Shown: positions 1 through 64,000 of the stretch, one piece after another
Position numbering within the stretch: position 1 is the first letter of the stretch
Layout: every line of letters starts with the position of its first letter
Origin: [Bacillus] enclensis
Lineage (GTDB): Bacteria; Bacillota; Bacilli; Bacillales; Bacillaceae_B
Length of the DNA: 64,000 nucleotides
Assembly (NCBI RefSeq): GCF_001456935.1
Contig: NZ_KQ758483.1
Location: 682,001 to 746,000 of the forward strand
Direction of reading: 5' to 3'
Notes under the pieces: generated by a model
Told to the model about the DNA's origin: nothing
The model's input: only the letters and a program-made list of their open reading frames with translations
The model's database searches: none
Translations under genes and position numbers: made by a program

Positions 1-1
1 T

Positions 2-427
2 ATCCGAATGAAGGCACAGAAAAAGCCGGTAAGCGGTAAGAAAATCATTTTACCGCCAATCTTTATGAGTACCGGTGCGCTGATGTTTTTATTCCCTTTC
101 TTTCGGGTGACGCTCGGCGAGCTGTTGGAAGCACTTACTGTGGGAATGTTGTTTTCCATATTACTCATAAAAACGTCTAAATTCGAAGTAAGGGATCATG
201 ACATTTATTTAAAACGATCTAAAGCATTTGCATTTATCCTTATTGGGCTTTTGATAGTCAGGATAGTTGCTAAATCCATACTGAGTGCCACGATCGATTA
301 TGGTGCCCTTAGCGGGATGTTCTGGATCCTTGCATTTGGTATGATCGTACCCTGGAGAATCGCCATGTATATTCAGTATCGCAGACTTCATCAAGAAAAC
401 AGCGACCTTACCACAAATTCCATATAA
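2..427 (+). CDS. ccdC: CcdC/YneJ-family membrane protein, 5' end outside window
   Basis: The reading frame is open from base 2, and the first visible ATG (base 8) lies inside the protein: the conserved stretch KKPVSGKKIILPP of CcdC normally follows a first transmembrane helix that is missing here. The visible 139 residues hold about three more hydrophobic segments (roughly residues 17-50, 70-90 and 97-117). CcdC proteins of Bacillus (about 160 residues) lie beside ccdA, a thiol-disulfide transporter of cytochrome c maturation, but are not themselves essential for it. The YneK-family gene 0.8 kb downstream repeats the B. subtilis order yneJ-yneK, which supports the assignment. Partial gene; biochemical role uncertain. 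Confidence 0.8.
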   Translation: MRMKAQKKPVSGKKIILPPIFMSTGALMFLFPFFRVTLGELLEALTVGMLFSILLIKTSKFEVRDHDIYLKRSKAFAFILIGLLIVRIVAKSILSATIDYGALSGMFWILAFGMIVPWRIAMYIQYRRLHQENSDLTTNSI

Positions 428-438
428 ACAGAATGAGC

Positions 439-481
439 AAAAAAGCGGGACAATTGATAAACAATTATTCCGCTTTTTTTG
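439..481 (+). terminator. Intrinsic terminator after ccdC
   Basis: The arms AAAAAGCGG and CCGCTTTTT are separated by an AT-rich loop and followed by a T-run. It sits 12 bases after the stop codon. Confidence 0.8.
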
Positions 482-625
482 TTTTTATTTAAAGAAGTAA
501 CCTTAAAAGGTTCAAAAGATAAGATGCTTGTTACGTTTTTCTTACAAATCATAAAAAAATGAGTAACGATTACTTGTCAGGGGAAACACGGAGAGAAACA
601 AATATACTATAAAGGGGTTTTCGCG

Positions 626-1105
626 TTGTTCACTCTCCATGATATCTGGACGTTTTTTCTGGCATTTTTCTTAACGCTGCCACTTGTGACAATTGTTCAC
701 GAAGCAGGGCATGTACTGGTGGCCAGAATTTTTGGAGCAAAGATAAAATTTGCGATTGGAACTGGAAAGACATTATTCAATATAGGACCCCTTGAAGTCA
801 ACAGGATGTATTTCATGGAGGGATGGTGTCAATACACCGAACTAAAATATAATACAGTATGGTCACATGTTCTGATTTATTTATCCGGCAGCCTGTTTAA
901 TCTGATTGTGATTTTACTAATGAATTTTCTTATCTATCAAGGAGTATTTCCGGTTCATATCTTTTTCTATCAATTTGTTTATTTTTCGGTCTATTTTATC
1001 TTTTTTTCCCTTTTTCCATATCGTAACGGTGAAGGGAAGCCAAGTGATGGACAAGCCATTTATGATGTAATCAAATACGGAAAGGCAGAAGATCCCATAG
1101 ATTGA
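626..1105 (+). CDS. M50-like (site-2 protease family) membrane protein
   Basis: This 159-residue protein has three to four hydrophobic segments and a metalloprotease zinc motif HEAGH at about residues 25-29 inside the first segment, as in membrane-embedded M50 proteases. The start is TTG at 626, with AAAGGGG eight bases upstream. A site-2 protease would also need an aspartate ligand near its C-terminal membrane segment. The only candidates are in the tail near residues 139-143 (GKPSDGQAIYD), which resembles the NxxPxxxxDG region but lacks its Asn-Pro. Intramembrane proteolysis is therefore plausible but unproven. It stands alone between two terminators, inserted between ccdC and the yneK homologue relative to B. 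subtilis. Substrate unknown. Confidence 0.7.
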   Translation: MFTLHDIWTFFLAFFLTLPLVTIVHEAGHVLVARIFGAKIKFAIGTGKTLFNIGPLEVNRMYFMEGWCQYTELKYNTVWSHVLIYLSGSLFNLIVILLMNFLIYQGVFPVHIFFYQFVYFSVYFIFFSLFPYRNGEGKPSDGQAIYDVIKYGKAEDPID

Positions 1106-1116
1106 TCCAATCGTAA

Positions 1117-1155
1117 TCAAAAAAGGTAAACGATGTGAATCGTCTACCTTTTTTT
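1117..1155. terminator. Bidirectional terminator between convergent genes
   Basis: AAAAAAGGTAAACGAT pairs with ATCGTCTACCTTTTTT across a four-base loop. There is a T-run on one side and an A-run on the other, so it can end transcription from both strands. Confidence 0.75.
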
Positions 1156-1242
1156 GGTCTTTTTCCATTTCATGAACAGGAACACAGCAGCTGCTGTAAA
1201 GATAATGTATAGAATAATTGGAATTACCAGGATCGATCCCAT
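1144..1242 (-). CDS. Possible 32-residue single-pass membrane peptide
   Basis: The frame starts at ATG 1242, directly downstream of the DUF2621 gene on the same strand. It encodes a peptide with one hydrophobic helix (about residues 4-24, ending FTAAAVFLFM) and a basic tail KWKKTKKR. This is the usual topology of small membrane peptides. Against it: the ribosome binding site is weak and the 3' end runs into the terminator hairpin. It may be a real small protein translated with the upstream gene, or chance. Confidence 0.35.
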   Translation of the reverse strand: MGSILVIPIILYIIFTAAAVFLFMKWKKTKKR

Positions 1243-1262
1243 TTTTTTAACCCATTTCTCTT

Positions 1263-1691
1263 TTAGAATAAATGCTCATATGGAGCCGCATCGATCTTCA
1301 TATCATCCAGCTTTTTACGGAGAAATTTATGGTCGCGCTTAGGGGTAGCCATAATATACCCTCTTATCACCAATTCCTCAGAAATGGAAGGGGCTTTCTC
1401 TTTTAAGGCCAACTCACCGATTTTCCCGGCAATTTTTTGCTTTGCCACATCCCTGAATAACTCTGGAACGGGAGTGACCAATTCATTCAGCATTTTCTTC
1501 TCAGGATCATGCCAAAGATGAAGCGTTTCATTTACATAATACTCTTCCCAGTCCATATCTGATTTCCCATCTTCTTTCGGAAACCTTTTCAGGAATTTCC
1601 GAAACATAAAGAAGCCGCCGATGGCAAAGGAAGCCATTAAGAAAACAACCCAAAAAAGGATAAAATATAAAAACCATCCGTCTAGCTGCAT
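1263..1691 (-). CDS. yneK: DUF2621 family protein (YneK-like)
   Basis: The protein has 142 residues when started at ATG 1691, which has AGAGGTGAT seven bases upstream; a longer frame to 1775 has no such site. Residues 1-28 form one membrane anchor (MQLDGWFLYFILFW...). The rest is a charged, probably cytoplasmic domain with the conserved segments WEEYYVNETLHLWHD and GYIMATPKRDHKFLRKKL. This matches the YneK/DUF2621 family of spore formers, and the position after a ccdC homologue agrees with the B. subtilis locus. Function unknown. Confidence 0.75.
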   Translation of the reverse strand: MQLDGWFLYFILFWVVFLMASFAIGGFFMFRKFLKRFPKEDGKSDMDWEEYYVNETLHLWHDPEKKMLNELVTPVPELFRDVAKQKIAGKIGELALKEKAPSISEELVIRGYIMATPKRDHKFLRKKLDDMKIDAAPYEHLF

Positions 1692-1906
1692 GCTATCACC
1701 TCTAAGTATTTCGATAAACGAATATGTATCGTCTTTCATTATAGACAACGTCAATCGATGTGACAAGAATATCATAATAAATATAAAAGATATCTATACT
1801 GTTCTTAATAAGAAATGATATACTAATAAATAACAAATATCGTGAAAATTCATTCTTTTTCGATAATCATCTATTTCTAGCTGTCTTGGAAGGACGGGGA
1901 AGTCAC

Positions 1907-3232
1907 ATGACGAAATATAAGGGCAGAATCTTGTTTATTGCCGCAGGTGCTCTATTGATCATTATCTGGGATTTCATTTACTATTTTGTTCTTCACTACT
2001 CCTTCAACATGCAAATTGATCTGCTTTTCACCACTCTCATCTTGTTCATTGGCTACTATACTGGAAAAAACTACGATGATAGCAATGAAACAGTTTCGGC
2101 ACTCAGCAAAAGTGAAGAAAAAATAAAAAGGCTGAATGAAGAGCTCCAACTGGTGCTGCAGAATATTTCAGAGGTTGTATTCCACACCAACTCCAAGGGG
2201 GAATTTCAATTTTTGAATCAATCCTGGGAAGACTTCACGGGTTACAGCCTGAAAGAAAGCCTGCATAAGAATGCAATGCACTTCATTTCACTTAATGAAC
2301 GGCATGAATTTCTGCGTGTGCTCAGAAGGAGTATAAGTGAGAAAAAGGAGAAGACGAAAATCGATTTTTCTTTTCAGATGAGGGATGGACGATATCGGTG
2401 GGGTGAAGTGAATATTAAGCTGAATTACGATGATGATGGAAAGCTCGCGGGTACAGTCGGAACGATATCAGATATTACCGAACGAGTACATAATGAAGAA
2501 GAATTACTCGAAATGAACGAAACACTAGCGATTGAATCACAGAAACTCTCGGTAGCAGGTCAGCTGGCAGCGGGTATTGCACATGAAGTGAGAAATCCGT
2601 TGACCTCCATTAATGGATTTCTACAATTGTTAAGAGATGATGCTGACATCAAGACCAAGGAATACCTGGAGATCGTATTCTCTGAAATTAAGAGAATCGA
2701 GCTTGTACTCAGTGAATTGTTAATCTTGGCAAAACCACAATCCGTGACATATAAACGTATCAATATCGTAGAAACACTGGATCACGTGGCAAAACTTCTG
2801 AATACGAATGCGATTCTTTACAATATTGAAATTCAAACTGCTTTTAAGCAGGAAGAATTATTCATCAGGGGAGACGAAAACCAGCTTAAACAGGTTTTTA
2901 TCAATCTCGTAAAAAATGCAATTGAGGCTATGCCCCACGGAGGAAGTATAAGAATCCATGCAGGCATGAATGATTATAATAAAGTCGAAATCAGCTTTAA
3001 AGACGAAGGAGTCGGAATGAAAAAACAAGTACTGGATAAGCTTGGAGAACCGTTCTTTACCACTAAAACAAAAGGAACCGGTCTTGGGCTGACCATCTGT
3101 CTGCGAATCTTGAGAGATCATTCAGCTGATATAAATGTACAGAGTGAACAGGGAGAGGGCACGACGTTTTCGATTATCTTTGAAGCGGTACAGCAGCAAG
3201 GAAGGAAAAAGAGGGAGCAAATACATACATAA
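1907..3232 (+). CDS. PAS-domain sensor histidine kinase, sporulation-kinase type
   Basis: The 441-residue protein starts at ATG 1907 with AGGACGGGG upstream; a TTG seven codons earlier lacks a site. Two membrane helices (about residues 6-28 and 35-53) are followed by a coiled coil, a PAS domain (about 85-190, ending GTISDITER), a HisKA domain with phospho-accepting His226 in IAHEVRNPLTS, and an HATPase domain with N-box NLVKNAIEAM, G1 box DEGVGM and G2 box GTGLGL. The layout and length resemble KinC-type kinases that feed phosphate into the Spo0F/Spo0A phosphorelay. No response regulator gene lies beside it, as is usual for such orphan kinases. Assignment to a particular Kin paralogue is not possible. 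Confidence 0.85.
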   Translation: MTKYKGRILFIAAGALLIIIWDFIYYFVLHYSFNMQIDLLFTTLILFIGYYTGKNYDDSNETVSALSKSEEKIKRLNEELQLVLQNISEVVFHTNSKGEFQFLNQSWEDFTGYSLKESLHKNAMHFISLNERHEFLRVLRRSISEKKEKTKIDFSFQMRDGRYRWGEVNIKLNYDDDGKLAGTVGTISDITERVHNEEELLEMNETLAIESQKLSVAGQLAAGIAHEVRNPLTSINGFLQLLRDDADIKTKEYLEIVFSEIKRIELVLSELLILAKPQSVTYKRINIVETLDHVAKLLNTNAILYNIEIQTAFKQEELFIRGDENQLKQVFINLVKNAIEAMPHGGSIRIHAGMNDYNKVEISFKDEGVGMKKQVLDKLGEPFFTTKTKGTGLGLTICLRILRDHSADINVQSEQGEGTTFSIIFEAVQQQGRKKREQIHT

Positions 3233-3238
3233 GAGATG

Positions 3239-3273
3239 AAGAAGTTTTAGGGGGATCCTGAAGCTTCTTTTTT
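3239..3273 (+). terminator. Terminator after histidine kinase gene
   Basis: AAGAAGTTTTAG and CTGAAGCTTCTT pair with some G-U wobble around a GGGGATC loop. A T-run follows. Confidence 0.6.
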
Positions 3274-3296
3274 AATGGAGCAGAAGAAATGGAGAA

Positions 3297-3393
3297 TGGC
3301 GGGACTGCCTGGGAATCGAACCCAGCGGAGACGGCACGCGCCTCCCAAGAGGTTTTGAAGACCTAGGCAAGCACCAGCTCTACAATCAGCCCC
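3297..3393 (-). tRNA. selC: tRNA-Sec (anticodon UCA)
   Basis: The minus strand gives a 97-base RNA with the features of bacterial selenocysteine tRNA. The acceptor stem begins GGGGCUG and pairs with CAGUCCC. The discriminator is G and CCA is encoded. The anticodon loop is CUUCAAA with UCA as anticodon. The long variable arm has a 6-bp stem (GGAGGC with GUCUCC). The T arm is CUGGG-UUCGAUU-CCCAG. An eighth acceptor pair would be A-G, so the usual 8-bp stem is imperfect. It lies on the opposite strand from both neighbours. The selB gene 11.6 kb downstream supports a working UGA-decoding system; selA and selD are outside the window. Confidence 0.92.
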
Positions 3394-3409
3394 GTAGTTT
3401 ACTTAATTA

Positions 3410-3438
3410 GTTATATCATGTTCCCGCCTTCGGTTCAA
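3410..3438 (-). promoter_or_regulatory. SigA-type promoter of tRNA-Sec
   Basis: On the minus strand, TTGAAC and TATAAC are separated by 17 bases. Transcription would start about ten bases before the mature tRNA 5' end. Confidence 0.65.
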
Positions 3439-3677
3439 TCAATATACCCACGTACCTGGATAAGTAGAACAGAACAAAAATCAAGGTATAAATCGGCTGT
3501 TTATTCCAACTATTTTTAAAATTAGAACTTTAGCGAAAGTAGAAACTATTTCTTTACCAATTGATTATCCACATGATAAGATACATTTTGCCGGCTAAAA
3601 AATGGAAGAAGTAAGCGATTTCTACGCTTGATCTCCCGTACAATTCATGCAAGAGAGACAGAAAGGGGATTTGGACT

Positions 3678-4205
3678 ATGAAAAAATTATGGTTCTTAGG
3701 ATTAGGTTTATCTTTATTATTAGTTGGGTGCTCAGATGCTGGTTCCGAAGAAGGCAAGAAAGAGGAATCTGCAGATACAAGCAGCGAGAATACTGACGCA
3801 GCTGGGGAGTTAATGGATTTTTATCTTAATTTAACAACCACCATAAATGGTACTGATATTGATTTGAACGGTTATGAAGCAGCAGTTGGCGGAGAAGAAC
3901 CTCCAACAGGTGACGAGTTTGCAAAATTAGAAGATGCAGCGGCGGCATCTGCAGAAGAATCTGCTAAAGCCGTAGAGAATACGGAGATTCCATCAGGGCT
4001 TGATGATTATAAAAAAGACATTGAAGAGTTCAAGTCTACATTGGCTGAGTCTTACAAGATGAAAGCTGAAGCCCTTAAAACAGATGGTGAGGGAGACCTT
4101 ACAGAAGCAGATGAAAAAATGATCCAAGCTGAAAACCAAATCAAAGCAATCCTTGATAAAGCCGGGTTGGTAAGCTCAAGCCTGGTGAACGACTTAAACG
4201 GTTAA
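3678..4205 (+). CDS. Secreted lipoprotein of unknown function
   Basis: The 175-residue protein has a type II signal peptide with lipobox LLVGC, lipidated at about Cys18. A low-complexity acidic linker (residues 19-42) follows, then a helical domain rich in Ala, Glu and Lys with the regular heptads of a coiled-coil bundle (about 75-170). AAAGGGG precedes ATG 3678 by about nine bases. It is flanked by the tRNA-Sec promoter region and a terminator, so it is a single-gene unit. No enzyme motif is visible. It is probably anchored on the outer face of the cytoplasmic membrane. Confidence 0.75.
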   Translation: MKKLWFLGLGLSLLLVGCSDAGSEEGKKEESADTSSENTDAAGELMDFYLNLTTTINGTDIDLNGYEAAVGGEEPPTGDEFAKLEDAAAASAEESAKAVENTEIPSGLDDYKKDIEEFKSTLAESYKMKAEALKTDGEGDLTEADEKMIQAENQIKAILDKAGLVSSSLVNDLNG

Positions 4206-4229
4206 TATTCAATTTTAAAAAACAAACGG

Positions 4230-4262
4230 AAACGAATCCCGGCATCGGGGTTCGTTTTTTGT
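4230..4262 (+). terminator. Terminator after lipoprotein gene
   Basis: AACGAATCCC and CGGGGTTCGTT form a stem with a short loop, followed by TTTTTT. Confidence 0.8.
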
Positions 4263-4323
4263 TCCTATTGGTGTCTTTTTTCACTTCTTACTTCTATATA
4301 TAAGTTGAAAGGAGGCATAGTCA

Positions 4324-4461
4324 ATGGAATCCATCATTCCTTTTATCTCTGAGGTCGGGTTTCCGATCGTGGTCACGATGTATCTGCTATATCGCATAGA
4401 AACGAAGCTTGATGCAGTCGTAACTTCCCTGCAGACTCTTCCTCAAAGAATGAAAGAATAG
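4324..4461 (+). CDS. YvrJ-family small protein, 45 residues
   Basis: The short frame starts at ATG 4324 with a perfect AAAGGAGG eight bases upstream and ends in its own terminator. The peptide begins MESIIPFISEVGFPIVVTMY, continues YRIETKLDAV, and ends LPQRMKE. That is the typical pattern of the YvrJ family: one N-terminal membrane helix, then the RIExKLD signature and a short amphipathic tail. These peptides are widespread in Firmicutes and their function is unknown. The ribosome binding site, terminator and recognisable family pattern make this a real gene despite its size. Confidence 0.85.
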   Translation: MESIIPFISEVGFPIVVTMYLLYRIETKLDAVVTSLQTLPQRMKE

Positions 4462-4462
4462 G

Positions 4463-4490
4463 AAAGGGAGGCCGGTGGTCTCTCTTTTAT
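4463..4490 (+). terminator. Terminator after YvrJ-family gene
   Basis: AAAGGGAGGCC pairs over 11 bp with GGTCTCTCTTT (three G-U pairs), with a tight three-base loop and a short T-rich tail. Confidence 0.6.
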
Positions 4491-4522
4491 TGGTGTGCAC
4501 ATAGAGTAGAGCTAAAAAAATA

Positions 4523-4536
4523 TGAACAAATGTTCC
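4523..4536. promoter_or_regulatory. Candidate LexA (DinR) box upstream of sbcDC
   Basis: TGAACAAATGTTCC fits the Bacillus SOS-box consensus CGAACRNRYGTTYC at 13 of 14 positions. It lies about 18 bases upstream of the -35 element of the sbcD promoter. That implies repression by LexA and induction by DNA damage. Location and sequence are seen; binding is inferred. Confidence 0.6.
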
Positions 4537-4554
4537 CCTCTGGCATCATTTCCT

Positions 4555-4584
4555 TTTACCCAGAGTTTTAGAGTTTGATATAAT
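4555..4584 (+). promoter_or_regulatory. SigA-type promoter of sbcDC
   Basis: TTTACC, an 18-base spacer and a perfect TATAAT lie 36 bases before the sbcD start codon. Confidence 0.6.
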
Positions 4585-4619
4585 TTAATCTAACTAGAGG
4601 CAGGAGAGGAGATTGGACG

Positions 4620-5765
4620 TTGAAATTCATACATACGGCTGATTGGCATTTAGGGAAATTAGTGCACGGTATTTATATGACAGAAGAGCAGAGATACATA
4701 CTGGAGCAATTCATTGCATTGGTGGAGGATGAAAAACCGGATGCAGTCGTGATTGCAGGGGATTTATACGACCGTTCCGTCCCGCCAACCGAGGCGGTGG
4801 AATTACTGGATGAGGTTCTATTCAGAATCAATGTCGAATTGAATACGCCGGTCATTGCCGTTTCAGGCAATCATGACAGTGCCGAACGTTTATCTTTTGG
4901 TTCCTCGTGGTACAAGCACAGTCATTTTTACCTGAAGGGGAAACTTTCCAATGAATTTACACCCGTTAACGTAGCCGGGGTGAACTTCCACTGCATTCCT
5001 TTCGCAGAACCGGGGACCGTGCGCCAGCTGCTAGGGGATGATTCGATCCATTCCCATCATGATGCGATGAGGGCAATCATAGAACGGATCCGGGAAAACA
5101 TGCATGGGGACGGACCACATGTATTCGTCGGACATGCTTTCGTCCTTGGAGGGAAAACCACGGATTCTGAAAGGACTCTTTCCGTAGGCGGGTCAGGATG
5201 TGTAGGCAGTGAATTATTCGAGCCTTTTCATTATACGGCTATGGGACATCTGCACAGCCCGGACGCATTGAAGCATGATACGATCCGTTATTCAGGATCA
5301 TTGATGAAATATTCGTTCTCGGAAGCATCTCAAAGGAAATCGGTGACAGTGGTGGAAATGAAAGAAAATGGATCGTTTGAATTAAGCGAACGGATATTAA
5401 AACCGAGGCAGGATATGAGAGAGCTGCAGGGGCATCTAGAGGAACTGCTTGATCCAGCCTTCTATCAATCCCAGAAAACGGATGACTTCTTAAAGGTGAC
5501 CCTGCATGACGAGGGAACCCTTATCGATCCGATAAACAAACTAAGACAAGTGTATCCGAACGTGCTTCATCTTGAGCGGAAACTGGAGTTGACGGATGCC
5601 AAAAAGAAAAATAGTTTCAACGTCATAGAAGATAAAAAGAAGACAGAGCTTGAATTATTCAAAGAATTTTATTCAGATATGACGACAGGGGAATTTTCAA
5701 CTTCTAAGCAGGAAGTCTTGGAAAAAGTCATTGAAAAAGCCAGGAAGGAGGCGTTTGAAGCATGA
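4620..5765 (+). CDS. sbcD: Exonuclease SbcCD, nuclease subunit SbcD
   Basis: This 381-residue protein is the Mre11-type subunit of the SbcCD nuclease, which opens hairpins and trims blocked DNA ends during repair. The calcineurin-like phosphoesterase motifs are all visible: DWHLG (residues 8-12), GDLYDR (about 47-52), GNHDS (about 84-88), GHAF (about 171) and GHLH (about 208). They bind two Mn ions. The C-terminal third carries the capping domain that contacts SbcC. The start is TTG 4620 behind GGCAGGAGAGGAG. Its stop overlaps the sbcC start by four bases (ATGA), so translation is coupled. A LexA-type box lies upstream. Confidence 0.95.
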   Translation: MKFIHTADWHLGKLVHGIYMTEEQRYILEQFIALVEDEKPDAVVIAGDLYDRSVPPTEAVELLDEVLFRINVELNTPVIAVSGNHDSAERLSFGSSWYKHSHFYLKGKLSNEFTPVNVAGVNFHCIPFAEPGTVRQLLGDDSIHSHHDAMRAIIERIRENMHGDGPHVFVGHAFVLGGKTTDSERTLSVGGSGCVGSELFEPFHYTAMGHLHSPDALKHDTIRYSGSLMKYSFSEASQRKSVTVVEMKENGSFELSERILKPRQDMRELQGHLEELLDPAFYQSQKTDDFLKVTLHDEGTLIDPINKLRQVYPNVLHLERKLELTDAKKKNSFNVIEDKKKTELELFKEFYSDMTTGEFSTSKQEVLEKVIEKARKEAFEA

Positions 5766-8700
5766 AGCCTCTTAAACTGACGATGCAGGCATTCGGACCA
5801 TATGCCACTAGGGAAGAAATTGATTTTCGTGAGTTGGACAGCCGCACGATGTTCGTGATATCAGGAAAGACCGGATCGGGAAAGACGACGATATTTGACG
5901 GTATTTCCTATGCGATCTATGGGAAGGCAAGCGGGGAGGATCGGAGCCCTGCAGATATGAGGAGTCAATTCGCGAAGGAAGAGGACATTACGGAAGTTGA
6001 GCTTTTATTCAATTTGCGGGGGAAAACGTACCGGATCTGGAGATCGCCTCAGCAGGATAAAAAGAAAGCCCGGGGAGATGGGTATACGACCATCAACGCA
6101 CGTGCAGAGTTATTTACCTTTGATGAAGAAGGCGGGGAAATTATACTTGCTGCCAATGTCAGGGAAGTAGACGAAAAGGTGAAATCACTCATCCAGCTGG
6201 ACGCGAATCAATTCAGACAGATCCTGATGATCCCTCAAGGTGAATTTCGTAAATTGCTGACCTCTGACAGTAAAGATAAAGAAGTCATTTTGCAGAGATT
6301 GTTCCATACACAGCTGTACAAAATGATCCAGGAAGGATTAAAGGCAGAAGCAGATGATTTGCGGAAACAAGTGGAGGCTTCCATTGAATTGCGCACAAGG
6401 GAACTGTTGAAAATCCATAGTACTGACAATGAAGAATTACAACAATTACTGCTTGAAGAACCTGTTAATGACAGTAAGATACTTTCGCTTCTCCCGGGAC
6501 AGATCGAGGGGATGGAAAAGCGGCTGGAAGATGTGGAACAAACGTTTCAAACCATTCAAAATAAACGAGACAACGTAAACAAGGAGCTTGCTGATGCTCA
6601 TAATCTCCTGAAACAATTTGAACTGAAAGAAAAATTAGGAGCGGAGCTGACCGTCCTTTTGCACCAAGAAAGTGAAATCGGGCAAGTTTCTCAAGAAATC
6701 ACACTTGCACATAAGGCTGCAAGGTTAATTAAACAGGATGAATATTGCCATAAACTGAATAGTATCCTCAAGGGACTTAAACAGGATATGGATCGATTAA
6801 TGAGTGAGAAAGAAACAGCCAAGAACAGGCTGGAGCTTGCCAGGAAACGTTATGAAGAAGAAGCGGCAAAAGAACCCGCGAAAGAAGAACTTGTAAAAAA
6901 AATCAATCATCTGGAAAGCATTCAAGGCGATGTTCATTCCCTCGATTCCTTACAATCGGAATTGCAAATGTTACAGGAAAAAAGTACAAAACAGCAGGAA
7001 CTTATTAATAGAGACACTGAAGAGAAGGCTAACTTATCAAAATGGATAAAGAATAGAGAGGAACGACTTGAGAAGTTTGGAGAGAGCCAAAGCCTGTTGT
7101 TCCACTATGAAAAGTCACTCCGGGAAAAAGAGTCTGTCCTGGAAATTCTTAAAGAAATTCATACTCTGTCAGAAAGACAGGATCGTTATAAGGTCACAAT
7201 GAAACGATTGAGTGGCCAATACGAAAACACTGCTGCACGAATGAAAGATGCTTCAGATTCAATCACTTATCTGGAGGGTGAATGGCGGGCAGCTCAATCC
7301 GCCGCTCTGGCGCGCGAACTCACCGAAGGAGGACCCTGTCCTGTATGCGGGTCAGAGCACCATCCTAATCTTGCAACAGACAAACATACATTGCCTTCAG
7401 AGGAAGACATGAAGAGTGCAAGGGAAATGCTGCAAGTCCTTCAATCCGAAGAAAAGCAGTTGAGTCTCTCAATGGCCCAGGAAGAAACAAAAATCCAGAA
7501 TACAGATGAGCAAATACGTCTACTCATCAAAAGGGCAGGAAATCAGGCAGAGAACCTATCTTTGGAGAATCATCAGGAAGTGACCTTAGAATTCCAATCA
7601 AACGTTCAATCCTTAAAAAGGGAAATCCTTGAAAAGAAAAATGAGATTGAACATTTGAAGCAGCTGAGTGAGCAAGTTAAGAAGGAAAAAGGGAAACTGG
7701 AAAAACTTGAGGGATCCGGAAGGGAAAATCTGGAAATTCAGCAGGAACTGAAAATGGATTTTTTAACCAAGAAAACGTCGCTTGAGAAAATAAAGGAATC
7801 CATTCCATCAAATCTTTATACAAGACAAGAGTTTGATGTTGAGTTTCAAAAGACAAAGGAAACACTGGGTAAAATGAAAGCTGCTTTTGAGAAAGCGCAG
7901 TCAAATTTTTATCAAAGTGAAAATGATTACAAAGTAAAAGAAGCTCAATTGAAAGATAAAGAAGCTCAAGTTGAAAAGGCAGAATCAGATATGAAGCATG
8001 AGAGGGAAGAATTTCTTTCCTTATTGAACAGAGAAGGATTCCCGCATTACAGAGCTTTTCATGAAGCGAAAAGAACCGATGAGGAGATTGCCATACTCGA
8101 GGAGAGAGTTAAAAAGTATGGGGAAGACCTGCGTTCTGTAAAGGATCGTTTATCGGATGTTTCTAACCAGCTGGAAAATAAGGATAAACCGGATATACAA
8201 GTCATACAACAATCGCTGACTGCTGTAACGCAGGAAATGAAGGAAATCAACGAAGTGTTAAACAGACTCATTTCACACACGCAGGAAAATAAAGAGATTC
8301 TTGCAAGAGTCACGGACATCAATGCCAACATTAAAGAGCATGAAGAGGCTTATCAAACAGTCGGACATCTTGCCGACATCGCCCGGGGCCAAAATGCAAA
8401 CCGGCTTACATTTGAGAGATACGTATTGGCTTCATTCCTTGAAGATATCCTGAGTGTTGCAAATGACCGTTTATCTAAGATGACAGCAGGCAGGTATAAT
8501 CTGATTCGTAAGACGGACCGCAGTAAGGGGAATATACAGAGCGGACTGGAACTGCTTGTATTTGATCAATATACCGGTCAGGAACGGCATGTCAAAACCT
8601 TATCGGGAGGTGAAAGCTTTAAGGCATCTCTTGCATTGGCCCTTGGACTCGCTGATGTGGTCCAGCAATATGCAGGAGGGGTTTCCCTTGAGACGATGTT

Positions 8701-8896
8701 CATTGATGAAGGTTTCGGTACTCTCGACCCAGAGTCCCTTGACCATGCAATCGAAGCGTTGATGGATATCCAGAGCAGCGGACGCCTTGTCGGATTAATA
8801 TCCCATGTGCCTGAATTGAAGGAACGGATCGATGCAAGGCTTGAAGTCATCTCTTCCCAAAACGGAAGCAGGACGGAGTTTCAATTTATGGTGTAG
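5762..8896 (+). CDS. sbcC: Exonuclease SbcCD, ATPase subunit SbcC
   Basis: The 1044-residue Rad50/SMC-type ATPase drives the SbcD nuclease. The N-terminal half-domain has Walker A GKTGSGKTT at about residues 35-43. A long antiparallel coiled coil (about 180-860) is interrupted by the zinc-hook CPVCGSEHH near residue 526, whose two cysteines dimerise two molecules through Zn. The C-terminal half-domain carries the ABC signature LSGGESFKASLALA (about 948) and Walker B METMFIDEGFGTLD (about 978). Length and layout are standard for the family. It is coupled to sbcD and followed by a strong terminator, so the two genes form a closed operon. Confidence 0.95.
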   Translation: MKPLKLTMQAFGPYATREEIDFRELDSRTMFVISGKTGSGKTTIFDGISYAIYGKASGEDRSPADMRSQFAKEEDITEVELLFNLRGKTYRIWRSPQQDKKKARGDGYTTINARAELFTFDEEGGEIILAANVREVDEKVKSLIQLDANQFRQILMIPQGEFRKLLTSDSKDKEVILQRLFHTQLYKMIQEGLKAEADDLRKQVEASIELRTRELLKIHSTDNEELQQLLLEEPVNDSKILSLLPGQIEGMEKRLEDVEQTFQTIQNKRDNVNKELADAHNLLKQFELKEKLGAELTVLLHQESEIGQVSQEITLAHKAARLIKQDEYCHKLNSILKGLKQDMDRLMSEKETAKNRLELARKRYEEEAAKEPAKEELVKKINHLESIQGDVHSLDSLQSELQMLQEKSTKQQELINRDTEEKANLSKWIKNREERLEKFGESQSLLFHYEKSLREKESVLEILKEIHTLSERQDRYKVTMKRLSGQYENTAARMKDASDSITYLEGEWRAAQSAALARELTEGGPCPVCGSEHHPNLATDKHTLPSEEDMKSAREMLQVLQSEEKQLSLSMAQEETKIQNTDEQIRLLIKRAGNQAENLSLENHQEVTLEFQSNVQSLKREILEKKNEIEHLKQLSEQVKKEKGKLEKLEGSGRENLEIQQELKMDFLTKKTSLEKIKESIPSNLYTRQEFDVEFQKTKETLGKMKAAFEKAQSNFYQSENDYKVKEAQLKDKEAQVEKAESDMKHEREEFLSLLNREGFPHYRAFHEAKRTDEEIAILEERVKKYGEDLRSVKDRLSDVSNQLENKDKPDIQVIQQSLTAVTQEMKEINEVLNRLISHTQENKEILARVTDINANIKEHEEAYQTVGHLADIARGQNANRLTFERYVLASFLEDILSVANDRLSKMTAGRYNLIRKTDRSKGNIQSGLELLVFDQYTGQERHVKTLSGGESFKASLALALGLADVVQQYAGGVSLETMFIDEGFGTLDPESLDHAIEALMDIQSSGRLVGLISHVPELKERIDARLEVISSQNGSRTEFQFMV

Positions 8897-8908
8897 TAAA
8901 TATGAAAC

Positions 8909-8939
8909 AAAAAAAGTCAGGGGATCCCTGACTTTTTTT
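8909..8939 (+). terminator. Terminator of the sbcDC operon
   Basis: AAAGTCAGGG and CCCTGACTTT form a near-perfect stem, followed by seven T. Confidence 0.85.
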
Positions 8940-9008
8940 GTTTCTACTGGTTAGTTTGTGAAGGTAGAGGAAATAAATAGAGTTACATCATACTTTAGGA
9001 GTTTTTAA

Positions 9009-10103
9009 ATGAAGAGTTTACAACCAGTTCTCATCCCAAGGCAGCTCACCTTATTATTAATCCTTTCAACAGGTCTTCTAAACCACGTCATGATCATACC
9101 CAGTATCCTGCAATCATCCGGCCGGGATGGCTGGGTAAGTGTAATTGTTTCGTACCCGGTATTGATACTGGCGACATTCTTGATTTATTACGTATTAAAG
9201 AATTCACCACCCGAAGGTTTCTTTCATCTCTTAAGGACCAAGTGGAACAAAGTATGGGTTTGGATCTATTCTCTTCCGATTTGTTTATTTCTGATAACCA
9301 GTGCATATATCACCTTTGTTGACTTAATAATATGGTTGAGGGCATATTTTCTTGCTGATGTACCGAAGCTGCTAATTGTTGTCATTGTGCTATGCACCTG
9401 TTTGTTGATTACGTGGTCAGGTATCAAATATATGGCCATTGCAAGCGGTATATTGCTCCCGCTGGTGATGATTTTTGGCTTTTTCATTGCATTCACCAAT
9501 ACGCACCTGAAAGATCCCAGTCTCCTTTTTCCGATACTAAGCAGTGGGTATCCGCCTGTATATAAGGGAATGATTTATGTTTTGAGCGGTCTGTTGGAGA
9601 TATTCATCATCATCTTACTTCAGCCATTCAGCGCCGGGAAAATAAAACTGCATCATCTCATTTTTTTGGGTTTGATTTTGGCAGGCTTGATAATGGGTCC
9701 TTTAACAGCTTCCATCATGGAATTTGGTGACGTGGAAGCATCGAACATGAGATACCCCGCATATGAACAGTGGAGGATTTTAGGCATCGGGGAATTCATA
9801 ACCCACCTTGATTTTTTTGCACTATATCAATGGCTGTGCGGTGCACTGATCAGGATTGGTTTATTTATGTTTTTACTAAGCTTTCTTTTAACAAATTCGA
9901 AGGATAACTACAGAATGAAATTCAAGGTTGTTTCATCTGTCTATATTGGGTTCATGATATTACTGATTATTGATGTTGACCCATACTTTTTTTATAGAGC
10001 TTTATACAACTATTTCTTTCCTTTCACGGTGGTGTTCTTCTTTATTCAAATTTTACTGAGTGCTTTAATTGTAAAAATTTTTTCCATTAAAGCGAAAGTC
10101 TAA
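9009..10103 (+). CDS. Spore germinant receptor B subunit (GerAB family)
   Basis: The 364-residue protein has about ten hydrophobic segments over its whole length, the pattern of the GerAB amino acid/polyamine permease-like subunit. In Bacillus spores this subunit sits in the inner membrane and binds the germinant. The N-terminus (PRQLTLLLILSTGLLNHVMIIP) fits the family start. The next two genes encode the A and C subunits, completing a receptor. The B-A-C gene order differs from B. subtilis gerA (A-B-C) and gerK (A-C-B). Such operons are normally made in the forespore by SigG; no convincing SigG promoter could be placed. The germinant cannot be predicted. Confidence 0.88.
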   Translation: MKSLQPVLIPRQLTLLLILSTGLLNHVMIIPSILQSSGRDGWVSVIVSYPVLILATFLIYYVLKNSPPEGFFHLLRTKWNKVWVWIYSLPICLFLITSAYITFVDLIIWLRAYFLADVPKLLIVVIVLCTCLLITWSGIKYMAIASGILLPLVMIFGFFIAFTNTHLKDPSLLFPILSSGYPPVYKGMIYVLSGLLEIFIIILLQPFSAGKIKLHHLIFLGLILAGLIMGPLTASIMEFGDVEASNMRYPAYEQWRILGIGEFITHLDFFALYQWLCGALIRIGLFMFLLSFLLTNSKDNYRMKFKVVSSVYIGFMILLIIDVDPYFFYRALYNYFFPFTVVFFFIQILLSALIVKIFSIKAKV

Positions 10104-10175
10104 GATATTTTGAATGCAGATCACAACACTCCTTATTGAAACATCAAAACTGCTGCAGACAAAAGGATGTTTGTA

Positions 10176-11624
10176 ATGATGATAAAAGGTTCAATGAATA
10201 CATATACAGCAAAAGAAAAAATGGAAGAGTTACATTCTTTATTTTCAAAAAGTGAAGATTTGATCTTTAAAGAACATCACTTTGAACAAGTAAGGATTAC
10301 GATGGTGTTTTTTGAAAGTATCGTTGATATCAAATACATGGATAAATCGATCCTGCCGAAACTGGACCTGATCACAGATAAAACCGTTTTACAAAAGATG
10401 AAGCAATTCTTCCAGGCAGAGGAATTTATAAACAGAGAAATGGAAGAACTGACAACTGCATTATTTTCAGGACATGTCCTCTTTTTCCTGGAAGGGACTA
10501 TCCTCGGTATACAAGCTGGGAATCTTCCAAAGCGCAATCCCGAAGAATCTTCACTCGAAACTTCAATCAGGGGGCCGAAGGATGGATTTGTAGAGGACCT
10601 GAATACAAACATTTCACTGGTAAGGAGACGTCTTTTTACACCGTCTTTATGTGTCGAGACATATCATTTAGGTAGCAGGAGCAATACAAAAATAGCCGTT
10701 CTTTATATAGAAGACATCATCGACGATACAATCATTAAAGATTTGCATAATAGACTGGAAAATATTGATATTGATGTTTTGGTCTCCAATCAAGAACTGG
10801 AATCTTTGTTGGATGATTCCCCTTATTCAATATTTCCGAATTTCGATTATACCGGGAGACCGGATTTTATAGTGGAAAATCTAAATCAAGGCAGATTTGC
10901 CATCATAATGGATGGAAGTCCAACCGTATCTATTGCCCCAGTTAATCTTTTGCTCCAGACGAAGTCCCCCGAAGATTCAAATATTAATTATTTCTTTGTT
11001 TCAATTGAACGATTGATTAGAATCATTGGATTGATTATATCTGGCTTTCTCCCAGGAACTTGGGTAGCTTTTTCAGCTTATAATATTGAGCAAATTCCAT
11101 ACTTGCTAGTCGCTACAATTTCTATGTCAAGATTCGGCCTGCCCCTTTCTGCTCCTATTGAAATGTTCATCGTATTGTTTTTATTTGAATTTTTTAATGA
11201 AGCGGGCATACGGCTTCCAAGGGCCATTGGTCAGACGGTTTCCGTGCTTGGGGGACTGATTGTAGGGGACGCAGCCATCCGGGCTGGATTAACTTCACCC
11301 ACTATGCTTGTTATTGGTGCGATAACCTATATTTCTTCTTTCACGCTCGTCAATCAATCATTAAAAAACGGGCTTACCACATTAAGATTTATCGTTTTAC
11401 TCTTCAGCACCTTATTTGGATTGTTTGGGGTGATCCTTACCTTTATCATCACCATCCTTTATTTAGCCACAAAATCTTCTTTTGGGGTCCCTTACTTAGG
11501 CTCTGTCGCCCCTCTCAGTTTTACGGAAACAGTCAGGGCTTTTATAAAGCTGCCGCTTCAATTCTATAAAGAACGTACGAAGTCAACCAGTCCGAAAGAT
11601 ACAACCAGGAAAGGGAATGAGTAA
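10176..11624 (+). CDS. Spore germinant receptor A subunit (GerAA family)
   Basis: About 482 residues. A soluble N-terminal region of about 270 residues (including DGFVEDLNTNISLVRRR and VSNQELESLLDDSPYSIFPN, both typical of GerA-type N domains) is followed by about five membrane helices and a basic tail. ATG 10167 directly abuts AAAAGG, so ATG 10176 or the adjacent 10179 is the better start. It lies 72 bases after the B gene, and the C-subunit gene begins two bases after its stop. The A subunit is an integral inner-membrane protein of the spore and forms the core of the oligomeric receptor. Confidence 0.9.
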   Translation: MMIKGSMNTYTAKEKMEELHSLFSKSEDLIFKEHHFEQVRITMVFFESIVDIKYMDKSILPKLDLITDKTVLQKMKQFFQAEEFINREMEELTTALFSGHVLFFLEGTILGIQAGNLPKRNPEESSLETSIRGPKDGFVEDLNTNISLVRRRLFTPSLCVETYHLGSRSNTKIAVLYIEDIIDDTIIKDLHNRLENIDIDVLVSNQELESLLDDSPYSIFPNFDYTGRPDFIVENLNQGRFAIIMDGSPTVSIAPVNLLLQTKSPEDSNINYFFVSIERLIRIIGLIISGFLPGTWVAFSAYNIEQIPYLLVATISMSRFGLPLSAPIEMFIVLFLFEFFNEAGIRLPRAIGQTVSVLGGLIVGDAAIRAGLTSPTMLVIGAITYISSFTLVNQSLKNGLTTLRFIVLLFSTLFGLFGVILTFIITILYLATKSSFGVPYLGSVAPLSFTETVRAFIKLPLQFYKERTKSTSPKDTTRKGNE

Positions 11625-11626
11625 AC

Positions 11627-12778
11627 GTGGTCCTTCGAAAATTCAGCATATGCATACTCGCTTCACTTTTCTTGTTATCGGGTTGTTCAGGTATTAAAAA
11701 TATACAGGACTTGACTTATATCGTCACAATTGGGATGGATTATGACCCTGACCACGATGAATACATTGTATATCTTCAAGGCTTGAACTTCTTGAATGTG
11801 GCCAAACAGGAAACGAGACCCATTGAACCGATACCGACACTGGTTGGGTCGGCGCGAGGGAAAACACTCAACCTTGCAGTAAGCAAGTTATATAAGCTAT
11901 CACGGCCCCCGTTGTTCTTTGGCCATCTAAAGGCATTGGTATTATCGGATAAAGTGATTGAGTATAAATTTAAAGAAGTACTCGAAGATGTAGGAAGGAA
12001 TCGATCGTTAAGGCCCAATTTATTGCTATTCACCACTGATCAAAATATTGAAGAGATCTTTCACACAAAAGGCTTATTTGGTTATCCCCCCGTCTACACT
12101 GTAATGTTGACTGAGGAAAATATTGAAGCAAATTTAAATGATATTGGTCCAATCAGCCTCATGTCATTCTTGAGAATGTATTATGAGCCGGTGGGGTCTG
12201 CATTCATTCCAAGATTGTCTGTCAATCAAAACGCATGGCAAACAAATGCCCCAAACCCTGTGCTTCTCCTTGACGGGTATTCCCTGTTCCAGCATTCAGA
12301 CTATAAAGGTATACTTCCTTCAAAAGAAGCGATAATAGTGGATTGGCTTCTCGATAAAAGAAATCAGATCAATTACGGTATTCATATTGATGACGAATTG
12401 GCTGCTACATTTGAATTGACGTCCCAAAAGATGAAAGTGAAAATGAAAAAGGATGGATTACGGCCCGAATTTATACTGGAGCTCAAAGTGGAAGCAGAAC
12501 TGCTGGAAAAGGTAAAAGAAGTGCCGTATGAAAAAGTGAAGGCTTCACTGGAGGAATCAATCAAAAAAGAAGTTCAAAAAGTGTATGATATCGGTATTGA
12601 GAAAAAAGTGGATTTGTTGAATATCGGGGAAAAGTATTACAGGTTCAATGGGGATGAATACAGGAAACTTATGAATAGCGATCAGTTCTATCTGACCCGG
12701 GATTCTTTGAAGAAGATTAATGTAAGCGTGAGCATTTCTCACTACAACGCATACCGGTTTAATAAAGAAGAACGTTAG
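11627..12778 (+). CDS. Spore germinant receptor C lipoprotein, Ger(x)C family
   Basis: This 383-residue protein has a lipoprotein signal ending in LLSGC (Cys20). The Ger(x)C pattern follows: DLTYIVTIGMDYD, PRPPLF-like SRPPLFFGHLKALVLSD, and the C-terminal module of helices and strands ending near YRFNGDEYRKL. The start is GTG 11627, two bases after the A-subunit stop, with AAAGGG inside the upstream gene. In spores the C subunit is lipid-anchored to the outer face of the inner membrane and is required for receptor function. It is the last gene of the operon. Confidence 0.92.
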   Translation: MVLRKFSICILASLFLLSGCSGIKNIQDLTYIVTIGMDYDPDHDEYIVYLQGLNFLNVAKQETRPIEPIPTLVGSARGKTLNLAVSKLYKLSRPPLFFGHLKALVLSDKVIEYKFKEVLEDVGRNRSLRPNLLLFTTDQNIEEIFHTKGLFGYPPVYTVMLTEENIEANLNDIGPISLMSFLRMYYEPVGSAFIPRLSVNQNAWQTNAPNPVLLLDGYSLFQHSDYKGILPSKEAIIVDWLLDKRNQINYGIHIDDELAATFELTSQKMKVKMKKDGLRPEFILELKVEAELLEKVKEVPYEKVKASLEESIKKEVQKVYDIGIEKKVDLLNIGEKYYRFNGDEYRKLMNSDQFYLTRDSLKKINVSVSISHYNAYRFNKEER

Positions 12779-12884
12779 GGGCTCCCTTTAAAAAATATTA
12801 CCTGAACTTTCAATTATATCTTTATATTTCCAGTAGGATTAACTATGATGAAGATATAAGACATACACAAAGCGGGTGATATCT

Positions 12885-13178
12885 ATGAAAATAAGTGTTT
12901 ATATTTTAATCTTAATCATTTCAGCAGCCGTCGCAATTGGATGGAGCTGGAAGAGGCTCCTGGACTTTAACACATATAAGAAACCATTTTTTGAGGGGGT
13001 TGCCCTGCAGTTTTTATTCCTTTTGATCGCTTCCATTTGGTGGCTGGTGACAGAGGACACTTCTAACGGAATCATGGGTGTTTTTTATTATCTCGTCGCA
13101 TTTCTCGTCATCATGGTGATTCACGGATATGTCCTTCACTATCTATTCTCCAAAAAGAAAAAAGAAGTATCAGAATGA
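12885..13178 (+). CDS. Small membrane protein of unknown function
   Basis: The 97-residue protein has three predicted membrane helices (about residues 4-22, 42-58 and 67-90) and a lysine-rich C-terminus. ATG 12885 is preceded by GGGTGAT at good spacing. The last codon and stop overlap the start of the pantothenate kinase gene by four bases (ATGA), so the two are translationally coupled. I do not recognise a family. Coupling to coaW is the only functional hint. Confidence 0.65.
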   Translation: MKISVYILILIISAAVAIGWSWKRLLDFNTYKKPFFEGVALQFLFLLIASIWWLVTEDTSNGIMGVFYYLVAFLVIMVIHGYVLHYLFSKKKKEVSE

Positions 13179-14002
13179 GATATTTAGGAATCGACGCAGG
13201 CGGAACCCTTACTAAGCTTGTATATGAAGAACACGGCAGATACCATTATAAAGTCTTTGACAGTAAAGAACTGCCTCAGATAATGAATTGGATTCGGCTC
13301 ACCTCACCGGATTCAAAATTGTTCCTTACCGGCGGGAAGGCTGAAAAGATTAAGATGCTGGTTCCGGAGAGTGCAGTATTTCCTGAATTCAAATCAATAG
13401 AAGAAGGTATTCGAAAACTTGTTCATACTCAAAATGAAGAGCTGGATCGATACATCTTGGTGAATATAGGCACCGGAACCTCTTTCTTTAAAGTCGCTCC
13501 CAATGAATTCTCCCGTGTAACGGGAAGCGGAATGGGCGGAGGTATGTTCATAGGGCTGGGAGCGCTGCTCACTGGCACAGATGATTTCCATGAACTCGTG
13601 GAGATGTCCGAAAACGGAAATCGTGAAGCAGTCGATTTGATGGTGAAGGATGTATATGAAGGGGAGGATGCTCCTGTGCCTGACTATCTGACGGCAGCAA
13701 ACTTTGCTAAACTCGGATCTGGAGCAGCATCAACTAAAGATGTGACTCGCTCTTTGACCAACTTGATTGCGGAGACGGTTATATTGCTTTCCCAGCAGCT
13801 TGCGGTCTCACATCGCTGCCAAAAGCTTGTTTTCATAGGAAGCACTCTCATTGCGAATTCTCCCTTAAAAGAAGATCTCAAACAATTTGAAACCCTTTTG
13901 GGGTGTCAGTGTGTTTTTATTGAAAATGGATCATTCTCCGGAAGTATCGGTGCACTGAGGCTTGGATTGAAAAGCCTGGGAATTTCACAAAATAGTCATT
14001 GA
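13175..14002 (+). CDS. coaW: Type II pantothenate kinase
   Basis: This 275-residue ASKHA-fold kinase phosphorylates pantothenate with ATP, the first step of coenzyme A synthesis. The N-terminal phosphate loop GIDAGGTLTKL (residues 5-15) and the glycine-rich segments NIGTGTSFF (about 96-104) and TGSGMGGGMFIGL (about 113-125) match the staphylococcal and eukaryotic-like type II enzymes rather than CoaA or CoaX. The family's catalytic Glu corresponds to a residue in the segment between these motifs. Type II enzymes are less sensitive to CoA feedback. It is coupled to the membrane protein gene upstream by a four-base overlap. Confidence 0.88.
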   Translation: MRYLGIDAGGTLTKLVYEEHGRYHYKVFDSKELPQIMNWIRLTSPDSKLFLTGGKAEKIKMLVPESAVFPEFKSIEEGIRKLVHTQNEELDRYILVNIGTGTSFFKVAPNEFSRVTGSGMGGGMFIGLGALLTGTDDFHELVEMSENGNREAVDLMVKDVYEGEDAPVPDYLTAANFAKLGSGAASTKDVTRSLTNLIAETVILLSQQLAVSHRCQKLVFIGSTLIANSPLKEDLKQFETLLGCQCVFIENGSFSGSIGALRLGLKSLGISQNSH

Positions 14003-14086
14003 TACTCATAGGAAGCGCATTGTCTTTTCCTGTTCTTTCTACTAACATAGAATGAGAAAGAGTAGTGGAAAGCGGAGGAGATTTTA

Positions 14087-14683
14087 GTGCCTAAAATTAA
14101 ATTAATAGCGGTCGTGATGGCTGCAGTAGGAATTCTCCTTGCAGGTTGCAGCAATAGTGACTTTCAAGCAGAAACGAATTATGAAATAGCGGATTTCAAT
14201 TATACCAATCAACAAAATGAAAAAGTAAGTCTCAAAGACTTGGAAGGAAAAGTTTGGATTGCAGATTTCATTTTCACTAACTGTGAAACGGTCTGTCCGC
14301 CAATGACGTTCAATCTTACGAAATTGCAAAAAGAACTGAAGAAAGCAGGGGTAGAAGATTATAAGATCGTCTCCTTCAGCGTCGACCCCGAAAACGATAC
14401 ACCGCAGGCCCTGAAGGAATATATTTCAGGATACGAAGCGGATTCAGGCAAGTGGGAATTATTGACCGGTTATAAGTTTGAGGAAATCAAGGACTTTGCT
14501 GAACATTCATTCAAAACAATCGTTGCAAAAGACCCCAATTCTGACCAAGTCATTCATCAGACAAGCTTCTTCCTCGTCAATCAAGAAGGTGTTGTGGTTA
14601 AGAATTACAGCGGGAACAGCGATGTACCTTACGATGAAATCACCTCCGACATGAAGACACTTATAAAAGAAGGTTCAAATTAA
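14087..14683 (+). CDS. Sco-family copper/thiol protein for cytochrome c oxidase
   Basis: The 198-residue lipoprotein (lipobox LLAGC, Cys21) has a thioredoxin-like fold. The Sco signature CETVCPP places the two copper- or disulfide-forming cysteines near residues 65 and 69, and the third ligand histidine is in VIHQTSFF near residue 155. Sco proteins deliver copper to, or reduce, the CuA site of cytochrome c oxidase on the outer membrane face. The start is GTG 14087 with GCGGAGGAG upstream. It is a single gene closed by a terminator, equivalent to B. subtilis ypmQ. Confidence 0.9.
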   Translation: MPKIKLIAVVMAAVGILLAGCSNSDFQAETNYEIADFNYTNQQNEKVSLKDLEGKVWIADFIFTNCETVCPPMTFNLTKLQKELKKAGVEDYKIVSFSVDPENDTPQALKEYISGYEADSGKWELLTGYKFEEIKDFAEHSFKTIVAKDPNSDQVIHQTSFFLVNQEGVVVKNYSGNSDVPYDEITSDMKTLIKEGSN

Positions 14684-14695
14684 AAACTGATCGGA

Positions 14696-14756
14696 AATAG
14701 TCGAGTTGGATCAAGCCTCTTTAGAAGGCGGGCTTGTCCGGCCGGCTATTTTTTTA
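14696..14756 (+). terminator. Terminator after sco gene
   Basis: AATAGTCG and CGGCTATT (one G-U pair) enclose an inner GC-rich hairpin. A run of seven T follows. Confidence 0.65.
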
Positions 14757-14809
14757 TTGAGATCAGCGCTTATGGTAAAGTAAGTATAGTCATTCTATAT
14801 AAAAAGCAG

Positions 14810-14995
14810 GTGAGGAATATTCGAAATTCAAAAGGCATATTTATTTTTGATTGTATCATCACAGTAGTGATTCTGTTTTGGACGATCAAATCTTTCTCAG
14901 AAGGGGAAAGTATGAAAGGTTTCCTGTTTATTGCATGCTTTGCATTGATGACAGGCGTATTATTCACTCATTATAAAAGAAAGAAGAAGTCTTAG
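14810..14995 (+). CDS. Small two-helix membrane protein
   Basis: The frame codes for 61 residues with two hydrophobic helices (about residues 11-27 and 35-52) and a strongly basic end HYKRKKKS. The proposed start is GTG 14810. An AGGTGAGG sequence overlaps that codon, so a downstream ATT (14819) could be the true, rare start. It lies 15 bases before selB on the same strand and may be its operon partner. The family is not recognised. Confidence 0.5.
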   Translation: MRNIRNSKGIFIFDCIITVVILFWTIKSFSEGESMKGFLFIACFALMTGVLFTHYKRKKKS

Positions 14996-15010
14996 AAGAA
15001 GCAGGTGGGA

Positions 15011-16903
15011 ATGTTGAGGAAACGGTACTATACGGTCGGAATGGCCGGACATATTGACCATGGTAAAACTGCACTGACTAAGGCCCTTACCAACATCGAC
15101 ACCGATCGCCTAAAAGAGGAAAAGGAAAGGCGTATTTCGATAGAGCTCGGTTTTGCCCCGTTTCATCAAGAAGAGGATATGCAGATTTCCATTATCGATG
15201 TGCCCGGCCATGAACGTTTTGTGAGGAAAATGATTGCAGGGACAGGTGGAATTGACCTTGTGGTGCTCGTTATAGCAGCCGATGAAGGAATCATGCCTCA
15301 AACACGTGAGCATTTGGATATCCTTTCCCTTCTTGGGATTTCAAATGGGATTGTGGCACTTACGAAAATGTCAAAAGTGGATGCGGAACTGAGGGAACTT
15401 GCTAAAGATGAAGTGAAGGAAGAACTTGAAGGCTCTCCTTTTGAAAATGCCCCGTTGGTGTTGGTCGACAGTATCTCAGGTGAAGGTATCCAGGAATTGA
15501 AGGATTTAATTTTAAAATCGATAGAAGATATACCTGTCAGGAGTTCTGAAGGTGATTTCCGTTTGCCGATCGATCAGATATTTTCACTGAAAGGACAAGG
15601 TACCATTGTCAGGGGGACCATATATGAAGGAGAGATAGAAACGGGGGCAGAAGTCACGATACTCCCTCAAGGAATCAAGGCGAAAGCAAGGCAGATACAA
15701 GTCCATGGAGAAAAGAGCAGCAAAGGTTGTGCAGGACAGCGTGCAGCCATCAACTTGGCAGGTGTCAATTATCAACAGATTGAGCGCGGAAACGCAGTTG
15801 TATCCTCTTCACTCTTTTCTGTCACAGATACAATCGATGTTTCATTGAATACGCTTGGCGGAATAAAGAATGGACTTAAACAGCGTATGGAAATCAAGTT
15901 CCATACAGGAACTTCAGAGGTAATGGGGAAGCTTGTATTCTTCGACCGTAATAAAACAGAACAAGCAGAAGACTCTATTCTATGTCAAATCCGGCTAAAC
16001 GATAAGATTGTAGTTAAACGCGGCGATCGATTTATAATCAGGAGGCCATCGCCTTCAGAAACACTGGGCGGAGGTTGGATTATTAATCCAAGTGGAAAAA
16101 GGTACCGCTTTGGCCAGGAAACTATTTCGAAATTGCGTGCGGTAATGGAGGGTTCTGCTGAAGAAAGGATTTTAAGACTTCTTCAACAGAAAAAGAGTGT
16201 ACCTGTACAATCTTTGATACTTGAAGTCTCCCTTACACAAGAAGACCTTGAGGAATTGCTGAATAAGCCAGGCTGGATTATGCTGCGCGATATTTTTGTG
16301 ACGCATATAAGTATTGTAGAAAGCTGTGAAAAGAAGATTGTAGATGTCATCAGTACCTATCATGACAGGCATCCCCTTGAAAAGGGAATCAACAAGGGGG
16401 AGCTACACTCGATGCTGGAGTCTTTCACTGATACGGTCATCCAGTTCAGTATCGAAAGACTGATTCAGCAGAAGCAAGTATCTGTTGAAAATGGAGTTCT
16501 CCGTATACATGATTTTATACCGAGCCTCCCTTCACAGTGGGAAAAAAGGTGCGTGCAGCTTTTACACTCCTTAAAGGAGGATAATTTGAAAGTAAAACCA
16601 ATAGAAGAATATTTTAAGGAAGCCGGTATCCCTGAATCGTTAAGACAGGAATATTATTACTTTTTTATTGGACAGGAGTGGATTATTCCACTCGATGAAA
16701 AGCATGCGTATGCTTATGAAACCTACAAGAAGGCAGTCAATGAGCTGAAAGGAAAAACAGACCGTAGATTCAATATCACTGAGGCAAAAGAACTGTTGGG
16801 TTTATCCCGGAAGTACATGATCCCGTTTTTAGAAAGACTGGATAAAGATGGACATACAGTTAGAATCAACGATGAGAGGAAATGGATTTCTTATCGAGAA
16901 TAA
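15011..16903 (+). CDS. selB: Selenocysteine-specific elongation factor SelB
   Basis: The 630-residue factor carries Sec-tRNA(Sec) to ribosomes stalled at UGA by binding the mRNA SECIS hairpin. The GTPase domain has G1 GHIDHGKT (about residues 13-20), G2-region [10 protein letters not shown], and G3 DVPGHE. The G4 motif reads TKMS (118-121) where TKxD is usual. EF-Tu-like domains II and III follow (about 175-345), then four winged-helix repeats that bind SECIS (about 370-630). Starts at GTG 15005, ATG 15011 or TTG 15014 are possible; AGGTGG at 15003 best suits the latter two. tRNA-Sec in the same window confirms the pathway; selA and selD are not here. Confidence 0.95.
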
Positions 16904-17001
16904 TATGATTATGTTTTTCTTTTTAAGGAAAGTGGTATAAATGTACTTATAGAATTGTATAACTTAGTAAATAGACAAGGCAGGAAAGTAGGAGACGTAA
17001 G

Positions 17002-17574
17002 ATGCAGGAATTATGGAGCGCATTTGGATGGGTGATCCCCATTCTTGCACTGTTTACCATGACTTCCCTCCTGGCCGTCTCCGTATGGAAAAAGAAAAAA
17101 GGCAAAGGAAGGTGGATGAACCTCCTTCCTGTTTTATTGCTTTCAATTTCCATTGGCGGTATATGTTTGATCACCCTTACACCCATGCTGGGTGACGGAG
17201 GCATGAACGGCGGGGTAAAAGGTCATACCAATATGGATCCTTTTTCAAATTTGAGACTGAATCTAATTTATCGGAATCATTTAGATGTGCCGATTCGAAA
17301 CTTATTAGCCAACGTGTTTTTGTTCGTACCCTTTGCTTTCTTTTCAGGCTGGTGGATGCGGCACCAGCGGGCAATCCTTTTAAAGGTGACATTCCTCGGG
17401 GCCATCTTATCATTCCTTATTGAATTGACTCAATACTATCTTCCTTTGGGAAGGGCGACAGATATCGATGATTGGCTTATGAACACGCTTGGTTCTTTTC
17501 TCGGCGGGATTATATTTATCACGGGAAGTTTCATATTCAGATTGTTAAGGTTAAATGGCTGGATAAATAGATAA
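17002..17574 (+). CDS. VanZ-like membrane protein
   Basis: The 190-residue protein has about five membrane helices. The C-terminal half shows the VanZ-family pattern: NLLANVFLFVPFAFF, then SFLIELTQYYLPLGRATDIDDWLMNTLGSFLGG (about residues 95-170, given here by its key acidic and aromatic positions E, Q, R, D, D, N). Members of this family contribute to glycopeptide tolerance in some bacteria, but most are of unknown role, so no resistance should be inferred. AGTAGGAG precedes ATG 17002. A repeat-borne hairpin downstream can act as its terminator. Confidence 0.8.
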   Translation: MQELWSAFGWVIPILALFTMTSLLAVSVWKKKKGKGRWMNLLPVLLLSISIGGICLITLTPMLGDGGMNGGVKGHTNMDPFSNLRLNLIYRNHLDVPIRNLLANVFLFVPFAFFSGWWMRHQRAILLKVTFLGAILSFLIELTQYYLPLGRATDIDDWLMNTLGSFLGGIIFITGSFIFRLLRLNGWINR

Positions 17575-17589
17575 AGCATTACTGAAAAA

Positions 17590-17907
17590 GATACTGGGAT
17601 AAAAGTACTTTAGTCTATATAAAACCCGAGCTGATTTGCAGTTGAAGAGGCAAATCAGTCCGGGTTTTTAATTTGTTTAATTCAAATATACATTTTAGAC
17701 CTTCCCAGAGGTTGATTGGATTGAAAAATAAAGACTCCTAATTGAAATGCGGAAGGGCTTTGCTCAGAGGCTTATGACCTCGAGGGGCTAGCCTCCGGAG
17801 CTGCACAGGATCTGCCGCGAGAAGGAGAGGGGCTCACGGGCTACCCGCGGAAAGCGAAGTCTTGCACGTAAACCATTAGCTATTCTGTAATTGTTTGTCC
17901 CAATCTC
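17590..17907 (+). mobile_element. MITE-like repeat, copy A (full length)
   Basis: The inverted ends are ACTGGGATAAAAG on the left and, read from the right, ATTGGGACAAACA. Next to the left end is a hairpin, CCCGAGCTGATTTGC with GCAAATCAGTCCGGG, followed by a T-run. Then come about 45 AT-rich bases, a GTTGATTGGA motif and a GC-rich core with GGGCTACCCGCGGAAAGCGAAG and TCTTGCACG (17840-17868, shared with copy B). It contains no credible ORF. It fills most of the gap between the VanZ-like and acetyltransferase genes, and its hairpin can end VanZ transcription. Confidence 0.65.
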
Positions 17908-17979
17908 TTTCTTTTGTGTAAAGATTTTGAAAAAACCATGTTAATATGGAAATGACTTCAAATAAAGGAGAGAGTATTT

Positions 17980-18903
17980 GTGGATATTTCGATAGAAAAG
18001 GCATCTTTGGAAGATGCTGAATTATTGACCGGCATCATGAAAAAAACGTTTGATCGTGAAGCTGCGAGATGGCTCGGAAATGAGAAGACCCTGGATTATA
18101 ATATTCAGCCGCCCGGGTATGACTCTGTTAGAAAGAATAAGTACATGATCAGCGAATTGGATGCTTTCATCATTTCAGCCGGTGGAAAACCAGCAGGTGG
18201 AATCTATGTGACCATTTCAGGCAAATCATATGGGAGAATCGACCGCATCTTCATTCAGCCGGAACATCAGGGGGAAGGAATCGGGTCCAAGGCGATAAAA
18301 ATGATCGAAGAAAGATATCCAAACGTAAGGATATGGCATCTCGAGACATCTGCAAAGCAAATAAGTAATCATTATTTTTATGAGAAAATGGGATATAGTA
18401 AAACGTTTGAATCCCCGGAGGAGTATTCCTATGAGAAACTGATCCAGACGAAACCCGACGACCAAAAACTTCTAAAGAATGAAGATTTATCTCACAGAAT
18501 TTATGAACATTGCAGTTTAAACCATTCAGAGTATTATGGGGTGAATATGGAAGAAAGCTCGATCATCAACAGTAATTTAAAAGGTATTCACGTAAGTAAC
18601 TGTAATATGAGTGAAGTAAAATTTCAAAATATTAATCTTACTCATTCTCTTATTGCTGATTTGAATCTTTCAAAAAGTGAATTTGCACATCTATCACTTA
18701 GCGGTACAACTTTTACAAACACGGACTTGGGAGAAGAAGGAGAACCCGTGAGCTTTAAGGGATGCAACCTTCAAGGAAGCAAGTTCATAAACTGCGATTT
18801 AAAGGGAATTGAGATAAGTGACAGTGATCTGTCAGGAATGAAGATTAATGATATTCCAGTGAAAGATCTGCTGGATGCTTATAAGCGGATTCACAATACA
18901 TAA
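17980..18903 (+). CDS. GNAT acetyltransferase fused to a pentapeptide-repeat domain
   Basis: Residues 1-155 of this 307-residue protein form a GNAT acetyltransferase. The acetyl-CoA loop is in the segment IQPEHQGEGIGSKAIKMI (about 90-105), and YFYEKMGYSKT ends the fold. Residues about 165-290 are built of five-residue steps with hydrophobic or small residues at fixed positions (NSNLKG, VSNCNMSEVKF, LNLSKSEF, GCNLQGSKFINCDLKGIEISDSDLSG read as short units), the mark of a right-handed beta-helix. GTG 17980 has AAAGGAGAGAG upstream. Pentapeptide domains often mediate protein binding or DNA mimicry. The substrate is unknown, and the fusion is unusual. Confidence 0.85.
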   Translation: MDISIEKASLEDAELLTGIMKKTFDREAARWLGNEKTLDYNIQPPGYDSVRKNKYMISELDAFIISAGGKPAGGIYVTISGKSYGRIDRIFIQPEHQGEGIGSKAIKMIEERYPNVRIWHLETSAKQISNHYFYEKMGYSKTFESPEEYSYEKLIQTKPDDQKLLKNEDLSHRIYEHCSLNHSEYYGVNMEESSIINSNLKGIHVSNCNMSEVKFQNINLTHSLIADLNLSKSEFAHLSLSGTTFTNTDLGEEGEPVSFKGCNLQGSKFINCDLKGIEISDSDLSGMKINDIPVKDLLDAYKRIHNT

Positions 18904-18944
18904 TGTTCCTGGAAGAATGATAATAAATTGAAGGTGTTGGAACA

Positions 18945-19580
18945 ATGACTGAAGAAAAACTTGCAATCTTTGATGAAGATTATAATAGATTAGGTGAACG
19001 TACCCGTACGGAAGTGCATGCCCTTGGGTATTGGCATGAAACCTTTCACTGCTGGATGGCACATTATAATGAGAGCAGAAGTCGAATTTATATATATTTC
19101 CAGCTGAGAAGCGAAAGTAAGAAGGATTATCCGGGGCTTCTCGACATTACTGCTGCAGGTCATATTTTATCTCAAGAATCGATGGAAGATGGAGTGAGGG
19201 AGATCCATGAAGAATTGGGAGTGGATATTCCTTATGATCAACTTATTTTTGCAGGGATCATGAAAGAAGAGCTGAACGGCGCAGGAATAGTAGATCGCGA
19301 GTTAGCGAATGTTTACTTATATACAAAACCAATTTCTTTTGACAACTTTCGCTTGCAAACTGAGGAATTATCCGGAATCTTCCGGACGACACTTGATGAG
19401 GCTGATCAACTTTTTCATCATGCAGCAGATGAAATAAGTTTAGAAGGGTTTGTTGTAGATGATAATCAGGGATTAATTGATAAGAAGTGGAAGGCAACCA
19501 TTCAGGACTTTGTTGCCCATCCTATTTCGTATTTTCAAAAAGTGATAAATAGAATTAAAGATGAACTTCTGGAAAAATAA
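18945..19580 (+). CDS. Nudix hydrolase
   Basis: The 211-residue protein has a canonical Nudix box starting at about residue 66 (G-x5-E-x7-REIHEELGV), which binds Mg and hydrolyses a nucleoside diphosphate linked to another group. The N-terminus (IFDEDYNRLGERTRTEVHALGYWHETFHCW, described by its pattern) resembles the isopentenyl-diphosphate isomerase-like Nudix branch found in many Bacillus proteins of unknown substrate. It starts 41 bases after the GNAT-pentapeptide gene on the same strand, so the two may be co-transcribed. Substrate not predictable. Confidence 0.85.
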   Translation: MTEEKLAIFDEDYNRLGERTRTEVHALGYWHETFHCWMAHYNESRSRIYIYFQLRSESKKDYPGLLDITAAGHILSQESMEDGVREIHEELGVDIPYDQLIFAGIMKEELNGAGIVDRELANVYLYTKPISFDNFRLQTEELSGIFRTTLDEADQLFHHAADEISLEGFVVDDNQGLIDKKWKATIQDFVAHPISYFQKVINRIKDELLEK

Positions 19581-19660
19581 TTCAAGATTCCCATGTTCAT
19601 TTCGTAATTTATCCTCTATCATGATAGTTTCAATATTTCATTTACTTGAGGAGGGATGTT

Positions 19661-20287
19661 GTGAACGGAACAGCACATATGGCAGCAGGGGCAGCAGCGG
19701 GATTCATCACAGCCAACTCAATTGGGGCAGACTTTGCGTCGACAGCCACACTCGTCACTTTTGGCGGCATTTCGGGGCTTATTCCGGATTTAGATATCGA
19801 TGGAAAGCTCAGTAATAAGGTTACGTTTTCTTCTAAAATGATTCGTGCGGCAGCTTTGGTCATTGGACTATTAATGATGGTGTACAGCTTCCTGGAAGAA
19901 GGAGGGAGTGATCAATGGATAGGGCTGGGGTACGGCGCAGGAATCCTCTTGCTTTCAACCTTCATTACCCAAAGAAGGATGCTGACCTTTACAGGAATCG
20001 CCGTCACAGTCGGTGGCTGGCATATCAATGAAACCTGGCTGTGCTTACTGGGAATCTACATAGTGATTGCTTCACTGGTTTCACACAGAAGTTATACACA
20101 TTCTGTTATAGGCATCATTTATTTTGGCTTTATTGCCCGTTACCTTGAATCCTCCCTTATGATCCAAGGTGTCTTTGAAGCGTGCATGCTGGGCTATGCA
20201 AGTCACTTGGCGGGAGACATGAAAGTCCTTCCCTTTAACAGGAGAGGGGTAAAATTGTTTCTGCCTTTTTCTTCAAAGGAAATGTAA
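19661..20287 (+). CDS. DUF457/YdjM-type membrane-bound metal-dependent hydrolase
   Basis: The protein has 208 residues from GTG 19661, chosen because GAGGAGGG lies just upstream; a TTG at 19646 overlaps that site. Residues begin NGTAHMAAGAAAGF and contain GLIPDLDIDGKLS (about 38-50) and SHRSYTHS (about 145-152), the paired His/Asp motifs of the YdjM family. There are about six membrane segments. Family members are predicted hydrolases of the inner membrane with no defined substrate. The trpS promoter starts seven bases after its stop. Confidence 0.8.
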   Translation: MNGTAHMAAGAAAGFITANSIGADFASTATLVTFGGISGLIPDLDIDGKLSNKVTFSSKMIRAAALVIGLLMMVYSFLEEGGSDQWIGLGYGAGILLLSTFITQRRMLTFTGIAVTVGGWHINETWLCLLGIYIVIASLVSHRSYTHSVIGIIYFGFIARYLESSLMIQGVFEACMLGYASHLAGDMKVLPFNRRGVKLFLPFSSKEM

Positions 20288-20294
20288 AAATATA

Positions 20295-20323
20295 TTGACC
20301 AATTATTTCTGTTACTATAAAAT
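20295..20323 (+). promoter_or_regulatory. SigA-type promoter of the trpS T-box transcript
   Basis: TTGACC and TAAAAT are separated by 17 bases, directly before the T-box leader. Confidence 0.65.
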
Positions 20324-20329
20324 ATTGGA

Positions 20330-20604
20330 AATGGCATAACACATGCAATGATGAAGAAAAGTAAGCTGTCGAAACAATTCAGAGAGCTGATGGCCGGTGA
20401 GAATCAGTGTGGGAAGGCAGACGAATGGGCTTCTGAGCATCCAGGCTGAAGTGGAAAGTAGGCTATGGCGGAGAGTCTCACCGATAAAAGAGGCAATGTA
20501 TCGAGGTATGTCCCTCTGTACAGGAAAGTGCGTTTGCTTTATGTAAACGAATGAAGGTGGCACCACGGGTTTCCCGTCCTTTTTGGATGGGGAGCCCTTT
20601 TTGT
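20330..20604 (+). promoter_or_regulatory. T-box riboswitch, tryptophan-specific
   Basis: The leader holds the stem I motif GGTGAGAATC, a candidate specifier codon TGG at 20426-20428 in the context GAATGG, and the conserved T-box sequence AAGGTGGCACCACGG at 20554-20568. The bulge UGGC pairs with the GCCA end of tRNA-Trp, whose discriminator base is G. The competing terminator is GGGTTTCCCGTCC with GGATGGGGAGCCC and a T-run (20567-20602). Uncharged tRNA-Trp should stabilise the antiterminator and switch on trpS. Confidence 0.92.
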
Positions 20605-20631
20605 GTTTAGGTGAAAAGGAGGTTTGTAAAA

Positions 20632-21633
20632 GTGAAAAAGCAAGTACTGACAGGGATCAAGCCCACGGGCAAGGTGCATCTGGGGAACTATATCGGTGCC
20701 ATAAAACCGGCATTGGAGCTGGCGCGGCAAGAATCGTATCAGCCCGCATATTTTGTAGCGGATTATCACGGTTTGACAAAGATACACAACAAAGAGGAAA
20801 TGAACGAGCTCAGCCGCGGGATTGCCGCCACTTGGCTGGCTTTGGGGCTTGATCCTTCTAAAGCGATTTTCTACAGACAGTCGGACGTTCCGGAGATTTT
20901 TGAACTGAGCTGGATTTTAGCCTGTTTTTCCCCAAAGGGATTAATGAACCGCGCACATGCTTATAAGGCGCTTGCAGAGGGAAATGCCCAAGCAGGAAAA
21001 GAAGCCGATACAGGGGTGAATATGGGATTGTTTACATATCCGATATTGATGGCATCGGATATTCTCCTATTCCAGACAGAAGTTGTACCGGTGGGGAAAG
21101 ATCAAATACAACATGTGGAAATTGCAAGGGATATTGCTGAAAGCTTTAATCATACCTATGGAGTAACGTTCACCCTGCCTCACTATATCGTGGAAAAGGA
21201 AACGGCCGTATTGCCAGGTCTGGATGGACGTAAAATGAGCAAAAGTTATAATAATACCATCCCATTGTTCGAAGAGCCAAAAAAACTGCAAAAATTGATC
21301 AATAAGATCAAGACGGATTCAAGTCCGCCTGCGGCTCCGAAAAATCCAGATGATTCGATTATATTTTCGTTATATAAAGAATTTGCGTCAGAAGCTAAAG
21401 CAGATGAGATGAAGAACCGGTTTCAATCCGGTATCGGATGGGGAGAGGCCAAGAAAGAGCTTTTTGAAGTCATGAATGAGTTTTTGGAAGAGCCTCGTGA
21501 AAAGTATCGTGAATTGATGGACTCTCCTGAAAAGCTTAATGAAATTTTAATGGATGGTGCTGAGAAAGCAAGAAAGAAAACGAGACCATTCTTGCAGGAG
21601 GTGAAAAGGAAAATAGGGATTCTTCATTCATGA
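20632..21633 (+). CDS. trpS: Tryptophanyl-tRNA synthetase, divergent type
   Basis: This class Ic synthetase charges tRNA-Trp. It has 333 residues from GTG 20632, which has AAAAGGAGG upstream. The HIGH-type motif reads TGKVHLGNYIG (about residues 12-22), and KMSKS is intact near residue 202 (GRKMSKSYNN). The sequence departs from the usual Bacillus enzyme: it has GIKPTG where that has GIQPSG, SYQPAYFVADYHGLT after the first helix, and a short loop before KMSKS. It resembles the second type of TrpRS found in some Bacteria. It may be an extra copy beside a housekeeping trpS, which would have to be sought elsewhere in the genome. Confidence 0.92.
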   Translation: MKKQVLTGIKPTGKVHLGNYIGAIKPALELARQESYQPAYFVADYHGLTKIHNKEEMNELSRGIAATWLALGLDPSKAIFYRQSDVPEIFELSWILACFSPKGLMNRAHAYKALAEGNAQAGKEADTGVNMGLFTYPILMASDILLFQTEVVPVGKDQIQHVEIARDIAESFNHTYGVTFTLPHYIVEKETAVLPGLDGRKMSKSYNNTIPLFEEPKKLQKLINKIKTDSSPPAAPKNPDDSIIFSLYKEFASEAKADEMKNRFQSGIGWGEAKKELFEVMNEFLEEPREKYRELMDSPEKLNEILMDGAEKARKKTRPFLQEVKRKIGILHS

Positions 21634-21639
21634 CATTAA

Positions 21640-21682
21640 AAATACAAGCTGCCGATCTAGTTGAATGGCAGCTTGTATAATA
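21640..21682. terminator. Terminator shared by trpS and adh
   Basis: ATACAAGCTGCC and GGCAGCTTGTAT form a perfect 12-bp stem between the two convergent genes. Confidence 0.7.
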
Positions 21683-21687
21683 TAGGT

Positions 21688-22821
21688 TTATGGTTTTAAT
21701 ATCACCTTGATATTGCCGTCCTCTTTCTTATCGAAAATCTCGTATCCACGCGCTGCATCTTCAATGGGAATACGATGGGTAATAATATCAGTCGGGTCAA
21801 ATTCTTTGTTTTCGATCATATCGTACAGTTTTGGCATAAGGTGTATGACTGGGGCCTGTCCCATTTTGATGGAGACATTTCTGCTGAAGAAGTCTCCTAT
21901 TGGAAAACGATTTGCTTCTGTGGCATAAACACCTGTCAATTGCACGGTCCCGAATTTTCTTACTGATTGAGAGGCCGTTGTTATCGGGCTGATGGTCCCG
22001 AATTGATTATCGAAATCAGATCCGAATGTTTCATCAGGTGGAACGGTCCCGTCCATTCCGACACAGTCAATCACAACATCAGCGCCTCCCTTTGTATATT
22101 CATGGAGGACAGAACCGATGTCAGGGGTCTCCTTGAAGTTATACGTTTCAGCATTATTTGTGCGTTTAGCGTGCTGGAGCCTGTGATCGACCTGATCGAC
22201 TGCGATTACCCGCTCGGCTCCTTTCAGTTTAGCGAATTTCTGGGCCATCAACCCAATTGGTCCGCTGCCAAGGACAATGACCGTATCGCCTTCTTTCACT
22301 CCGCTGTTTTCTACGCTCCAATAAGCTGTAGGAATGACATCCGAAAGGAAGAGGACACTCTCATCATCAAGACTGCTGGACTCGGGCACTTTGAACGAAG
22401 TAAAGTCTGCATAAGGGACCCGAAGGTATTCTGCCTGACCTCCCGGATAGCCGCCGTTCATTTCTGTAAACCCAAATAACCCGCCGACCTCTCCATGAGG
22501 ATTTGAGTCGTCACATTGACTTTCCATCTGATTCTTACAGAAGAAACACTCTCCGCATCCGATATTGAAAGGGATGACTACACGATCGCCTTTCTTTAAA
22601 CTTTTAACATTCGAACCTACTTCCTCTACAATCCCCATCGGCTCGTGCCCCACTACGTAATCTTGTTCAGGCTCGATTCCGCCGTGATAAAGATGAAGGT
22701 CAGAACCGCAGATGCCGCTTGCAGTAATCCTCACAATCATATCGGTATTCTCTTGAATATCAGGAGTTTCAACTTCTTTTACCACCATTTGTTCTTTCCC
22801 TTGGAAAGTTACACCTTTCAA
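21688..22821 (-). CDS. Zinc-dependent alcohol dehydrogenase (MDR family)
   Basis: The 377-residue enzyme has a catalytic zinc site with CGSD and GHEPMG (about residues 37 and 59-64). Structural zinc cysteines lie in a CGECFFC...C loop (about 90-107). The Rossmann motif is VLGSGPIGLMAQ (about 183-194). It would oxidise an alcohol or hydrated aldehyde with NAD. The overall pattern, including the long loop with VPPDETFGSDFDNQFG, resembles the glutathione-independent formaldehyde dehydrogenase-like branch common in Bacillus. TTG 22821 (MKGVTFQG) is preferred because AGGATGTGA precedes it. It is transcribed alone and convergent with trpS. Substrate unknown. Confidence 0.85.
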   Translation of the reverse strand: MKGVTFQGKEQMVVKEVETPDIQENTDMIVRITASGICGSDLHLYHGGIEPEQDYVVGHEPMGIVEEVGSNVKSLKKGDRVVIPFNIGCGECFFCKNQMESQCDDSNPHGEVGGLFGFTEMNGGYPGGQAEYLRVPYADFTSFKVPESSSLDDESVLFLSDVIPTAYWSVENSGVKEGDTVIVLGSGPIGLMAQKFAKLKGAERVIAVDQVDHRLQHAKRTNNAETYNFKETPDIGSVLHEYTKGGADVVIDCVGMDGTVPPDETFGSDFDNQFGTISPITTASQSVRKFGTVQLTGVYATEANRFPIGDFFSRNVSIKMGQAPVIHLMPKLYDMIENKEFDPTDIITHRIPIEDAARGYEIFDKKEDGNIKVILKP

Positions 22822-23206
22822 GCAAATCACATCCTATCTAAGTATTTCTATACATTTAGACTTTAAGTAGATACTTTAAACATTTCTTATTGAATCTCAT
22901 TTGTAACCTAAAACATTTCTAACGTGAAATGACGAAGTATTCATAATTTTCATTGACATTTAATAAAGTATGTTGTAAGTTATGAAGAAGTTATTTTAAT
23001 AAAGTTTTTGGAGAAAGCTCTTTTCGCATACTTAGTTGCTCATTACACAAGAAAATACAGGAACTTTGGTATTTTCTGATGTTCGTCCACCTGTAGATTA
23101 ACTTGAATTTGAAAAGAGCACGTATACAAGCAACATTCAGGCTACAAGCCAATTTACGAAAAGCAACAATCTTTTAGAAAACATCCTTGTAGAAAAACTA
23201 AATAGA
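22822..23206. other. Intergenic region, adh / S-box
   Basis: This is an AT-rich, non-coding stretch between divergent units. A TTGACA-17-TAAGTT element at 22952 points toward the met operon but has a poor -10 box. An inverted pair, GCTCTTTTCGCATAC (from about 23017) and GAAAAGAGCACGTATAC (from about 23111), flanks the middle. No ORF is convincing. Confidence 0.4.
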
Positions 23207-23358
23207 TTCTTATCAAGAGAGGTAGAGGGACTGGCCCGGTGACACCTCAGCAACCAGCATGGCGCATGGTGCTAATTCCAGCAAGTTGATTCAACTTGGC
23301 CGATAAGAGGGAGAATGAATGATGAAGCCTTCTTATATTGCATAAGGGGGCTTTTTAT
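23207..23358 (+). promoter_or_regulatory. SAM-I (S-box) riboswitch with terminator
   Basis: Helix P1 pairs TTCTTATC (23207) with GATAAGAG (23302). The core contains AGAGGTAGAGGGACTGGCCC, GCAACC and the TTGGCCGATAAGAGG end typical of S-box leaders. A 12-bp terminator, AAGCCTTCTTAT with ATAAGGGGGCTT (23325-23353), ends in T. The 3' strand of P1 can pair with CCTTCTTAT of the terminator to form the antiterminator. S-adenosylmethionine binding should therefore stop transcription of metI onward. Confidence 0.93.
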
Positions 23359-23401
23359 TTTATACCCCTTTTCATTTTACTGAGAAAAGGAGAGGCGAAA
23401 A

Positions 23402-24523
23402 GTGAGTAAACACATTGATACAATCCTCGTACAATCCGGTAATCGTACAGACAGCAGGACAGGTGCAGTCAGTCCGGCAATATACTTATCTACTGCATAT
23501 GAGCATCAGGGAATCGGAAAATCTACTGGATTTGATTATTCCCGCACAGGAAATCCAACCAGGTTCATTTTAGAAGACACATTAGCCCAGTTGGAGGAAG
23601 GCAGGAGGGCCTTTGCGTTCAGTTCCGGTATGGCAGCCATCCAGGCAATATTGAATTTGTTTTCCTCGGGGGACGAACTGATTGTTTCCGAAGATCTGTA
23701 CGGCGGCAGCTATCGGCTTTTCCTTCAGTATGAGAATCAGTACAATATCAGATTCCATTTCGTCGATACAGCAGATGAAAGCAGAATAATTGAGAAGATA
23801 AATGGAAGCACGAAAGGCATCTTCCTTGAAACACCAACCAATCCGCTTATGAATGAAACGAGTATTTCGACCGTTTCTTCCGTTGCAAAGGATAACGGCT
23901 TACTGCTGATTGTGGATAACACCTTTTACACCCCAATCCTGCAAAAGCCAATAACAGAGGGGGCAGATATTGTCGTCCACAGTGCCACAAAATATTTAGG
24001 CGGCCACAACGATGTGCTGGCGGGTGCGGTCATTGCACGAGACGAGGATCTCGGAGAAAAGATATACACAGTCCAGAATTCCATTGGAGCAGTCCTTTCA
24101 CCGTTTGACAGCTGGCTTCTGCTCCGCGGTATGAAAACGTTGAGTTTGAGGATTGCGCAGCATGAAAAAAATGCCCGCGTCATCGCAGAATATCTGACGA
24201 ATAATGAGTGTGTGACAGATGTCCTGTACCCGGGCAGAGGAGGGATGTTGTCCTTTAGGATTTCAAGAGAAGAGTGGGTCGGTCCCTTCCTTGAAAAATT
24301 GAAAGTCATTACATTCGCGGAAAGCCTCGGAGGCGTTGAAAGCTTCATAACTTATCCAGCCACCCAGACACATGCTGATATTCCCGTAAAAGAAAGGAAT
24401 AAAATCGGTATTTGCAATCGTCTTTTACGTTTTTCGGTTGGAATTGAAAATGTCGGGGATATCATTGCTGATTTGGACAATGTTTTTAATCAACTAAAAG
24501 GAGAGGTGCTTACTTATGAGTAG
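23402..24523 (+). CDS. metI: Cystathionine gamma-synthase / O-acetylhomoserine thiolyase MetI
   Basis: This 373-residue PLP enzyme of the Cys/Met metabolism family joins cysteine (or sulfide) to an activated homoserine. Motifs: YDYSRTGNPTR-type segment DYSRTGNPTR (about residues 45-54), FSSGMAAI (about 77-84), and the PLP lysine in VHSATKYLGGHNDV (Lys near residue 196). The start is GTG 23402 behind AAAAGGAGAGG. It is first in the S-box operon, and its 3' end overlaps metC by eight bases. The pairing with metC indicates the forward transsulfuration route from cysteine to homocysteine. Confidence 0.93.
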   Translation: MSKHIDTILVQSGNRTDSRTGAVSPAIYLSTAYEHQGIGKSTGFDYSRTGNPTRFILEDTLAQLEEGRRAFAFSSGMAAIQAILNLFSSGDELIVSEDLYGGSYRLFLQYENQYNIRFHFVDTADESRIIEKINGSTKGIFLETPTNPLMNETSISTVSSVAKDNGLLLIVDNTFYTPILQKPITEGADIVVHSATKYLGGHNDVLAGAVIARDEDLGEKIYTVQNSIGAVLSPFDSWLLLRGMKTLSLRIAQHEKNARVIAEYLTNNECVTDVLYPGRGGMLSFRISREEWVGPFLEKLKVITFAESLGGVESFITYPATQTHADIPVKERNKIGICNRLLRFSVGIENVGDIIADLDNVFNQLKGEVLTYE

Positions 24524-25700
24524 AAAAACTTACTCTCAACAAACATCCCTTATTCACTCTCATGGATATGACCGGCATACTGGAGCTGTTTCAATTCCTC
24601 TTTACCACGCGACCACTTTCCATCAACAAGATTTTGATCAGTTTGGAACCTATGATTACAGCAGATCTGGTAATCCAACCAGGGAGGCATTGGAGGATAC
24701 GATTGCTGAACTTGAAGGCGGTGTCCGGGGGTTTGCCTTTTCATCAGGCATGGCAGCTATTTCAACCACTTTTATGATGCTTTCTCAGGGAGATCATGTA
24801 TTGATTTCGGAGGAAGTGTACGGTGGAACCTATCGCTTGATCACTGAGGTTTTGAACCGTTTCGGTATTCAATACTCTTTTGTCGATATGGGTGATCTTC
24901 ATGAGGTGGCACGAGCAATCAGGGTGAATACTAAAGTGATTTATATTGAAACGCCTTCCAATCCACTGCTCAATATTACCGATATTGAAGGGATTGTGAA
25001 ATTGGCGAAAGCCAACGACTGCCTGACATTCCTGGATAATACATTTATGACGCCTCTTCTTCAAAGGCCGTTGTCGCTCGGGGTGGATGTAGTCCTTCAC
25101 AGTGCTACTAAGTTTCTGGCGGGACACAGTGATGTACTTGCCGGCCTCGCTGTGACTGGATGCAATCAAGTTGCTGAGAAACTGGCATTCTTGCAGAATT
25201 CGTTCGGTGCGGTTTTGGGACCACAGGACAGCTGGCTGTTATTAAGAGGATTAAAGACTCTTCATGTCAGGCTCAAGCAGTCATCTGAAAGTGCATCTAA
25301 AATTGCCAGTTTCCTCGAAGCAAGAAATGAGGTGGAAGAAGTGTATTATCCGGGGCTTAGCTATCACAAGGGTTATAAAACTCATGTCAGGCAGTCAGAA
25401 GGACCAGGCGCTGTATTATCATTCCGCCTCAAAAGTGAAAGGGAGGTAAGGGAATTGAAGAGGCATGTGAATATACCCGTATTCGCCGTAAGCCTGGGTG
25501 CTGTGGAATCCATCCTCTCATATCCTGCAAAAATGTCCCATGCATCGATGCCGAAAGAGGAAAGGGAAAGGCGGGGCATCACAGACGGGCTGCTGAGGCT
25601 GTCAGTCGGCCTGGAGAATGCAGACGAGTTAATCAGTGATTTGTCCCATGGGCTGAATTCAATCAATTTGTCATCACCGAAAAAAGTCATCCATTTATAG
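24516..25700 (+). CDS. metC: Cystathionine beta-lyase MetC
   Basis: The 394-residue PLP enzyme cleaves cystathionine to homocysteine, pyruvate and ammonia. It shares the fold and motifs of MetI: DYSRSGNPTREALEDT, FSSGMAAI, and the PLP lysine in LHSATKFLAGHSDV (about residue 196). The start lies inside the metI 3' end, with AAAGGAGAGG upstream, so translation is coupled. It is separated from metI by sequence and not a recent duplicate. It supplies homocysteine to the two methyltransferases downstream. Confidence 0.93.
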   Translation: MSRKTYSQQTSLIHSHGYDRHTGAVSIPLYHATTFHQQDFDQFGTYDYSRSGNPTREALEDTIAELEGGVRGFAFSSGMAAISTTFMMLSQGDHVLISEEVYGGTYRLITEVLNRFGIQYSFVDMGDLHEVARAIRVNTKVIYIETPSNPLLNITDIEGIVKLAKANDCLTFLDNTFMTPLLQRPLSLGVDVVLHSATKFLAGHSDVLAGLAVTGCNQVAEKLAFLQNSFGAVLGPQDSWLLLRGLKTLHVRLKQSSESASKIASFLEARNEVEEVYYPGLSYHKGYKTHVRQSEGPGAVLSFRLKSEREVRELKRHVNIPVFAVSLGAVESILSYPAKMSHASMPKEERERRGITDGLLRLSVGLENADELISDLSHGLNSINLSSPKKVIHL

Positions 25701-25725
25701 TTTGTATTAATGAAGGAGGAATTGT

Positions 25726-27576
25726 GTGAAGCCGCTCAAAGAATCTTTAAAAGAAAGAATCTTGATTGCTGATGGAGCAATGGGGACACTCTTATATTCA
25801 TATGGAGTTGATCGATGTTTCGAGGAACTGAATCTCTCACACCCGGAGGAAGTATATAAAGTCCACAGGGATTATATAGAGGCAGGGTCTGATATCATCC
25901 AGACCAATACGTATGGGGCCAATTATGAAAAACTCTCAAGGTATGGCCTTGAGGATTCAGTAAAGGAAATCAACACTGCGGCTGTAAGACTTGCTAAAAA
26001 AGCTTCAGGCGGTTCTGCATATGTGGTCGGAACCATCGGGGGAATCAGGGCGATAAAACAAAATGTCTCACTGGAAGAAATCAAAAGAAGCTTCAGGGAA
26101 CAGCTGTATTGCCTTCTGCTTGAAGGTGTTGATGGGATCCTTCTCGAAACCTATTATGATTTTGAAGAATTGATGACAGTCCTTAAAATCGCGAAAAGGG
26201 AGACAGATCTTCCGATAATTGCCCAGGTTTCCCTGCATGAAACGGGGGTACTGCAAAATGGAATGAAGGTAAAAGAGGCATTGCATCAGCTTGAATTTTC
26301 AGGTGCTGATGTTGTTGGGATCAATTGCAGGATGGGACCGTATCATATGGTCGCTTCCCTGGAAGAAGTGCCGCTCCCTAAGAGTTCGTTTCTTTCAGTC
26401 TATCCAAATGCAAGTCTGCCGAACTATGAAGAAGGCAGATTTTATTATTCAGCAGAACCAGGGTATTTCGGGGATATCAGCAATGAACTCCGCAGTCAAG
26501 GTGCAAGAATCATAGGGGGGTGCTGCGGAACGACACCTGATCATATCCGGGCTGTAGCAGCGAAGTTGAAAAGCCGGGTCCCTATTACGGAAAAGAAGGT
26601 GAAGCTGACTAAATCTGTAGAAATTGTTTCACGCCCTATAAGTGAAAAGCTCCTTCACCATAAAGTGAATGAAAAGATGACGGTCATCGTCGAATTGGAT
26701 CCGCCTAAGCATCTTGATACAGACTTATTCTTTCAGGGAGCTCAGGCACTAAAGGAGGAAGGAATCGATGCATTGACGCTTGCTGATAATCCCCTCGCAT
26801 CTCCGCGTGTGAGTAATGAAGCAATCGGGACAATGGTTAAAGAGAAGTACGATATTTCACCTTTGGTTCACATCACATGCCGTGACAGGAATTTGATCGG
26901 CCTTCAATCGCATCTGATGGGCCTGCATACACTTGGGATTCATAATATCCTGGCGATTACCGGTGACCCTGCAAAAATCGGGGATTTTCCCGGCGCTGCT
27001 TCCGTGTATGATTTATCCAGTCTCGAGCTGATTGAACTAATCAAACAGAATAATGAAGGCATATCATTTTCCGGCAAGTCTCTCAGACAAAAAACACAGT
27101 TTTCAGTCGGTGCAGCGTTTAATCCCAATTTCAGGCACATGGATGCTTCTGTAAAACGCCTTGAGAAAAAAATAAAAGCTGGTGCTGACTACTTTATTTC
27201 ACAGCCAGTATTTGGGGTGGAAGAAATGTTCCAGATATATGAAGCAACCAGGCATTTGAATACGCCGGTCTTTATTGGCATCATGCCTCTGCTCAGTTCG
27301 AGGAATGCAGAGTTCCTTCACCATGAGGTACCCGGAATTAAAGTGCCTGAGGCAACCAGGCTGAGAATGAGAGAAGCGGGTAAAGACCCCATTCATTCCC
27401 GGGCAGCGGGTATGGAGATCGCAAAGGAACTATTGGATACAGCACTTACTCTATTTAACGGAATCTATCTGATTACACCGTTTGTCAGATATGATATGAG
27501 CATAGAATTACTTCGTCATATGAAAGAAAAAGCAGGGATTGAGAAGGAGGTTCCTTATGGCCGTCACATTATTTGA
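25726..27576 (+). CDS. yitJ: Bifunctional homocysteine S-methyltransferase / 5,10-methylene-THF reductase
   Basis: The 616-residue fusion has an N-terminal homocysteine methyltransferase domain (residues 1-290, [12 protein letters not shown] near 12 and the zinc-binding GGCCGTTP near 264). The C-terminal half is a MetF-like flavoprotein domain (about 310-616, with ITCRDRN, ITGDP and SQPVF segments) that reduces methylene-THF to methyl-THF. It resembles B. subtilis YitJ, which is also S-box-controlled. GTG 25726 has GGAGG upstream. In this operon the reductase half makes the methyl donor used by MetH next door. Confidence 0.93.
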
Positions 27577-30500
27577 AGAACAGCTTAGAAAGAAAATACT
27601 TGTCCTTGACGGGGCTATGGGGACGATGCTGCAAATGGCTGAATTAACACCGGAAGACTTTGGCGGGGAGGAGCTTGATGGGTGCAATGAAAATCTTGTT
27701 CTCACAGCTCCTGAAGTCATATACAATATTCACCGGGAATACCTGGATGCAGGAGCCGATGTAATTGAAACGAACACATTCGGAGGCACTCCGGTTGTAC
27801 TTGATGAATATGGATTGGGAAAAAAAGCATATGAAATAAATAAAACAGCAGCTGAAATTGCAAGAAAGGCAGCAGATTCGTATACAAATGCAGACTGGCC
27901 ACGATTTGTAGCGGGCTCTATGGGGCCAACGACAAAAACGTTATCGGTAACAGGGGGAATCGGTTTTGATGAACTGGCTGAGAACTACCGTATACAGGCG
28001 AAGGGTCTTCTGGATGGTGGAGTTGACGTCCTATTACTGGAGACAAGCCAGGATGCGCTTAATGTGAAAGCAGCCAATCTCGGTATACAGGCTGCCTGCA
28101 AAGAAAGCGGCAGGCAGGTGCCTATTCTCTTATCTGGAACCATCGAACCGATGGGTACGACATTGGCAGGTCAGAATATTGAAGCTTTTTATTTGTCGCT
28201 TGAACATTTGAATCCCCTGGCTGTCGGGGTGAACTGTGCGACAGGTCCTGAATTCATGAGGGACCACCTCAGGTCTCTTTCTAATTTAGCAACCACTTAC
28301 GTAAGCTGCTATCCGAATGCCGGGCTGCCTGATGAAGAAGGCAATTATCATGAAACCCCTGAATCACTAAGCTTGAAAATGAAAGGGTTTCTTGAGAAAG
28401 GATGGCTGAATCTTTTAGGAGGGTGCTGCGGGACAACCCCCCGGCATATAGAAGCGTTATCCCGGATGGCAAAAGAATTCGAACCAAGAATCCCAAATGA
28501 TACACATCCCCATGCCGTTTCAGGCATAGAACCGTTTTTATATGAAGATAAGGCCAACCGTCCGATTCTCGTCGGTGAGCGTACGAACGTGATCGGTTCC
28601 AGGAAATTCAAAAGGCTGATTGCCGAGAACAAAATAGAGGAAGCCTCCGAAATTGCAAGGGCCCAGGTGAAAAATGGAGCGCAGGTCATCGATATCTGTG
28701 TGGCAGATCCTGACAGGGATGAAGTGGAAGACATGAATACTTTCATCCAAGAAGTCGTAAAAAAGGTGAAGGTGCCGCTCGTCATTGACTCCACTGATGA
28801 AGAGGTGCTTGAGACTGCGTTGAAATATTCTCAGGGGAAAGTGATCATCAATTCCATCAACCTTGAAGACGGGGAAGAACGATTTGAGAAAATCATTCCG
28901 CTCATCAAGAAGTTTGGGGCGGCTGTTGTCGTCGGTACAATTGATGAAAAAGGAATGGGAGTGACTTCAGCCCGTAAGGTAGAAATTGCTTTGAGGTCGC
29001 AAAAACTATTGACAGAGAAATACGGGCTTCCATCACAGGACATTATTTTTGATCCGCTTGTCTTCCCTGTAGGTACAGGAGATGCACAATATATAGGTTC
29101 AGCGAACGCAACTGTGGAGGGGATCAAGAGAATCAAAGAACTTCTTCCAGAGTGTCCTCATATTCTCGGGATCAGCAATGTTTCCTTTGGACTCCCTCCA
29201 GTCGGCCGGGAAGTATTGAATGCAGTATTTTTATATCACTGTACAAAAGCAGGGCTTGATTATGCAATTGTGAATACGGAGAAACTCGAGCGGTTCGCAT
29301 CGATCCCGGCTGAAGAGGTTGAGCAGGCAGAAAAGCTCCTGTTCGATACGACGGATGCAGCTCTGGCAGCTTTTACTGAATTTTATCGGGGAAAGAAAAA
29401 AGAAACCAAAATACCAGTAAATACAATGACTCTGGAAGAAAGGCTTGCTCATTATATAGTGGAAGGTACAAAAGAAGGGCTTATTCCAGATCTAGAAGAG
29501 GCACTTAAACAGTATCATACTCCGCTGGACATCATCAATGGTCCTTTGATGGATGGAATGAGTGAAGTGGGCCGTTTATTTAATGATAATCAGCTTATTG
29601 TGGCAGAAGTTCTCCAGAGTGCCGAAGTAATGAAAGCATCGGTCGCCTTTTTGGAGCCTTATATGGAACAGGGAGAAACTTCTTCTTCTAAAGGAAAAGT
29701 GATTCTTGCTACCGTAAAGGGAGACGTTCATGATATCGGAAAAAATCTGGTGGACATCATTCTCAGTAATAATGGTTATGAAGTGAAAGACTTGGGTATC
29801 AAAGTGACCCCGCAGGAGTTAATTGAAGTGATTCGAAAAGAAAAACCGGATATAGTCGGTCTTTCAGGCCTTCTGGTGAAATCAGCACAGCAAATGGTCG
29901 TGACGGCTCAAGATCTGAGGCAGTCCGACATTTCGGTTCCCATTATCGTCGGCGGGGCAGCTCTTACCAGGAAATTTACCTCAACCAAAATAGCGAAGGA
30001 ATATGGCGGGCTGGTAGTATATGCAAAAGACGCAATGGATGGATTAAGTATCATCAATGGAATGCAGGATAGAGGGACGAGAAAGAAGTGGGAAGAAGAA
30101 AGCCGGCAGAAGTTAATGGAATTAGAAAGCAGACCTGCACCTGAACCACGTAGTGATTCACCTGTTGCTGTAAAGGTGCGTTCAGAAGTAGCCAGGGATG
30201 TCCAGGTTTATACTCCGCCGGATCTGGAACCGCATATCATCAAGGATTTTTCCCTTAATCAGATCCAGCCATATATCAATCAGCAGATGCTCCTTGGACA
30301 CCATCTGGGAATCAAGGGGAAAGTATCCCGGCTATTGGTAGAAAAAGATGAAAGGACAATCAGAATAAAACAATTGACGGATGGATTATTCAAAAGGGCA
30401 GCAAAAGAAGATATTATTCATGCATCCGCACTCTATCAATTTTTCCCGGCTCAGTCAGAAGGGGACGATGTCATCATTTACGATCCGAATGATTCATCAA

Positions 30501-31003
30501 AAGAAATTGAGCGGTTTCATTTTCCGCGTCAGAATCAAAACGACCATCTTTGTTTAGCCGATTATCTTCGGCCGGCAGGAAGCGGCGAGATGGATTATGT
30601 CGGTTTCTTTGCAGTCACGGCCGGCCGGCAAATCAGAGAATGGGCTGCATCATTAAAGGGTGAGGGGAAATTCCTTGAAAGTCATGCTATTCAGGCGTTG
30701 GCACTGGAGACGGCTGAAGGACTTGCTGAAAGGGTGCATGAAATGATGCGAAGCAGATGGGGATTTCCTGATCCGGTCGACTTCACGATGCAGGAGCGTT
30801 TCCGGACGAAGTATCAGGGTCAGCGATATTCCTTTGGATATCCTGCATGTCCTGACCTTGAGGATCAGAAAAAACTTTTCAATCTCCTCAAACCCGAGAG
30901 AATAGGCATTGAATTGACAGATGGTTGTATGATGGAACCGGAAGCATCTGTAACAGCGATGGTGTTTGCACATCCTGAAGCCAGATATTTCAACGTACTT
31001 TAG
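27557..31003 (+). CDS. metH: Cobalamin-dependent methionine synthase MetH
   Basis: The 1148-residue enzyme transfers methyl from methyl-THF through cobalamin to homocysteine. Domains in order: homocysteine-binding (1-330, GGCCGTTP near 295), pterin-binding (about 350-610), B12-binding cap (about 640-730), B12 domain with axial His in DVHDIGKN (about 723-730), and the C-terminal S-adenosylmethionine reactivation domain (about 890-1148, ending near [14 protein letters not shown]). ATG 27557 has GAAGGAGG and lies 20 bases inside yitJ. B. subtilis lacks MetH and uses MetE, so this organism needs or makes B12. Confidence 0.96.
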
Positions 31004-31015
31004 AAATAATAAAAA

Positions 31016-31326
31016 AATGGGGGTAGGACAAAACATAAATTTTCATGTTTAAAAACGAACATTTCAGAGTGGACTCTAAACAACGCTAATGATTTCCGTG
31101 CAAGACTACGCTTTCCGCGGGTAGCCCGTGAGCCTCCTCGGCAAGCCTGCGGGGTCTCACATAAGCTACTCTTCCCGCAGGAGTCTTCGTCTTGCACTCC
31201 AATCAAACGCTGAATGTGCTAAATCCTAAATGTACAATGAACAATAAAAAACCCGAGCTATTTTGTCTCACCTCATGCAAAATAGTTCGGGTTTTACTTA
31301 TACTATATCACTTGTGTCCCAGCCTC
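31016..31326 (-). mobile_element. MITE-like repeat, copy B (full length, inverted orientation)
   Basis: It lies reversed relative to copy A. The ends read GAGGCTGGGACACAAG from the right and GGGGGTAGGACAAAAC from the left. The hairpin CCCGAGCTATTTTG with CAAAATAGTTCGGG lies at 31253-31297. The GC-rich core (31100-31200) contains CTTTCCGCGGGTAGCCCGTG, also present in copy A, and is bracketed by GTGCAAGAC and GTCTTGCAC. It follows metH directly. On the minus strand its hairpin plus T-run could end transcription of the small gene at 31355. Confidence 0.65.
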
Positions 31327-31354
31327 ATATTTATTTTAGTGAATCATCAATAAA

Positions 31355-31570
31355 TCACTCCCGGGTGGAAGCCGTATATGCCATCAATTCATCTCTGCAA
31401 ACTTGGAAGTCAATGTCGATTCTTTCCAAGATCTTTTCTTCAGAAAAGCCTGTAATCATTGATATATTCGTAATACTGGGTGTCAATCCCATGTTTCGGC
31501 AGAATTCACAAGCACTTCTTATCGAAAGGACTTCAACTGATAATCTAGAAAGTTTTCGTTTCACCTTCAT
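31355..31570 (-). CDS. Small hypothetical protein, about 71 residues
   Basis: The frame begins at ATG 31570 (a GTG two codons later is also possible), with GGGGAG close upstream. The protein is mixed alpha-helical and soluble-looking. Its middle, LTPSITNISMITGFSEEKILERI, has the spacing of a helix-turn-helix, and Cys pairs occur as CEFC and a later single Cys. I do not recognise a family. It ends 29 bases before the MITE copy B, whose hairpin would serve as its terminator. Its function may be regulatory, but that rests on the helix-turn-helix resemblance only. Confidence 0.45.
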   Translation of the reverse strand: MKVKRKLSRLSVEVLSIRSACEFCRNMGLTPSITNISMITGFSEEKILERIDIDFQVCRDELMAYTASTRE

Positions 31571-31573
31571 CAA

Positions 31574-31975
31574 CTCCCCAATTAATTGGCCGGTGGCAGG
31601 AAAAAGTTATCAAAAACCTTTTGGATCAATTTGTGAGTCCCGGAAGTGTAGTTCATTCTGCATATTTCAATCATAATCGACATAATATTCAGATATCTTT
31701 CTCTTATTATATACCCTAACATGTGTGGATGCGAGACAAAAGTGACATTCACAAGGATTTTTTTATTAATATTCATTTTATTGAATGTTTTTACATAAAT
31801 ACAAAATAATTGGAATGCCGGATTGTTGCTTCTGCGTGATTTGGCTCATTAATATTGGTGTCAGGCTGATTACTATATTATAATAGAAAGGAAGACATCA
31901 CTTTACAGTAATAACAGATAAAGTCACAGGCATTGGTATACAATTTAAATAAACAATGGGGGGAACACATCCAAT
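31574..31975. other. Intergenic region before the rsbR-like gene
   Basis: About 400 AT-rich bases. A TATAAT at about 31877 with a weak TTGGTG 18 bases upstream may drive the RsbR-like gene. A 64-codon minus-strand frame here lacks a ribosome binding site. Confidence 0.35.
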
Positions 31976-32821
31976 ATGCATCGCAGCAAACATTTACATA
32001 CATATCTTCTAAGCAAAGCACGTCAATTAACGGACTCCTGGTATGAATCTATCGATAAGAGCAAAGTTAGTGGAGTATACTCCTCTAATGACCCTGAAAC
32101 AGTAGATAATTTAAAAAAACAAAATTTTGAGTTCCATCAATTATTTTGTGAAGTTTTCACAATAGAAAAAGAAACCTTTTATAAGCGTCTGGATGATTGG
32201 GTACTTTCCATTGCAGAAGATAAACACCACCTGGAAACACCTACCCATCATATCATTCAGGAGTTCATGCGGGTCCGAAATCAATATCTTGACTTTGTTA
32301 ATGAATTCGCACAGAAAAGTGAGGATCCCAAGAGCTCGGATCTGCTTAGGATTTGGGAGGATACCGTCATTGAATCATTTGACAGGGTGATTCTCAGGTT
32401 CATGGAACTGCAGAACGAGGTTGTAGAAAGACAGCTGAAGTCTCAGGAACAGATTATCCATGAACTCAGTACACCACTCATCTCCTTGAATGAAGATACT
32501 GCGCTTGTGCCTCTCATTGGGAATATTGACCCTGAACGAGCTAAGTTGATCCTGGAAAATACATTAGAGCAATGTGTCCAAAAAGAAATATCCTATCTGT
32601 TCATCGATCTTTCCGGAGTTGTGATGATTGATACGATGGTTGCACATCAGTTATTCCAGCTGGTAGATGCTCTTGAGCTTATCGGTGTGAAGCCAATCCT
32701 TTCGGGTCTGCGCCCTGAAATTGCACAGACTGCTGTTCAACTCGGATTGAAATTTGACAGACTGACGATTACGTCTACCCTAGCCCAGGCTATCACAGTT
32801 AAAAGTAATGAACATATTTAA
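31976..32821 (+). CDS. RsbR-family stressosome protein
   Basis: The 281-residue protein has an N-terminal non-haem globin-like helical domain (about 1-150) and a C-terminal STAS domain (about 165-275). The STAS part has the RsbR signature LSTPLISL...LVPLIG and FIDLSGVVMIDTMVAHQ, where the Thr after Asp matches the site phosphorylated by the RsbT kinase. Length equals that of the B. subtilis RsbR paralogue RsbRD. Such proteins build the stressosome, a large cytoplasmic complex that releases RsbT to activate SigB under environmental stress. It is a single gene with its own terminator. Confidence 0.85.
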   Translation: MHRSKHLHTYLLSKARQLTDSWYESIDKSKVSGVYSSNDPETVDNLKKQNFEFHQLFCEVFTIEKETFYKRLDDWVLSIAEDKHHLETPTHHIIQEFMRVRNQYLDFVNEFAQKSEDPKSSDLLRIWEDTVIESFDRVILRFMELQNEVVERQLKSQEQIIHELSTPLISLNEDTALVPLIGNIDPERAKLILENTLEQCVQKEISYLFIDLSGVVMIDTMVAHQLFQLVDALELIGVKPILSGLRPEIAQTAVQLGLKFDRLTITSTLAQAITVKSNEHI

Positions 32822-32831
32822 ACAAACGATC

Positions 32832-32857
32832 CCGCCTGGCTGTAGGCGGTTTTTTTC
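32832..32857 (+). terminator. Terminator after rsbR-like gene
   Basis: CCGCCT and AGGCGG form the stem, followed by eight T. Confidence 0.8.
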
Positions 32858-32880
32858 TGCACATAAATTTTGAATTAAAA

Positions 32881-32898
32881 TATCTTGAATTAAAGATA
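32881..32898. promoter_or_regulatory. Candidate MhqR operator
   Basis: TATCTTGAATTAAAGATA is an inverted repeat with 6-base arms, followed by AAT. As I recall it, the MhqR box of B. subtilis is tATCTcgaAtTCgAGATaaaa; this site keeps both ATCT and AGAT arms and the central AAT. A direct repeat TTGAATTAAA (32870 and 32885) overlaps it. It lies 65 bases upstream of an mhqO homologue. Binding is inferred. Confidence 0.6.
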
Positions 32899-32962
32899 AA
32901 TATATTGTAAGCTATTAGCAGAAGATAATTAAATACCATTATCAACAGGGAGTGAGTAAGGA

Positions 32963-33943
32963 ATGAATTTAAAACCATTAAAAGGGCAGCACCACGTGTC
33001 TTCCATAACAGCCAACGCTAAGAAGAACTATGAGTTTTACACGAAAACACTTGGTCTTCGTCTTGTGAAGAAGTCCATCAACCAGGACGATACTTCTGTT
33101 TATCATCTTTTTTATGCCGATGAAAGGGGAAACCCGGGAACAGATCTCACTTTTTTTGAGATTCCTCATGCAGGAAATACGTATAAGGGAACAAACAGTA
33201 TCTCATTGACTTCCCTGAGAGTGAAAAGTGATGAAGCCCTGACGTATTGGAAGAAGCGCTTTGAAGAATCAGGTGTTGAGCACGATGAGATATCTCATCG
33301 TACAGGAAGGGCTGCACTGGGTTTCCGGGATTTTGAAGGGCAGCGGTTGATGCTCGTATCGGATGAAAACAATACAGGAGTAGCGGGTGGAAAACCTTGG
33401 GACAAGAGTCCTGTTCCAGTCGAGTATGGGGTCGTAGGACTCGGTCCGGTTAACCTTACAGTAGCAAGGGGAGAGCTGACCGCAAAAGTATTGACTGAAG
33501 TGTTGGGCTACCGCGAAAAGGGTACGTTTCCTGCATATGAAAAAGGACAGCCTGATATCCGTGTGTTTGAAACAGGAGAGGGAGGTACAGGGGCTGAGCT
33601 TCATCTTGAAGAACGGAACGATCTGCCGCAAGAAAGACCTGGACGGGGAAGTGTTCACCATGTGGCTTTCAGGGTTGAAGATGAAGAGGAGCTGCGCAAG
33701 TGGGTGGATTGGATTACCCAGACTCGTCTGCCCAATTCCGGATTTGTAGAACGTTATTATTTCCGTTCACTTTATTTCCGGGAACCCAACGGCATTCTTT
33801 TTGAGTTGGCTACGGACGGTCCCGGTTTTGAATCAGATGAAGACTTCGACAGCTTAGGTGAAAATCTGTCCTTACCGCCATATTTTGAAGCTCAGAGAGA
33901 ATCCATTGAATCCAGGTTAAAACCTTTGGATACGAAAGAATGA
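32963..33943 (+). CDS. mhqO: Ring-cleaving dioxygenase, MhqO-like (glyoxalase fold)
   Basis: The 326-residue protein consists of two vicinal-oxygen-chelate (glyoxalase) modules. The first starts LKGQHHVSSITANAKKNYEFY, whose His-His is a metal ligand. The second contains GSVHHVAFRVEDEEEL (about 230-245) and ends with the YFREPNGILFELATD glutamate ligand segment (about 270-284). MhqO and MhqA of Bacillus are Fe-dependent dioxygenases that break down hydroquinone-type compounds. A good GGGAGTGAG precedes ATG 32963. It forms an operon with the esterase gene 10 bases downstream, and an MhqR-like operator lies upstream. Confidence 0.88.
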   Translation: MNLKPLKGQHHVSSITANAKKNYEFYTKTLGLRLVKKSINQDDTSVYHLFYADERGNPGTDLTFFEIPHAGNTYKGTNSISLTSLRVKSDEALTYWKKRFEESGVEHDEISHRTGRAALGFRDFEGQRLMLVSDENNTGVAGGKPWDKSPVPVEYGVVGLGPVNLTVARGELTAKVLTEVLGYREKGTFPAYEKGQPDIRVFETGEGGTGAELHLEERNDLPQERPGRGSVHHVAFRVEDEEELRKWVDWITQTRLPNSGFVERYYFRSLYFREPNGILFELATDGPGFESDEDFDSLGENLSLPPYFEAQRESIESRLKPLDTKE

Positions 33944-33953
33944 ACAGGGAGGA

Positions 33954-34574
33954 ATGAAATTGAAGCATATCTTCAACAAAGGGACGAATGAGCGATTGCC
34001 TGTCTTATTACTGCTGCATGGGACCGGTGGTGATGAACGGGACTTGCTGCCGCTTGCTGAAATGATTGCGCCTGAAGCATCTGTATTAAGTGTTAAAGGA
34101 AGTGTGAATGAGAACGGGATGGCGAGATTCTTTGCACGCCTTAGTGAAGGAGTCTTTGACGAGGAAGACTTAATCTTCCGTACCAAAGAATTAAATACTT
34201 TTCTTGATGATAGCGCTAAGGAATATGGTTTTGATCGATCAAATATAGTAGCACTGGGCTATTCTAACGGTGCTAATATTGCTGCAAGTCTTATGTATCA
34301 TCATGAACATGCACTTAAAGGCGGGATCCTTTTTCATGCAATGGTGCCACGCCGGGGAGTATCAATTCCGGATTTACATGATTCGCCCGTTTTCATCGGC
34401 GCAGGAAAGAAAGATCCGTTGATTCCAGCGGACGAAACCGAAGAATTGATCAGGAACCTCAAAGATGCTAAGTCCACTGTAACCGAGTACTGGACGGATG
34501 GCGGTCATGAATTGAGAAGAGAAGAGGTCGACGCAGCAGCGGAATGGTTCAAGAGTAATTTCGTTGAAAAATAA
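33954..34574 (+). CDS. mhqD: Carboxylesterase/phospholipase, MhqD-like
   Basis: The 206-residue alpha/beta hydrolase has an oxyanion HGTGGDE segment (about residues 21-27), nucleophile Ser in ALGYSNGAN (about 101), Asp in GKKDPLIP (about 156) and His in TDGGHELR (about 186). That is the complete triad of the MhqD/YodD family, a partner of MhqO in quinone detoxification. The start is TTG 33954 (GCATATCTTC context) with GGGAGGAATGAAA before it. The 10-base gap to mhqO indicates one transcript. A terminator closes the operon. Confidence 0.88.
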   Translation: MKLKHIFNKGTNERLPVLLLLHGTGGDERDLLPLAEMIAPEASVLSVKGSVNENGMARFFARLSEGVFDEEDLIFRTKELNTFLDDSAKEYGFDRSNIVALGYSNGANIAASLMYHHEHALKGGILFHAMVPRRGVSIPDLHDSPVFIGAGKKDPLIPADETEELIRNLKDAKSTVTEYWTDGGHELRREEVDAAAEWFKSNFVEK

Positions 34575-34580
34575 TCAAAC

Positions 34581-34612
34581 GGACCCGGGTAGAACCCCGG
34601 GTTTATTTTTTT
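34581..34612. terminator. Terminator after mhqOD
   Basis: ACCCGGG and CCCGGGT arms with a short loop, then TTTATTTTTTT. It also lies at the end of the convergent gene. Confidence 0.75.
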
Positions 34613-35528
34613 ATTCAATTTTTTCGTAAGCAGCAAGTGAACGGAGCATAGAGAGGGTATTAATGCCCCGCCATTCAATTTCAGCTTTTTTCCAGGTCTC
34701 TTCGTAATGCCCAAACCAAGACCAGGCAGGCTGCCAATATCCTTTTTCATGCTGGCTCTTTATTTCATAATCTAATTGAAGAGTGATGTCTTTCTTAAGA
34801 TGTTCGAAAAAAGGGGAAGAGGGATCAGGAGCTGCATCCAGAGGTTTGGCAACATATTCATTCCATCTTGAGGGGTCTTTGCAGACCGTCTCATGCACTG
34901 CCTGTGACAATGCTGAATAGATATACTGTTTTGTCTCTGAATATGTTGAAAGATTGTGAAGAAGCCTGGAGTAGCAAAGGAAATCATGTTTTCCTAAGGG
35001 CCGGGGCAGCTTCGAAAGTTCTTCGCCGGCCATCTTTGTCCATTTTCCCAATAAGGGTTCTTCCTGCTTGAATAAATGAAAATAACCTATTATCTCCGCA
35101 TTTGGATTCGCCCATGTCGCCTGTACTCCGCAAAACCCTTTTTCATGATCAAAGTGCCACCACGGGGCATGTGGAACCTCATTGATTTCAGGAGGTACAG
35201 CATGCCAAATTATTTTTTGGTCATCATAAACAGATTCGAGGTAACTCAATGCTTTCGTAATGACCGGATGATTCTTTCCCAATTGAAGGTCCGCGGCAAT
35301 CTGTAGTCCCACAGTCGTAGCCATAGGGGACGAAATCTCCAGACGGAAATCCGGTTCCAGACAGTTACCAAAGCCGCCGTCATTATTTTGAAACGAGATC
35401 AGCTCGTTTACTGCATCTTCTTTGCTCCCATTTTCAAAATGATAATTGAAAAGCTTTTGTTCCAGGGGACGGGCTTGCGAGAATATAAAAGACTTCGCAG
35501 CGTCCCAATTGTCCTGGGTGAGCTTCAT
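34611..35528 (-). CDS. Hypothetical alpha/alpha-toroid (prenyltransferase-like) protein
   Basis: The 305-residue soluble protein carries repeat segments of the squalene-cyclase/prenyltransferase toroid: LISFQNNDGGFGNCLEPD (about 43-60) fits the QW-motif pattern Q-x-x-D-G-G-F-G, and GVQATWANPNAEIIGYFHLF and GYWQPAWSWFGHYEETW are further helical repeats. Aromatic density is high. No DxDD cyclase motif or DDxxD is present, so cyclase activity is unlikely. It is a lone gene with no signal peptide. The toroid could bind a hydrophobic ligand or a glycan; neither is shown. Confidence 0.7.
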   Translation of the reverse strand: MKLTQDNWDAAKSFIFSQARPLEQKLFNYHFENGSKEDAVNELISFQNNDGGFGNCLEPDFRLEISSPMATTVGLQIAADLQLGKNHPVITKALSYLESVYDDQKIIWHAVPPEINEVPHAPWWHFDHEKGFCGVQATWANPNAEIIGYFHLFKQEEPLLGKWTKMAGEELSKLPRPLGKHDFLCYSRLLHNLSTYSETKQYIYSALSQAVHETVCKDPSRWNEYVAKPLDAAPDPSSPFFEHLKKDITLQLDYEIKSQHEKGYWQPAWSWFGHYEETWKKAEIEWRGINTLSMLRSLAAYEKIE

Positions 35529-35729
35529 CTTACATTACCCCCATTTTTTTATGTGCTCTCTACTAATTAGCTTTTTCAATTCAAATCTCCTGCTTAATAT
35601 GAACATTGCCCTTGGAAGGATGGAGGATTTGGTCCGCAGTCATAAGCCATAAGCATATTTTCACATTGCACCGTTCCGAAAAGACTACTAAACTAGGATA
35701 TAGATTGTTAATGAGCAGGAGTTTTAAGA

Positions 35730-36359
35730 ATGAATCATTTGCTGAAGTCAGTCATACTTTTCATTGCATCAGGAATTCAAGGTACTGCAATGGCAGTCTT
35801 CCTGTTTCCTCATTTCATCCCTTCAGGGGGCGCAGCGAGCGTCAGTGTTCTACTGAATTATCTGCTTCACGTACCTTTTTCAATTACTCTCTGGGTATTG
35901 AATGCCGGTCTGTTGATTGCTGCCGTCAAATGGCTCGGGAAGTCTAATGCATTATGGACTCTATACTGTGTAACCGTTACATCCATTACTGTTAATTTAA
36001 TCAGCCCTCATATGAAAGCCCCCTTATCGAATGTGATACCGGATATGGGCATCGGAGCAGTTCTATTCGGGATTGGAATCGGGATCCTCTTCAGAATGGG
36101 CGCATCATCGGGCGGAATGGATATACTTGCCCTCATCATTTCAAAACTGAGGGATAGTTCACCCGGCCGCACGCTCTTCTTCATAAATGGAAGCTTGTTA
36201 TTATTGACAGGAATCGTCGTGGATCTGAAAGTCATAGTATATGCCCTCATTTGTCAATTCATAGGTACGAAAATACTTGATATCATCTATAAACTTGAAT
36301 TCAGGCATAGGGTTCCTATGCTGGATTCGCAAAATGAAGGTCCGTCTTCAATGCTGTAA
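35730..36359 (+). CDS. YitT-family membrane protein (short form)
   Basis: The 209-residue protein has five or six membrane helices and the YitT/DUF161 pattern: an N-terminal GIQGTAMAVFLFPHFIPSGGAASVSVLLNYL region, then the glycine-rich GIGIGILFRMGASSGGMDILALIISK segment (both given by their spacing of G, P and S). Most YitT proteins add a cytoplasmic DUF2179 domain of about 80 residues; it is absent here. The role is unknown; transport is assumed for the family. The start is ATG 35730 with GAGCAGGAG upstream. The stop codon lies inside the shared terminator hairpin. Confidence 0.8.
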   Translation: MNHLLKSVILFIASGIQGTAMAVFLFPHFIPSGGAASVSVLLNYLLHVPFSITLWVLNAGLLIAAVKWLGKSNALWTLYCVTVTSITVNLISPHMKAPLSNVIPDMGIGAVLFGIGIGILFRMGASSGGMDILALIISKLRDSSPGRTLFFINGSLLLLTGIVVDLKVIVYALICQFIGTKILDIIYKLEFRHRVPMLDSQNEGPSSML

Positions 36360-36379
36360 ACATTGAGGGACGGGCCTTT
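36337..36379. terminator. Convergent terminator, yitT-like / MBL gene
   Basis: A long imperfect stem pairs AAGGTCCGTCTTCAATG with CATTGAGGGACGGGCCTT. It overlaps the ends of both convergent reading frames. Confidence 0.65.
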
Positions 36380-37151
36380 AAGAGTTTTCAATGATTGAAT
36401 GAATCGTGTGCATGGGGGAATTTTCAAATGCCGAGAGATACTGAAAAGCTCTATTTTTGGGCAGCAGCATTTTCCTGATTTCTAATGGTGTCAACCCTTT
36501 TTGATAGTGGGTCAGGACTTTCCCTTGAAGGTCCAGCAGATAATCCCGTTTTCTTTCGATTAACCTCCGCCCATTTAGGAGATACCCGCCGTGTGAACAG
36601 TAAATTTCCTGAAAGTTATAATTCAATGCTTTATTCAGGGAGTGTATCAATTCAGGGACGGATTCAAATGCAAAATGAGAGGTGGGTGAGTGGTATAAGT
36701 ATAAGTCCCCCGAGAGGCAGATGCCTTTCTCCTCATCAATGAAAATGACATGATCAACGGAATGACCTGGAGTATGAACAATCTTAAACGTATGCTCCTT
36801 TGTATGAAACTCGCTGCTTTCAAATTCCCTTGGTTTAAAGGATTTTCGATTATACCAAAAAGCAGAACGATAAAGAGGAAGTTTGGTATTATTCATGCAT
36901 TTTATCACACCTGCACGATGAATCCATTGCGGAACCTTTATATGCTTTTCAATCCAAGCGCTGTTTCCTGTATGATCCTCATGATGATGGGTATGGATGA
37001 CATTCCGGATCGGGTGTTCCTTCACGATTTCCCTTACTTGTTTATGTAAACTATATGGACCCGTATCCACCAGTGTATCATCGACGATAGTGATATAAAC
37101 GTGCATTTTCTGTCCTGGGATTTTCCTAACCAACTTGAATGTATTTATCAA
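36378..37151 (-). CDS. Metallo-beta-lactamase-fold hydrolase
   Basis: The 257-residue protein has the dinuclear zinc motif HTHHHEDHTG (about residues 53-62), further ligands in TPGHSVDH (about 126-133) and LSGDLYL (about 146), and a final His in CSHGGY (about 185). This is the glyoxalase II-like branch; it is not a beta-lactam resistance gene by sequence. The C-terminal 60 residues form a helical extension ending SAFENSPMHTIHSII, as in several Bacillus MBL hydrolases. The start is TTG 37151 with AAAGGAT upstream. Substrate unknown. Confidence 0.85.
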   Translation of the reverse strand: MINTFKLVRKIPGQKMHVYITIVDDTLVDTGPYSLHKQVREIVKEHPIRNVIHTHHHEDHTGNSAWIEKHIKVPQWIHRAGVIKCMNNTKLPLYRSAFWYNRKSFKPREFESSEFHTKEHTFKIVHTPGHSVDHVIFIDEEKGICLSGDLYLYHSPTSHFAFESVPELIHSLNKALNYNFQEIYCSHGGYLLNGRRLIERKRDYLLDLQGKVLTHYQKGLTPLEIRKMLLPKNRAFQYLSAFENSPMHTIHSIIENS

Positions 37152-37282
37152 TACGTCATATCCTTTCTATTACTGACTGCATGGAAAAGGTTTGATTCCC
37201 TCTTTCAGTTGTCTTAAAGGCAAGGCTCTGTGTGCTTTTTTCCTCAACAGAGCCTGCAAAGAGAAGAATGTTCATGTGGTTT

Positions 37283-38371
37283 TTAAGCAATTCTGGACTT
37301 TCTTTTTTGTTCATGCGCCCTTGAGATATAACGGAATGATGTGAACCAAATTGCAGTCTGAATGAACGTTACGGAAATGACCACCCAAATGCCTGCAGCC
37401 GCCGCAAAGTTTCGTGCAGATTCTATAAATGGGCCCTGCGGTTCCATCAGCAGTGTAAAAGTGAAGTACATGGCAAAGGTGAAAATTCTGCTCCATTGGG
37501 TGACGTGGTATGTCCACATACCTTCACGAAATCCAAACAAACTCACTCGTTTTACTAAACGGGCAATTTCAATCGATTCTACAAGAATGAATATCAGCGT
37601 TGCAGCCGTCCACAAAGCTTGTACCAGTATAGAAGGCATAATTCCAGTTGAAACGGACGCAACCCCGGTAATGGAAAGAGCCCCGTGTAAAATGCAGTTT
37701 GAATTCTTCCAGTCGTGTACAATTGACCATTTATTAAATATATACCGTTTTAAGATAAACAGCAGGCATATGAAGTAAAAAAGGATGCCTGCCGTAATGA
37801 ACCAAAAGTAAAAGATGGTGTCTGCTCCTTGATAAACTGAATGAACAAGAAGAACGAGAGACTGTGTACTTACGGTGGATAACAGGATGATACCGTTGAC
37901 TTCTTGATCTTTATTTTTTATAAAGTATGGGATTATGATTCCAATATAGAACATCCACACAATACTATCAATAGCCAAGATCACTACAGGAACGGTTATC
38001 TGGCTGAATTGTTCGTGAATGATGATCCCGCATAACGAGCTGCTCGCAATCCAAGTGCCAATGCCAAATCGATTAAGAGGATTCAGTAAATGCAGCTCTC
38101 TGAACTTCCTATTACGGATTGAAGCCAGGATAGATATAATAAAGGACATCCATAGAGAAAGTACAATTCCACTTAGCAGCTTTCCAGTGAACCCTGTAAA
38201 GTAATCCATTCCCAGGTAATAATAGAAGACACCTTGCGTAAAAATCCCCAAAGCCATAACAATGGCCAGTGAAGAAGTCTGGATATAAATTCTTTTTTTA
38301 TAAAAATAAAAAGTAAGGCCTCCTGTTAACAGGAGGATAAAATAAATTTCCGACACAATGACCACCAACAT
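37283..38371 (-). CDS. Polytopic membrane protein of unknown function
   Basis: The 362-residue protein is hydrophobic throughout, with about ten predicted helices. The first segment (VVIVSEIYFILLLTGGLTFYF) looks like a non-cleaved anchor, and charged residues cluster in short loops (SIRNRKFREL, IIPYFIKNKDQE, SLFGFREGMW). I see no transporter motif that I trust. The region around SIVHDWKNSNCILHGALSITG is the most polar intramembrane loop and may hold a functional site. It is transcribed alone. Could be a transporter or a sensor; unassigned. Confidence 0.65.
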   Translation of the reverse strand: MLVVIVSEIYFILLLTGGLTFYFYKKRIYIQTSSLAIVMALGIFTQGVFYYYLGMDYFTGFTGKLLSGIVLSLWMSFIISILASIRNRKFRELHLLNPLNRFGIGTWIASSSLCGIIIHEQFSQITVPVVILAIDSIVWMFYIGIIIPYFIKNKDQEVNGIILLSTVSTQSLVLLVHSVYQGADTIFYFWFITAGILFYFICLLFILKRYIFNKWSIVHDWKNSNCILHGALSITGVASVSTGIMPSILVQALWTAATLIFILVESIEIARLVKRVSLFGFREGMWTYHVTQWSRIFTFAMYFTFTLLMEPQGPFIESARNFAAAAGIWVVISVTFIQTAIWFTSFRYISRAHEQKRKSRIA

Positions 38372-38527
38372 ATCAATTTAGAATATAATACAATTTTATC
38401 ATATACCTCCGTCTGCTGTTTTTACGATTTATGGTAAATGAACAGGTCTCATTAGTTTAGAAGATGGCTCTCGAATTTTTGTGATATGATAGTAATCAGA
38501 GAGATGTGATTCATAGGGGGAACTGTT

Positions 38528-38821
38528 TTGCAAAAATGTAAAGTTTGTAAAAGGAAGTTCGGCTGGAAAGAGCTGCTGATTTCTATTTGGAGTTCATATA
38601 AGCCTATTGATTGCGGGGAGTGTGGAAAGAAGCATACGATCAGTTTTGCTTCAAAGTTTTTAGTTTCTTTTTTAATCATTGTACCCGCAGTCTTTTTTGG
38701 CCTGCTCATAGCTCCGGATATGGGACTGTCCAAACCCGTAACATTCGGGATGATCGTAATGATGGCTTTCTTCATTTCACTTATACTTCCTTTCTTCGTG
38801 AAATATGAAGTGAAATCTTAA
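38528..38821 (+). CDS. TIGR04104-type zinc-ribbon membrane protein
   Basis: The 97-residue protein begins with a four-cysteine ribbon, CKVC (residues 4-7) and CGEC (about 29-32), separated by an aromatic segment (FGWKELLISIWSSYKPI). Two membrane helices follow (about 43-65 and 72-92). This is the pattern of the CXXC-20-CXXC putative zinc finger family of Bacilli. The start is TTG 38528 with AGGGGG upstream. It stands alone between the previous gene and MITE copy C. Role unknown. Confidence 0.8.
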   Translation: MQKCKVCKRKFGWKELLISIWSSYKPIDCGECGKKHTISFASKFLVSFLIIVPAVFFGLLIAPDMGLSKPVTFGMIVMMAFFISLILPFFVKYEVKS

Positions 38822-38835
38822 TTTTAAAATATGTA

Positions 38836-38985
38836 AGAGGGACTGGGGAAAAAGTGTTTTAGTTAAGTAAAACCCGAACTTATTTGCACAAGACGATGCA
38901 AATAAGTTCGGGTTTTTAATTTGATCAAAGTACATTTAGATTTTAGTTGTTTTTAGCGGTTGATTGGAGTGCAAGACGAAACCTC
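38836..38985 (+). mobile_element. MITE-like repeat, copy C (3'-truncated)
   Basis: The left end GAGGGACTGGGGAAAAAGTG matches copies A and B. The hairpin CCCGAACTTATTTGC with GCAAATAAGTTCGGG is perfect, and the conserved linker continues to GGTTGATTGGAGTGCAAGACGAA. The sequence then breaks off: the GC-rich core and right end are missing. The rest of the gap to 39221 holds a second hairpin (39010-39040) and no gene. Confidence 0.6.
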
Positions 38986-39221
38986 CATTCAATCAGATAA
39001 ATCATCTATAAGGCTGCCTATTCGGCGGCTTTTCTAATGGATATTTAAAAAATACTGCAATTTTATGACACTCACAGAATAGTCGAATTTACTGCATTTA
39101 TAGTGTATCAATGCAATGGGGATTAAGATACAATAGTACTCATGTTGAATGAAAGATGTATTCTTTCAGTCGTTAACTGTTTTTGTAAACAAGAAATTTA
39201 CAGGTTTTAAGGAGCGAATTC

Positions 39222-40019
39222 ATGCTGGAATATAAAGTACATCAAGAAGAATTTGAGGAATATGTTATATTCCTTCATGGCATCGGAGGCAATTCGACTG
39301 TTTTTGGAAAGCAGCTCAATGAATTTAAAAAACAGTATAATGTCATAACCGTACACCTGCCTGGTCATGGCAAGTCCCCGAGTGTAAAAAGCTATGATGA
39401 AAGATTCTCAATTGAATTGAATCTCCGGGAAGTTTTAAAAGTCATGGATCACTTGAATATAGACCGTGCTCATTTTGTTGGTGTATCACTGGGATCCATC
39501 TTTATTCATGCCCTGATGCAGCGATATCCCCACCGGGTGAAAAGCGCTGTTTTAGCCGGATGCATCACACGGTTTACACCTTTTGCATCCATACTTTTAA
39601 AGTTGGGAGACGGAATAAAATCGCTTATGCCATTTTTATGGCTGTATAGAATATTTGCCTATATTATGATGCCGAAGAATAATCATGCTGTTTCACGTAA
39701 GCTTTTCATACGGGAAGCAAAAAAAATGAACAGGGAATGTTTCTTAAGTTGGTACAGATTGACCCCTTTTGTTAAATCTACTTATCAACTTGTCCAGACA
39801 AAGGCCCCGCATATTCCGAAGCTGTATATTTCGGGGAGGGAGGATCACTTATTTGTAAAAGCCCTTGAAGAAGATATTCAGGGGGATCCTTCAGCAGAGA
39901 CAGTCTTTTTGGATGACTGTGGACACGTCTGCAATGTTGAAAAGCCTGCTGATTTTAATAAACATGCATTGGAATTTCTTTCGCGCCAGTCAGTATGTCA
40001 GCTGAAAAGAGTCCAATAA
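39222..40019 (+). CDS. Alpha/beta hydrolase
   Basis: The 265-residue hydrolase has the oxyanion motif FLHGIGGNS (about residues 17-25), nucleophile Ser in HFVGVSLGSIF (about 91), an Asp in SGREDHLF (about 210) and His in DDCGHVCNVEKP (about 237), so the triad is complete. Between residues 120 and 190 lies a mobile cap. The layout is that of general esterases and lipid or lactone hydrolases. ATG 39222 has TAAGGAGCG upstream. Neighbours are unrelated and a terminator follows. Substrate unknown. Confidence 0.85.
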   Translation: MLEYKVHQEEFEEYVIFLHGIGGNSTVFGKQLNEFKKQYNVITVHLPGHGKSPSVKSYDERFSIELNLREVLKVMDHLNIDRAHFVGVSLGSIFIHALMQRYPHRVKSAVLAGCITRFTPFASILLKLGDGIKSLMPFLWLYRIFAYIMMPKNNHAVSRKLFIREAKKMNRECFLSWYRLTPFVKSTYQLVQTKAPHIPKLYISGREDHLFVKALEEDIQGDPSAETVFLDDCGHVCNVEKPADFNKHALEFLSRQSVCQLKRVQ

Positions 40020-40024
40020 ACCAA

Positions 40025-40056
40025 AAAACCATTTTACTAACGTAAGGTGGTTTTTC
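40025..40056 (+). terminator. Terminator after alpha/beta hydrolase gene
   Basis: AAAACCATTTTAC and GTAAGGTGGTTTTT form a stem with a short loop. Confidence 0.7.
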
Positions 40057-40137
40057 TATTTGTTCAATTGATAGAGTTGATGACTAAAAAAGGAAAATGA
40101 GGTTTGTAGAAAGAATATAGAAGAGAGGAGGATTAGA

Positions 40138-40854
40138 ATGAAGGATCTGTTTAATTTCCGCTATAAAGAATTTCCATTTCAAATTTATTCTGCTTCACAT
40201 ATTATTGCCGTCCTTCTGATGATCATTTTCATTGTCCTATTATACAAATATAGAAACAATTTAAGCATGAACGGCAAGAAAGCGATAAGATTGATACTCA
40301 TAGCAACACTTGCAGCAGGAGAATTATTTTTTCAATTTTGGTATGCGTTGAATGGGTTATGGTCTCCTGCCGTGAATCTGCCGTTTCAATTATGCTCCTT
40401 ATCAATATATTTGTGTATCATCATGCTGATAACGAGAAATAAATTGATTTTTGAAGTTGCTTTTTTTGCTAGTCTCACAGGTGCATTCATTGCCATGATC
40501 ACGCCAGAACTATTTTTTGGATATCCGCACATCAGATTTTTTCAGTTTTTTATCGTGCATGCAGCCATCATCCTTTCTTGTTTTTATATGAGGTGGGTTG
40601 AAGGTTTCTCGTTGACGGTTCTATCCCCGATAAAGTCATTTCTTGGGTTGAACCTGTTCGCAGCTGCAGCATATGTTCTGAATATGGCCTTTGGAGGGAA
40701 TTATATGTTCCTTGCTCATAAGCCATACAATCCCAGTCCAATTGACTATTTAGGCGATTACCCATGGTACTTGTTGTCATTGGAAGCAATCTCCCTGATC
40801 CTGTTCTATCTGATGTATCTACCTATCCATCTTAATAAAAATGTAAAAAAATGA
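40138..40854 (+). CDS. ywaF: YwaF/TIGR02206-family membrane protein
   Basis: The 238-residue protein has seven predicted membrane helices. The family pattern is clear: PFQLCSLSIYLCIIMLIT (about residues 81-98), ITPELFFGYPHIRFFQFFIVH (a loop with the conserved Pro, Glu, His and Phe residues, about 120-140) and a C-terminal YNPSPIDYLGDYPWY. Members occur across Bacilli with no known function. ATG 40138 follows a GAGAGGAGG site. It lies 105 bases upstream of the plsY-like gene and may or may not belong to that operon. Confidence 0.8.
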   Translation: MKDLFNFRYKEFPFQIYSASHIIAVLLMIIFIVLLYKYRNNLSMNGKKAIRLILIATLAAGELFFQFWYALNGLWSPAVNLPFQLCSLSIYLCIIMLITRNKLIFEVAFFASLTGAFIAMITPELFFGYPHIRFFQFFIVHAAIILSCFYMRWVEGFSLTVLSPIKSFLGLNLFAAAAYVLNMAFGGNYMFLAHKPYNPSPIDYLGDYPWYLLSLEAISLILFYLMYLPIHLNKNVKK

Positions 40855-40958
40855 AACTTTTTCAAATTATAATCGTCTATTAATTAGGCTCTTTCTGTTT
40901 AAAGGCAGAATGGTCGATCGGTTTTGTACTATTTATTAGAAAAGTCAGGTGCAATGCG

Positions 40959-41516
40959 TTGGAGAATTCAATAATTGGATTTCTAGTGATCTCGGTGGTC
41001 TCCTATCTGGCCGGATCCATAACAGGGGCATTCTATATCATTAAATGGCAGACAGGCCAGGATATTAGAAAAATAGGGAGCAAAAACGTAGGTGCAACAA
41101 ATGCAGGACGCATACTTGGCAAAAAAGGGTTTCTCCTAACCTTGCTCATTGATGCTGCCAAGGTGTTTATTACTTTGTTCCTGGTGAAGGAAGGACTTGC
41201 AGGGAGTGATTTTGCACTAATACTCAGTGCGGTATTCCTTTGTATCGGTCATTTATTTCCGATACAGCTCAGGTTTCACGGCGGCAAAGGTGTGGTCGTT
41301 TACCTTGCTTCTGCATTATTTTTAGTGCCTTTGACAATCGGAGCTGCCGCGGCAGTCATGGGGGCAGCTTACTTGCTGCTTCATCGTTATAAAACGGCGG
41401 GGTTTCTTACGATGACATCAATCCCCGTAGCGGCTTTTTTGATTGAAGATTCATTCATCCTGCCCAGTGGTCTTCTCTTCTTGTTCATCACAGTGATTCT
41501 GTCCCACAATAAATAG
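40959..41516 (+). CDS. PlsY-like acyl-phosphate:glycerol-3-phosphate acyltransferase (second-copy type)
   Basis: This 185-residue membrane protein has five helices and the PlsY loops: GSKNVGATNAGR (about residues 41-52) and RFHGGKGVVVY (about 107-117), which bind the phosphates of acyl-phosphate and glycerol-3-phosphate. PlsY makes lysophosphatidic acid for membrane lipids. The housekeeping plsY of Bacillus normally lies near parE/parC, so this is probably an extra paralogue. The start is TTG 40959 behind AGGTG. Its neighbours, an acyltransferase-aminotransferase fusion and an LtaS-like enzyme, suggest it supplies a dedicated lipid. Confidence 0.85.
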   Translation: MENSIIGFLVISVVSYLAGSITGAFYIIKWQTGQDIRKIGSKNVGATNAGRILGKKGFLLTLLIDAAKVFITLFLVKEGLAGSDFALILSAVFLCIGHLFPIQLRFHGGKGVVVYLASALFLVPLTIGAAAAVMGAAYLLLHRYKTAGFLTMTSIPVAAFLIEDSFILPSGLLFLFITVILSHNK

Positions 41517-41579
41517 ATGATTATCCCCTGAATGTTGAAAGAACAAGATTTTTTACATCACCTAAGAGGAGGTACATAT

Positions 41580-43193
41580 ATGGGTCATCAATCCTTGCTA
41601 TATAAAATTGCAGACGATCCAAAAGAACTTCAACAAATCAATCAATTGAATTATCAAACCTTTGTGAATGAAATACCGCAGCATGAGGAGAATGAAGAAA
41701 AGCTGCTTGTGGATAAATTTCATGATGAAAATACATACATTATCGCGAAAAACCATGAAGAAATCGTTGGTATGATTGCGGTTCGTGCCAAGCGTCCGTT
41801 TTCTCTGGATAATAAGATCCCTAACCTGAATCAATTCATTCCTTCCGGCAGTGAACCTTGTGAAGTTCGTCTTCTTTCGGTAAAGGATGAGTATAGGAGC
41901 ACAAGAGTATTTTACGGATTATGTAAAAGGCTTGTTCAACTGTGCCTTGAAGAAGGGTATGATCTTGCTTTTATCTCTGGTACAGTCCGTCAGCTTAAAT
42001 TGTATAAGAGAATCGGCTTTATTCCTTTTGCTTCCCTGGTTGGGGAGGAAGATGCGCGTTTTCAGCCAATGTACATAACAAAGGCGAGTTTTGAGAAATC
42101 TACAAAGGCATTTCAAAAACTGATGGAAAACGTTACCCTCAATAATGAAAGGAGTGGAGCCCACTCTTTCCTTCCAGGCCCGGTCCCTCTTCACCCTGCG
42201 GTGAAAAGGGCATTGGGGAAGACTCCCATTTCCCACCGAAGTGAAGCTTTTTTGAAAGAAATAGAAGAAATTAAATTTAATTTATGCCGGCTGACCCAAG
42301 CCAATCATGCTGAAGTAGTGGTAGGCACCGGTACCCTCACCAATGACATGGCAGCTCAGCAGCTGAAGCGGTTTAAAGGAGATGGTTTGATACTCGCCAA
42401 CGGGGAGTTTGGCTTCAGGCTGATTGATCACGCCAAAAGAAGCGGATTGTCTTTCAGAACTTTGGAAAAGCAATGGGGAGAGGATGTATCACTTAAAGAA
42501 ATCGAATCCGCTATGAAAGCCTTCTCGCCTGACTGGATATGGACGGTACATTGCGAAACGTCCACCGGTTATTTATATGATTTGAAGGGGATATTGGCAT
42601 TATCAAAAAAATTTCATGCAGAATTGTGTGTGGACGCTTGCAGCTCTGTAGGAGTTGTACCGGTAGATTTTAAAGAATGCTATCTTGCGACTTCAGTAAG
42701 CGGAAAGGGTTTGGGTTCTTTACCGGGACTTGGTATTATATTTCACAGGGATGCGTTAACGTCCCATCCTTCTATACCGCGATACTTGGATATCGGCTTG
42801 TATGCAGAAAATGGGAGCATCCCGTTCACTCATTCCTCCAATCTTATATCTTCGTTAAAAGAAGCAATAAGAAATATCGATTACGTTGCTAATCTCCGTT
42901 TAGCCCGTGCTGTCAGAGAAGCAATGGAAAAATGGGATGTACGCATAATGGGGAATCAGGACTATTCACCGGGGGTCATCACCATTGAATTGCCGTATGG
43001 GGTATCAAGCAGGGTGGTCGGAGACAAATGTAAGGAAAGAGGAGTACTGCTCAGCTATGAAAGTGGCTATCTCCTAAATATGAATTGGGTACAGCTCGCA
43101 TTGATGGGATATCAGAATGAGGAAGAAGTAATGAAAGCAATCAATTCAATAAAGGAAATAATTGCTCCTGTAAAGGAAATAGGGTATATATAA
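41580..43193 (+). CDS. Fusion of GNAT-type N-acyltransferase and class V aminotransferase
   Basis: Residues 1-190 resemble GNAT or autoinducer-synthase-like acyltransferases (LNYQTFVNEIPQHE, IVGMIAVRAKRPF, VRLLSVKDEYRS, LYKRIGFIPF). Residues 205-537 form a class V PLP aminotransferase with LPGPVPLHPAV, GTGTLTNDMAA, VDACSSVGVVP and the PLP lysine Lys376 in SVSGKGLGS; this type includes alanine-glyoxylate and 2-aminoethylphosphonate transaminases. ATG 41580 has AGAGGAGG upstream and a frame start at 41532 has none. The next gene begins at the stop codon (zero gap), and plsY lies 63 bases upstream. It may make and acylate an amino compound; the product is unknown. Confidence 0.85.
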   Translation: MGHQSLLYKIADDPKELQQINQLNYQTFVNEIPQHEENEEKLLVDKFHDENTYIIAKNHEEIVGMIAVRAKRPFSLDNKIPNLNQFIPSGSEPCEVRLLSVKDEYRSTRVFYGLCKRLVQLCLEEGYDLAFISGTVRQLKLYKRIGFIPFASLVGEEDARFQPMYITKASFEKSTKAFQKLMENVTLNNERSGAHSFLPGPVPLHPAVKRALGKTPISHRSEAFLKEIEEIKFNLCRLTQANHAEVVVGTGTLTNDMAAQQLKRFKGDGLILANGEFGFRLIDHAKRSGLSFRTLEKQWGEDVSLKEIESAMKAFSPDWIWTVHCETSTGYLYDLKGILALSKKFHAELCVDACSSVGVVPVDFKECYLATSVSGKGLGSLPGLGIIFHRDALTSHPSIPRYLDIGLYAENGSIPFTHSSNLISSLKEAIRNIDYVANLRLARAVREAMEKWDVRIMGNQDYSPGVITIELPYGVSSRVVGDKCKERGVLLSYESGYLLNMNWVQLALMGYQNEEEVMKAINSIKEIIAPVKEIGYI

Positions 43194-45044
43194 ATGTCAA
43201 AAATGAAACAAATGTATCTTAACCTAAAAAAATTCAAACTGATCGGAATCGTATTAATCCTTCTATGGATAAAAACATTGATTGTCATGCTCGCAGGCTT
43301 TAATATTACCCCGCATTCTTTAATGGATATATGCTTGCTTCTCATCAATTCAATAGGTTCTTTAATGATCGTGCTCGGCGTCAGCTTTTATTTTAGAAAA
43401 AAAATCCACGCTTTTACATTGTTTCTGATGATGGTGATTATAACAGGGATTTTATATGCAGATTTACTATATTTCCGATTTTATTCTGATTATGTAACCC
43501 TGCCGATATTGTTTCAATTTAAAAATGTCGGTGGAATCGGCCCCAGCACATTTGAATTGATGAGTCCATGGGATGTATTGCTTTTTATTGATATTCTTTG
43601 GGCTGGATGGTATCTGAAGAAAAAGAGGCGTATGCCTTCCATCAAACCAAGAGAAAAGGCGACTTATTTGTTGGCCGGCACAGCTGTTGTCATGTTGACT
43701 ATATTACTTGGTTTGATTAAGAGTCCATACCTGTTCGAGGAGGTATATGACCGGGAACAAATGGTCACGGCTATCGGTCCTTTTAATTATCATCTATACG
43801 ACACAGGGTACGCTTTGGGTGTGAATCTCAATCCGTTAACCGCCTCCAGGAACGACACGAGCTCTCCCCTGAAATATACAAAGTCCAAGGAAAATGAACA
43901 GACTGATTTATTTGGTATTGCAAAAGGGAAAAATGTCATTTTGATCAGTATGGAGTCGACCCAGAATTTTGTCATTAATAAGAAAATCGAAGGAGAAGAA
44001 ATCACTCCCTTTCTTAATTCACTAGTGGATGAGAGCTTCTATTTCAATCAGATATATGATCAGACCGCCCAAGGGAAGACCTCAGATTCGGAGTTCATGA
44101 TTGATACAGGTCTTTACCCGCTCGCAAGCGGATCTGTGTTTGTGCGTAATCCGGATAATGTATTTAAGGGGATGCCTCACATCCTGAAGGAAAGCGGGGG
44201 ATATTATTCAGCCGTTTTCCACGGGAATGATGCCACCTTTTGGAATCGGAACAGAATGTATGATTCTCTTGGATACGACCGTTTCTTCTCAAAGAAAGAC
44301 TATGAGGTGACGGAAGAAAACTCAGTGAATTATGGGATAAAAGATATTCCGTTTTTCGATCAGTCCGTTTCTTACCTTCAGGATCTTCCCACACCGTTCT
44401 ATTCACGTTTTATAACTCTGACAAATCACTTCCCGTTTTTATTGGAAGAGAAGGATCAATTTATATCCGAAGCATCAACGAAAGTGGATGTAGTCAATCG
44501 ATATGTGACGACTGTGCGGTATGAAGATGAAGCGATCAAAGAATTTTTTGGGAAATTGAAGGAAGAGGGCATTTATCAGGATTCAATCTTCGTACTTTAT
44601 GGTGACCATTATGGCATTTCCGAAAAATATGAGCCTGGTGTCATGGAGCTGCTTGGTATGGAAGATACTACTCTTAATCACGTGCAGCTTCAGCAGGTTC
44701 CGCTTATTATTCATATACCCGGTACTGAAGGAAAGACCATCACATCCATAGGCGGGGAAGTTGATATCCGTCCTACCATCCTTCACTTACTGGGAATTGA
44801 ATCCAGGGAAAATCTTTCATTCGGTCACAACTTGTTTACAAGGGTCAAGAACCATCCCGTCATTTTCAGGGACGGGGGATTCGTTACAGAAAAGTATATA
44901 TTCAAGGACAATATGTGTTACAGAAGAAAGAACGGGGAAGCAGTTATGGATAATCAGTGTGATTCTTATAAAGAGATCGCCAGAAAAGAATTGGGGATGT
45001 CTGACGATATCATTTACGGAGATCTGCTCAGGTTTCTCGAGTAA
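43194..45044 (+). CDS. LtaS-family lipoteichoic acid synthase-like protein
   Basis: The 616-residue protein has five N-terminal membrane helices (about residues 10-190) and an extracellular sulfatase-fold domain (about 240-560). The metal-binding Glu is in LISMESTQNF, the catalytic Thr in QGKTSDSEF (about residue 302), and further ligands in GDHYG and the FHGND segment. LtaS enzymes polymerise glycerol phosphate from phosphatidylglycerol onto a lipid anchor on the outer membrane face; related forms make the primer or modified polymers. ATG 43194 begins directly after the stop of the fusion gene, so the two are co-translated. Which LtaS paralogue it is cannot be told. Confidence 0.9.
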   Translation: MSKMKQMYLNLKKFKLIGIVLILLWIKTLIVMLAGFNITPHSLMDICLLLINSIGSLMIVLGVSFYFRKKIHAFTLFLMMVIITGILYADLLYFRFYSDYVTLPILFQFKNVGGIGPSTFELMSPWDVLLFIDILWAGWYLKKKRRMPSIKPREKATYLLAGTAVVMLTILLGLIKSPYLFEEVYDREQMVTAIGPFNYHLYDTGYALGVNLNPLTASRNDTSSPLKYTKSKENEQTDLFGIAKGKNVILISMESTQNFVINKKIEGEEITPFLNSLVDESFYFNQIYDQTAQGKTSDSEFMIDTGLYPLASGSVFVRNPDNVFKGMPHILKESGGYYSAVFHGNDATFWNRNRMYDSLGYDRFFSKKDYEVTEENSVNYGIKDIPFFDQSVSYLQDLPTPFYSRFITLTNHFPFLLEEKDQFISEASTKVDVVNRYVTTVRYEDEAIKEFFGKLKEEGIYQDSIFVLYGDHYGISEKYEPGVMELLGMEDTTLNHVQLQQVPLIIHIPGTEGKTITSIGGEVDIRPTILHLLGIESRENLSFGHNLFTRVKNHPVIFRDGGFVTEKYIFKDNMCYRRKNGEAVMDNQCDSYKEIARKELGMSDDIIYGDLLRFLE

Positions 45045-45061
45045 TGTCACTTAGCAAATAG

Positions 45062-45252
45062 TACACCCGGAAAATGTAATATTTAGTCTAAGTAAAACCC
45101 GAACAAATTTGCAGGAAATGAGGCAAATTTGTTCGGGTTTAATTCGTTCATTGTACATCTATGGGTTAGCTTATTCAGCGGAAATCATTAGAAGAGCCTA
45201 CTCTGAAATGTTCGACTTTAGAGGTGGGATCTTAAGATTTGTCCCATCCTCT
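45062..45252 (+). mobile_element. MITE-like repeat, copy D (core deleted)
   Basis: The hairpin CCCGAACAAATTTGC with GCAAATTTGTTCGGG follows TAGTCTAAGTAAAA, as in the other copies. The right part, GCGGAAATCATTAG ... CTCTGAAATGTTCG ... TTTGTCCCATCC, matches copy B read in reverse. The GC-rich core between them is gone. The right end reads GAGGATGGGACAAAT inward. Its hairpin can end transcription of the LtaS operon. Confidence 0.6.
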
Positions 45253-45256
45253 TCTT

Positions 45257-46516
45257 CTATTTACTTTTTTGATTTGCCAATGGCAGGGAGATATTTACTT
45301 TTGTCCCTCTGCCGGGTTCACTTTCGTATTCAATCATACCGTGCATCTCACGGATGATTTTATTTGTGACCATGCTGCCGAGTCCGGTACCTTTGGTCTT
45401 GGTTGTATAAAAGGGGAGCCCAATTTTATTTAGTTCCTCGTGACTCATTCCTTTTCCGTCATCCGTTATCGTTACTACGATTTTATTGGATGCAGGGATT
45501 TCCTTTGTTTCAATAATTACTTCTCCTTGACCATCTATCGCTTCAATCCCATTCTTTATGACGTTCATGATTGCCTGTTTTAAATACTGTTCATCTCCTT
45601 TGATGAAATGTTGTCCTGATGTACTGTAGAAAATCGAAACATTCGAATAAGAGGCAAAAGGTCTTAATAGTTCGACACAATCATGAAGGACTTTATCTGC
45701 ATTCAGTAAGGAAAGTTCGAATTTTCCAGGTCTTGATACGTTTAGATAATCTGTGATGATCTTATTGGTACGATCCAGTTCATCAAGAATCAAAGGTGAA
45801 TATTTCTTGAACTGTTTGTCATTCGTATCCTCGGCCAGGTGTTGAATGAAACCTCTTACGGTCGCCAGCGGATTTCTAATTTCGTGAGCAATGGATGCAG
45901 CCATCTGACCTGCCATATTTAACTTATCGAGGTACATCATTTCTTCAATTTGTTTATTCGTACGAATTAAATATTCAATAATAAAGACGATTGAAATAAA
46001 TGTAAGATAAAAAACACCAAAGTAATTGAAATAAAATCCGGTATGTAAAAAAGGAACGAAAATGAAAATATTAATAAAATAAACAATCATATAGATGAAA
46101 AAAATGACTGTACTCGTAAAGAATGTTGAACCTGATGATAGAAACAGTTTCCGGAAAGCGAGCGCGACCAAATATGCCAGAATGGAAACAACCAAACCAG
46201 TAGACACAAAAGGACCGCCTATTATAGATCTGAAGATCAGCACGAGCAAAAGAACCAAAGAACCAGAAATCCATCCAGCGTATAGAGTGACTACCAAAAT
46301 AGCAATCATTCTTAAGTCAAAATGGGTTTTACCCAGTGTCTCGATGGGATAGAGCATACATAGAAACGCTCCGAATGCACCGATGAGACCGTATGTTATT
46401 TTATGCTTTAAAAACAGCATCTGCTTTACCTTGAAAGGAAAAAATATATTAGCGTTGTATGTCAATGATAACAGAATTGTGATATTGACTAATAATGTCT
46501 TAATAAGTGTGATCAA
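45257..46516 (-). CDS. kinB: KinB-like sporulation sensor histidine kinase
   Basis: The 419-residue protein has an N-terminal 5TMR-LYT-type membrane domain of six helices (residues 1-180, with the FDLRMIAILVVTLYAGWISG region typical of LytS/KinB). A short linker leads to HisKA with His211 in SIAHEIRNPLATVRG and an HATPase domain with NVIKNGIEAIDG, DDGKGM and GTGLGSM. The layout and length match KinB, which responds to membrane-linked signals and phosphorylates Spo0F. TTG 46516 has GGAGG seven bases upstream. There is no partner gene such as kapB beside it. G2 reads GTGLGSM, slightly unusual. Confidence 0.85.
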   Translation of the reverse strand: MITLIKTLLVNITILLSLTYNANIFFPFKVKQMLFLKHKITYGLIGAFGAFLCMLYPIETLGKTHFDLRMIAILVVTLYAGWISGSLVLLLVLIFRSIIGGPFVSTGLVVSILAYLVALAFRKLFLSSGSTFFTSTVIFFIYMIVYFINIFIFVPFLHTGFYFNYFGVFYLTFISIVFIIEYLIRTNKQIEEMMYLDKLNMAGQMAASIAHEIRNPLATVRGFIQHLAEDTNDKQFKKYSPLILDELDRTNKIITDYLNVSRPGKFELSLLNADKVLHDCVELLRPFASYSNVSIFYSTSGQHFIKGDEQYLKQAIMNVIKNGIEAIDGQGEVIIETKEIPASNKIVVTITDDGKGMSHEELNKIGLPFYTTKTKGTGLGSMVTNKIIREMHGMIEYESEPGRGTKVNISLPLANQKSK

Positions 46517-46595
46517 ATGTAAGCCTCCGTAAGGTAGTAACCATAATGTTATCGTAAACCTACATAAGATACCAAATCTTGTTCAATATTACAAG

Positions 46596-46642
46596 TAAAA
46601 AAGTACCTTTATCGCAGTCTGGAAATCAATAGGCAAGGTACT
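46596..46642 (-). terminator. Terminator after EmrE-type transporter gene
   Basis: On the minus strand AGTACCTT and AAGGTACT pair across a loop and are followed by TTTTTT. Confidence 0.65.
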
Positions 46643-46654
46643 AAGGACACGAAA

Positions 46655-47662
46655 TCACTTTTGGAAAGGCAGACTCTGACGCGTATCATCACTTCCTGCA
46701 GCTTCATTCATGCTCCTGAGTTTACCCATACCTGCCTGGTTCAAGCTGTGAAGGACCATCCCGATGACTATGACTCCAATTCCGAAGAGTGCAGAGGCTG
46801 CAGGGAGGGGGGCTGAGAAAATCAAAATCTCCCCGGCCATGACGAATAAAACCTGCGTCGATTGAGTGGCTTCGACGGAAGCAAGCTTACCATGATGATT
46901 CCGGACCATGTCGGTTGCAATGAAGAATAAAATGGTGGCAACGATACCTGAACTGATTGCTACGATAAGGGATTGGAGGACTTGGCTGGAAGATGGGAGT
47001 CCTGCATCGATAAATCCTGCAGACGCTATAAGCAGCCAGATGGGTACAGTGGCAATCGTCATGCCGAATACACGTTGAAAAGTATCCAATCTCCCATCCA
47101 CTACTTCCATCATTTTTCTGTTACCAAGAGGATAACAGAATGCCGCTATAACAACTGGAATGATGCCGCTCATTATCATATTTACAGACATTCCTTCTGC
47201 ATTCGGAATTTGGATGAGAATCACCCCGCACAAGATGAATAGGGAAATGAAAAGTGAACGGAATGGTATTTTTTGACGCACTTTTACTGCTCCCGAATTA
47301 GTTATGACCTCTTTCATGAATAACGGGCCAAGCAGAGTCCCGGCGACAATGGTAAGCTGCCACGTTCCTGCTACAAGCCATCCAGGGCCATAAGCTGCCG
47401 CATAAGTAATCGGTGCATAGAATAACACGAATCCGACAAAGCTCCATAGTAACCAAGGGAGGGGATTCTTCCACATTTCCGAAAGCACTTGCTTCATGTT
47501 TCTTCTTACCATTACGATCAGGACAAGAAAGGGTACCATGAACAAAAATCTCAGCGATGAGCTCCAAAGCCAGCTTCCGCCTGAAAGTTCCATAGACCTG
47601 TTTAATATAAACGTTACAGCGAAGAACATAGAAGCCATTATTCCCAACATCATTTCTTTCAA
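46655..47662 (-). CDS. Drug/metabolite transporter, multidrug resistance efflux (EmrE-like) family
   Basis: The protein has 335 residues from TTG 47662 (AGGTGAT upstream); a GTG three codons earlier overlaps that site. Ten hydrophobic segments follow the DMT layout of two five-helix repeats. The N-terminus MLGIMASMFFAVTFILNRSMELSGGSWLWSSSLR and the TQSTQVLFVMAGEILIF segment fit the putative multidrug resistance efflux family PF13536-type. It is a single gene closed by a terminator. Substrate and resistance role are not inferable. Confidence 0.8.
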   Translation of the reverse strand: MKEMMLGIMASMFFAVTFILNRSMELSGGSWLWSSSLRFLFMVPFLVLIVMVRRNMKQVLSEMWKNPLPWLLWSFVGFVLFYAPITYAAAYGPGWLVAGTWQLTIVAGTLLGPLFMKEVITNSGAVKVRQKIPFRSLFISLFILCGVILIQIPNAEGMSVNMIMSGIIPVVIAAFCYPLGNRKMMEVVDGRLDTFQRVFGMTIATVPIWLLIASAGFIDAGLPSSSQVLQSLIVAISSGIVATILFFIATDMVRNHHGKLASVEATQSTQVLFVMAGEILIFSAPLPAASALFGIGVIVIGMVLHSLNQAGMGKLRSMNEAAGSDDTRQSLPFQK

Positions 47663-47773
47663 CCTGATCACCTATTTCATACAGTTATTGTCTAATATAT
47701 TAAACTTTAACAATAAAATAGTATACTATTTTCTGAAAATGATGATAAATTCTCATTGGCTAAATAAGGGAAT

Positions 47774-47801
47774 AAAAATAGTCCGGTTTGTCTGCCGGAC
47801 T
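47774..47801 (-). terminator. Terminator after YdcF/NIPSNAP operon
   Basis: AGTCCGG and CCGGACT arms form the hairpin, and on the minus strand TATTTTTATT follows. Confidence 0.65.
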
Positions 47802-47813
47802 GTGATCTTTCAT

Positions 47814-48461
47814 TTACAATTTTTCAGTTGGAGGGATGAGGTGGCCAAGTTGACCGTAGTGGACGATCCTTTGATATTCGCCCCAGACTCTTTTCTTTCC
47901 CAGATCTGAGTTCATCCAATTGTGGCGGCTCACTGTAGTATTTTTATAGATTGTATCGAATGAAAAGGGGATGTATTCCATCGTCTCCGGAAAGTGCTTC
48001 TGCAGCGTCCTGATCTGCCGCCCGGCCGCGTGGCTTTTGCATATTACCAGCAGGGAAGTGATTTTTTTAAAATCAATAAGGTCTTTCGCATATAATACAT
48101 TTTCTAATGAATTCGAAGATTGGTCTTCAAAGGTAATATTCTCTTCAGGAATCCCCGCTTTTACCAAATAAGAGATAATGATGGAAGCCTCTGTTTCTGC
48201 TGAAGCCGATCGGCCAGACCAGTCAGGGTGAGACTCTCCCGTGAGACTTCTGCCGCCCGTCACTATGACCTTTGGTGCAAGGTTCAGGTTGTACGCCTCG
48301 ATTGCTTTCTCCCAATGGCCTGGATGTGTTCCCGCAAATACAAAAATTGCATCACAGGATTTAATCTTTTCAATCTTTCCGAAAGTAAGTTCTGTTATGT
48401 AATCAATTTGTTCTGGACTGAGCTGAGGCATATCAATTTCTTTCTGAATGATCGGTTTCAT
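47814..48461 (-). CDS. YdcF/ElyC-family (DUF218) protein
   Basis: The 215-residue protein has the DUF218 fold with CDAIFVFAGTHPGHWEKAIEAY (about residues 36-56), VIVTGG (about 65-70) and EDQSSNSLENVLYAKDLI (about 110-127). Relatives such as ElyC and SanA act in cell envelope polysaccharide assembly, and YdcF binds S-adenosylmethionine in vitro. This copy has no signal peptide and is likely cytoplasmic. ATG 48461 has AGGAGG upstream and overlaps the stop of the NIPSNAP gene by four bases, so the two genes are coupled. Confidence 0.8.
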   Translation of the reverse strand: MKPIIQKEIDMPQLSPEQIDYITELTFGKIEKIKSCDAIFVFAGTHPGHWEKAIEAYNLNLAPKVIVTGGRSLTGESHPDWSGRSASAETEASIIISYLVKAGIPEENITFEDQSSNSLENVLYAKDLIDFKKITSLLVICKSHAAGRQIRTLQKHFPETMEYIPFSFDTIYKNTTVSRHNWMNSDLGKKRVWGEYQRIVHYGQLGHLIPPTEKL

Positions 48462-48787
48462 TGTCTTCCTCCTAAAAAATGATAGTTTCCGGTCATATAC
48501 CAGAATTCCTGGGAAGTGGATAGATATAATGAGCCAAGTTCCGATTTTCTGTTTTGTGCTTGTTTATGCAATTTTGTTTTTTTGATCTTTTTTTCGATAT
48601 TGATGTATTGAAGCTTATCTTTATATTCCCATATTGCCGTAATTTGCGTTTTGTCTTCATTGATCCATCTTCCAATGAGTTTTGCGCCGAAACGAAGTTG
48701 ATTGGGAAGCAAAAATTCGTGGAAAAATGAATTGAATGTTTCTAAAACATCAGGTTTGATGCAATATGTTCGTACTCGATATACCAT
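48458..48787 (-). CDS. NIPSNAP-family small protein
   Basis: The protein has 109 residues from ATG 48787, preceded by AAAGGAGG; a longer frame to 48835 lacks such a site. The N-terminus VYRVRTYCIKPDVLETFNSFFHEFLLPNQLRFGAKLIGRW (given by its pattern of aromatic and basic residues) fits the ferredoxin-like NIPSNAP fold, and TAIWEYKD is the typical second strand. Such proteins are often dimeric and of unknown function. Translation is coupled to the YdcF-like gene. Confidence 0.75.
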   Translation of the reverse strand: MVYRVRTYCIKPDVLETFNSFFHEFLLPNQLRFGAKLIGRWINEDKTQITAIWEYKDKLQYINIEKKIKKTKLHKQAQNRKSELGSLYLSTSQEFWYMTGNYHFLGGRQ

Positions 48788-48902
48788 AATATTCCTCCTT
48801 TTCTTTATTGTACGTGTTTGTTCACGTTTGTTCAAGTATTATTTCATTTTTTCTCCTGTTTTTGCGTTGTATCTATAGGTGAAATTGATTTAAATACAAA
48901 AA

Positions 48903-48936
48903 AATAAACCCGCTGATTTCAGCAGGTTTATTAATA
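48903..48936 (-). terminator. Terminator after small coiled-coil protein gene
   Basis: AATAAACC-GCTG and CAGC-GGTTTATT arms form a nearly perfect stem around a short loop, and on the minus strand a run of seven T follows. Confidence 0.8.
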
Positions 48937-48941
48937 CTAGC

Positions 48942-49166
48942 TTATAATACTTTACTATCCTTCTCAGGTTCGTTAAGTGTCATTTGCTTGAGTTCCAGTT
49001 TCATTTTTTCGGTTTCAATTACAAAATTTTCATGCTTCAATTGCTCCAGTTTTAATTGATCTTCAATCATCTTTTGTTTAGTCCTTGACTGTTTTTGAAT
49101 ATGGTCTGTGAAAATTGCAATGATAGGTATGGAGAAAATCATGATAACTGCTATCGTCCCAGTCAT
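48942..49166 (-). CDS. Small membrane-anchored coiled-coil protein
   Basis: The 74-residue protein has one N-terminal helix in the membrane (about residues 4-20, TIAVIMIFSIPIIAIFT) and a charged heptad region (about 27-66, with KQKMIEDQLKLEQLK repeats) that should form a cytoplasmic coiled coil. Its layout resembles PspB-like anchors of stress sensors, but I do not claim homology. ATG 49166 has AAGGAGG upstream. It has its own terminator and is a single-gene unit. Confidence 0.7.
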   Translation of the reverse strand: MTGTIAVIMIFSIPIIAIFTDHIQKQSRTKQKMIEDQLKLEQLKHENFVIETEKMKLELKQMTLNEPEKDSKVL

Positions 49167-49276
49167 TTTTTTGCCTCCTTGTTACATTGGAATCTCGTTC
49201 ATAAATCATACTTAATAGTAAAATTATAACAAAAACAGAGGGACTAGTACAGACTGCAGCAAAATTAAAGTATGGA

Positions 49277-49750
49277 TCAAACATTCCATTTTTTATGGAC
49301 GAATGTCAATAGACTGTGCCGGTGTCTGGAGATAAGTGCATGTACAACTTTATAAACGATCACTCCAAAAAAAATGACATTGACCACCATGCCAATAATA
49401 AATGCCTTACCAATTTCAACTGCAGAATGATGGACTGAGTATACGGCATTAGTAACTGTATTTGCATGGGTGACTTCCACAGGGATTAACAGGTTCCCGA
49501 CAAGATAATTAATATAAAAGCACAAGGGGAATGCCCAGATCAGAAAAACACCCCCGACTAATCCTGCGTACGCGTTTCCTTTGAATATTTTAGCGATTAA
49601 TGTTGATAATACGGGACCGATTCCAAACGAAGGCACAAAATTGACCATTAATCCCAAGGTGAAGCCAAGGGATATTTTATGTGAGTTATCTTTTATTCTT
49701 AATAGCTTCAGAGTCAGACACTTTAAAGTTCTGGCATATTTTTTAAACAT
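49277..49750 (-). CDS. DUF2062 membrane protein
   Basis: The 157-residue protein has the DUF2062 pattern: a basic N-terminus, a first segment ISLGFTLGLMVNFVPSFGIGPVLSTLIAKIFKGNAYAGLVGG (about residues 26-66, with conserved Gly and Pro), a second helix pair, and a C-terminal helix before RHRHSLLTFVHKK. Members are small polytopic proteins of unknown function; some are fused to glycosyltransferases. It is transcribed alone, divergent from pssA. Confidence 0.75.
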   Translation of the reverse strand: MFKKYARTLKCLTLKLLRIKDNSHKISLGFTLGLMVNFVPSFGIGPVLSTLIAKIFKGNAYAGLVGGVFLIWAFPLCFYINYLVGNLLIPVEVTHANTVTNAVYSVHHSAVEIGKAFIIGMVVNVIFFGVIVYKVVHALISRHRHSLLTFVHKKWNV

Positions 49751-49944
49751 GTTTCACCAACTATATACATAATCTACTGAGAATCTTATTATGAATGAGT
49801 GTAAATGTAAACGTTTTTTTATTGGATGTACTTTATCATATGAAAAAGCACGTACATTTGGGAACGAATTTTATATATATTCCTTCATCATCGTCAAAAA
49901 AATGGTATTCTATAAGTATGTTTAGCACAGACTGGAGAAGACAA

Positions 49945-50631
49945 ATGAAATTGACAAAGAAAATACCTAATGCCTTGACACTTGGAAACTTATACTGCGG
50001 ATTCTTATCAATCGGCTTTGCTGCAAATGGGCAATTCAAGAATGCTGCAGTACTGATCATTATTGGAATGATGCTGGACAGTATGGATGGCAGATTAGCC
50101 AGGATGCTCGATGCTGACAGCACCCTTGGAAAGGAACTGGACTCACTCGCGGATATCGTTACTTTCGGTGTAGCGCCGTCTTTCCTTGTTTACTATACTT
50201 CGTTTTACCAATTCGGCCTGCTGGGATTTTTTGTTGCAGGTCTGCTGCCCTTGTTCGGAGCTTATCGTTTGGCGCGCTTCAATACCAGTCCGCCCAAGTC
50301 ATCCCTGCATTATTTTATCGGGGTGCCGATTACAGCAGCTGGCGGAATTTTGGCCATTCTGACCTTATTCGGAGACCGTATCCCTAATATAGTGACATCT
50401 GTCATTTTTACGGCGATGTGTTTTCTGATGGTAAGCAGGATCCGAATCCCAAGTTTCAAAGAAATACCGCTTCCGAAATACGGGACAATCGTTACAGTAT
50501 TCATTGGCGCACTATTGTATGTCATATATAAAGGTACATATGAACAATTCCCTTACTTGATTTATATTGCTGCTCCACTTTATTTCGCTTACTTGGCGTG
50601 GCGTTTCATTAAAAGGGGGAAAAACGAGTGA
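49945..50631 (+). CDS. pssA: CDP-diacylglycerol-serine O-phosphatidyltransferase
   Basis: The protein has 228 residues from ATG 49945 (GGAGAAG upstream); the 50 codons before it are not protein-like. It carries the CDP-alcohol phosphotransferase motif DG-x2-AR-x8-G-x3-D-x3-D as DGRLARMLDADSTLGKELDSLAD (residues about 47-69). The enzyme makes phosphatidylserine from CDP-diacylglycerol and serine, on the way to phosphatidylethanolamine. About seven membrane helices are visible. No psd decarboxylase gene is adjacent. A terminator follows immediately. Confidence 0.92.
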   Translation: MKLTKKIPNALTLGNLYCGFLSIGFAANGQFKNAAVLIIIGMMLDSMDGRLARMLDADSTLGKELDSLADIVTFGVAPSFLVYYTSFYQFGLLGFFVAGLLPLFGAYRLARFNTSPPKSSLHYFIGVPITAAGGILAILTLFGDRIPNIVTSVIFTAMCFLMVSRIRIPSFKEIPLPKYGTIVTVFIGALLYVIYKGTYEQFPYLIYIAAPLYFAYLAWRFIKRGKNE

Positions 50632-50660
50632 AAAACGTTGGACATTCCAACGTTTTTTTT
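50631..50660 (+). terminator. Terminator after pssA
   Basis: AAAAACGTTGGA and TCCAACGTTTTT form a perfect hairpin that overlaps the stop codon, with eight T. Confidence 0.85.
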
Positions 50661-51126
50661 ATTGCCCTTCATCAACAAATATTTTTTCCTGCCATTTATG
50701 GTAGAAATAAATGATGAATGAAATACCGAAAATCACCAGGAGATACTGCCATGGTGTTATGTTTTTATAGTTTGCTATCCCCATGACGTCCAGCAGGGGA
50801 AGAGCTGCGTAACACATGAATGCATCCATGATGAAATTGGTCGCTATAAATTTTGGGAAACTGTGATATGTGAATCGGAAGATCCAAAACGTCCCTACTG
50901 CAAATACGCCATAGGCAAAGCTCACATCAATCATATACCCCCATGGAACGATGTATTCATGAATCACCCACCAATCATAGGTATAGGCGATTTGAAAGAC
51001 AATGGTCATTAGTAAACAAGTAAAAATGGTGACAGGCATAAATCTCCTGATCGTATCAGGTTTGGCAAAGAAAAGGGTCAACCAGGGTAAAAGAAACCCG
51101 ATAAAAAGAATGATCCTCATTGTCAT
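50659..51126 (-). CDS. CBO0543-family membrane protein
   Basis: The 155-residue protein has four or five membrane helices and the pattern of the CBO0543 family: aromatic-rich YTYDWWVIHEYIVPWGYMIDVSFAYGVFAVGTFWIFRFTY (about residues 48-88, key positions W, E, P, D and Y) followed by FPKFIATNFIMDAF. Members are common in spore-forming Firmicutes and of unknown role. It is convergent with pssA and its stop lies in the pssA terminator. Confidence 0.75.
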   Translation of the reverse strand: MTMRIILFIGFLLPWLTLFFAKPDTIRRFMPVTIFTCLLMTIVFQIAYTYDWWVIHEYIVPWGYMIDVSFAYGVFAVGTFWIFRFTYHSFPKFIATNFIMDAFMCYAALPLLDVMGIANYKNITPWQYLLVIFGISFIIYFYHKWQEKIFVDEGQ

Positions 51127-51335
51127 AAAAAAACTCCTATTCCATTTGATACTATTTATTCTTGCGTTTGAAGTGAAGAGTATACATGAAAAATGTTACA
51201 CAAATACGTATAGTGAAAAACAGATGAACGAATGGGACATAGTTCATTTCTATCAAGTTTAGATGCCCCGTAATATGAAAAGCTGTCCGTCGATATAATT
51301 TACAGGTTTCATAATTATGGAAATGAGGAGATATT

Positions 51336-52835
51336 ATGGTAAAGAAACTGGGATTTCTTATTGTTGCTCTTGTATTTATGTTTCCAACTTTAAGTATGGC
51401 CGGGGATTTCGGAAAAGATGATCCCTCAGGTGTTCCCGGTCAGTGGTATGTGGGTACGACTCCTTCATACTCTTCACCGTCTAAGTATCCGGTATTATTC
51501 GTTCACGGGTTGAATTCTTCCTCCAATACATGGTGGGATGAAAATGATATGTATAATACTGCCTATCAGAATGGTTATGAAACAGCCTTTATCGATCTTT
51601 ATCCAACGAAAACAATGTGGGACAATGGAGCACTTCTGGCGGGGAAAATACGCGATATCTATCAATATTTCGGAGAAAAAGTTGTCATTGTGGCCCATAG
51701 TAAAGGCGGTGTAGATACGCAATCTGCCCTTGTTCATTACGGTGCTTATCCATATGTTGCACGTGTAATCACACTATCTTCACCGCATAATGGCTCAGAG
51801 CTCGCCGACCTCGCATACAGCAGCTGGGCTGGGTGGCTTGCAGGGATTCTCGGAAGTAAAAATGATGCAACATACTCTCTCCAAACAGGGTATATGAACT
51901 ACTTCCGGGAACTAACGGATACCCATATTAATGTTGGCAGAGTACCTTTTTATACTGTCGCAGGCACTAAGTGGGGGAGTTTTGGCAGTTCACTTTACTG
52001 GGGAGGACTGTACCTCAGCTCATATGGAAGTAATGATGGTGCGGTGACCGTGAACAGTTCACGTCTGCCTTATGCATCCCATCTGGGAACCGGTTCATGG
52101 AACCATTCACAAATAAAAGAAGGTTCCGCTACATTCAATTTATTTAATGGCTACTTAAATGAAAGCATACCTTCAGGTGCTGATTTAGACGCAGTACAAA
52201 AATTGAAAGTTACTGAAAAGGAGACGGCTTCTTCATACATCAGGGGAGGAGAATATACTGGATCTAAACAAGAACCCATAACAGTAGAAGACGGTACAAA
52301 TTCAATAACGATCGACTGGATCAGCAATCACAAAGATTCGATCCTGACTCTGGAAGACCCTGATGGGGATGACACATATTTTTCAAAATCAACATCAACA
52401 TCAGAAGCAGATGGTGTTTTTGAAGGCGGTTATCACCACAGTCTAACGATTCCATTTCCTAAAGCAGGCGAGTGGAAAGTACATGCCCGATCCCCCAAAA
52501 AAGAGGCTTATTTAATGAACGTCATATACGATAGTGAATTTAATGACTCAGTGGATGTCCAAATAAGCTCAAATTCAATAAAATTGAAAGGAAAAAACAG
52601 TAAAGTCAAGTTCAAAATCGAAATTTCAATTGAATACTATAAAAATGGGAAACTGAAAAAAAGCAAACTAAAAATGAAAGATCAAACATTCAAACTACCT
52701 GAGCTTGGAGAAGGGGTATACAATCTAACAGTAGATGTAAATGGCCACAAAAATAATGAGAAATTTAAGAGGACAATTCTAACATCCATATATGTCGATG
52801 AAAAAGGGCAAATGTATTCTCAATACCAATACTAA
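51336..52835 (+). CDS. Secreted lipase-like alpha/beta hydrolase with C-terminal extension
   Basis: The 499-residue protein has a signal peptide (1-22, cleaved after SMA). The hydrolase domain (about 25-280) has FVHGLNSSS (oxyanion loop, about 54-62), nucleophile Ser121 in VAHSKGG, an Asp in YGSNDGA (about 232) and a His in the SWNHSQIKEG segment (about 257). The nucleophile box is AHSKG. The C-terminal 200 residues look like two beta-sandwich domains (an emp24-like VKAHAR region, then a lysine-rich SKLKMKDQTFKLPELGEG repeat). Ribosome site GAGGAG precedes ATG 51336. It likely degrades lipids outside the cell. Confidence 0.85.
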   Translation: MVKKLGFLIVALVFMFPTLSMAGDFGKDDPSGVPGQWYVGTTPSYSSPSKYPVLFVHGLNSSSNTWWDENDMYNTAYQNGYETAFIDLYPTKTMWDNGALLAGKIRDIYQYFGEKVVIVAHSKGGVDTQSALVHYGAYPYVARVITLSSPHNGSELADLAYSSWAGWLAGILGSKNDATYSLQTGYMNYFRELTDTHINVGRVPFYTVAGTKWGSFGSSLYWGGLYLSSYGSNDGAVTVNSSRLPYASHLGTGSWNHSQIKEGSATFNLFNGYLNESIPSGADLDAVQKLKVTEKETASSYIRGGEYTGSKQEPITVEDGTNSITIDWISNHKDSILTLEDPDGDDTYFSKSTSTSEADGVFEGGYHHSLTIPFPKAGEWKVHARSPKKEAYLMNVIYDSEFNDSVDVQISSNSIKLKGKNSKVKFKIEISIEYYKNGKLKKSKLKMKDQTFKLPELGEGVYNLTVDVNGHKNNEKFKRTILTSIYVDEKGQMYSQYQY

Positions 52836-52837
52836 TT

Positions 52838-52884
52838 AACCCGAATCAATTTGAATCACGAGATTCAAATTGATTCGGGTTTTA
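52838..52884 (+). terminator. Terminator after lipase gene (20-bp perfect stem)
   Basis: AACCCGAATC... and ...GATTCGGGTT form a 20-bp perfect stem with a four-base loop and T-run. Its CCCGAA ends look like the MITE hairpins, but the linker and ends of the element are absent. Confidence 0.8.
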
Positions 52885-53136
52885 CTTTTAACCTGAAACA
52901 GTTCTCCCCCAGTTCAACAAGATCCCCACGTTAAAAAACGGCCCGCTTATCAAGTCCATTGGTCCCTGGCACAACGAATCAGTTTGAGGTAATTTTCTAC
53001 ATCATTTTTAGTCAATATTCACCATTCGGACTTACGTAACCAGGTTCATTTGTTTCATCTTTCCGGATAGTAAAGGGTTTCATACTCTATGAATCAAATA
53101 TGTTAAAAGATCGATAAAATAAAAAGGGGGAAAACA
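52885..53136. other. Intergenic region before the M14 gene
   Basis: About 250 AT-rich bases with no ORF or clear promoter. A GGGGG site lies before the next start. Confidence 0.3.
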
Positions 53137-54186
53137 ATGAATAAGAAATGGATTAAATGTACAGTATCTGGTTTATTAATCGCTTCCGGAATCTCAATGA
53201 CAGTACCTACTTCTCCTGTTTCGGCAGATGGACCCTTCTATAATGGTAATGAAACCATCAAGAATGAACGTCTGCACAGTTATGAAGAAATGGTAAAGCT
53301 GCTTGAACGTCTTGATGCTAAGTCAGAAGCCCTTTCACTGGAAGTTTACGGTCAATCCGTAAAAGGCAGGGACTTATATCTGGCGAAGTTCGGAAATAAC
53401 GAGAGTAACCCCACGGTATTATACTTGACCCAGCAGCATGGCAATGAAACTTTAACAACCGAAGGTGCCCTTAAATTCATTCAACACCTCACTTCCAATT
53501 CCAAGGAAGTAAAAGAAATGTTGGAGAATGTAAACATCCTGGTTGCTCCCCGTTTAAATGTGGATGGGGCCGAGGGTGACGTTAACTTTTCTTTAGACGA
53601 TTATGTCTCAGGTACGCATACTCGATATAATGCAAATGAAGTGGACCTGAACCGTGATCACGTAGCTCGCCAACAGCCTGAGACACGCGCGCTGCATGAA
53701 AATGTCCTGCAAAAATATTCACCAGATTATATGATTGACCTCCATCACCAAGGAGCAGAGACCACTTTAGGGGATACTGATGAACTGGTATCCGGATCTA
53801 TTTTATACCCAACAAATGAAGAAGTAGACCCTGAAGTCGTTAGAAAATCCAAGCAGCTCGGGGCAGTATTATATGATACTGTCGAAAGCAGAGGTTTTGG
53901 CACGCTATCTAAATATATTGGCGGTTCTGCCCAGACCATTTCAAGAAATGGTCTGGCAGTCGAGTACGGAATTGCAACCCTGCTTTTTGAAATGAGGGGA
54001 ATGGCAGATCATTACAGGGATGATTATGTACTTGGTCAGAAGAGTAATGGATATTTGATCAAACAAGCAGTCATCGGAATGGAGGCCACAGCTAAAGCCA
54101 TTGCAGATGGTTCCATTAATGAAGCAGATACTTCTTTCTGGGATACTTTGCCTGAAAGTTCCTATAATCACAGTGAACATGAATAA
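53137..54186 (+). CDS. Secreted M14-family zinc carboxypeptidase
   Basis: The 349-residue protein has a signal peptide cleaved near VSA-DGP (about residue 31). Zinc ligands His102 and Glu105 in QHGNE and His203 in DLHHQG are visible, and the catalytic Glu is in LLFEMRGM (about 285). The arginine that holds the substrate carboxylate is likely in DLNRDH (about 171). Enzymes of this branch remove C-terminal residues from peptides or from cell wall peptides. A terminator closes it. With the lipase and two proteases nearby it forms part of an exoenzyme region. Confidence 0.88.
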   Translation: MNKKWIKCTVSGLLIASGISMTVPTSPVSADGPFYNGNETIKNERLHSYEEMVKLLERLDAKSEALSLEVYGQSVKGRDLYLAKFGNNESNPTVLYLTQQHGNETLTTEGALKFIQHLTSNSKEVKEMLENVNILVAPRLNVDGAEGDVNFSLDDYVSGTHTRYNANEVDLNRDHVARQQPETRALHENVLQKYSPDYMIDLHHQGAETTLGDTDELVSGSILYPTNEEVDPEVVRKSKQLGAVLYDTVESRGFGTLSKYIGGSAQTISRNGLAVEYGIATLLFEMRGMADHYRDDYVLGQKSNGYLIKQAVIGMEATAKAIADGSINEADTSFWDTLPESSYNHSEHE

Positions 54187-54191
54187 AAGAA

Positions 54192-54226
54192 AAAAGAGCG
54201 GCACCGTGGGGCCGCTCTCTTTTCTT
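54192..54226 (+). terminator. Terminator after M14 gene
   Basis: AAAGAGCGGC and GCCGCTCTCTTTT arms around a short loop. Confidence 0.8.
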
Positions 54227-54305
54227 TTATCAGTTACATATTATCAAAAATGTTTAGATCGTACATGGTAAACTATTCGTATGTTCAGTAGAAGGAGGTT
54301 AAAGA

Positions 54306-55076
54306 ATGTACGAGAATTTTGAAGTGCAAATCACACCTCTTAAGAGAAAAAGACAGATACGCATATACCTGCCCAATACATACGGGGAAGACGTGACAAG
54401 ACGCTATCCGGTGTTATATATGCATGACGGACAGAACCTATATAAGGATGCAGATGCGGGGTATGGAATGTCCTGGAGAATAGGGGATTATCTTGACCAA
54501 AGTGATTTGGAGCTGATTGTAGTTGGAATCGACTGTAATGAAGGATTAAAGAGGTTAGATGAGTATGGACCATGGAAAAGTAATGAAATGAGCGATGTCT
54601 TCTCTGCTGATCGGCAGTCAATCGGGGGGAAAGGAAAAGAGTATGTCGAATTTATCGTTCATGAATTAAAGCCTATGATCGATGAAATGTATCGTACCTT
54701 TCCGGGAGAAACAAGTATGGCAGGCAGTTCGATGGGCGGACTTATTTCTACATATGCAGCTTGCGTGCATCCCAATATTTTTAAAAGGGTGGCTTCCATC
54801 TCATCTGCATATTGGTTCAATCAGAAGGAGATTGAAGCACTGATAAAAGAGAGTGACTTATCAAATATTGAACGGTTTTATATGGATATCGGAACAAAAG
54901 AAAATACTGAGAGCATTGATGATCTAACATACATAAATTCAAGCAGTGATATTTATCAATTACTTCTTGATAAAGTGCAGGATTGTAGATTTGATATTGT
55001 AGAAGGTGCTGCCCATAACGAGGTGGCATGGAGAGAACGGGTTCCGGTGATTTTTGATTATTTATACAAAGGATGA
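54306..55076 (+). CDS. Putative esterase (esterase D-like)
   Basis: The 256-residue cytoplasmic alpha/beta hydrolase has YMHDGQNLY (about residues 38-46), nucleophile Ser in MAGSSMGGL (about 141) and a His in EGAAHNEVAW (about 236). The pattern fits the putative esterase family that includes Fes- and YbbA-like proteins. ATG 54306 has AGAAGGAGG upstream. It is convergent with the universal stress gene and shares a terminator. It may hydrolyse a siderophore-like or thioester substrate, but no iron genes lie nearby. Confidence 0.82.
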   Translation: MYENFEVQITPLKRKRQIRIYLPNTYGEDVTRRYPVLYMHDGQNLYKDADAGYGMSWRIGDYLDQSDLELIVVGIDCNEGLKRLDEYGPWKSNEMSDVFSADRQSIGGKGKEYVEFIVHELKPMIDEMYRTFPGETSMAGSSMGGLISTYAACVHPNIFKRVASISSAYWFNQKEIEALIKESDLSNIERFYMDIGTKENTESIDDLTYINSSSDIYQLLLDKVQDCRFDIVEGAAHNEVAWRERVPVIFDYLYKG

Positions 55077-55109
55077 AAACAGCTTGAGGGCCCCCCCTCA
55101 AGCTGTTTT
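55077..55109. terminator. Bidirectional terminator
   Basis: AAAACAGCTTGAGGG and CTCAAGCTGTTTT pair perfectly around a C-rich loop between the convergent genes. Confidence 0.85.
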
Positions 55110-55526
55110 CTATTTTACAATCATGACGGGACATTTTGCCTGTTTAGCTACTTTATGGCTGACGCTTCCCAAGACCATTTCCTGAAAAGTATTGAGGCCG
55201 CGGCTTCCGATAACGAGCGCATCATAAGTATCCTTGTTTGCAAATTCAACTATTGTAGGACCGGGTTCTCCGTGTAAAATGATCGTTTCGTATTTTACTT
55301 CAGCATGTTTCGCTTTTTGTTCAATTAATTGAAGTTTATATTTTCTTTTGTCTGAGGCATCTCTCCCCCAGTGCTTAAGAACATCATCTTTTGATTGCTT
55401 GGCATCAATCACATATACAATATCAATTTCTGCACCGGGTAGTAATGAAGCAAGTGCAATTGCTTTATCAGCGGCCCTGATTGAATGCTCAGAACCGTCG
55501 GTGGCAAGCAATATTTTTTTGAACAT
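55110..55526 (-). CDS. Universal stress protein (UspA family)
   Basis: The 138-residue protein has the UspA fold with ILLATDGSEHSIRAADKAIALAS (residues 5-27) and the ATP-binding G-x2-G-x9-GS-like loop VIGSRGLNTFQEMVLGSVSHKVAKQAKCPVMIVK (about 105-138, given by its G, G, S and V positions). It is likely an ATP-binding cytoplasmic protein of the stress response. ATG 55526 has a GGGGAGG site. It is divergent from the SulP gene. Partner unknown. Confidence 0.9.
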   Translation of the reverse strand: MFKKILLATDGSEHSIRAADKAIALASLLPGAEIDIVYVIDAKQSKDDVLKHWGRDASDKRKYKLQLIEQKAKHAEVKYETIILHGEPGPTIVEFANKDTYDALVIGSRGLNTFQEMVLGSVSHKVAKQAKCPVMIVK

Positions 55527-55689
55527 AGAACCTCCCCTTGATGAACCAAACTTTCTGAATATATTCTATTTTACACCTTTTTTTATATAAAAAAATGTAT
55601 CTTTTTTTACATTTTTAAAAAATGAAGAAAACAAGAGAAAAACGTAAAAATTACGAGATAATCATTTGTGGTTTCGCTTACATCGTCGG

Positions 55690-55718
55690 TTCACAAATGG
55701 ATATATCCATTATATAAT
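55690..55718 (+). promoter_or_regulatory. SigA-type promoter with palindromic operator in its spacer
   Basis: TTCACA, 17 bases, and a perfect TATAAT. The spacer holds AATGGATATATCCATT (55696-55711), a 16-bp perfect palindrome. A regulator bound there would cover the promoter. Confidence 0.65.
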
Positions 55719-55740
55719 GTGCCTTGTGTAAAACGGCCCC

Positions 55741-55763
55741 GACTTTCATGAGAGTTGAAAGTC
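55741..55763 (+). promoter_or_regulatory. Leader hairpin of the sulP mRNA
   Basis: GACTTTCA and TGAAAGTC form an 8-bp hairpin in the untranslated leader, 28 bases before the start codon. There is no T-run, so it is not a classic terminator. It may affect mRNA stability or control. Confidence 0.4.
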
Positions 55764-55790
55764 ACGACAAAAAATCAAAAGAGGTGTATT

Positions 55791-57272
55791 ATGAATTTAT
55801 CTTCAAAAATTAAATATGAATGGTTTGGAAACATCCGCGGAGACATCCTTGCAGGGATGGTCGTAGCGATGGCATTGATCCCTGAAGCGATTGCATTTTC
55901 GATCATCGCCGGTGTCGATCCGATGGTTGGATTGTACGCCTCATTCTGTATTGCAGTTGTCATTGCGTTTGTAGGCGGACGTCCAGGAATGATTTCTGCA
56001 GCGACGGGAGCGACAGCATTATTGATGACAACCTTGGTGGCTGAGCATGGATTGAAATATCTGCTTGCTGCTACAATCCTGACAGGGGTGATTCAAATTC
56101 TCATGGGGGTCCTTAAACTAGGCCGCTTAATGAAATTTGTTCCACGTTCTGTCATGATTGGATTCGTTAACGCGTTGGCAATCCTGATTTTCACAGCACA
56201 GTTGCCGCATTTTGCAGGAGAAGAATGGATTATGTACGCCATGGTGGGTGCTGCTCTTGCCATTATTTATATACTGCCGCGTTTTACGAAAGCAGTTCCT
56301 TCCCCGCTTGTTGCAATCATTGCGGTGACGATTTTTTCTGTTTTGGCAGGCACGGGAGTAAGGACAGTGGGGGATATGGGTGAATTGACACAAACACTGC
56401 CTGTATTCTTGATTCCGGATATTCCATTTACCTTCGAGACGCTTCAAATTATCTTCCCTTATTCATTATCGATTGCAATTGTAGGTCTGGTTGAGTCTTT
56501 ACTGACTGCTTCAATTGTAGATGATATGACGGACACTTCTAGTGATAAGAATAAAGAAGCGAAGGGACAGGGTATGGCCAATATCGTATCAGGTTTCTTC
56601 GGCGGTATGGCAGGCTGTGCCATGATCGGACAATCAGTAATCAATGTTAAATCCGGCGGCCGGGGCAGACTATCTGCTTTTGTGGCAGGGACATTCTTGA
56701 TGATCCTGATTCTCCTTCTGAATGATTTCCTCGTGCAGATTCCGATGGCAGCGCTGGTAGGGGTCATGATCATGGTATCGATTGGAACATTTGATTGGGG
56801 ATCTGTCATGAATCTTCACAAAACGCCAATCACAGATACAATTGTCATGCTTGCTACTGTCATTACAGTATTATTCACGCATGATTTATCAAAAGGAGTA
56901 CTGGTAGGAATCATTTTAAGTGCTATATTCTTTGCTTCTAAGATTTCAAAAGTGGAGATTACATCTATGGCATCTGAACAAACCCATAAGAAAGTATACC
57001 GGGTGTCAGGACAACTATTCTTTGCATCCGTGACAGATTTTGTTGAAAGCTTCGATTTTACTGAAGATGTGAAGGAAGTGACTTTAGATCTGACAAATGC
57101 ACATCTTTGGGATGATTCAGCTGTGGGTGCAGTTGATAAAATCGTGTTAAAATACCACCAGAATGGTGTTAAGGTCAACTTGGCAGGGCTTAATTCAGAA
57201 AGTAATAAATTGATGGATAAACTGGCAGTTCATAATAAGCCAGGTGGTCTTGAAAAGGTTGTAAATCATTAA
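55791..57272 (+). CDS. SulP-family anion transporter with STAS domain
   Basis: The protein has 493 residues from ATG 55791 (AAAGAGGTG upstream). About eleven to twelve membrane helices (residues 15-390) include the first-helix signature [27 protein letters not shown] and the glycine-rich [31 protein letters not shown] segment. The C-terminal 80 residues (about 405-490) form a STAS domain. The short form and the [10 protein letters not shown] segment resemble the BicA/YbaR branch, linked to Na-dependent bicarbonate or sulfate uptake. Substrate cannot be decided. It is controlled by a palindrome-bearing promoter. Confidence 0.88.
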
Positions 57273-57276
57273 TAAC

Positions 57277-57315
57277 AGAAAACCAGCAGAGAAGAATCTC
57301 TGCTGGTATTTTTTA
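57277..57315. terminator. Bidirectional terminator, sulP / neutral protease
   Basis: ACCAGCAGAG and CTCTGCTGGT form a perfect stem, followed by ATTTTTTAT. Confidence 0.8.
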
Positions 57316-57318
57316 TAT

Positions 57319-59010
<1,692 letters not shown>

Positions 59011-60225
59011 TTAATATCTTACAGCATCATATGAGTTGATGCGCCCATGTTCAAAATAAGATCCTGTGCCGCTGATCGGATCGGCAGTCTGCTCGATTGC
59101 CTGACGGATCTGTACGTTGCTGCGTCCTTGTGAAGCAAGCAATCCGGCAAGTCCTGCCACGTGCGGGGAAGCCATTGATGTACCGGACATATATGCGTAA
59201 CCATTATTAGGTACGGTTGAAGCAATGTCTACACCCGGTGCAGTGACGTCCACCCAAGTCCCATAATTAGAGAAAGATGCTTTTCGGTCATAGCTGTCAA
59301 CTGCACCAACGGCGATGACATTAGCATAGGATGCAGGCTCAAATGTAGTCGAAACTCCATCGTTCCCTGCAGCCGCTACTATGACACTTCCTTTATTCCA
59401 TGCATAATTGACGGCGCTTTCCAAAGTCGGAGTTGAACAATCGCAGCCTAATGACATGTTGATTACTTCTGCGCCCTGGTCTGCAGCGTAACGGATACCA
59501 TCGGCGATGTCCGCTAAAGAACCACTTCCATTTGCATCGAGTACTCGGACTGCCAGGATTTTAGTATTTGGCGACATTCCTGCGACACCAGTTCCGTTAT
59601 TTGTTTCTGCAGCAGCCGTGCCTGCTACGTGAGTACCATGTCCATTTAAGTCCATCGGGTAATAATCGTTATCAACAAAATCATATCCGCGTATTGTTTT
59701 CCCATCGAGGTCAGGGTGATTGTAATCAACACCAGTATCAAGTACTGCAATTTCCTGACCGCTGCTGCCGCGGGTATAATCCCATGCATAATTGGTGTAA
59801 GTATTTTGAGGTCCGTATTGATAGCCTTGGTAATAGGTGTCATTTGGTGTCCATGTTGCAGCTAATTTATAGTTAGGCTCGGCATATTCGACGTTTGGAT
59901 TATTATTCAGAGCTTTGACAACTGCTTCTACATTGCCGACTTTAAGGACTTTAAAAGGTGATTCAACTGCATCTTTGTCCTCCACCTCAGAGGCTTTCAT
60001 ACTTTTAAGTACATTGACTTTGGTCGATTTCGATGCAGAATCTTTAAATTTAACAATTACTTCACCCTTGACATATTCACTTTTATCAAGACTTTTATTT
60101 ACGATGGTATTTTTTGAAGCGAGATCCAAAGAGGTAGAATCCTTCGCAAATGCACTTCCTCCGAAACTAGGGAAGATGGCGAGGGATGCAGCTAATGATA
60201 ATGCAGCAATCTTTTTGAATTTCAT
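59011..60225 (-). CDS. Secreted subtilisin-like serine protease (thermitase type)
   Basis: The protein has 404 residues from ATG 60225 (GGAGG upstream); a longer frame to 60279 is not supported. A signal peptide (1-27, AFA) and an inhibitor-I9-like propeptide (about 28-125) precede the mature enzyme, which starts near ATWTPND. The triad is visible: Asp163 in AVLDTGVDYNH, His198 in NGHGTHVAG and Ser350 in GTSMASPH. The mature sequence resembles thermitase and the Bacillus Ak.1 protease, with a CDC pair that may form a disulfide or bind metal. It is made for export. Confidence 0.95.
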   Translation of the reverse strand: MKFKKIAALSLAASLAIFPSFGGSAFAKDSTSLDLASKNTIVNKSLDKSEYVKGEVIVKFKDSASKSTKVNVLKSMKASEVEDKDAVESPFKVLKVGNVEAVVKALNNNPNVEYAEPNYKLAATWTPNDTYYQGYQYGPQNTYTNYAWDYTRGSSGQEIAVLDTGVDYNHPDLDGKTIRGYDFVDNDYYPMDLNGHGTHVAGTAAAETNNGTGVAGMSPNTKILAVRVLDANGSGSLADIADGIRYAADQGAEVINMSLGCDCSTPTLESAVNYAWNKGSVIVAAAGNDGVSTTFEPASYANVIAVGAVDSYDRKASFSNYGTWVDVTAPGVDIASTVPNNGYAYMSGTSMASPHVAGLAGLLASQGRSNVQIRQAIEQTADPISGTGSYFEHGRINSYDAVRY

Positions 60226-60651
60226 GCACGTATTCCTCCATTTTCTTTTTTTTAGAGTAAGACAGTTCCATAACGACAAATTGATTTAATCGTAATTCCT
60301 TACCGTTTCCCCCTTTCAATCAATCTGGAGATGCTTGTTAAGACAGTCTTGTATGTATTGCATCCCGCTAAATAGGATTCTAGCAAACTATCTGAAAATA
60401 CAGAATACCATCTGGGTGGAAGTGAATGGAAATAAATAGAAAATAATATTTTAAAATGTAATTTCATGCTGGTTTTTAAGAAAAGTTTCCTGAAACACCT
60501 TATCATCAGCCCATTATTCGTAGGAATTCGGTCCCGTTTTTTCTCAACCTTATATATGGAAAAGTTACAAATTAAAGTATCTTTCGAAGGATTACATGGA
60601 GATTCTTTACAGGTGAATGGTAGAATGAAGATGTAGGAAGGGGGGGTGAAA
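60226..60651. other. Intergenic region, subtilase / S51 peptidase
   Basis: About 425 AT-rich bases between divergent genes; promoters for both should lie here. The most structured point is AAGACAGTCTT (60340-60350), a short inverted repeat flanked by CTTGT and G. No ORF is convincing. Confidence 0.35.
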
Positions 60652-61335
60652 TTGCAGAAATTGATACTATCAGGCGGTGGGGACGAAATACAGACAAGAA
60701 TAATAGATGAGTATTTTGCTTCGATGCTGAATATCGATCAGCGTCTTTTATATATCCCGGTCGCCATGGAGGCGAATGTGGAAGCTTATAATGAGTGCTA
60801 TGAGTGGCTCACTGGGGTATTTCGTCCGCTGGGTGTAACATGTTTTGAGATGTGGACTGATTTAGATGATAAGAGATTAGAGGATTTACGGTGTTTCTCG
60901 GCTGTATATATCGGAGGGGGCAACACCTTTCACCTATTGAAAAAGTTGAAGGATACGAAATTTTCTGAGCTGCTGAGTCAATATATTTCGGAGGGCGGCA
61001 TCGTATATGGGGGAAGTGCAGGAGGAATCATCCTTGGCAGCCATATTGAAACCTGCGCACTCAATGATGATAACACTACAGGTATGATGGATTATTCGGG
61101 GCTGGGCTGCATTGGTAGTTATGCGATTCATTGTCATTATGAAAGAGGTCAAGAAGGTTTCATCCATTCTTTAACGTCCAAGTGGAATAAGCCTGTTATT
61201 GCTTTATCTGAGGAGACGGGGATTGCTGTACAAGGTAATCAAATTAAGGTAATTGGGAAACAGCCAGCTCATGTTTTTGACGGGAAGAATACTTTTGAGA
61301 TTGGTGTCGGCAAGGTAATTGAATGGAAAGAATGA
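60652..61335 (+). CDS. Peptidase S51 family protein (dipeptidase E / cyanophycinase-like)
   Basis: About 227 residues from TTG 60652, which has GGAAGGGGGG at better spacing than GTG 60646. The fold is glutamine amidotransferase-like. The nucleophile Ser is in VYGGSAGGIILG (about residue 123), with a preceding IGGGNTFHLL loop (about 87-96) and catalytic His in SYAIHCHYERG (about 163). The family releases Asp-containing dipeptides. It is cytoplasmic and has no signal peptide. It starts a run of small genes on the same strand. Confidence 0.85.
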   Translation: MQKLILSGGGDEIQTRIIDEYFASMLNIDQRLLYIPVAMEANVEAYNECYEWLTGVFRPLGVTCFEMWTDLDDKRLEDLRCFSAVYIGGGNTFHLLKKLKDTKFSELLSQYISEGGIVYGGSAGGIILGSHIETCALNDDNTTGMMDYSGLGCIGSYAIHCHYERGQEGFIHSLTSKWNKPVIALSEETGIAVQGNQIKVIGKQPAHVFDGKNTFEIGVGKVIEWKE

Positions 61336-61378
61336 GCTGATTCAACATTCATGCTGTTAAGGGAGGAAAGGAAAGAGA

Positions 61379-61723
61379 GTGAATTTGAAATTATTAATAT
61401 TCCCGGGGGCAGGTATTATCATCATGATTGGTATTTTCCTCTGGAATGATGCACGGACTCTACCTGTCGAACAATCTGATTTACCGGTAAACAGGACGCT
61501 TGCTGCCGAGATATCGCAAAGGTACTTGGCAGGGTGGTGGAAGGCCCCTTCAAAGCTTGAATCTACACCTTATAAAATAAAAGACATTCAAATAACGCGA
61601 GAGGAAGTCAGCGTTGAGTTACTCGACGAAAGAGATAATTCCGAGTGTGAGGGCTATGAAGTCGTCATTAACCGAAACAACGGCATTGTTCAGGGCAAAG
61701 AAGAAATTGATTTTTGCAGGTGA
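61379..61723 (+). CDS. Hypothetical small secreted or membrane-anchored protein
   Basis: The 114-residue protein starts at GTG 61379 with GGGAGGAAAGGAAAGAG upstream. One N-terminal helix (about residues 3-22, LKLLIFPGAGIIIMIGIFLW) anchors a soluble outer domain with the pattern of a small PepSY/YpeB-like fold (strands at KIKDIQITREEVSVELLDE and GYEVVINRNNGIVQGKEE). No known motif. It may be co-transcribed with the S51 gene 43 bases upstream and the next two genes. Confidence 0.65.
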   Translation: MNLKLLIFPGAGIIIMIGIFLWNDARTLPVEQSDLPVNRTLAAEISQRYLAGWWKAPSKLESTPYKIKDIQITREEVSVELLDERDNSECEGYEVVINRNNGIVQGKEEIDFCR

Positions 61724-61754
61724 AATTTGAAGAGAAAGAAAGGGTGAGCGACAG

Positions 61755-62009
61755 ATGAAAAATATTCTATTTTTCTTTGCTTGTCTTTGTGCCTTTTTGG
61801 GTGTTTCAGTTTTGTTTATTACAGGCATTCTCAATATCATGATGCCCATGGTCGGAAAGGCAGCTTACCAGGCGGCAATGGCAGGGAGTTATTCAACTGA
61901 AGATTACGTGATGGATTTTACATTTATGAATTCATCTGCGGTTCTGATGATTGTAGGCGGGAGTTATTTTGCATACATACTTTACAAACATGAAAAAGGG
62001 AATAAATAA
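61755..62009 (+). CDS. Hypothetical two-helix membrane protein
   Basis: The 84-residue protein has two helices (about residues 4-30 and 55-78) joined by a polar loop (VGKAAYQAAMAGSYSTEDYVMDFT). ATG 61755 has AAAGGGTGAG upstream, 31 bases after the previous stop. The family is not recognised. Position suggests one operon with its neighbours. Confidence 0.65.
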   Translation: MKNILFFFACLCAFLGVSVLFITGILNIMMPMVGKAAYQAAMAGSYSTEDYVMDFTFMNSSAVLMIVGGSYFAYILYKHEKGNK

Positions 62010-62025
62010 ATAGCGGAGAAGAGAG

Positions 62026-62595
62026 ATGATGAATGTGGATTACATATTAAAGGAAGTACCAGGCAGCATCGAGACGGAGAGACTGATAATACGGATGCCG
62101 ATGCCGGGTGACGGGAAGGAGGTAAATGCAGCGATCAAAGCCTCGTATGCAGAACTAAAGCCGTGGCTTGGATTCGCGCAGGTCCTGCCTGAAGTTGATG
62201 AGACAGAAGCTAACACCAGGGAAGCCCATGCGAAATTCATAACACGTAAAGCTCTCAGGTACCTGATATATTGCAAAGAAACCCACCGTTTCATCGGATC
62301 GACAGGATTTCATAATATCGATTGGGATGTGCCTAAGTTTGAAATAGGTTATTGGATCGATGCAAGAATGAGCGGTAAAGGATATATGCGGGAAGCAGTA
62401 GGAAGACTGACAGAGCTTGCATTAAATGACCTTGGTGGAAGAAGGGTCGAGATCCGCTGTGAAAGTGGGAATATCAGAAGCAGAAAGATTCCAGAACACC
62501 TGGGGTATGAGTTAGAAGGCATTTTGAAGAATGAAGATTTGTCTGTCGATGGGAAGCGTGTTACGGACACTTGTATATATGGACTAGTTAGATAA
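62026..62595 (+). CDS. GNAT acetyltransferase, RimJ/RimL-like
   Basis: The 189-residue enzyme has the RimJ/RimL-type N-acetyltransferase fold: SIETERLIIRMPMPGD (residues 15-30), FIGSTGFHNIDWDVPKFEIGYWID (about 90-113) and the acetyl-CoA loop RMSGKGYMREAV (about 115-126). Close relatives acetylate ribosomal protein N-termini or small amines. ATG 62026 and ATG 62029 are adjacent and either could be the start. A 34-bp perfect palindrome begins five bases after the stop. Substrate unknown. Confidence 0.85.
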   Translation: MMNVDYILKEVPGSIETERLIIRMPMPGDGKEVNAAIKASYAELKPWLGFAQVLPEVDETEANTREAHAKFITRKALRYLIYCKETHRFIGSTGFHNIDWDVPKFEIGYWIDARMSGKGYMREAVGRLTELALNDLGGRRVEIRCESGNIRSRKIPEHLGYELEGILKNEDLSVDGKRVTDTCIYGLVR

Positions 62596-62599
62596 AGTA

Positions 62600-62633
62600 T
62601 ATCAATCTGCTATCAATTGATAGCAGATTGATA
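62600..62633. repeat. Perfect 34-bp palindrome
   Basis: TATCAATCTGCTATCAA is followed directly by its reverse complement. There is no spacer, and no T-run follows on either strand within a few bases. It could be a terminator-like structure, a protein binding site or a resolution site. Confidence 0.6.
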
Positions 62634-62708
62634 ACGTTATGGTATACGCTGCTATAACAAGGTTATTGAAGAATACTGTATGCAGCAATCTGACTAAGTA
62701 AGATTTGG

Positions 62709-63275
62709 TTAAGAATCAGTTCCTATCTGAGTCCAATCTGCAGCAAGCATGCTGTATGTAACAATGTCCTCATAATGATCATGCAGCCATTGTCCGTCCC
62801 GCTTAACTCCTTCTTTTTGAAATCCAAGGCGCTCAGGGATTCTAATGCTTTTGGAATTTGTAACAGCACACTGAATTTCAACACGGTTCAGCTCTAATTC
62901 AGTAAAAACGTAGTTTAATAATGCTATTATGGTGCTCGTGACGATTCCCTTTCCTTGAGCTTGTTCTGATAAAAAGTAACCGATGCTCGTAGATTTCGTC
63001 TTCCAATCAATATAATGAAGACCGATCATCCCCACTAAATTTCCCTGAAAACGAATGCCCGCATCAAATCCGTTATTATCGGCATAATTGCGGATCCAGA
63101 TTGGAATGATCGGTATCAAATCATCAGGAGATTGACGCTTGTCCACCCACTGAAGCCTCGCGCGCAAATGTGCCCTGTTGCTGTCAATCAATTCATACAA
63201 TTCCTCTTTATGATGCTGCTGAAATAACTCCAATGAAATATCCTCATTTATTTTAAATGAAAACAATCTTTCCAC
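62709..63275 (-). CDS. GNAT acetyltransferase, RimL-like
   Basis: The 188-residue protein belongs to the same superfamily as the gene upstream but is not a copy of it. It has LELFQQHHKEELYELIDSNR near residue 16, FQGNLVGMIGLHYIDWKTKSTSIGYFLS (about 79-106) and the acetyl-CoA loop QAQGKGIVTSTI (about 108-119), then LNRVEIQC. This is the pattern of the ribosomal-protein-serine acetyltransferase-like YdaF type. ATG 63275 has AGGGGTG upstream. It is convergent with the RimJ-like gene across the palindrome. Confidence 0.85.
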   Translation of the reverse strand: MERLFSFKINEDISLELFQQHHKEELYELIDSNRAHLRARLQWVDKRQSPDDLIPIIPIWIRNYADNNGFDAGIRFQGNLVGMIGLHYIDWKTKSTSIGYFLSEQAQGKGIVTSTIIALLNYVFTELELNRVEIQCAVTNSKSIRIPERLGFQKEGVKRDGQWLHDHYEDIVTYSMLAADWTQIGTDS

Positions 63276-63383
63276 CCCTTTGTGAAATTTAGAAAATTAT
63301 ACCACACAGGACAAAACACCGGGTAACAGTTTTTTTGAAATTCATTTATAATAAGAATCAGAAATGATGCAGGAGGTGGTAAC

Positions 63384-63473
63384 ATGGTAATGATATTACC
63401 AGAGTCCGGAGCGTCTCATGCAAAGCCTGTTACTGGAATGGCGATACTTTGCATGGGATGGAAGAGAATTTAA
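63384..63473 (+). CDS. Possible 29-residue leader peptide
   Basis: A strong AGGAGGTGG lies five bases before ATG 63384. The 29-residue frame (MVMILPESGA..., with IL and MGW near its end) has no recognised family. A second frame (63418-63549, 43 residues) overlaps it and ends at the CD3324 gene. CATGCAAAG and CTTTGCATG in this stretch form an inverted repeat. It could be a translated leader or a short gene. Confidence 0.3.
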   Translation: MVMILPESGASHAKPVTGMAILCMGWKRI

Positions 63474-63554
63474 TCGCCCGTACATTTTTCGTATATTTCC
63501 AATGATGGGCTTTGTTCCTTATTTACTTTCATTAAAAATAAGGGGATGAGCTCG

Positions 63555-63818
63555 TTGAAATATGTGAACGCAGTCGATTTACTGCCGGAAAAACTATTAA
63601 AGGAAATTCAACATTATGTCCAGGGGGAGACAATTTATATCCCTAAACCCAGAAATGCCTATAAGAAATGGGGAAGTCAATCAGGATCTAGGGCGTTTAT
63701 TGATAAGCGGAATGCGGGTATTAAGCAGGCATTCAAGAACGGAAAGACGATTGATCAACTGGGATTGGAGTATCATTTATCTTGTGAAACGATCAAGAAA
63801 ATCGTTTATCGAAAATAA
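63555..63818 (+). CDS. CD3324-family (Mor-like) putative DNA-binding protein
   Basis: The protein has 87 residues from TTG 63555, which has AAGGGGATGA upstream and the family's usual start (KYVNAVDLLPEKLL); an ATG at 63546 is less likely. Residues 20-45 (IQHYVQGETIYIPKPRN) and the C-terminal helix-turn-helix-like segment (KNGKTIDQLGLEYHLSCETIKKIVYRK, about 62-87) match CD3324/Mor-type regulators. Such proteins are likely transcription factors of unknown target. A terminator follows. Confidence 0.8.
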   Translation: MKYVNAVDLLPEKLLKEIQHYVQGETIYIPKPRNAYKKWGSQSGSRAFIDKRNAGIKQAFKNGKTIDQLGLEYHLSCETIKKIVYRK

Positions 63819-63824
63819 CCAGCA

Positions 63825-63859
63825 TTCACCGGGAAGCTTCATGCTCCCGGTTTTTTCAT
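63825..63859 (+). terminator. Terminator after CD3324-family gene
   Basis: ACCGGGA and TCCCGGT arms with a short loop, then TTTTTT. Confidence 0.8.
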
Positions 63860-63982
63860 TCATCATGCAGACTGTATGTATGGTTTATTTCTGAATCATT
63901 TATTACATTTATTTTTAACCCGTGATGTATTATTGTGGAATGGAAGTAAATGTTTATAACAGTCAATATAGGAGCGATCAAG

Positions 63983-64000
63983 ATGGATGCATTTATTCGA
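63983..64000 (+). CDS. Start of a gene cut by the window end
   Basis: ATG 63983 has AGGAGCGAT upstream. Only MDAFIR is visible, so the product cannot be named. Confidence 0.45.

Follow-up and report, generated by a model that had tools for sequence, protein, structure and literature searches.

The conserved unit at this locus is a pair of genes, one encoding a PlsY-type acyltransferase (PlsY2) and the other a fusion of an N-acyltransferase with an aminotransferase, and the LtaS-type gene that follows them is an addition made in Bacilli. PlsY2 and the fusion are read here, with modest confidence, as a lipid-building module that would make an amide analogue of phosphatidic acid via serinol phosphate.

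Within the 64,000 nucleotides of [Bacillus] enclensis DNA that were analysed (the window), three forward-strand open reading frames at positions 40959-45044 encode a PlsY-like protein, the fusion and an LtaS-like protein. Profile searches matched the first to G3P_acyltransf (E = 1.9e-32), the second to FeeM / Acetyltransf_5 (GNAT) and Aminotran_5, and the third to Sulfatase / LtaS. PlsY2 (40959..41516, + strand) has 185 aa and a TTG start. The reading frame of the fusion opens at 41532; a better start is the ATG at 41580, which lies behind AGAGGAGG and gives a protein of 537 aa that extends to 43193. From this start, the gaps in the three-gene packing described by the initial annotation keep their values of 63 and 0 bases. 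The LtaS-type enzyme (43194..45044, + strand, 616 aa) is the fourth of its kind in the genome. Upstream on the same strand are genes for a TMEM164/YwaF-type membrane protein (40138..40854; PF14808, TIGR02206), possibly an extra operon member, and an alpha/beta hydrolase (39222..40019), which is syntenic in close relatives only and whose membership in the operon is doubtful. Both were dropped as core members since they adjoin the cluster in close relatives only.

The initial annotation had made its proposal depend on the gene order being shared beyond this strain. A search of other genomes found that it is: the survey covered 86 distinct loci in Bacilli, other Bacillota and Gammaproteobacteria, and in 82 of them the gene immediately before the fusion is of the PlsY type, which rules out a chance or strain-specific gene order. 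No adjoining PlsY gene was present at the four remaining loci, although for two of these a gene of the PlsY2 clade is found elsewhere in the genome. Two gammaproteobacterial loci carry the fusion without PlsY beside it. Of the 82 loci with the pair, 47 have an LtaS-type gene next after the fusion, and the two genes usually overlap by 4 bases. The other 35, which include Clostridia, Desulfitobacterium-like genomes and Gammaproteobacteria, have the pair without LtaS; when a replacement was sought downstream of the fusion in loci of this kind, the genes there were varied and unrelated.

PlsY2 scores 113 bits against PF02660 (cut-off 24.1) and falls under every NCBIfam PlsY equivalog cut-off. It is always a second copy alongside a canonical PlsY, which in this genome is encoded elsewhere (G000:C2:874239-874766, 186 bits). 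All 37 of the fusion-linked PlsY proteins sampled form one clade apart from canonical PlsY, on a branch with 99% SH-aLRT support, and the tree places the gammaproteobacterial fusion-linked PlsY within this clade as well. Compared with the crystal structures of aaPlsY (5xj5-5xj9), PlsY2 shares the fold family, the GGKG motif and the equivalents of Ser35, Arg45, Lys104 and His92. In PlsY, Ser35, Arg45 and Lys104 form a clamp for the phosphate of glycerol 3-phosphate (G3P), and Ser142 contacts its 2-OH (PMC5700162). The alignment shows the three clamp residues kept in nearly all fusion-linked PlsY proteins, and His177 is likewise kept in PlsY2. The Ser142 position, in contrast, is Gly in 73 of 77 fusion-linked proteins and Ser in 30 of 30 canonical ones. 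A phmmer alignment of PlsY2 with aaPlsY puts Phe at this position and a wider alignment with distant members puts Gly; both exclude Ser. Ser142 is not universal in PlsY, being Ser in 52.6%, Ala in 33% and Gly in 5.2% of 7,288 homologues (PMC5700162). Asn180 is kept in distant fusion-linked proteins and lost in a Bacillaceae subclade that includes the window protein. As judged from its clade and from the Ser142 and Asn180 positions, the window PlsY2 is placed outside the canonical G3P acyltransferase PlsY. With the phosphate clamp kept and Ser142 replaced by Gly, a phosphate acceptor lacking the 2-OH would fit.

The first half of the fusion (41580..42119, + strand, residues 1-180) is a FeeM/LuxI-like GNAT domain. 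The FeeM profile PF21926 was matched by all 46 fusion members searched, and an AlphaFold2 model of the domain (pLDDT 90) resembles the AHL synthase BjaI (TMq 0.79) and FeeM (2g0b, TMq 0.72). By profile and predicted fold, then, it is a FeeM/AHL-synthase-like domain. The second half (42159..43190, + strand, about residues 194-537) is a class V PLP aminotransferase domain. Like alanine-glyoxylate and 2-aminoethylphosphonate (AEP) aminotransferases (1vjo, 1m32, 7e7g), it has the class V fold with the PLP lysine (K376) and aspartate (D352), both invariant in the aligned fusion members. Unlike these enzymes, the fusion family has Gln505 where alignment to 1m32, 7e7g and 1vjo places Arg360 of AGT and Arg340 of PhnW, the arginine that binds the substrate alpha-carboxylate; all 48-49 members aligned share this glutamine. 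Glutamine at this position is what would be expected if the substrate has no carboxylate. As the initial annotation had suggested, the fusion very probably produces an amino compound and N-acylates it.

Among named aminotransferase models, the closest is PhnW/AepZ, an aminophosphonate family. AEP was nevertheless rejected as the amino compound, since the scores are far below the cut-offs and the product would have no hydroxyl for PlsY2. The PDB entry 9os7, in which a class V aminotransferase follows a domain of about 190 residues, was considered as a solved relative of the fusion and set aside, as its N-terminal domain is a nucleotidyltransferase and the protein a Mycoplasma MetRS.

The N-acyl serinol synthases are a further point of comparison. 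PF13444 is matched by the fusion and by no other protein in eight genomes checked (G000, G020, G137, G203, G666, G705, G728 and G734). The Cohen 2017 N-acyl serinol synthase reportedly also bears an aminotransferase domain. PMC9605164, citing Cohen 2017, reports N-palmitoyl serinol as the product in E. coli of two hm-NAS genes, one from Desulfitobacterium hafniense DP7 and the other from Bacillus sp. 2_A_57_CT2. The hm-NAS enzymes are PF13444 proteins (PMC9762135), and an N-acyl serinol gene has also been reported from Gemella (PMC11271093). The fusion is likely to be an N-acyl serinol synthase, a link drawn through shared taxa and PF13444, and the two are probably one protein family. The amino compound is probably serinol or its phosphate. 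In the accessible literature, hm-NAS is described as a maker of free N-acyl amides, and nothing is said there of a phospholipid product or of PlsY as a partner.

In the proposed pathway, the aminotransferase half would use dihydroxyacetone phosphate (DHAP) as substrate and presumably yield serinol in its phosphate form (serinol phosphate, 2-amino-3-hydroxypropyl phosphate). RtxA and Cj1437 transaminate DHAP to serinol phosphate (PMC3222319, PMC11800397) and are likened to the fusion by reaction. The FeeM-like half would then N-acylate serinol phosphate with a fatty acid whose donor is probably acyl-ACP, and PlsY2 may esterify the hydroxyl that is left with a second chain taken from acyl phosphate. 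This would yield 1-O-acyl-2-N-acyl-serinol-3-phosphate, which could be passed onward by ordinary phospholipid enzymes. A lipid is the likely product because a PlsY-type gene is the constant partner of the fusion; to this extent, the proposal of the initial annotation that the two proteins build a lipid stands. Counting against the pathway, the amino donor is hard to reconcile with the loss of the arginine, given that known DHAP transaminases use amino acids. The variability of Ser142 among PlsY homologues, the loss of Asn180 in the subclade of the window protein, the occurrence of PlsY2 without a fusion in G011 and G024 and the two gammaproteobacterial loci where the fusion has no PlsY beside it also weigh against it.

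Free N-acyl serinol could instead be the end product, acting as a signal or surfactant, with PlsY2 serving as an ordinary isoenzyme of G3P acyltransferase that does no more than support the supply of lipids under the same conditions. PlsY2 retains most of the G3P clamp, the gene persists without the fusion in two genomes (G011 and G024), and the product reported from E. coli is free N-palmitoyl serinol (PMC9605164). That host, however, has no PlsY2 and could dephosphorylate N-acyl-serinol phosphate, and a distinct PlsY clade, inherited together with the fusion across phyla and with Gly in place of Ser142, is hard to square with a mere isoenzyme. This reading is considered unlikely. It is rather improbable that the product of the fusion is an N-acyl amino acid or some other non-serinol N-acyl amine, which PlsY2 would acylate in a two-step aminolipid pathway like that of OlsB and OlsA. 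Although relatives in FeeM and PF13444 use amino acids as acyl acceptors (PMC11631085) and the nearest named aminotransferase model points to an aminophosphonate, Gln505 replaces the carboxylate-binding arginine and the serinol report (PMC9605164) comes from the same groups as the fusion. In addition, the PlsY2 clamp calls for an acceptor that carries a hydroxyl together with a phosphate or phosphonate, and neither N-acyl amino acids nor N-acyl-aminoethylphosphonate provide this.

The serinol phosphate pathway does bear a resemblance to the OlsB-OlsA and GlsB-GlsA systems for ornithine, glycine and glutamine aminolipids, where PF13444-type N-acylation is followed by O-acylation by a second enzyme and the genes lie side by side. 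In those systems, O-acylation is the work of a PlsC (LPLAT) family enzyme, and the group acylated is the 3-hydroxyl on the first acyl chain (PMC11631085). In contrast, the module has a PlsY-type enzyme, the backbone itself would be acylated, and a dedicated aminotransferase is fused on. If so, it would be the first aminolipid-like pathway found with a PlsY-type rather than a PlsC-type second acyltransferase, a possibility left open by the same review (PMC11631085).

In the literature searched, no report of a serinol phospholipid and no description of a PlsY-fusion-LtaS gene set were found. The earlier statement that no such set is known thus holds for the gene set; it probably does not hold for the activity of the fusion, already reported for genes of the same groups (PMC9605164). 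It is conceivable, and tentatively suggested, that this mobile two-gene module makes an undescribed class of bacterial phospholipid, a serinol-phosphate-based phosphatidic acid with an amide-bound chain, of which the known N-acyl serinols would be intermediates or breakdown products. N-acyl serinols are known mainly as signalling molecules and have been discussed as gut-bacterial hormones that act as agonists of human GPR119. If a dedicated PlsY accompanies the synthase in every case, their native role is probably as steps to a membrane lipid. Such an amide-for-ester analogue of glycerophospholipids would be resistant to some phospholipases, and models of Gram-positive membranes and of lipoteichoic acid (LTA) would have to treat it separately.

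The initial annotation proposed that PlsY2 and the fusion build a novel lipid anchor, here taken as amide-linked, that the LtaS-type enzyme extends or modifies outside the cell. LTA cannot be the general purpose of the pair because LtaS is missing from its loci in Clostridia, Desulfitobacterium-like genomes and Gammaproteobacteria, the last of which have no LTA, and in G011 LtaS is gone while PlsY2 stays; an LTA operon is therefore very improbable, despite the 47 loci that include the gene and an enzyme with intact catalytic residues that is distinct from the three others in the genome. In many Bacilli, the co-transcribed extra enzyme may nonetheless make or modify polyglycerol phosphate on, or from, the lipids of the serinol phosphate pathway. 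The window protein has the membrane domain and sulfatase-like domain of LtaS (YflE 2w8d, LmLtaS 4uoo). Unlike these, it is an extra paralogue tied to the fusion, scoring 643.6 bits against the NCBIfam LtaS equivalog, under the cut-off of 970, and it is 43, 39 and 31% identical to the other three enzymes of the genome. It keeps E254, T296, W350, R352, H412, D471 and H472, corresponding to the catalytic and substrate residues of SaLtaS (E255, T300, W354, R356, H416, D475 and H476). These are also conserved in the LtaS-type enzymes of the clusters at other loci, except that two have Ser in place of Thr, and the best PDB matches of the window protein are LtaS, not primase.

The three reading frames called in the initial annotation were all found on the + strand, where the PlsY2 gene (40959–41516, TTG start), the fusion gene (41580–43193) and the LtaS-type gene (43194–45044) are separated by the reported gaps of 63 and 0 bases. 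The fusion frame is open from 41532; the ATG at 41580 is preceded by a strong ribosome site (AGAGGAGG), and the first gap is therefore 63 bases. The LtaS-type gene begins with an ATG directly after the fusion stop codon (TAA, 43191–43193). Pfam and NCBIfam profiles upheld the family assignments of all three genes. Elsewhere, the genome encodes one canonical PlsY and three other LtaS-type enzymes (43, 39 and 31% identity to that of the cluster). Ahead of the cluster, genes for an alpha/beta hydrolase and a TMEM164/YwaF-type membrane protein (39222–40854) hold their position in close relatives, including the fusion-deleted loci L132 and L134. A membrane sensor histidine kinase (5TM-5TMR_LYT, HisKA, HATPase; 45257–46516, − strand) is likewise conserved close 3' of the cluster in close relatives.

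Of the three-gene order, the first two genes recur together in other genomes, and the third accompanies them in part of the cases. Among 86 distinct fusion loci with sufficient flanking sequence, 82 have a PlsY-type gene immediately upstream on the same strand, mostly within 40 bases or overlapping, and an LtaS-type gene follows in 47 of those 82, typically with a 4-base overlap. PlsY and fusion occur without LtaS, among unrelated neighbours, in Tepidibacter, Exiguobacterium, Desulfitobacterium-like genomes and one gammaproteobacterium. Four fusions have no adjoining PlsY; two of these genomes (G001 and G018) carry a PlsY2-clade gene elsewhere and the other two fusions are gammaproteobacterial. 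Outside the genus of the window, a second PlsY is present in 4/4 genomes with the fusion versus 3/21 without it. Genes, families, residues and co-inheritance are thereby established: the gene set is real and conserved, and it is probably a lipid pathway.

In a maximum likelihood tree, a branch with 99% SH-aLRT support separates the canonical PlsYs from the 37 fusion-linked PlsYs sampled, without exception. Five unlinked PlsYs fall within the PlsY2 side, among them two from genomes with unlinked fusions and two from genomes that lost the fusion. In the aaPlsY crystal structure, Ser35, Arg45, Lys104 and Asn180 clamp the phosphate while Ser142 and His177 contact the glycerol 2-OH (PMC5700162). 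Of the clamp, fusion-linked PlsYs retain Ser35 (75/77), Arg45 (74/77) and Lys104 (76/77); the distant ones also have Asn180, which the Bacillaceae subclade has lost. Position 142 is Gly in 73/77, versus Ser in 30/30 canonical PlsYs. This glycine is unusual, yet no proof, since Ser (52.6%), Ala (33.0%) and Gly (5.2%) all occur at this position among 7,288 homologues (PMC5700162). These residues suggest a PlsY2 acceptor that has a phosphate and whose carbon 2 bears something other than a free hydroxyl.

The N-domain of the fusion is FeeM-type by profile in 46/46 members. Its predicted fold (pLDDT 90) gave the best coverage with acyl-homoserine lactone synthases (BjaI, TMq 0.79) and FeeM (0.72); ranked by E-value, small GNAT acetyltransferases stood above both. 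The C-domain belongs to the class V aminotransferases, and its PLP lysine K376 and D352 are both invariant. Every aligned member has Gln505 at the position of PhnW Arg340 / AGT Arg360, the residue that binds the substrate carboxylate, and this replacement suggests that the substrate lacks a carboxylate. A Mycoplasma penetrans MetRS (PDB 9os7 / PMC13215547) joins a nucleotidyltransferase-like domain to a class V aminotransferase in an architecture resembling PntC-AEPT.

One paper (PMC9605164, citing Cohen et al. 2017) describes N-palmitoyl serinol made in E. coli by N-acyl synthase (hm-NAS) genes of Desulfitobacterium hafniense DP7 and Bacillus sp. 2_A_57_CT2; the defining hm-NAS family is PF13444 (PMC9762135). 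In eight fusion-bearing genomes, two of them Desulfitobacterium-like, the fusion is the sole PF13444 match. On the simplest reading, the fusion family is the N-acyl serinol synthase, with serinol or serinol phosphate coming from its aminotransferase half. Cohen et al. reportedly mention an aminotransferase domain. The activity of the fusion is probably already known; serinol itself is supported by outside reports.

We infer that the phosphate form is used. The aminotransferase domain would convert DHAP to serinol phosphate, a transamination known from RtxA and Cj1437 (PMC3222319, PMC11800397), and the FeeM-like domain would N-acylate it. PlsY2 would then O-acylate this putative acceptor from acyl phosphate at the carbon that canonical PlsY also acylates; the glycine would give space for the carbon 2 amide, and the product would be an analogue of phosphatidic acid. 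In known aminolipid pathways N-acylation likewise precedes O-acylation, but the second enzyme is PlsC-type (PMC11631085). What is new, and can be tested, is the pairing with PlsY2 and the proposed amide phospholipid. The LtaS-type enzyme of the cluster has a full set of catalytic residues. Since LtaS enzymes draw glycerol phosphate from phosphatidylglycerol, an amide version of phosphatidylglycerol or of the anchor is possible.

The fusion was found in 37/61 near relatives, 47/300 genomes of the same order, 51/400 of the same class, 9/83 of another Bacillota class and 3/274 Gammaproteobacteria (the class of the Chromatiales MAG), as well as in named Tepidibacter and Exiguobacterium records. 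Its distribution is patchy, as a phylum-wide draw at a strict threshold gave only 3/399 genomes, one being that of the window. Within the genus of the window, deletion has removed the fusion from G011 and G024, and G023 has a remnant of it, while all three keep PlsY2; the fusion is interrupted by a stop codon in G006 and split in G009, as well as in G764, a genome of another class. The module is therefore dispensable. PlsY2, and often LtaS, persist at the decayed loci (L132, L133, L134 and those of G006, G009 and G764). A PlsY2-clade protein at L138 (G038:C24), whose genome gave no fusion match, has Leu for the active-site Lys104 (GGLG) and is possibly a decaying copy. In Cytobacillus spongiae (L040, NZ_CP089998.1), a 690 kb replicon with a plasmid annotation carries the entire cluster and its neighbours.
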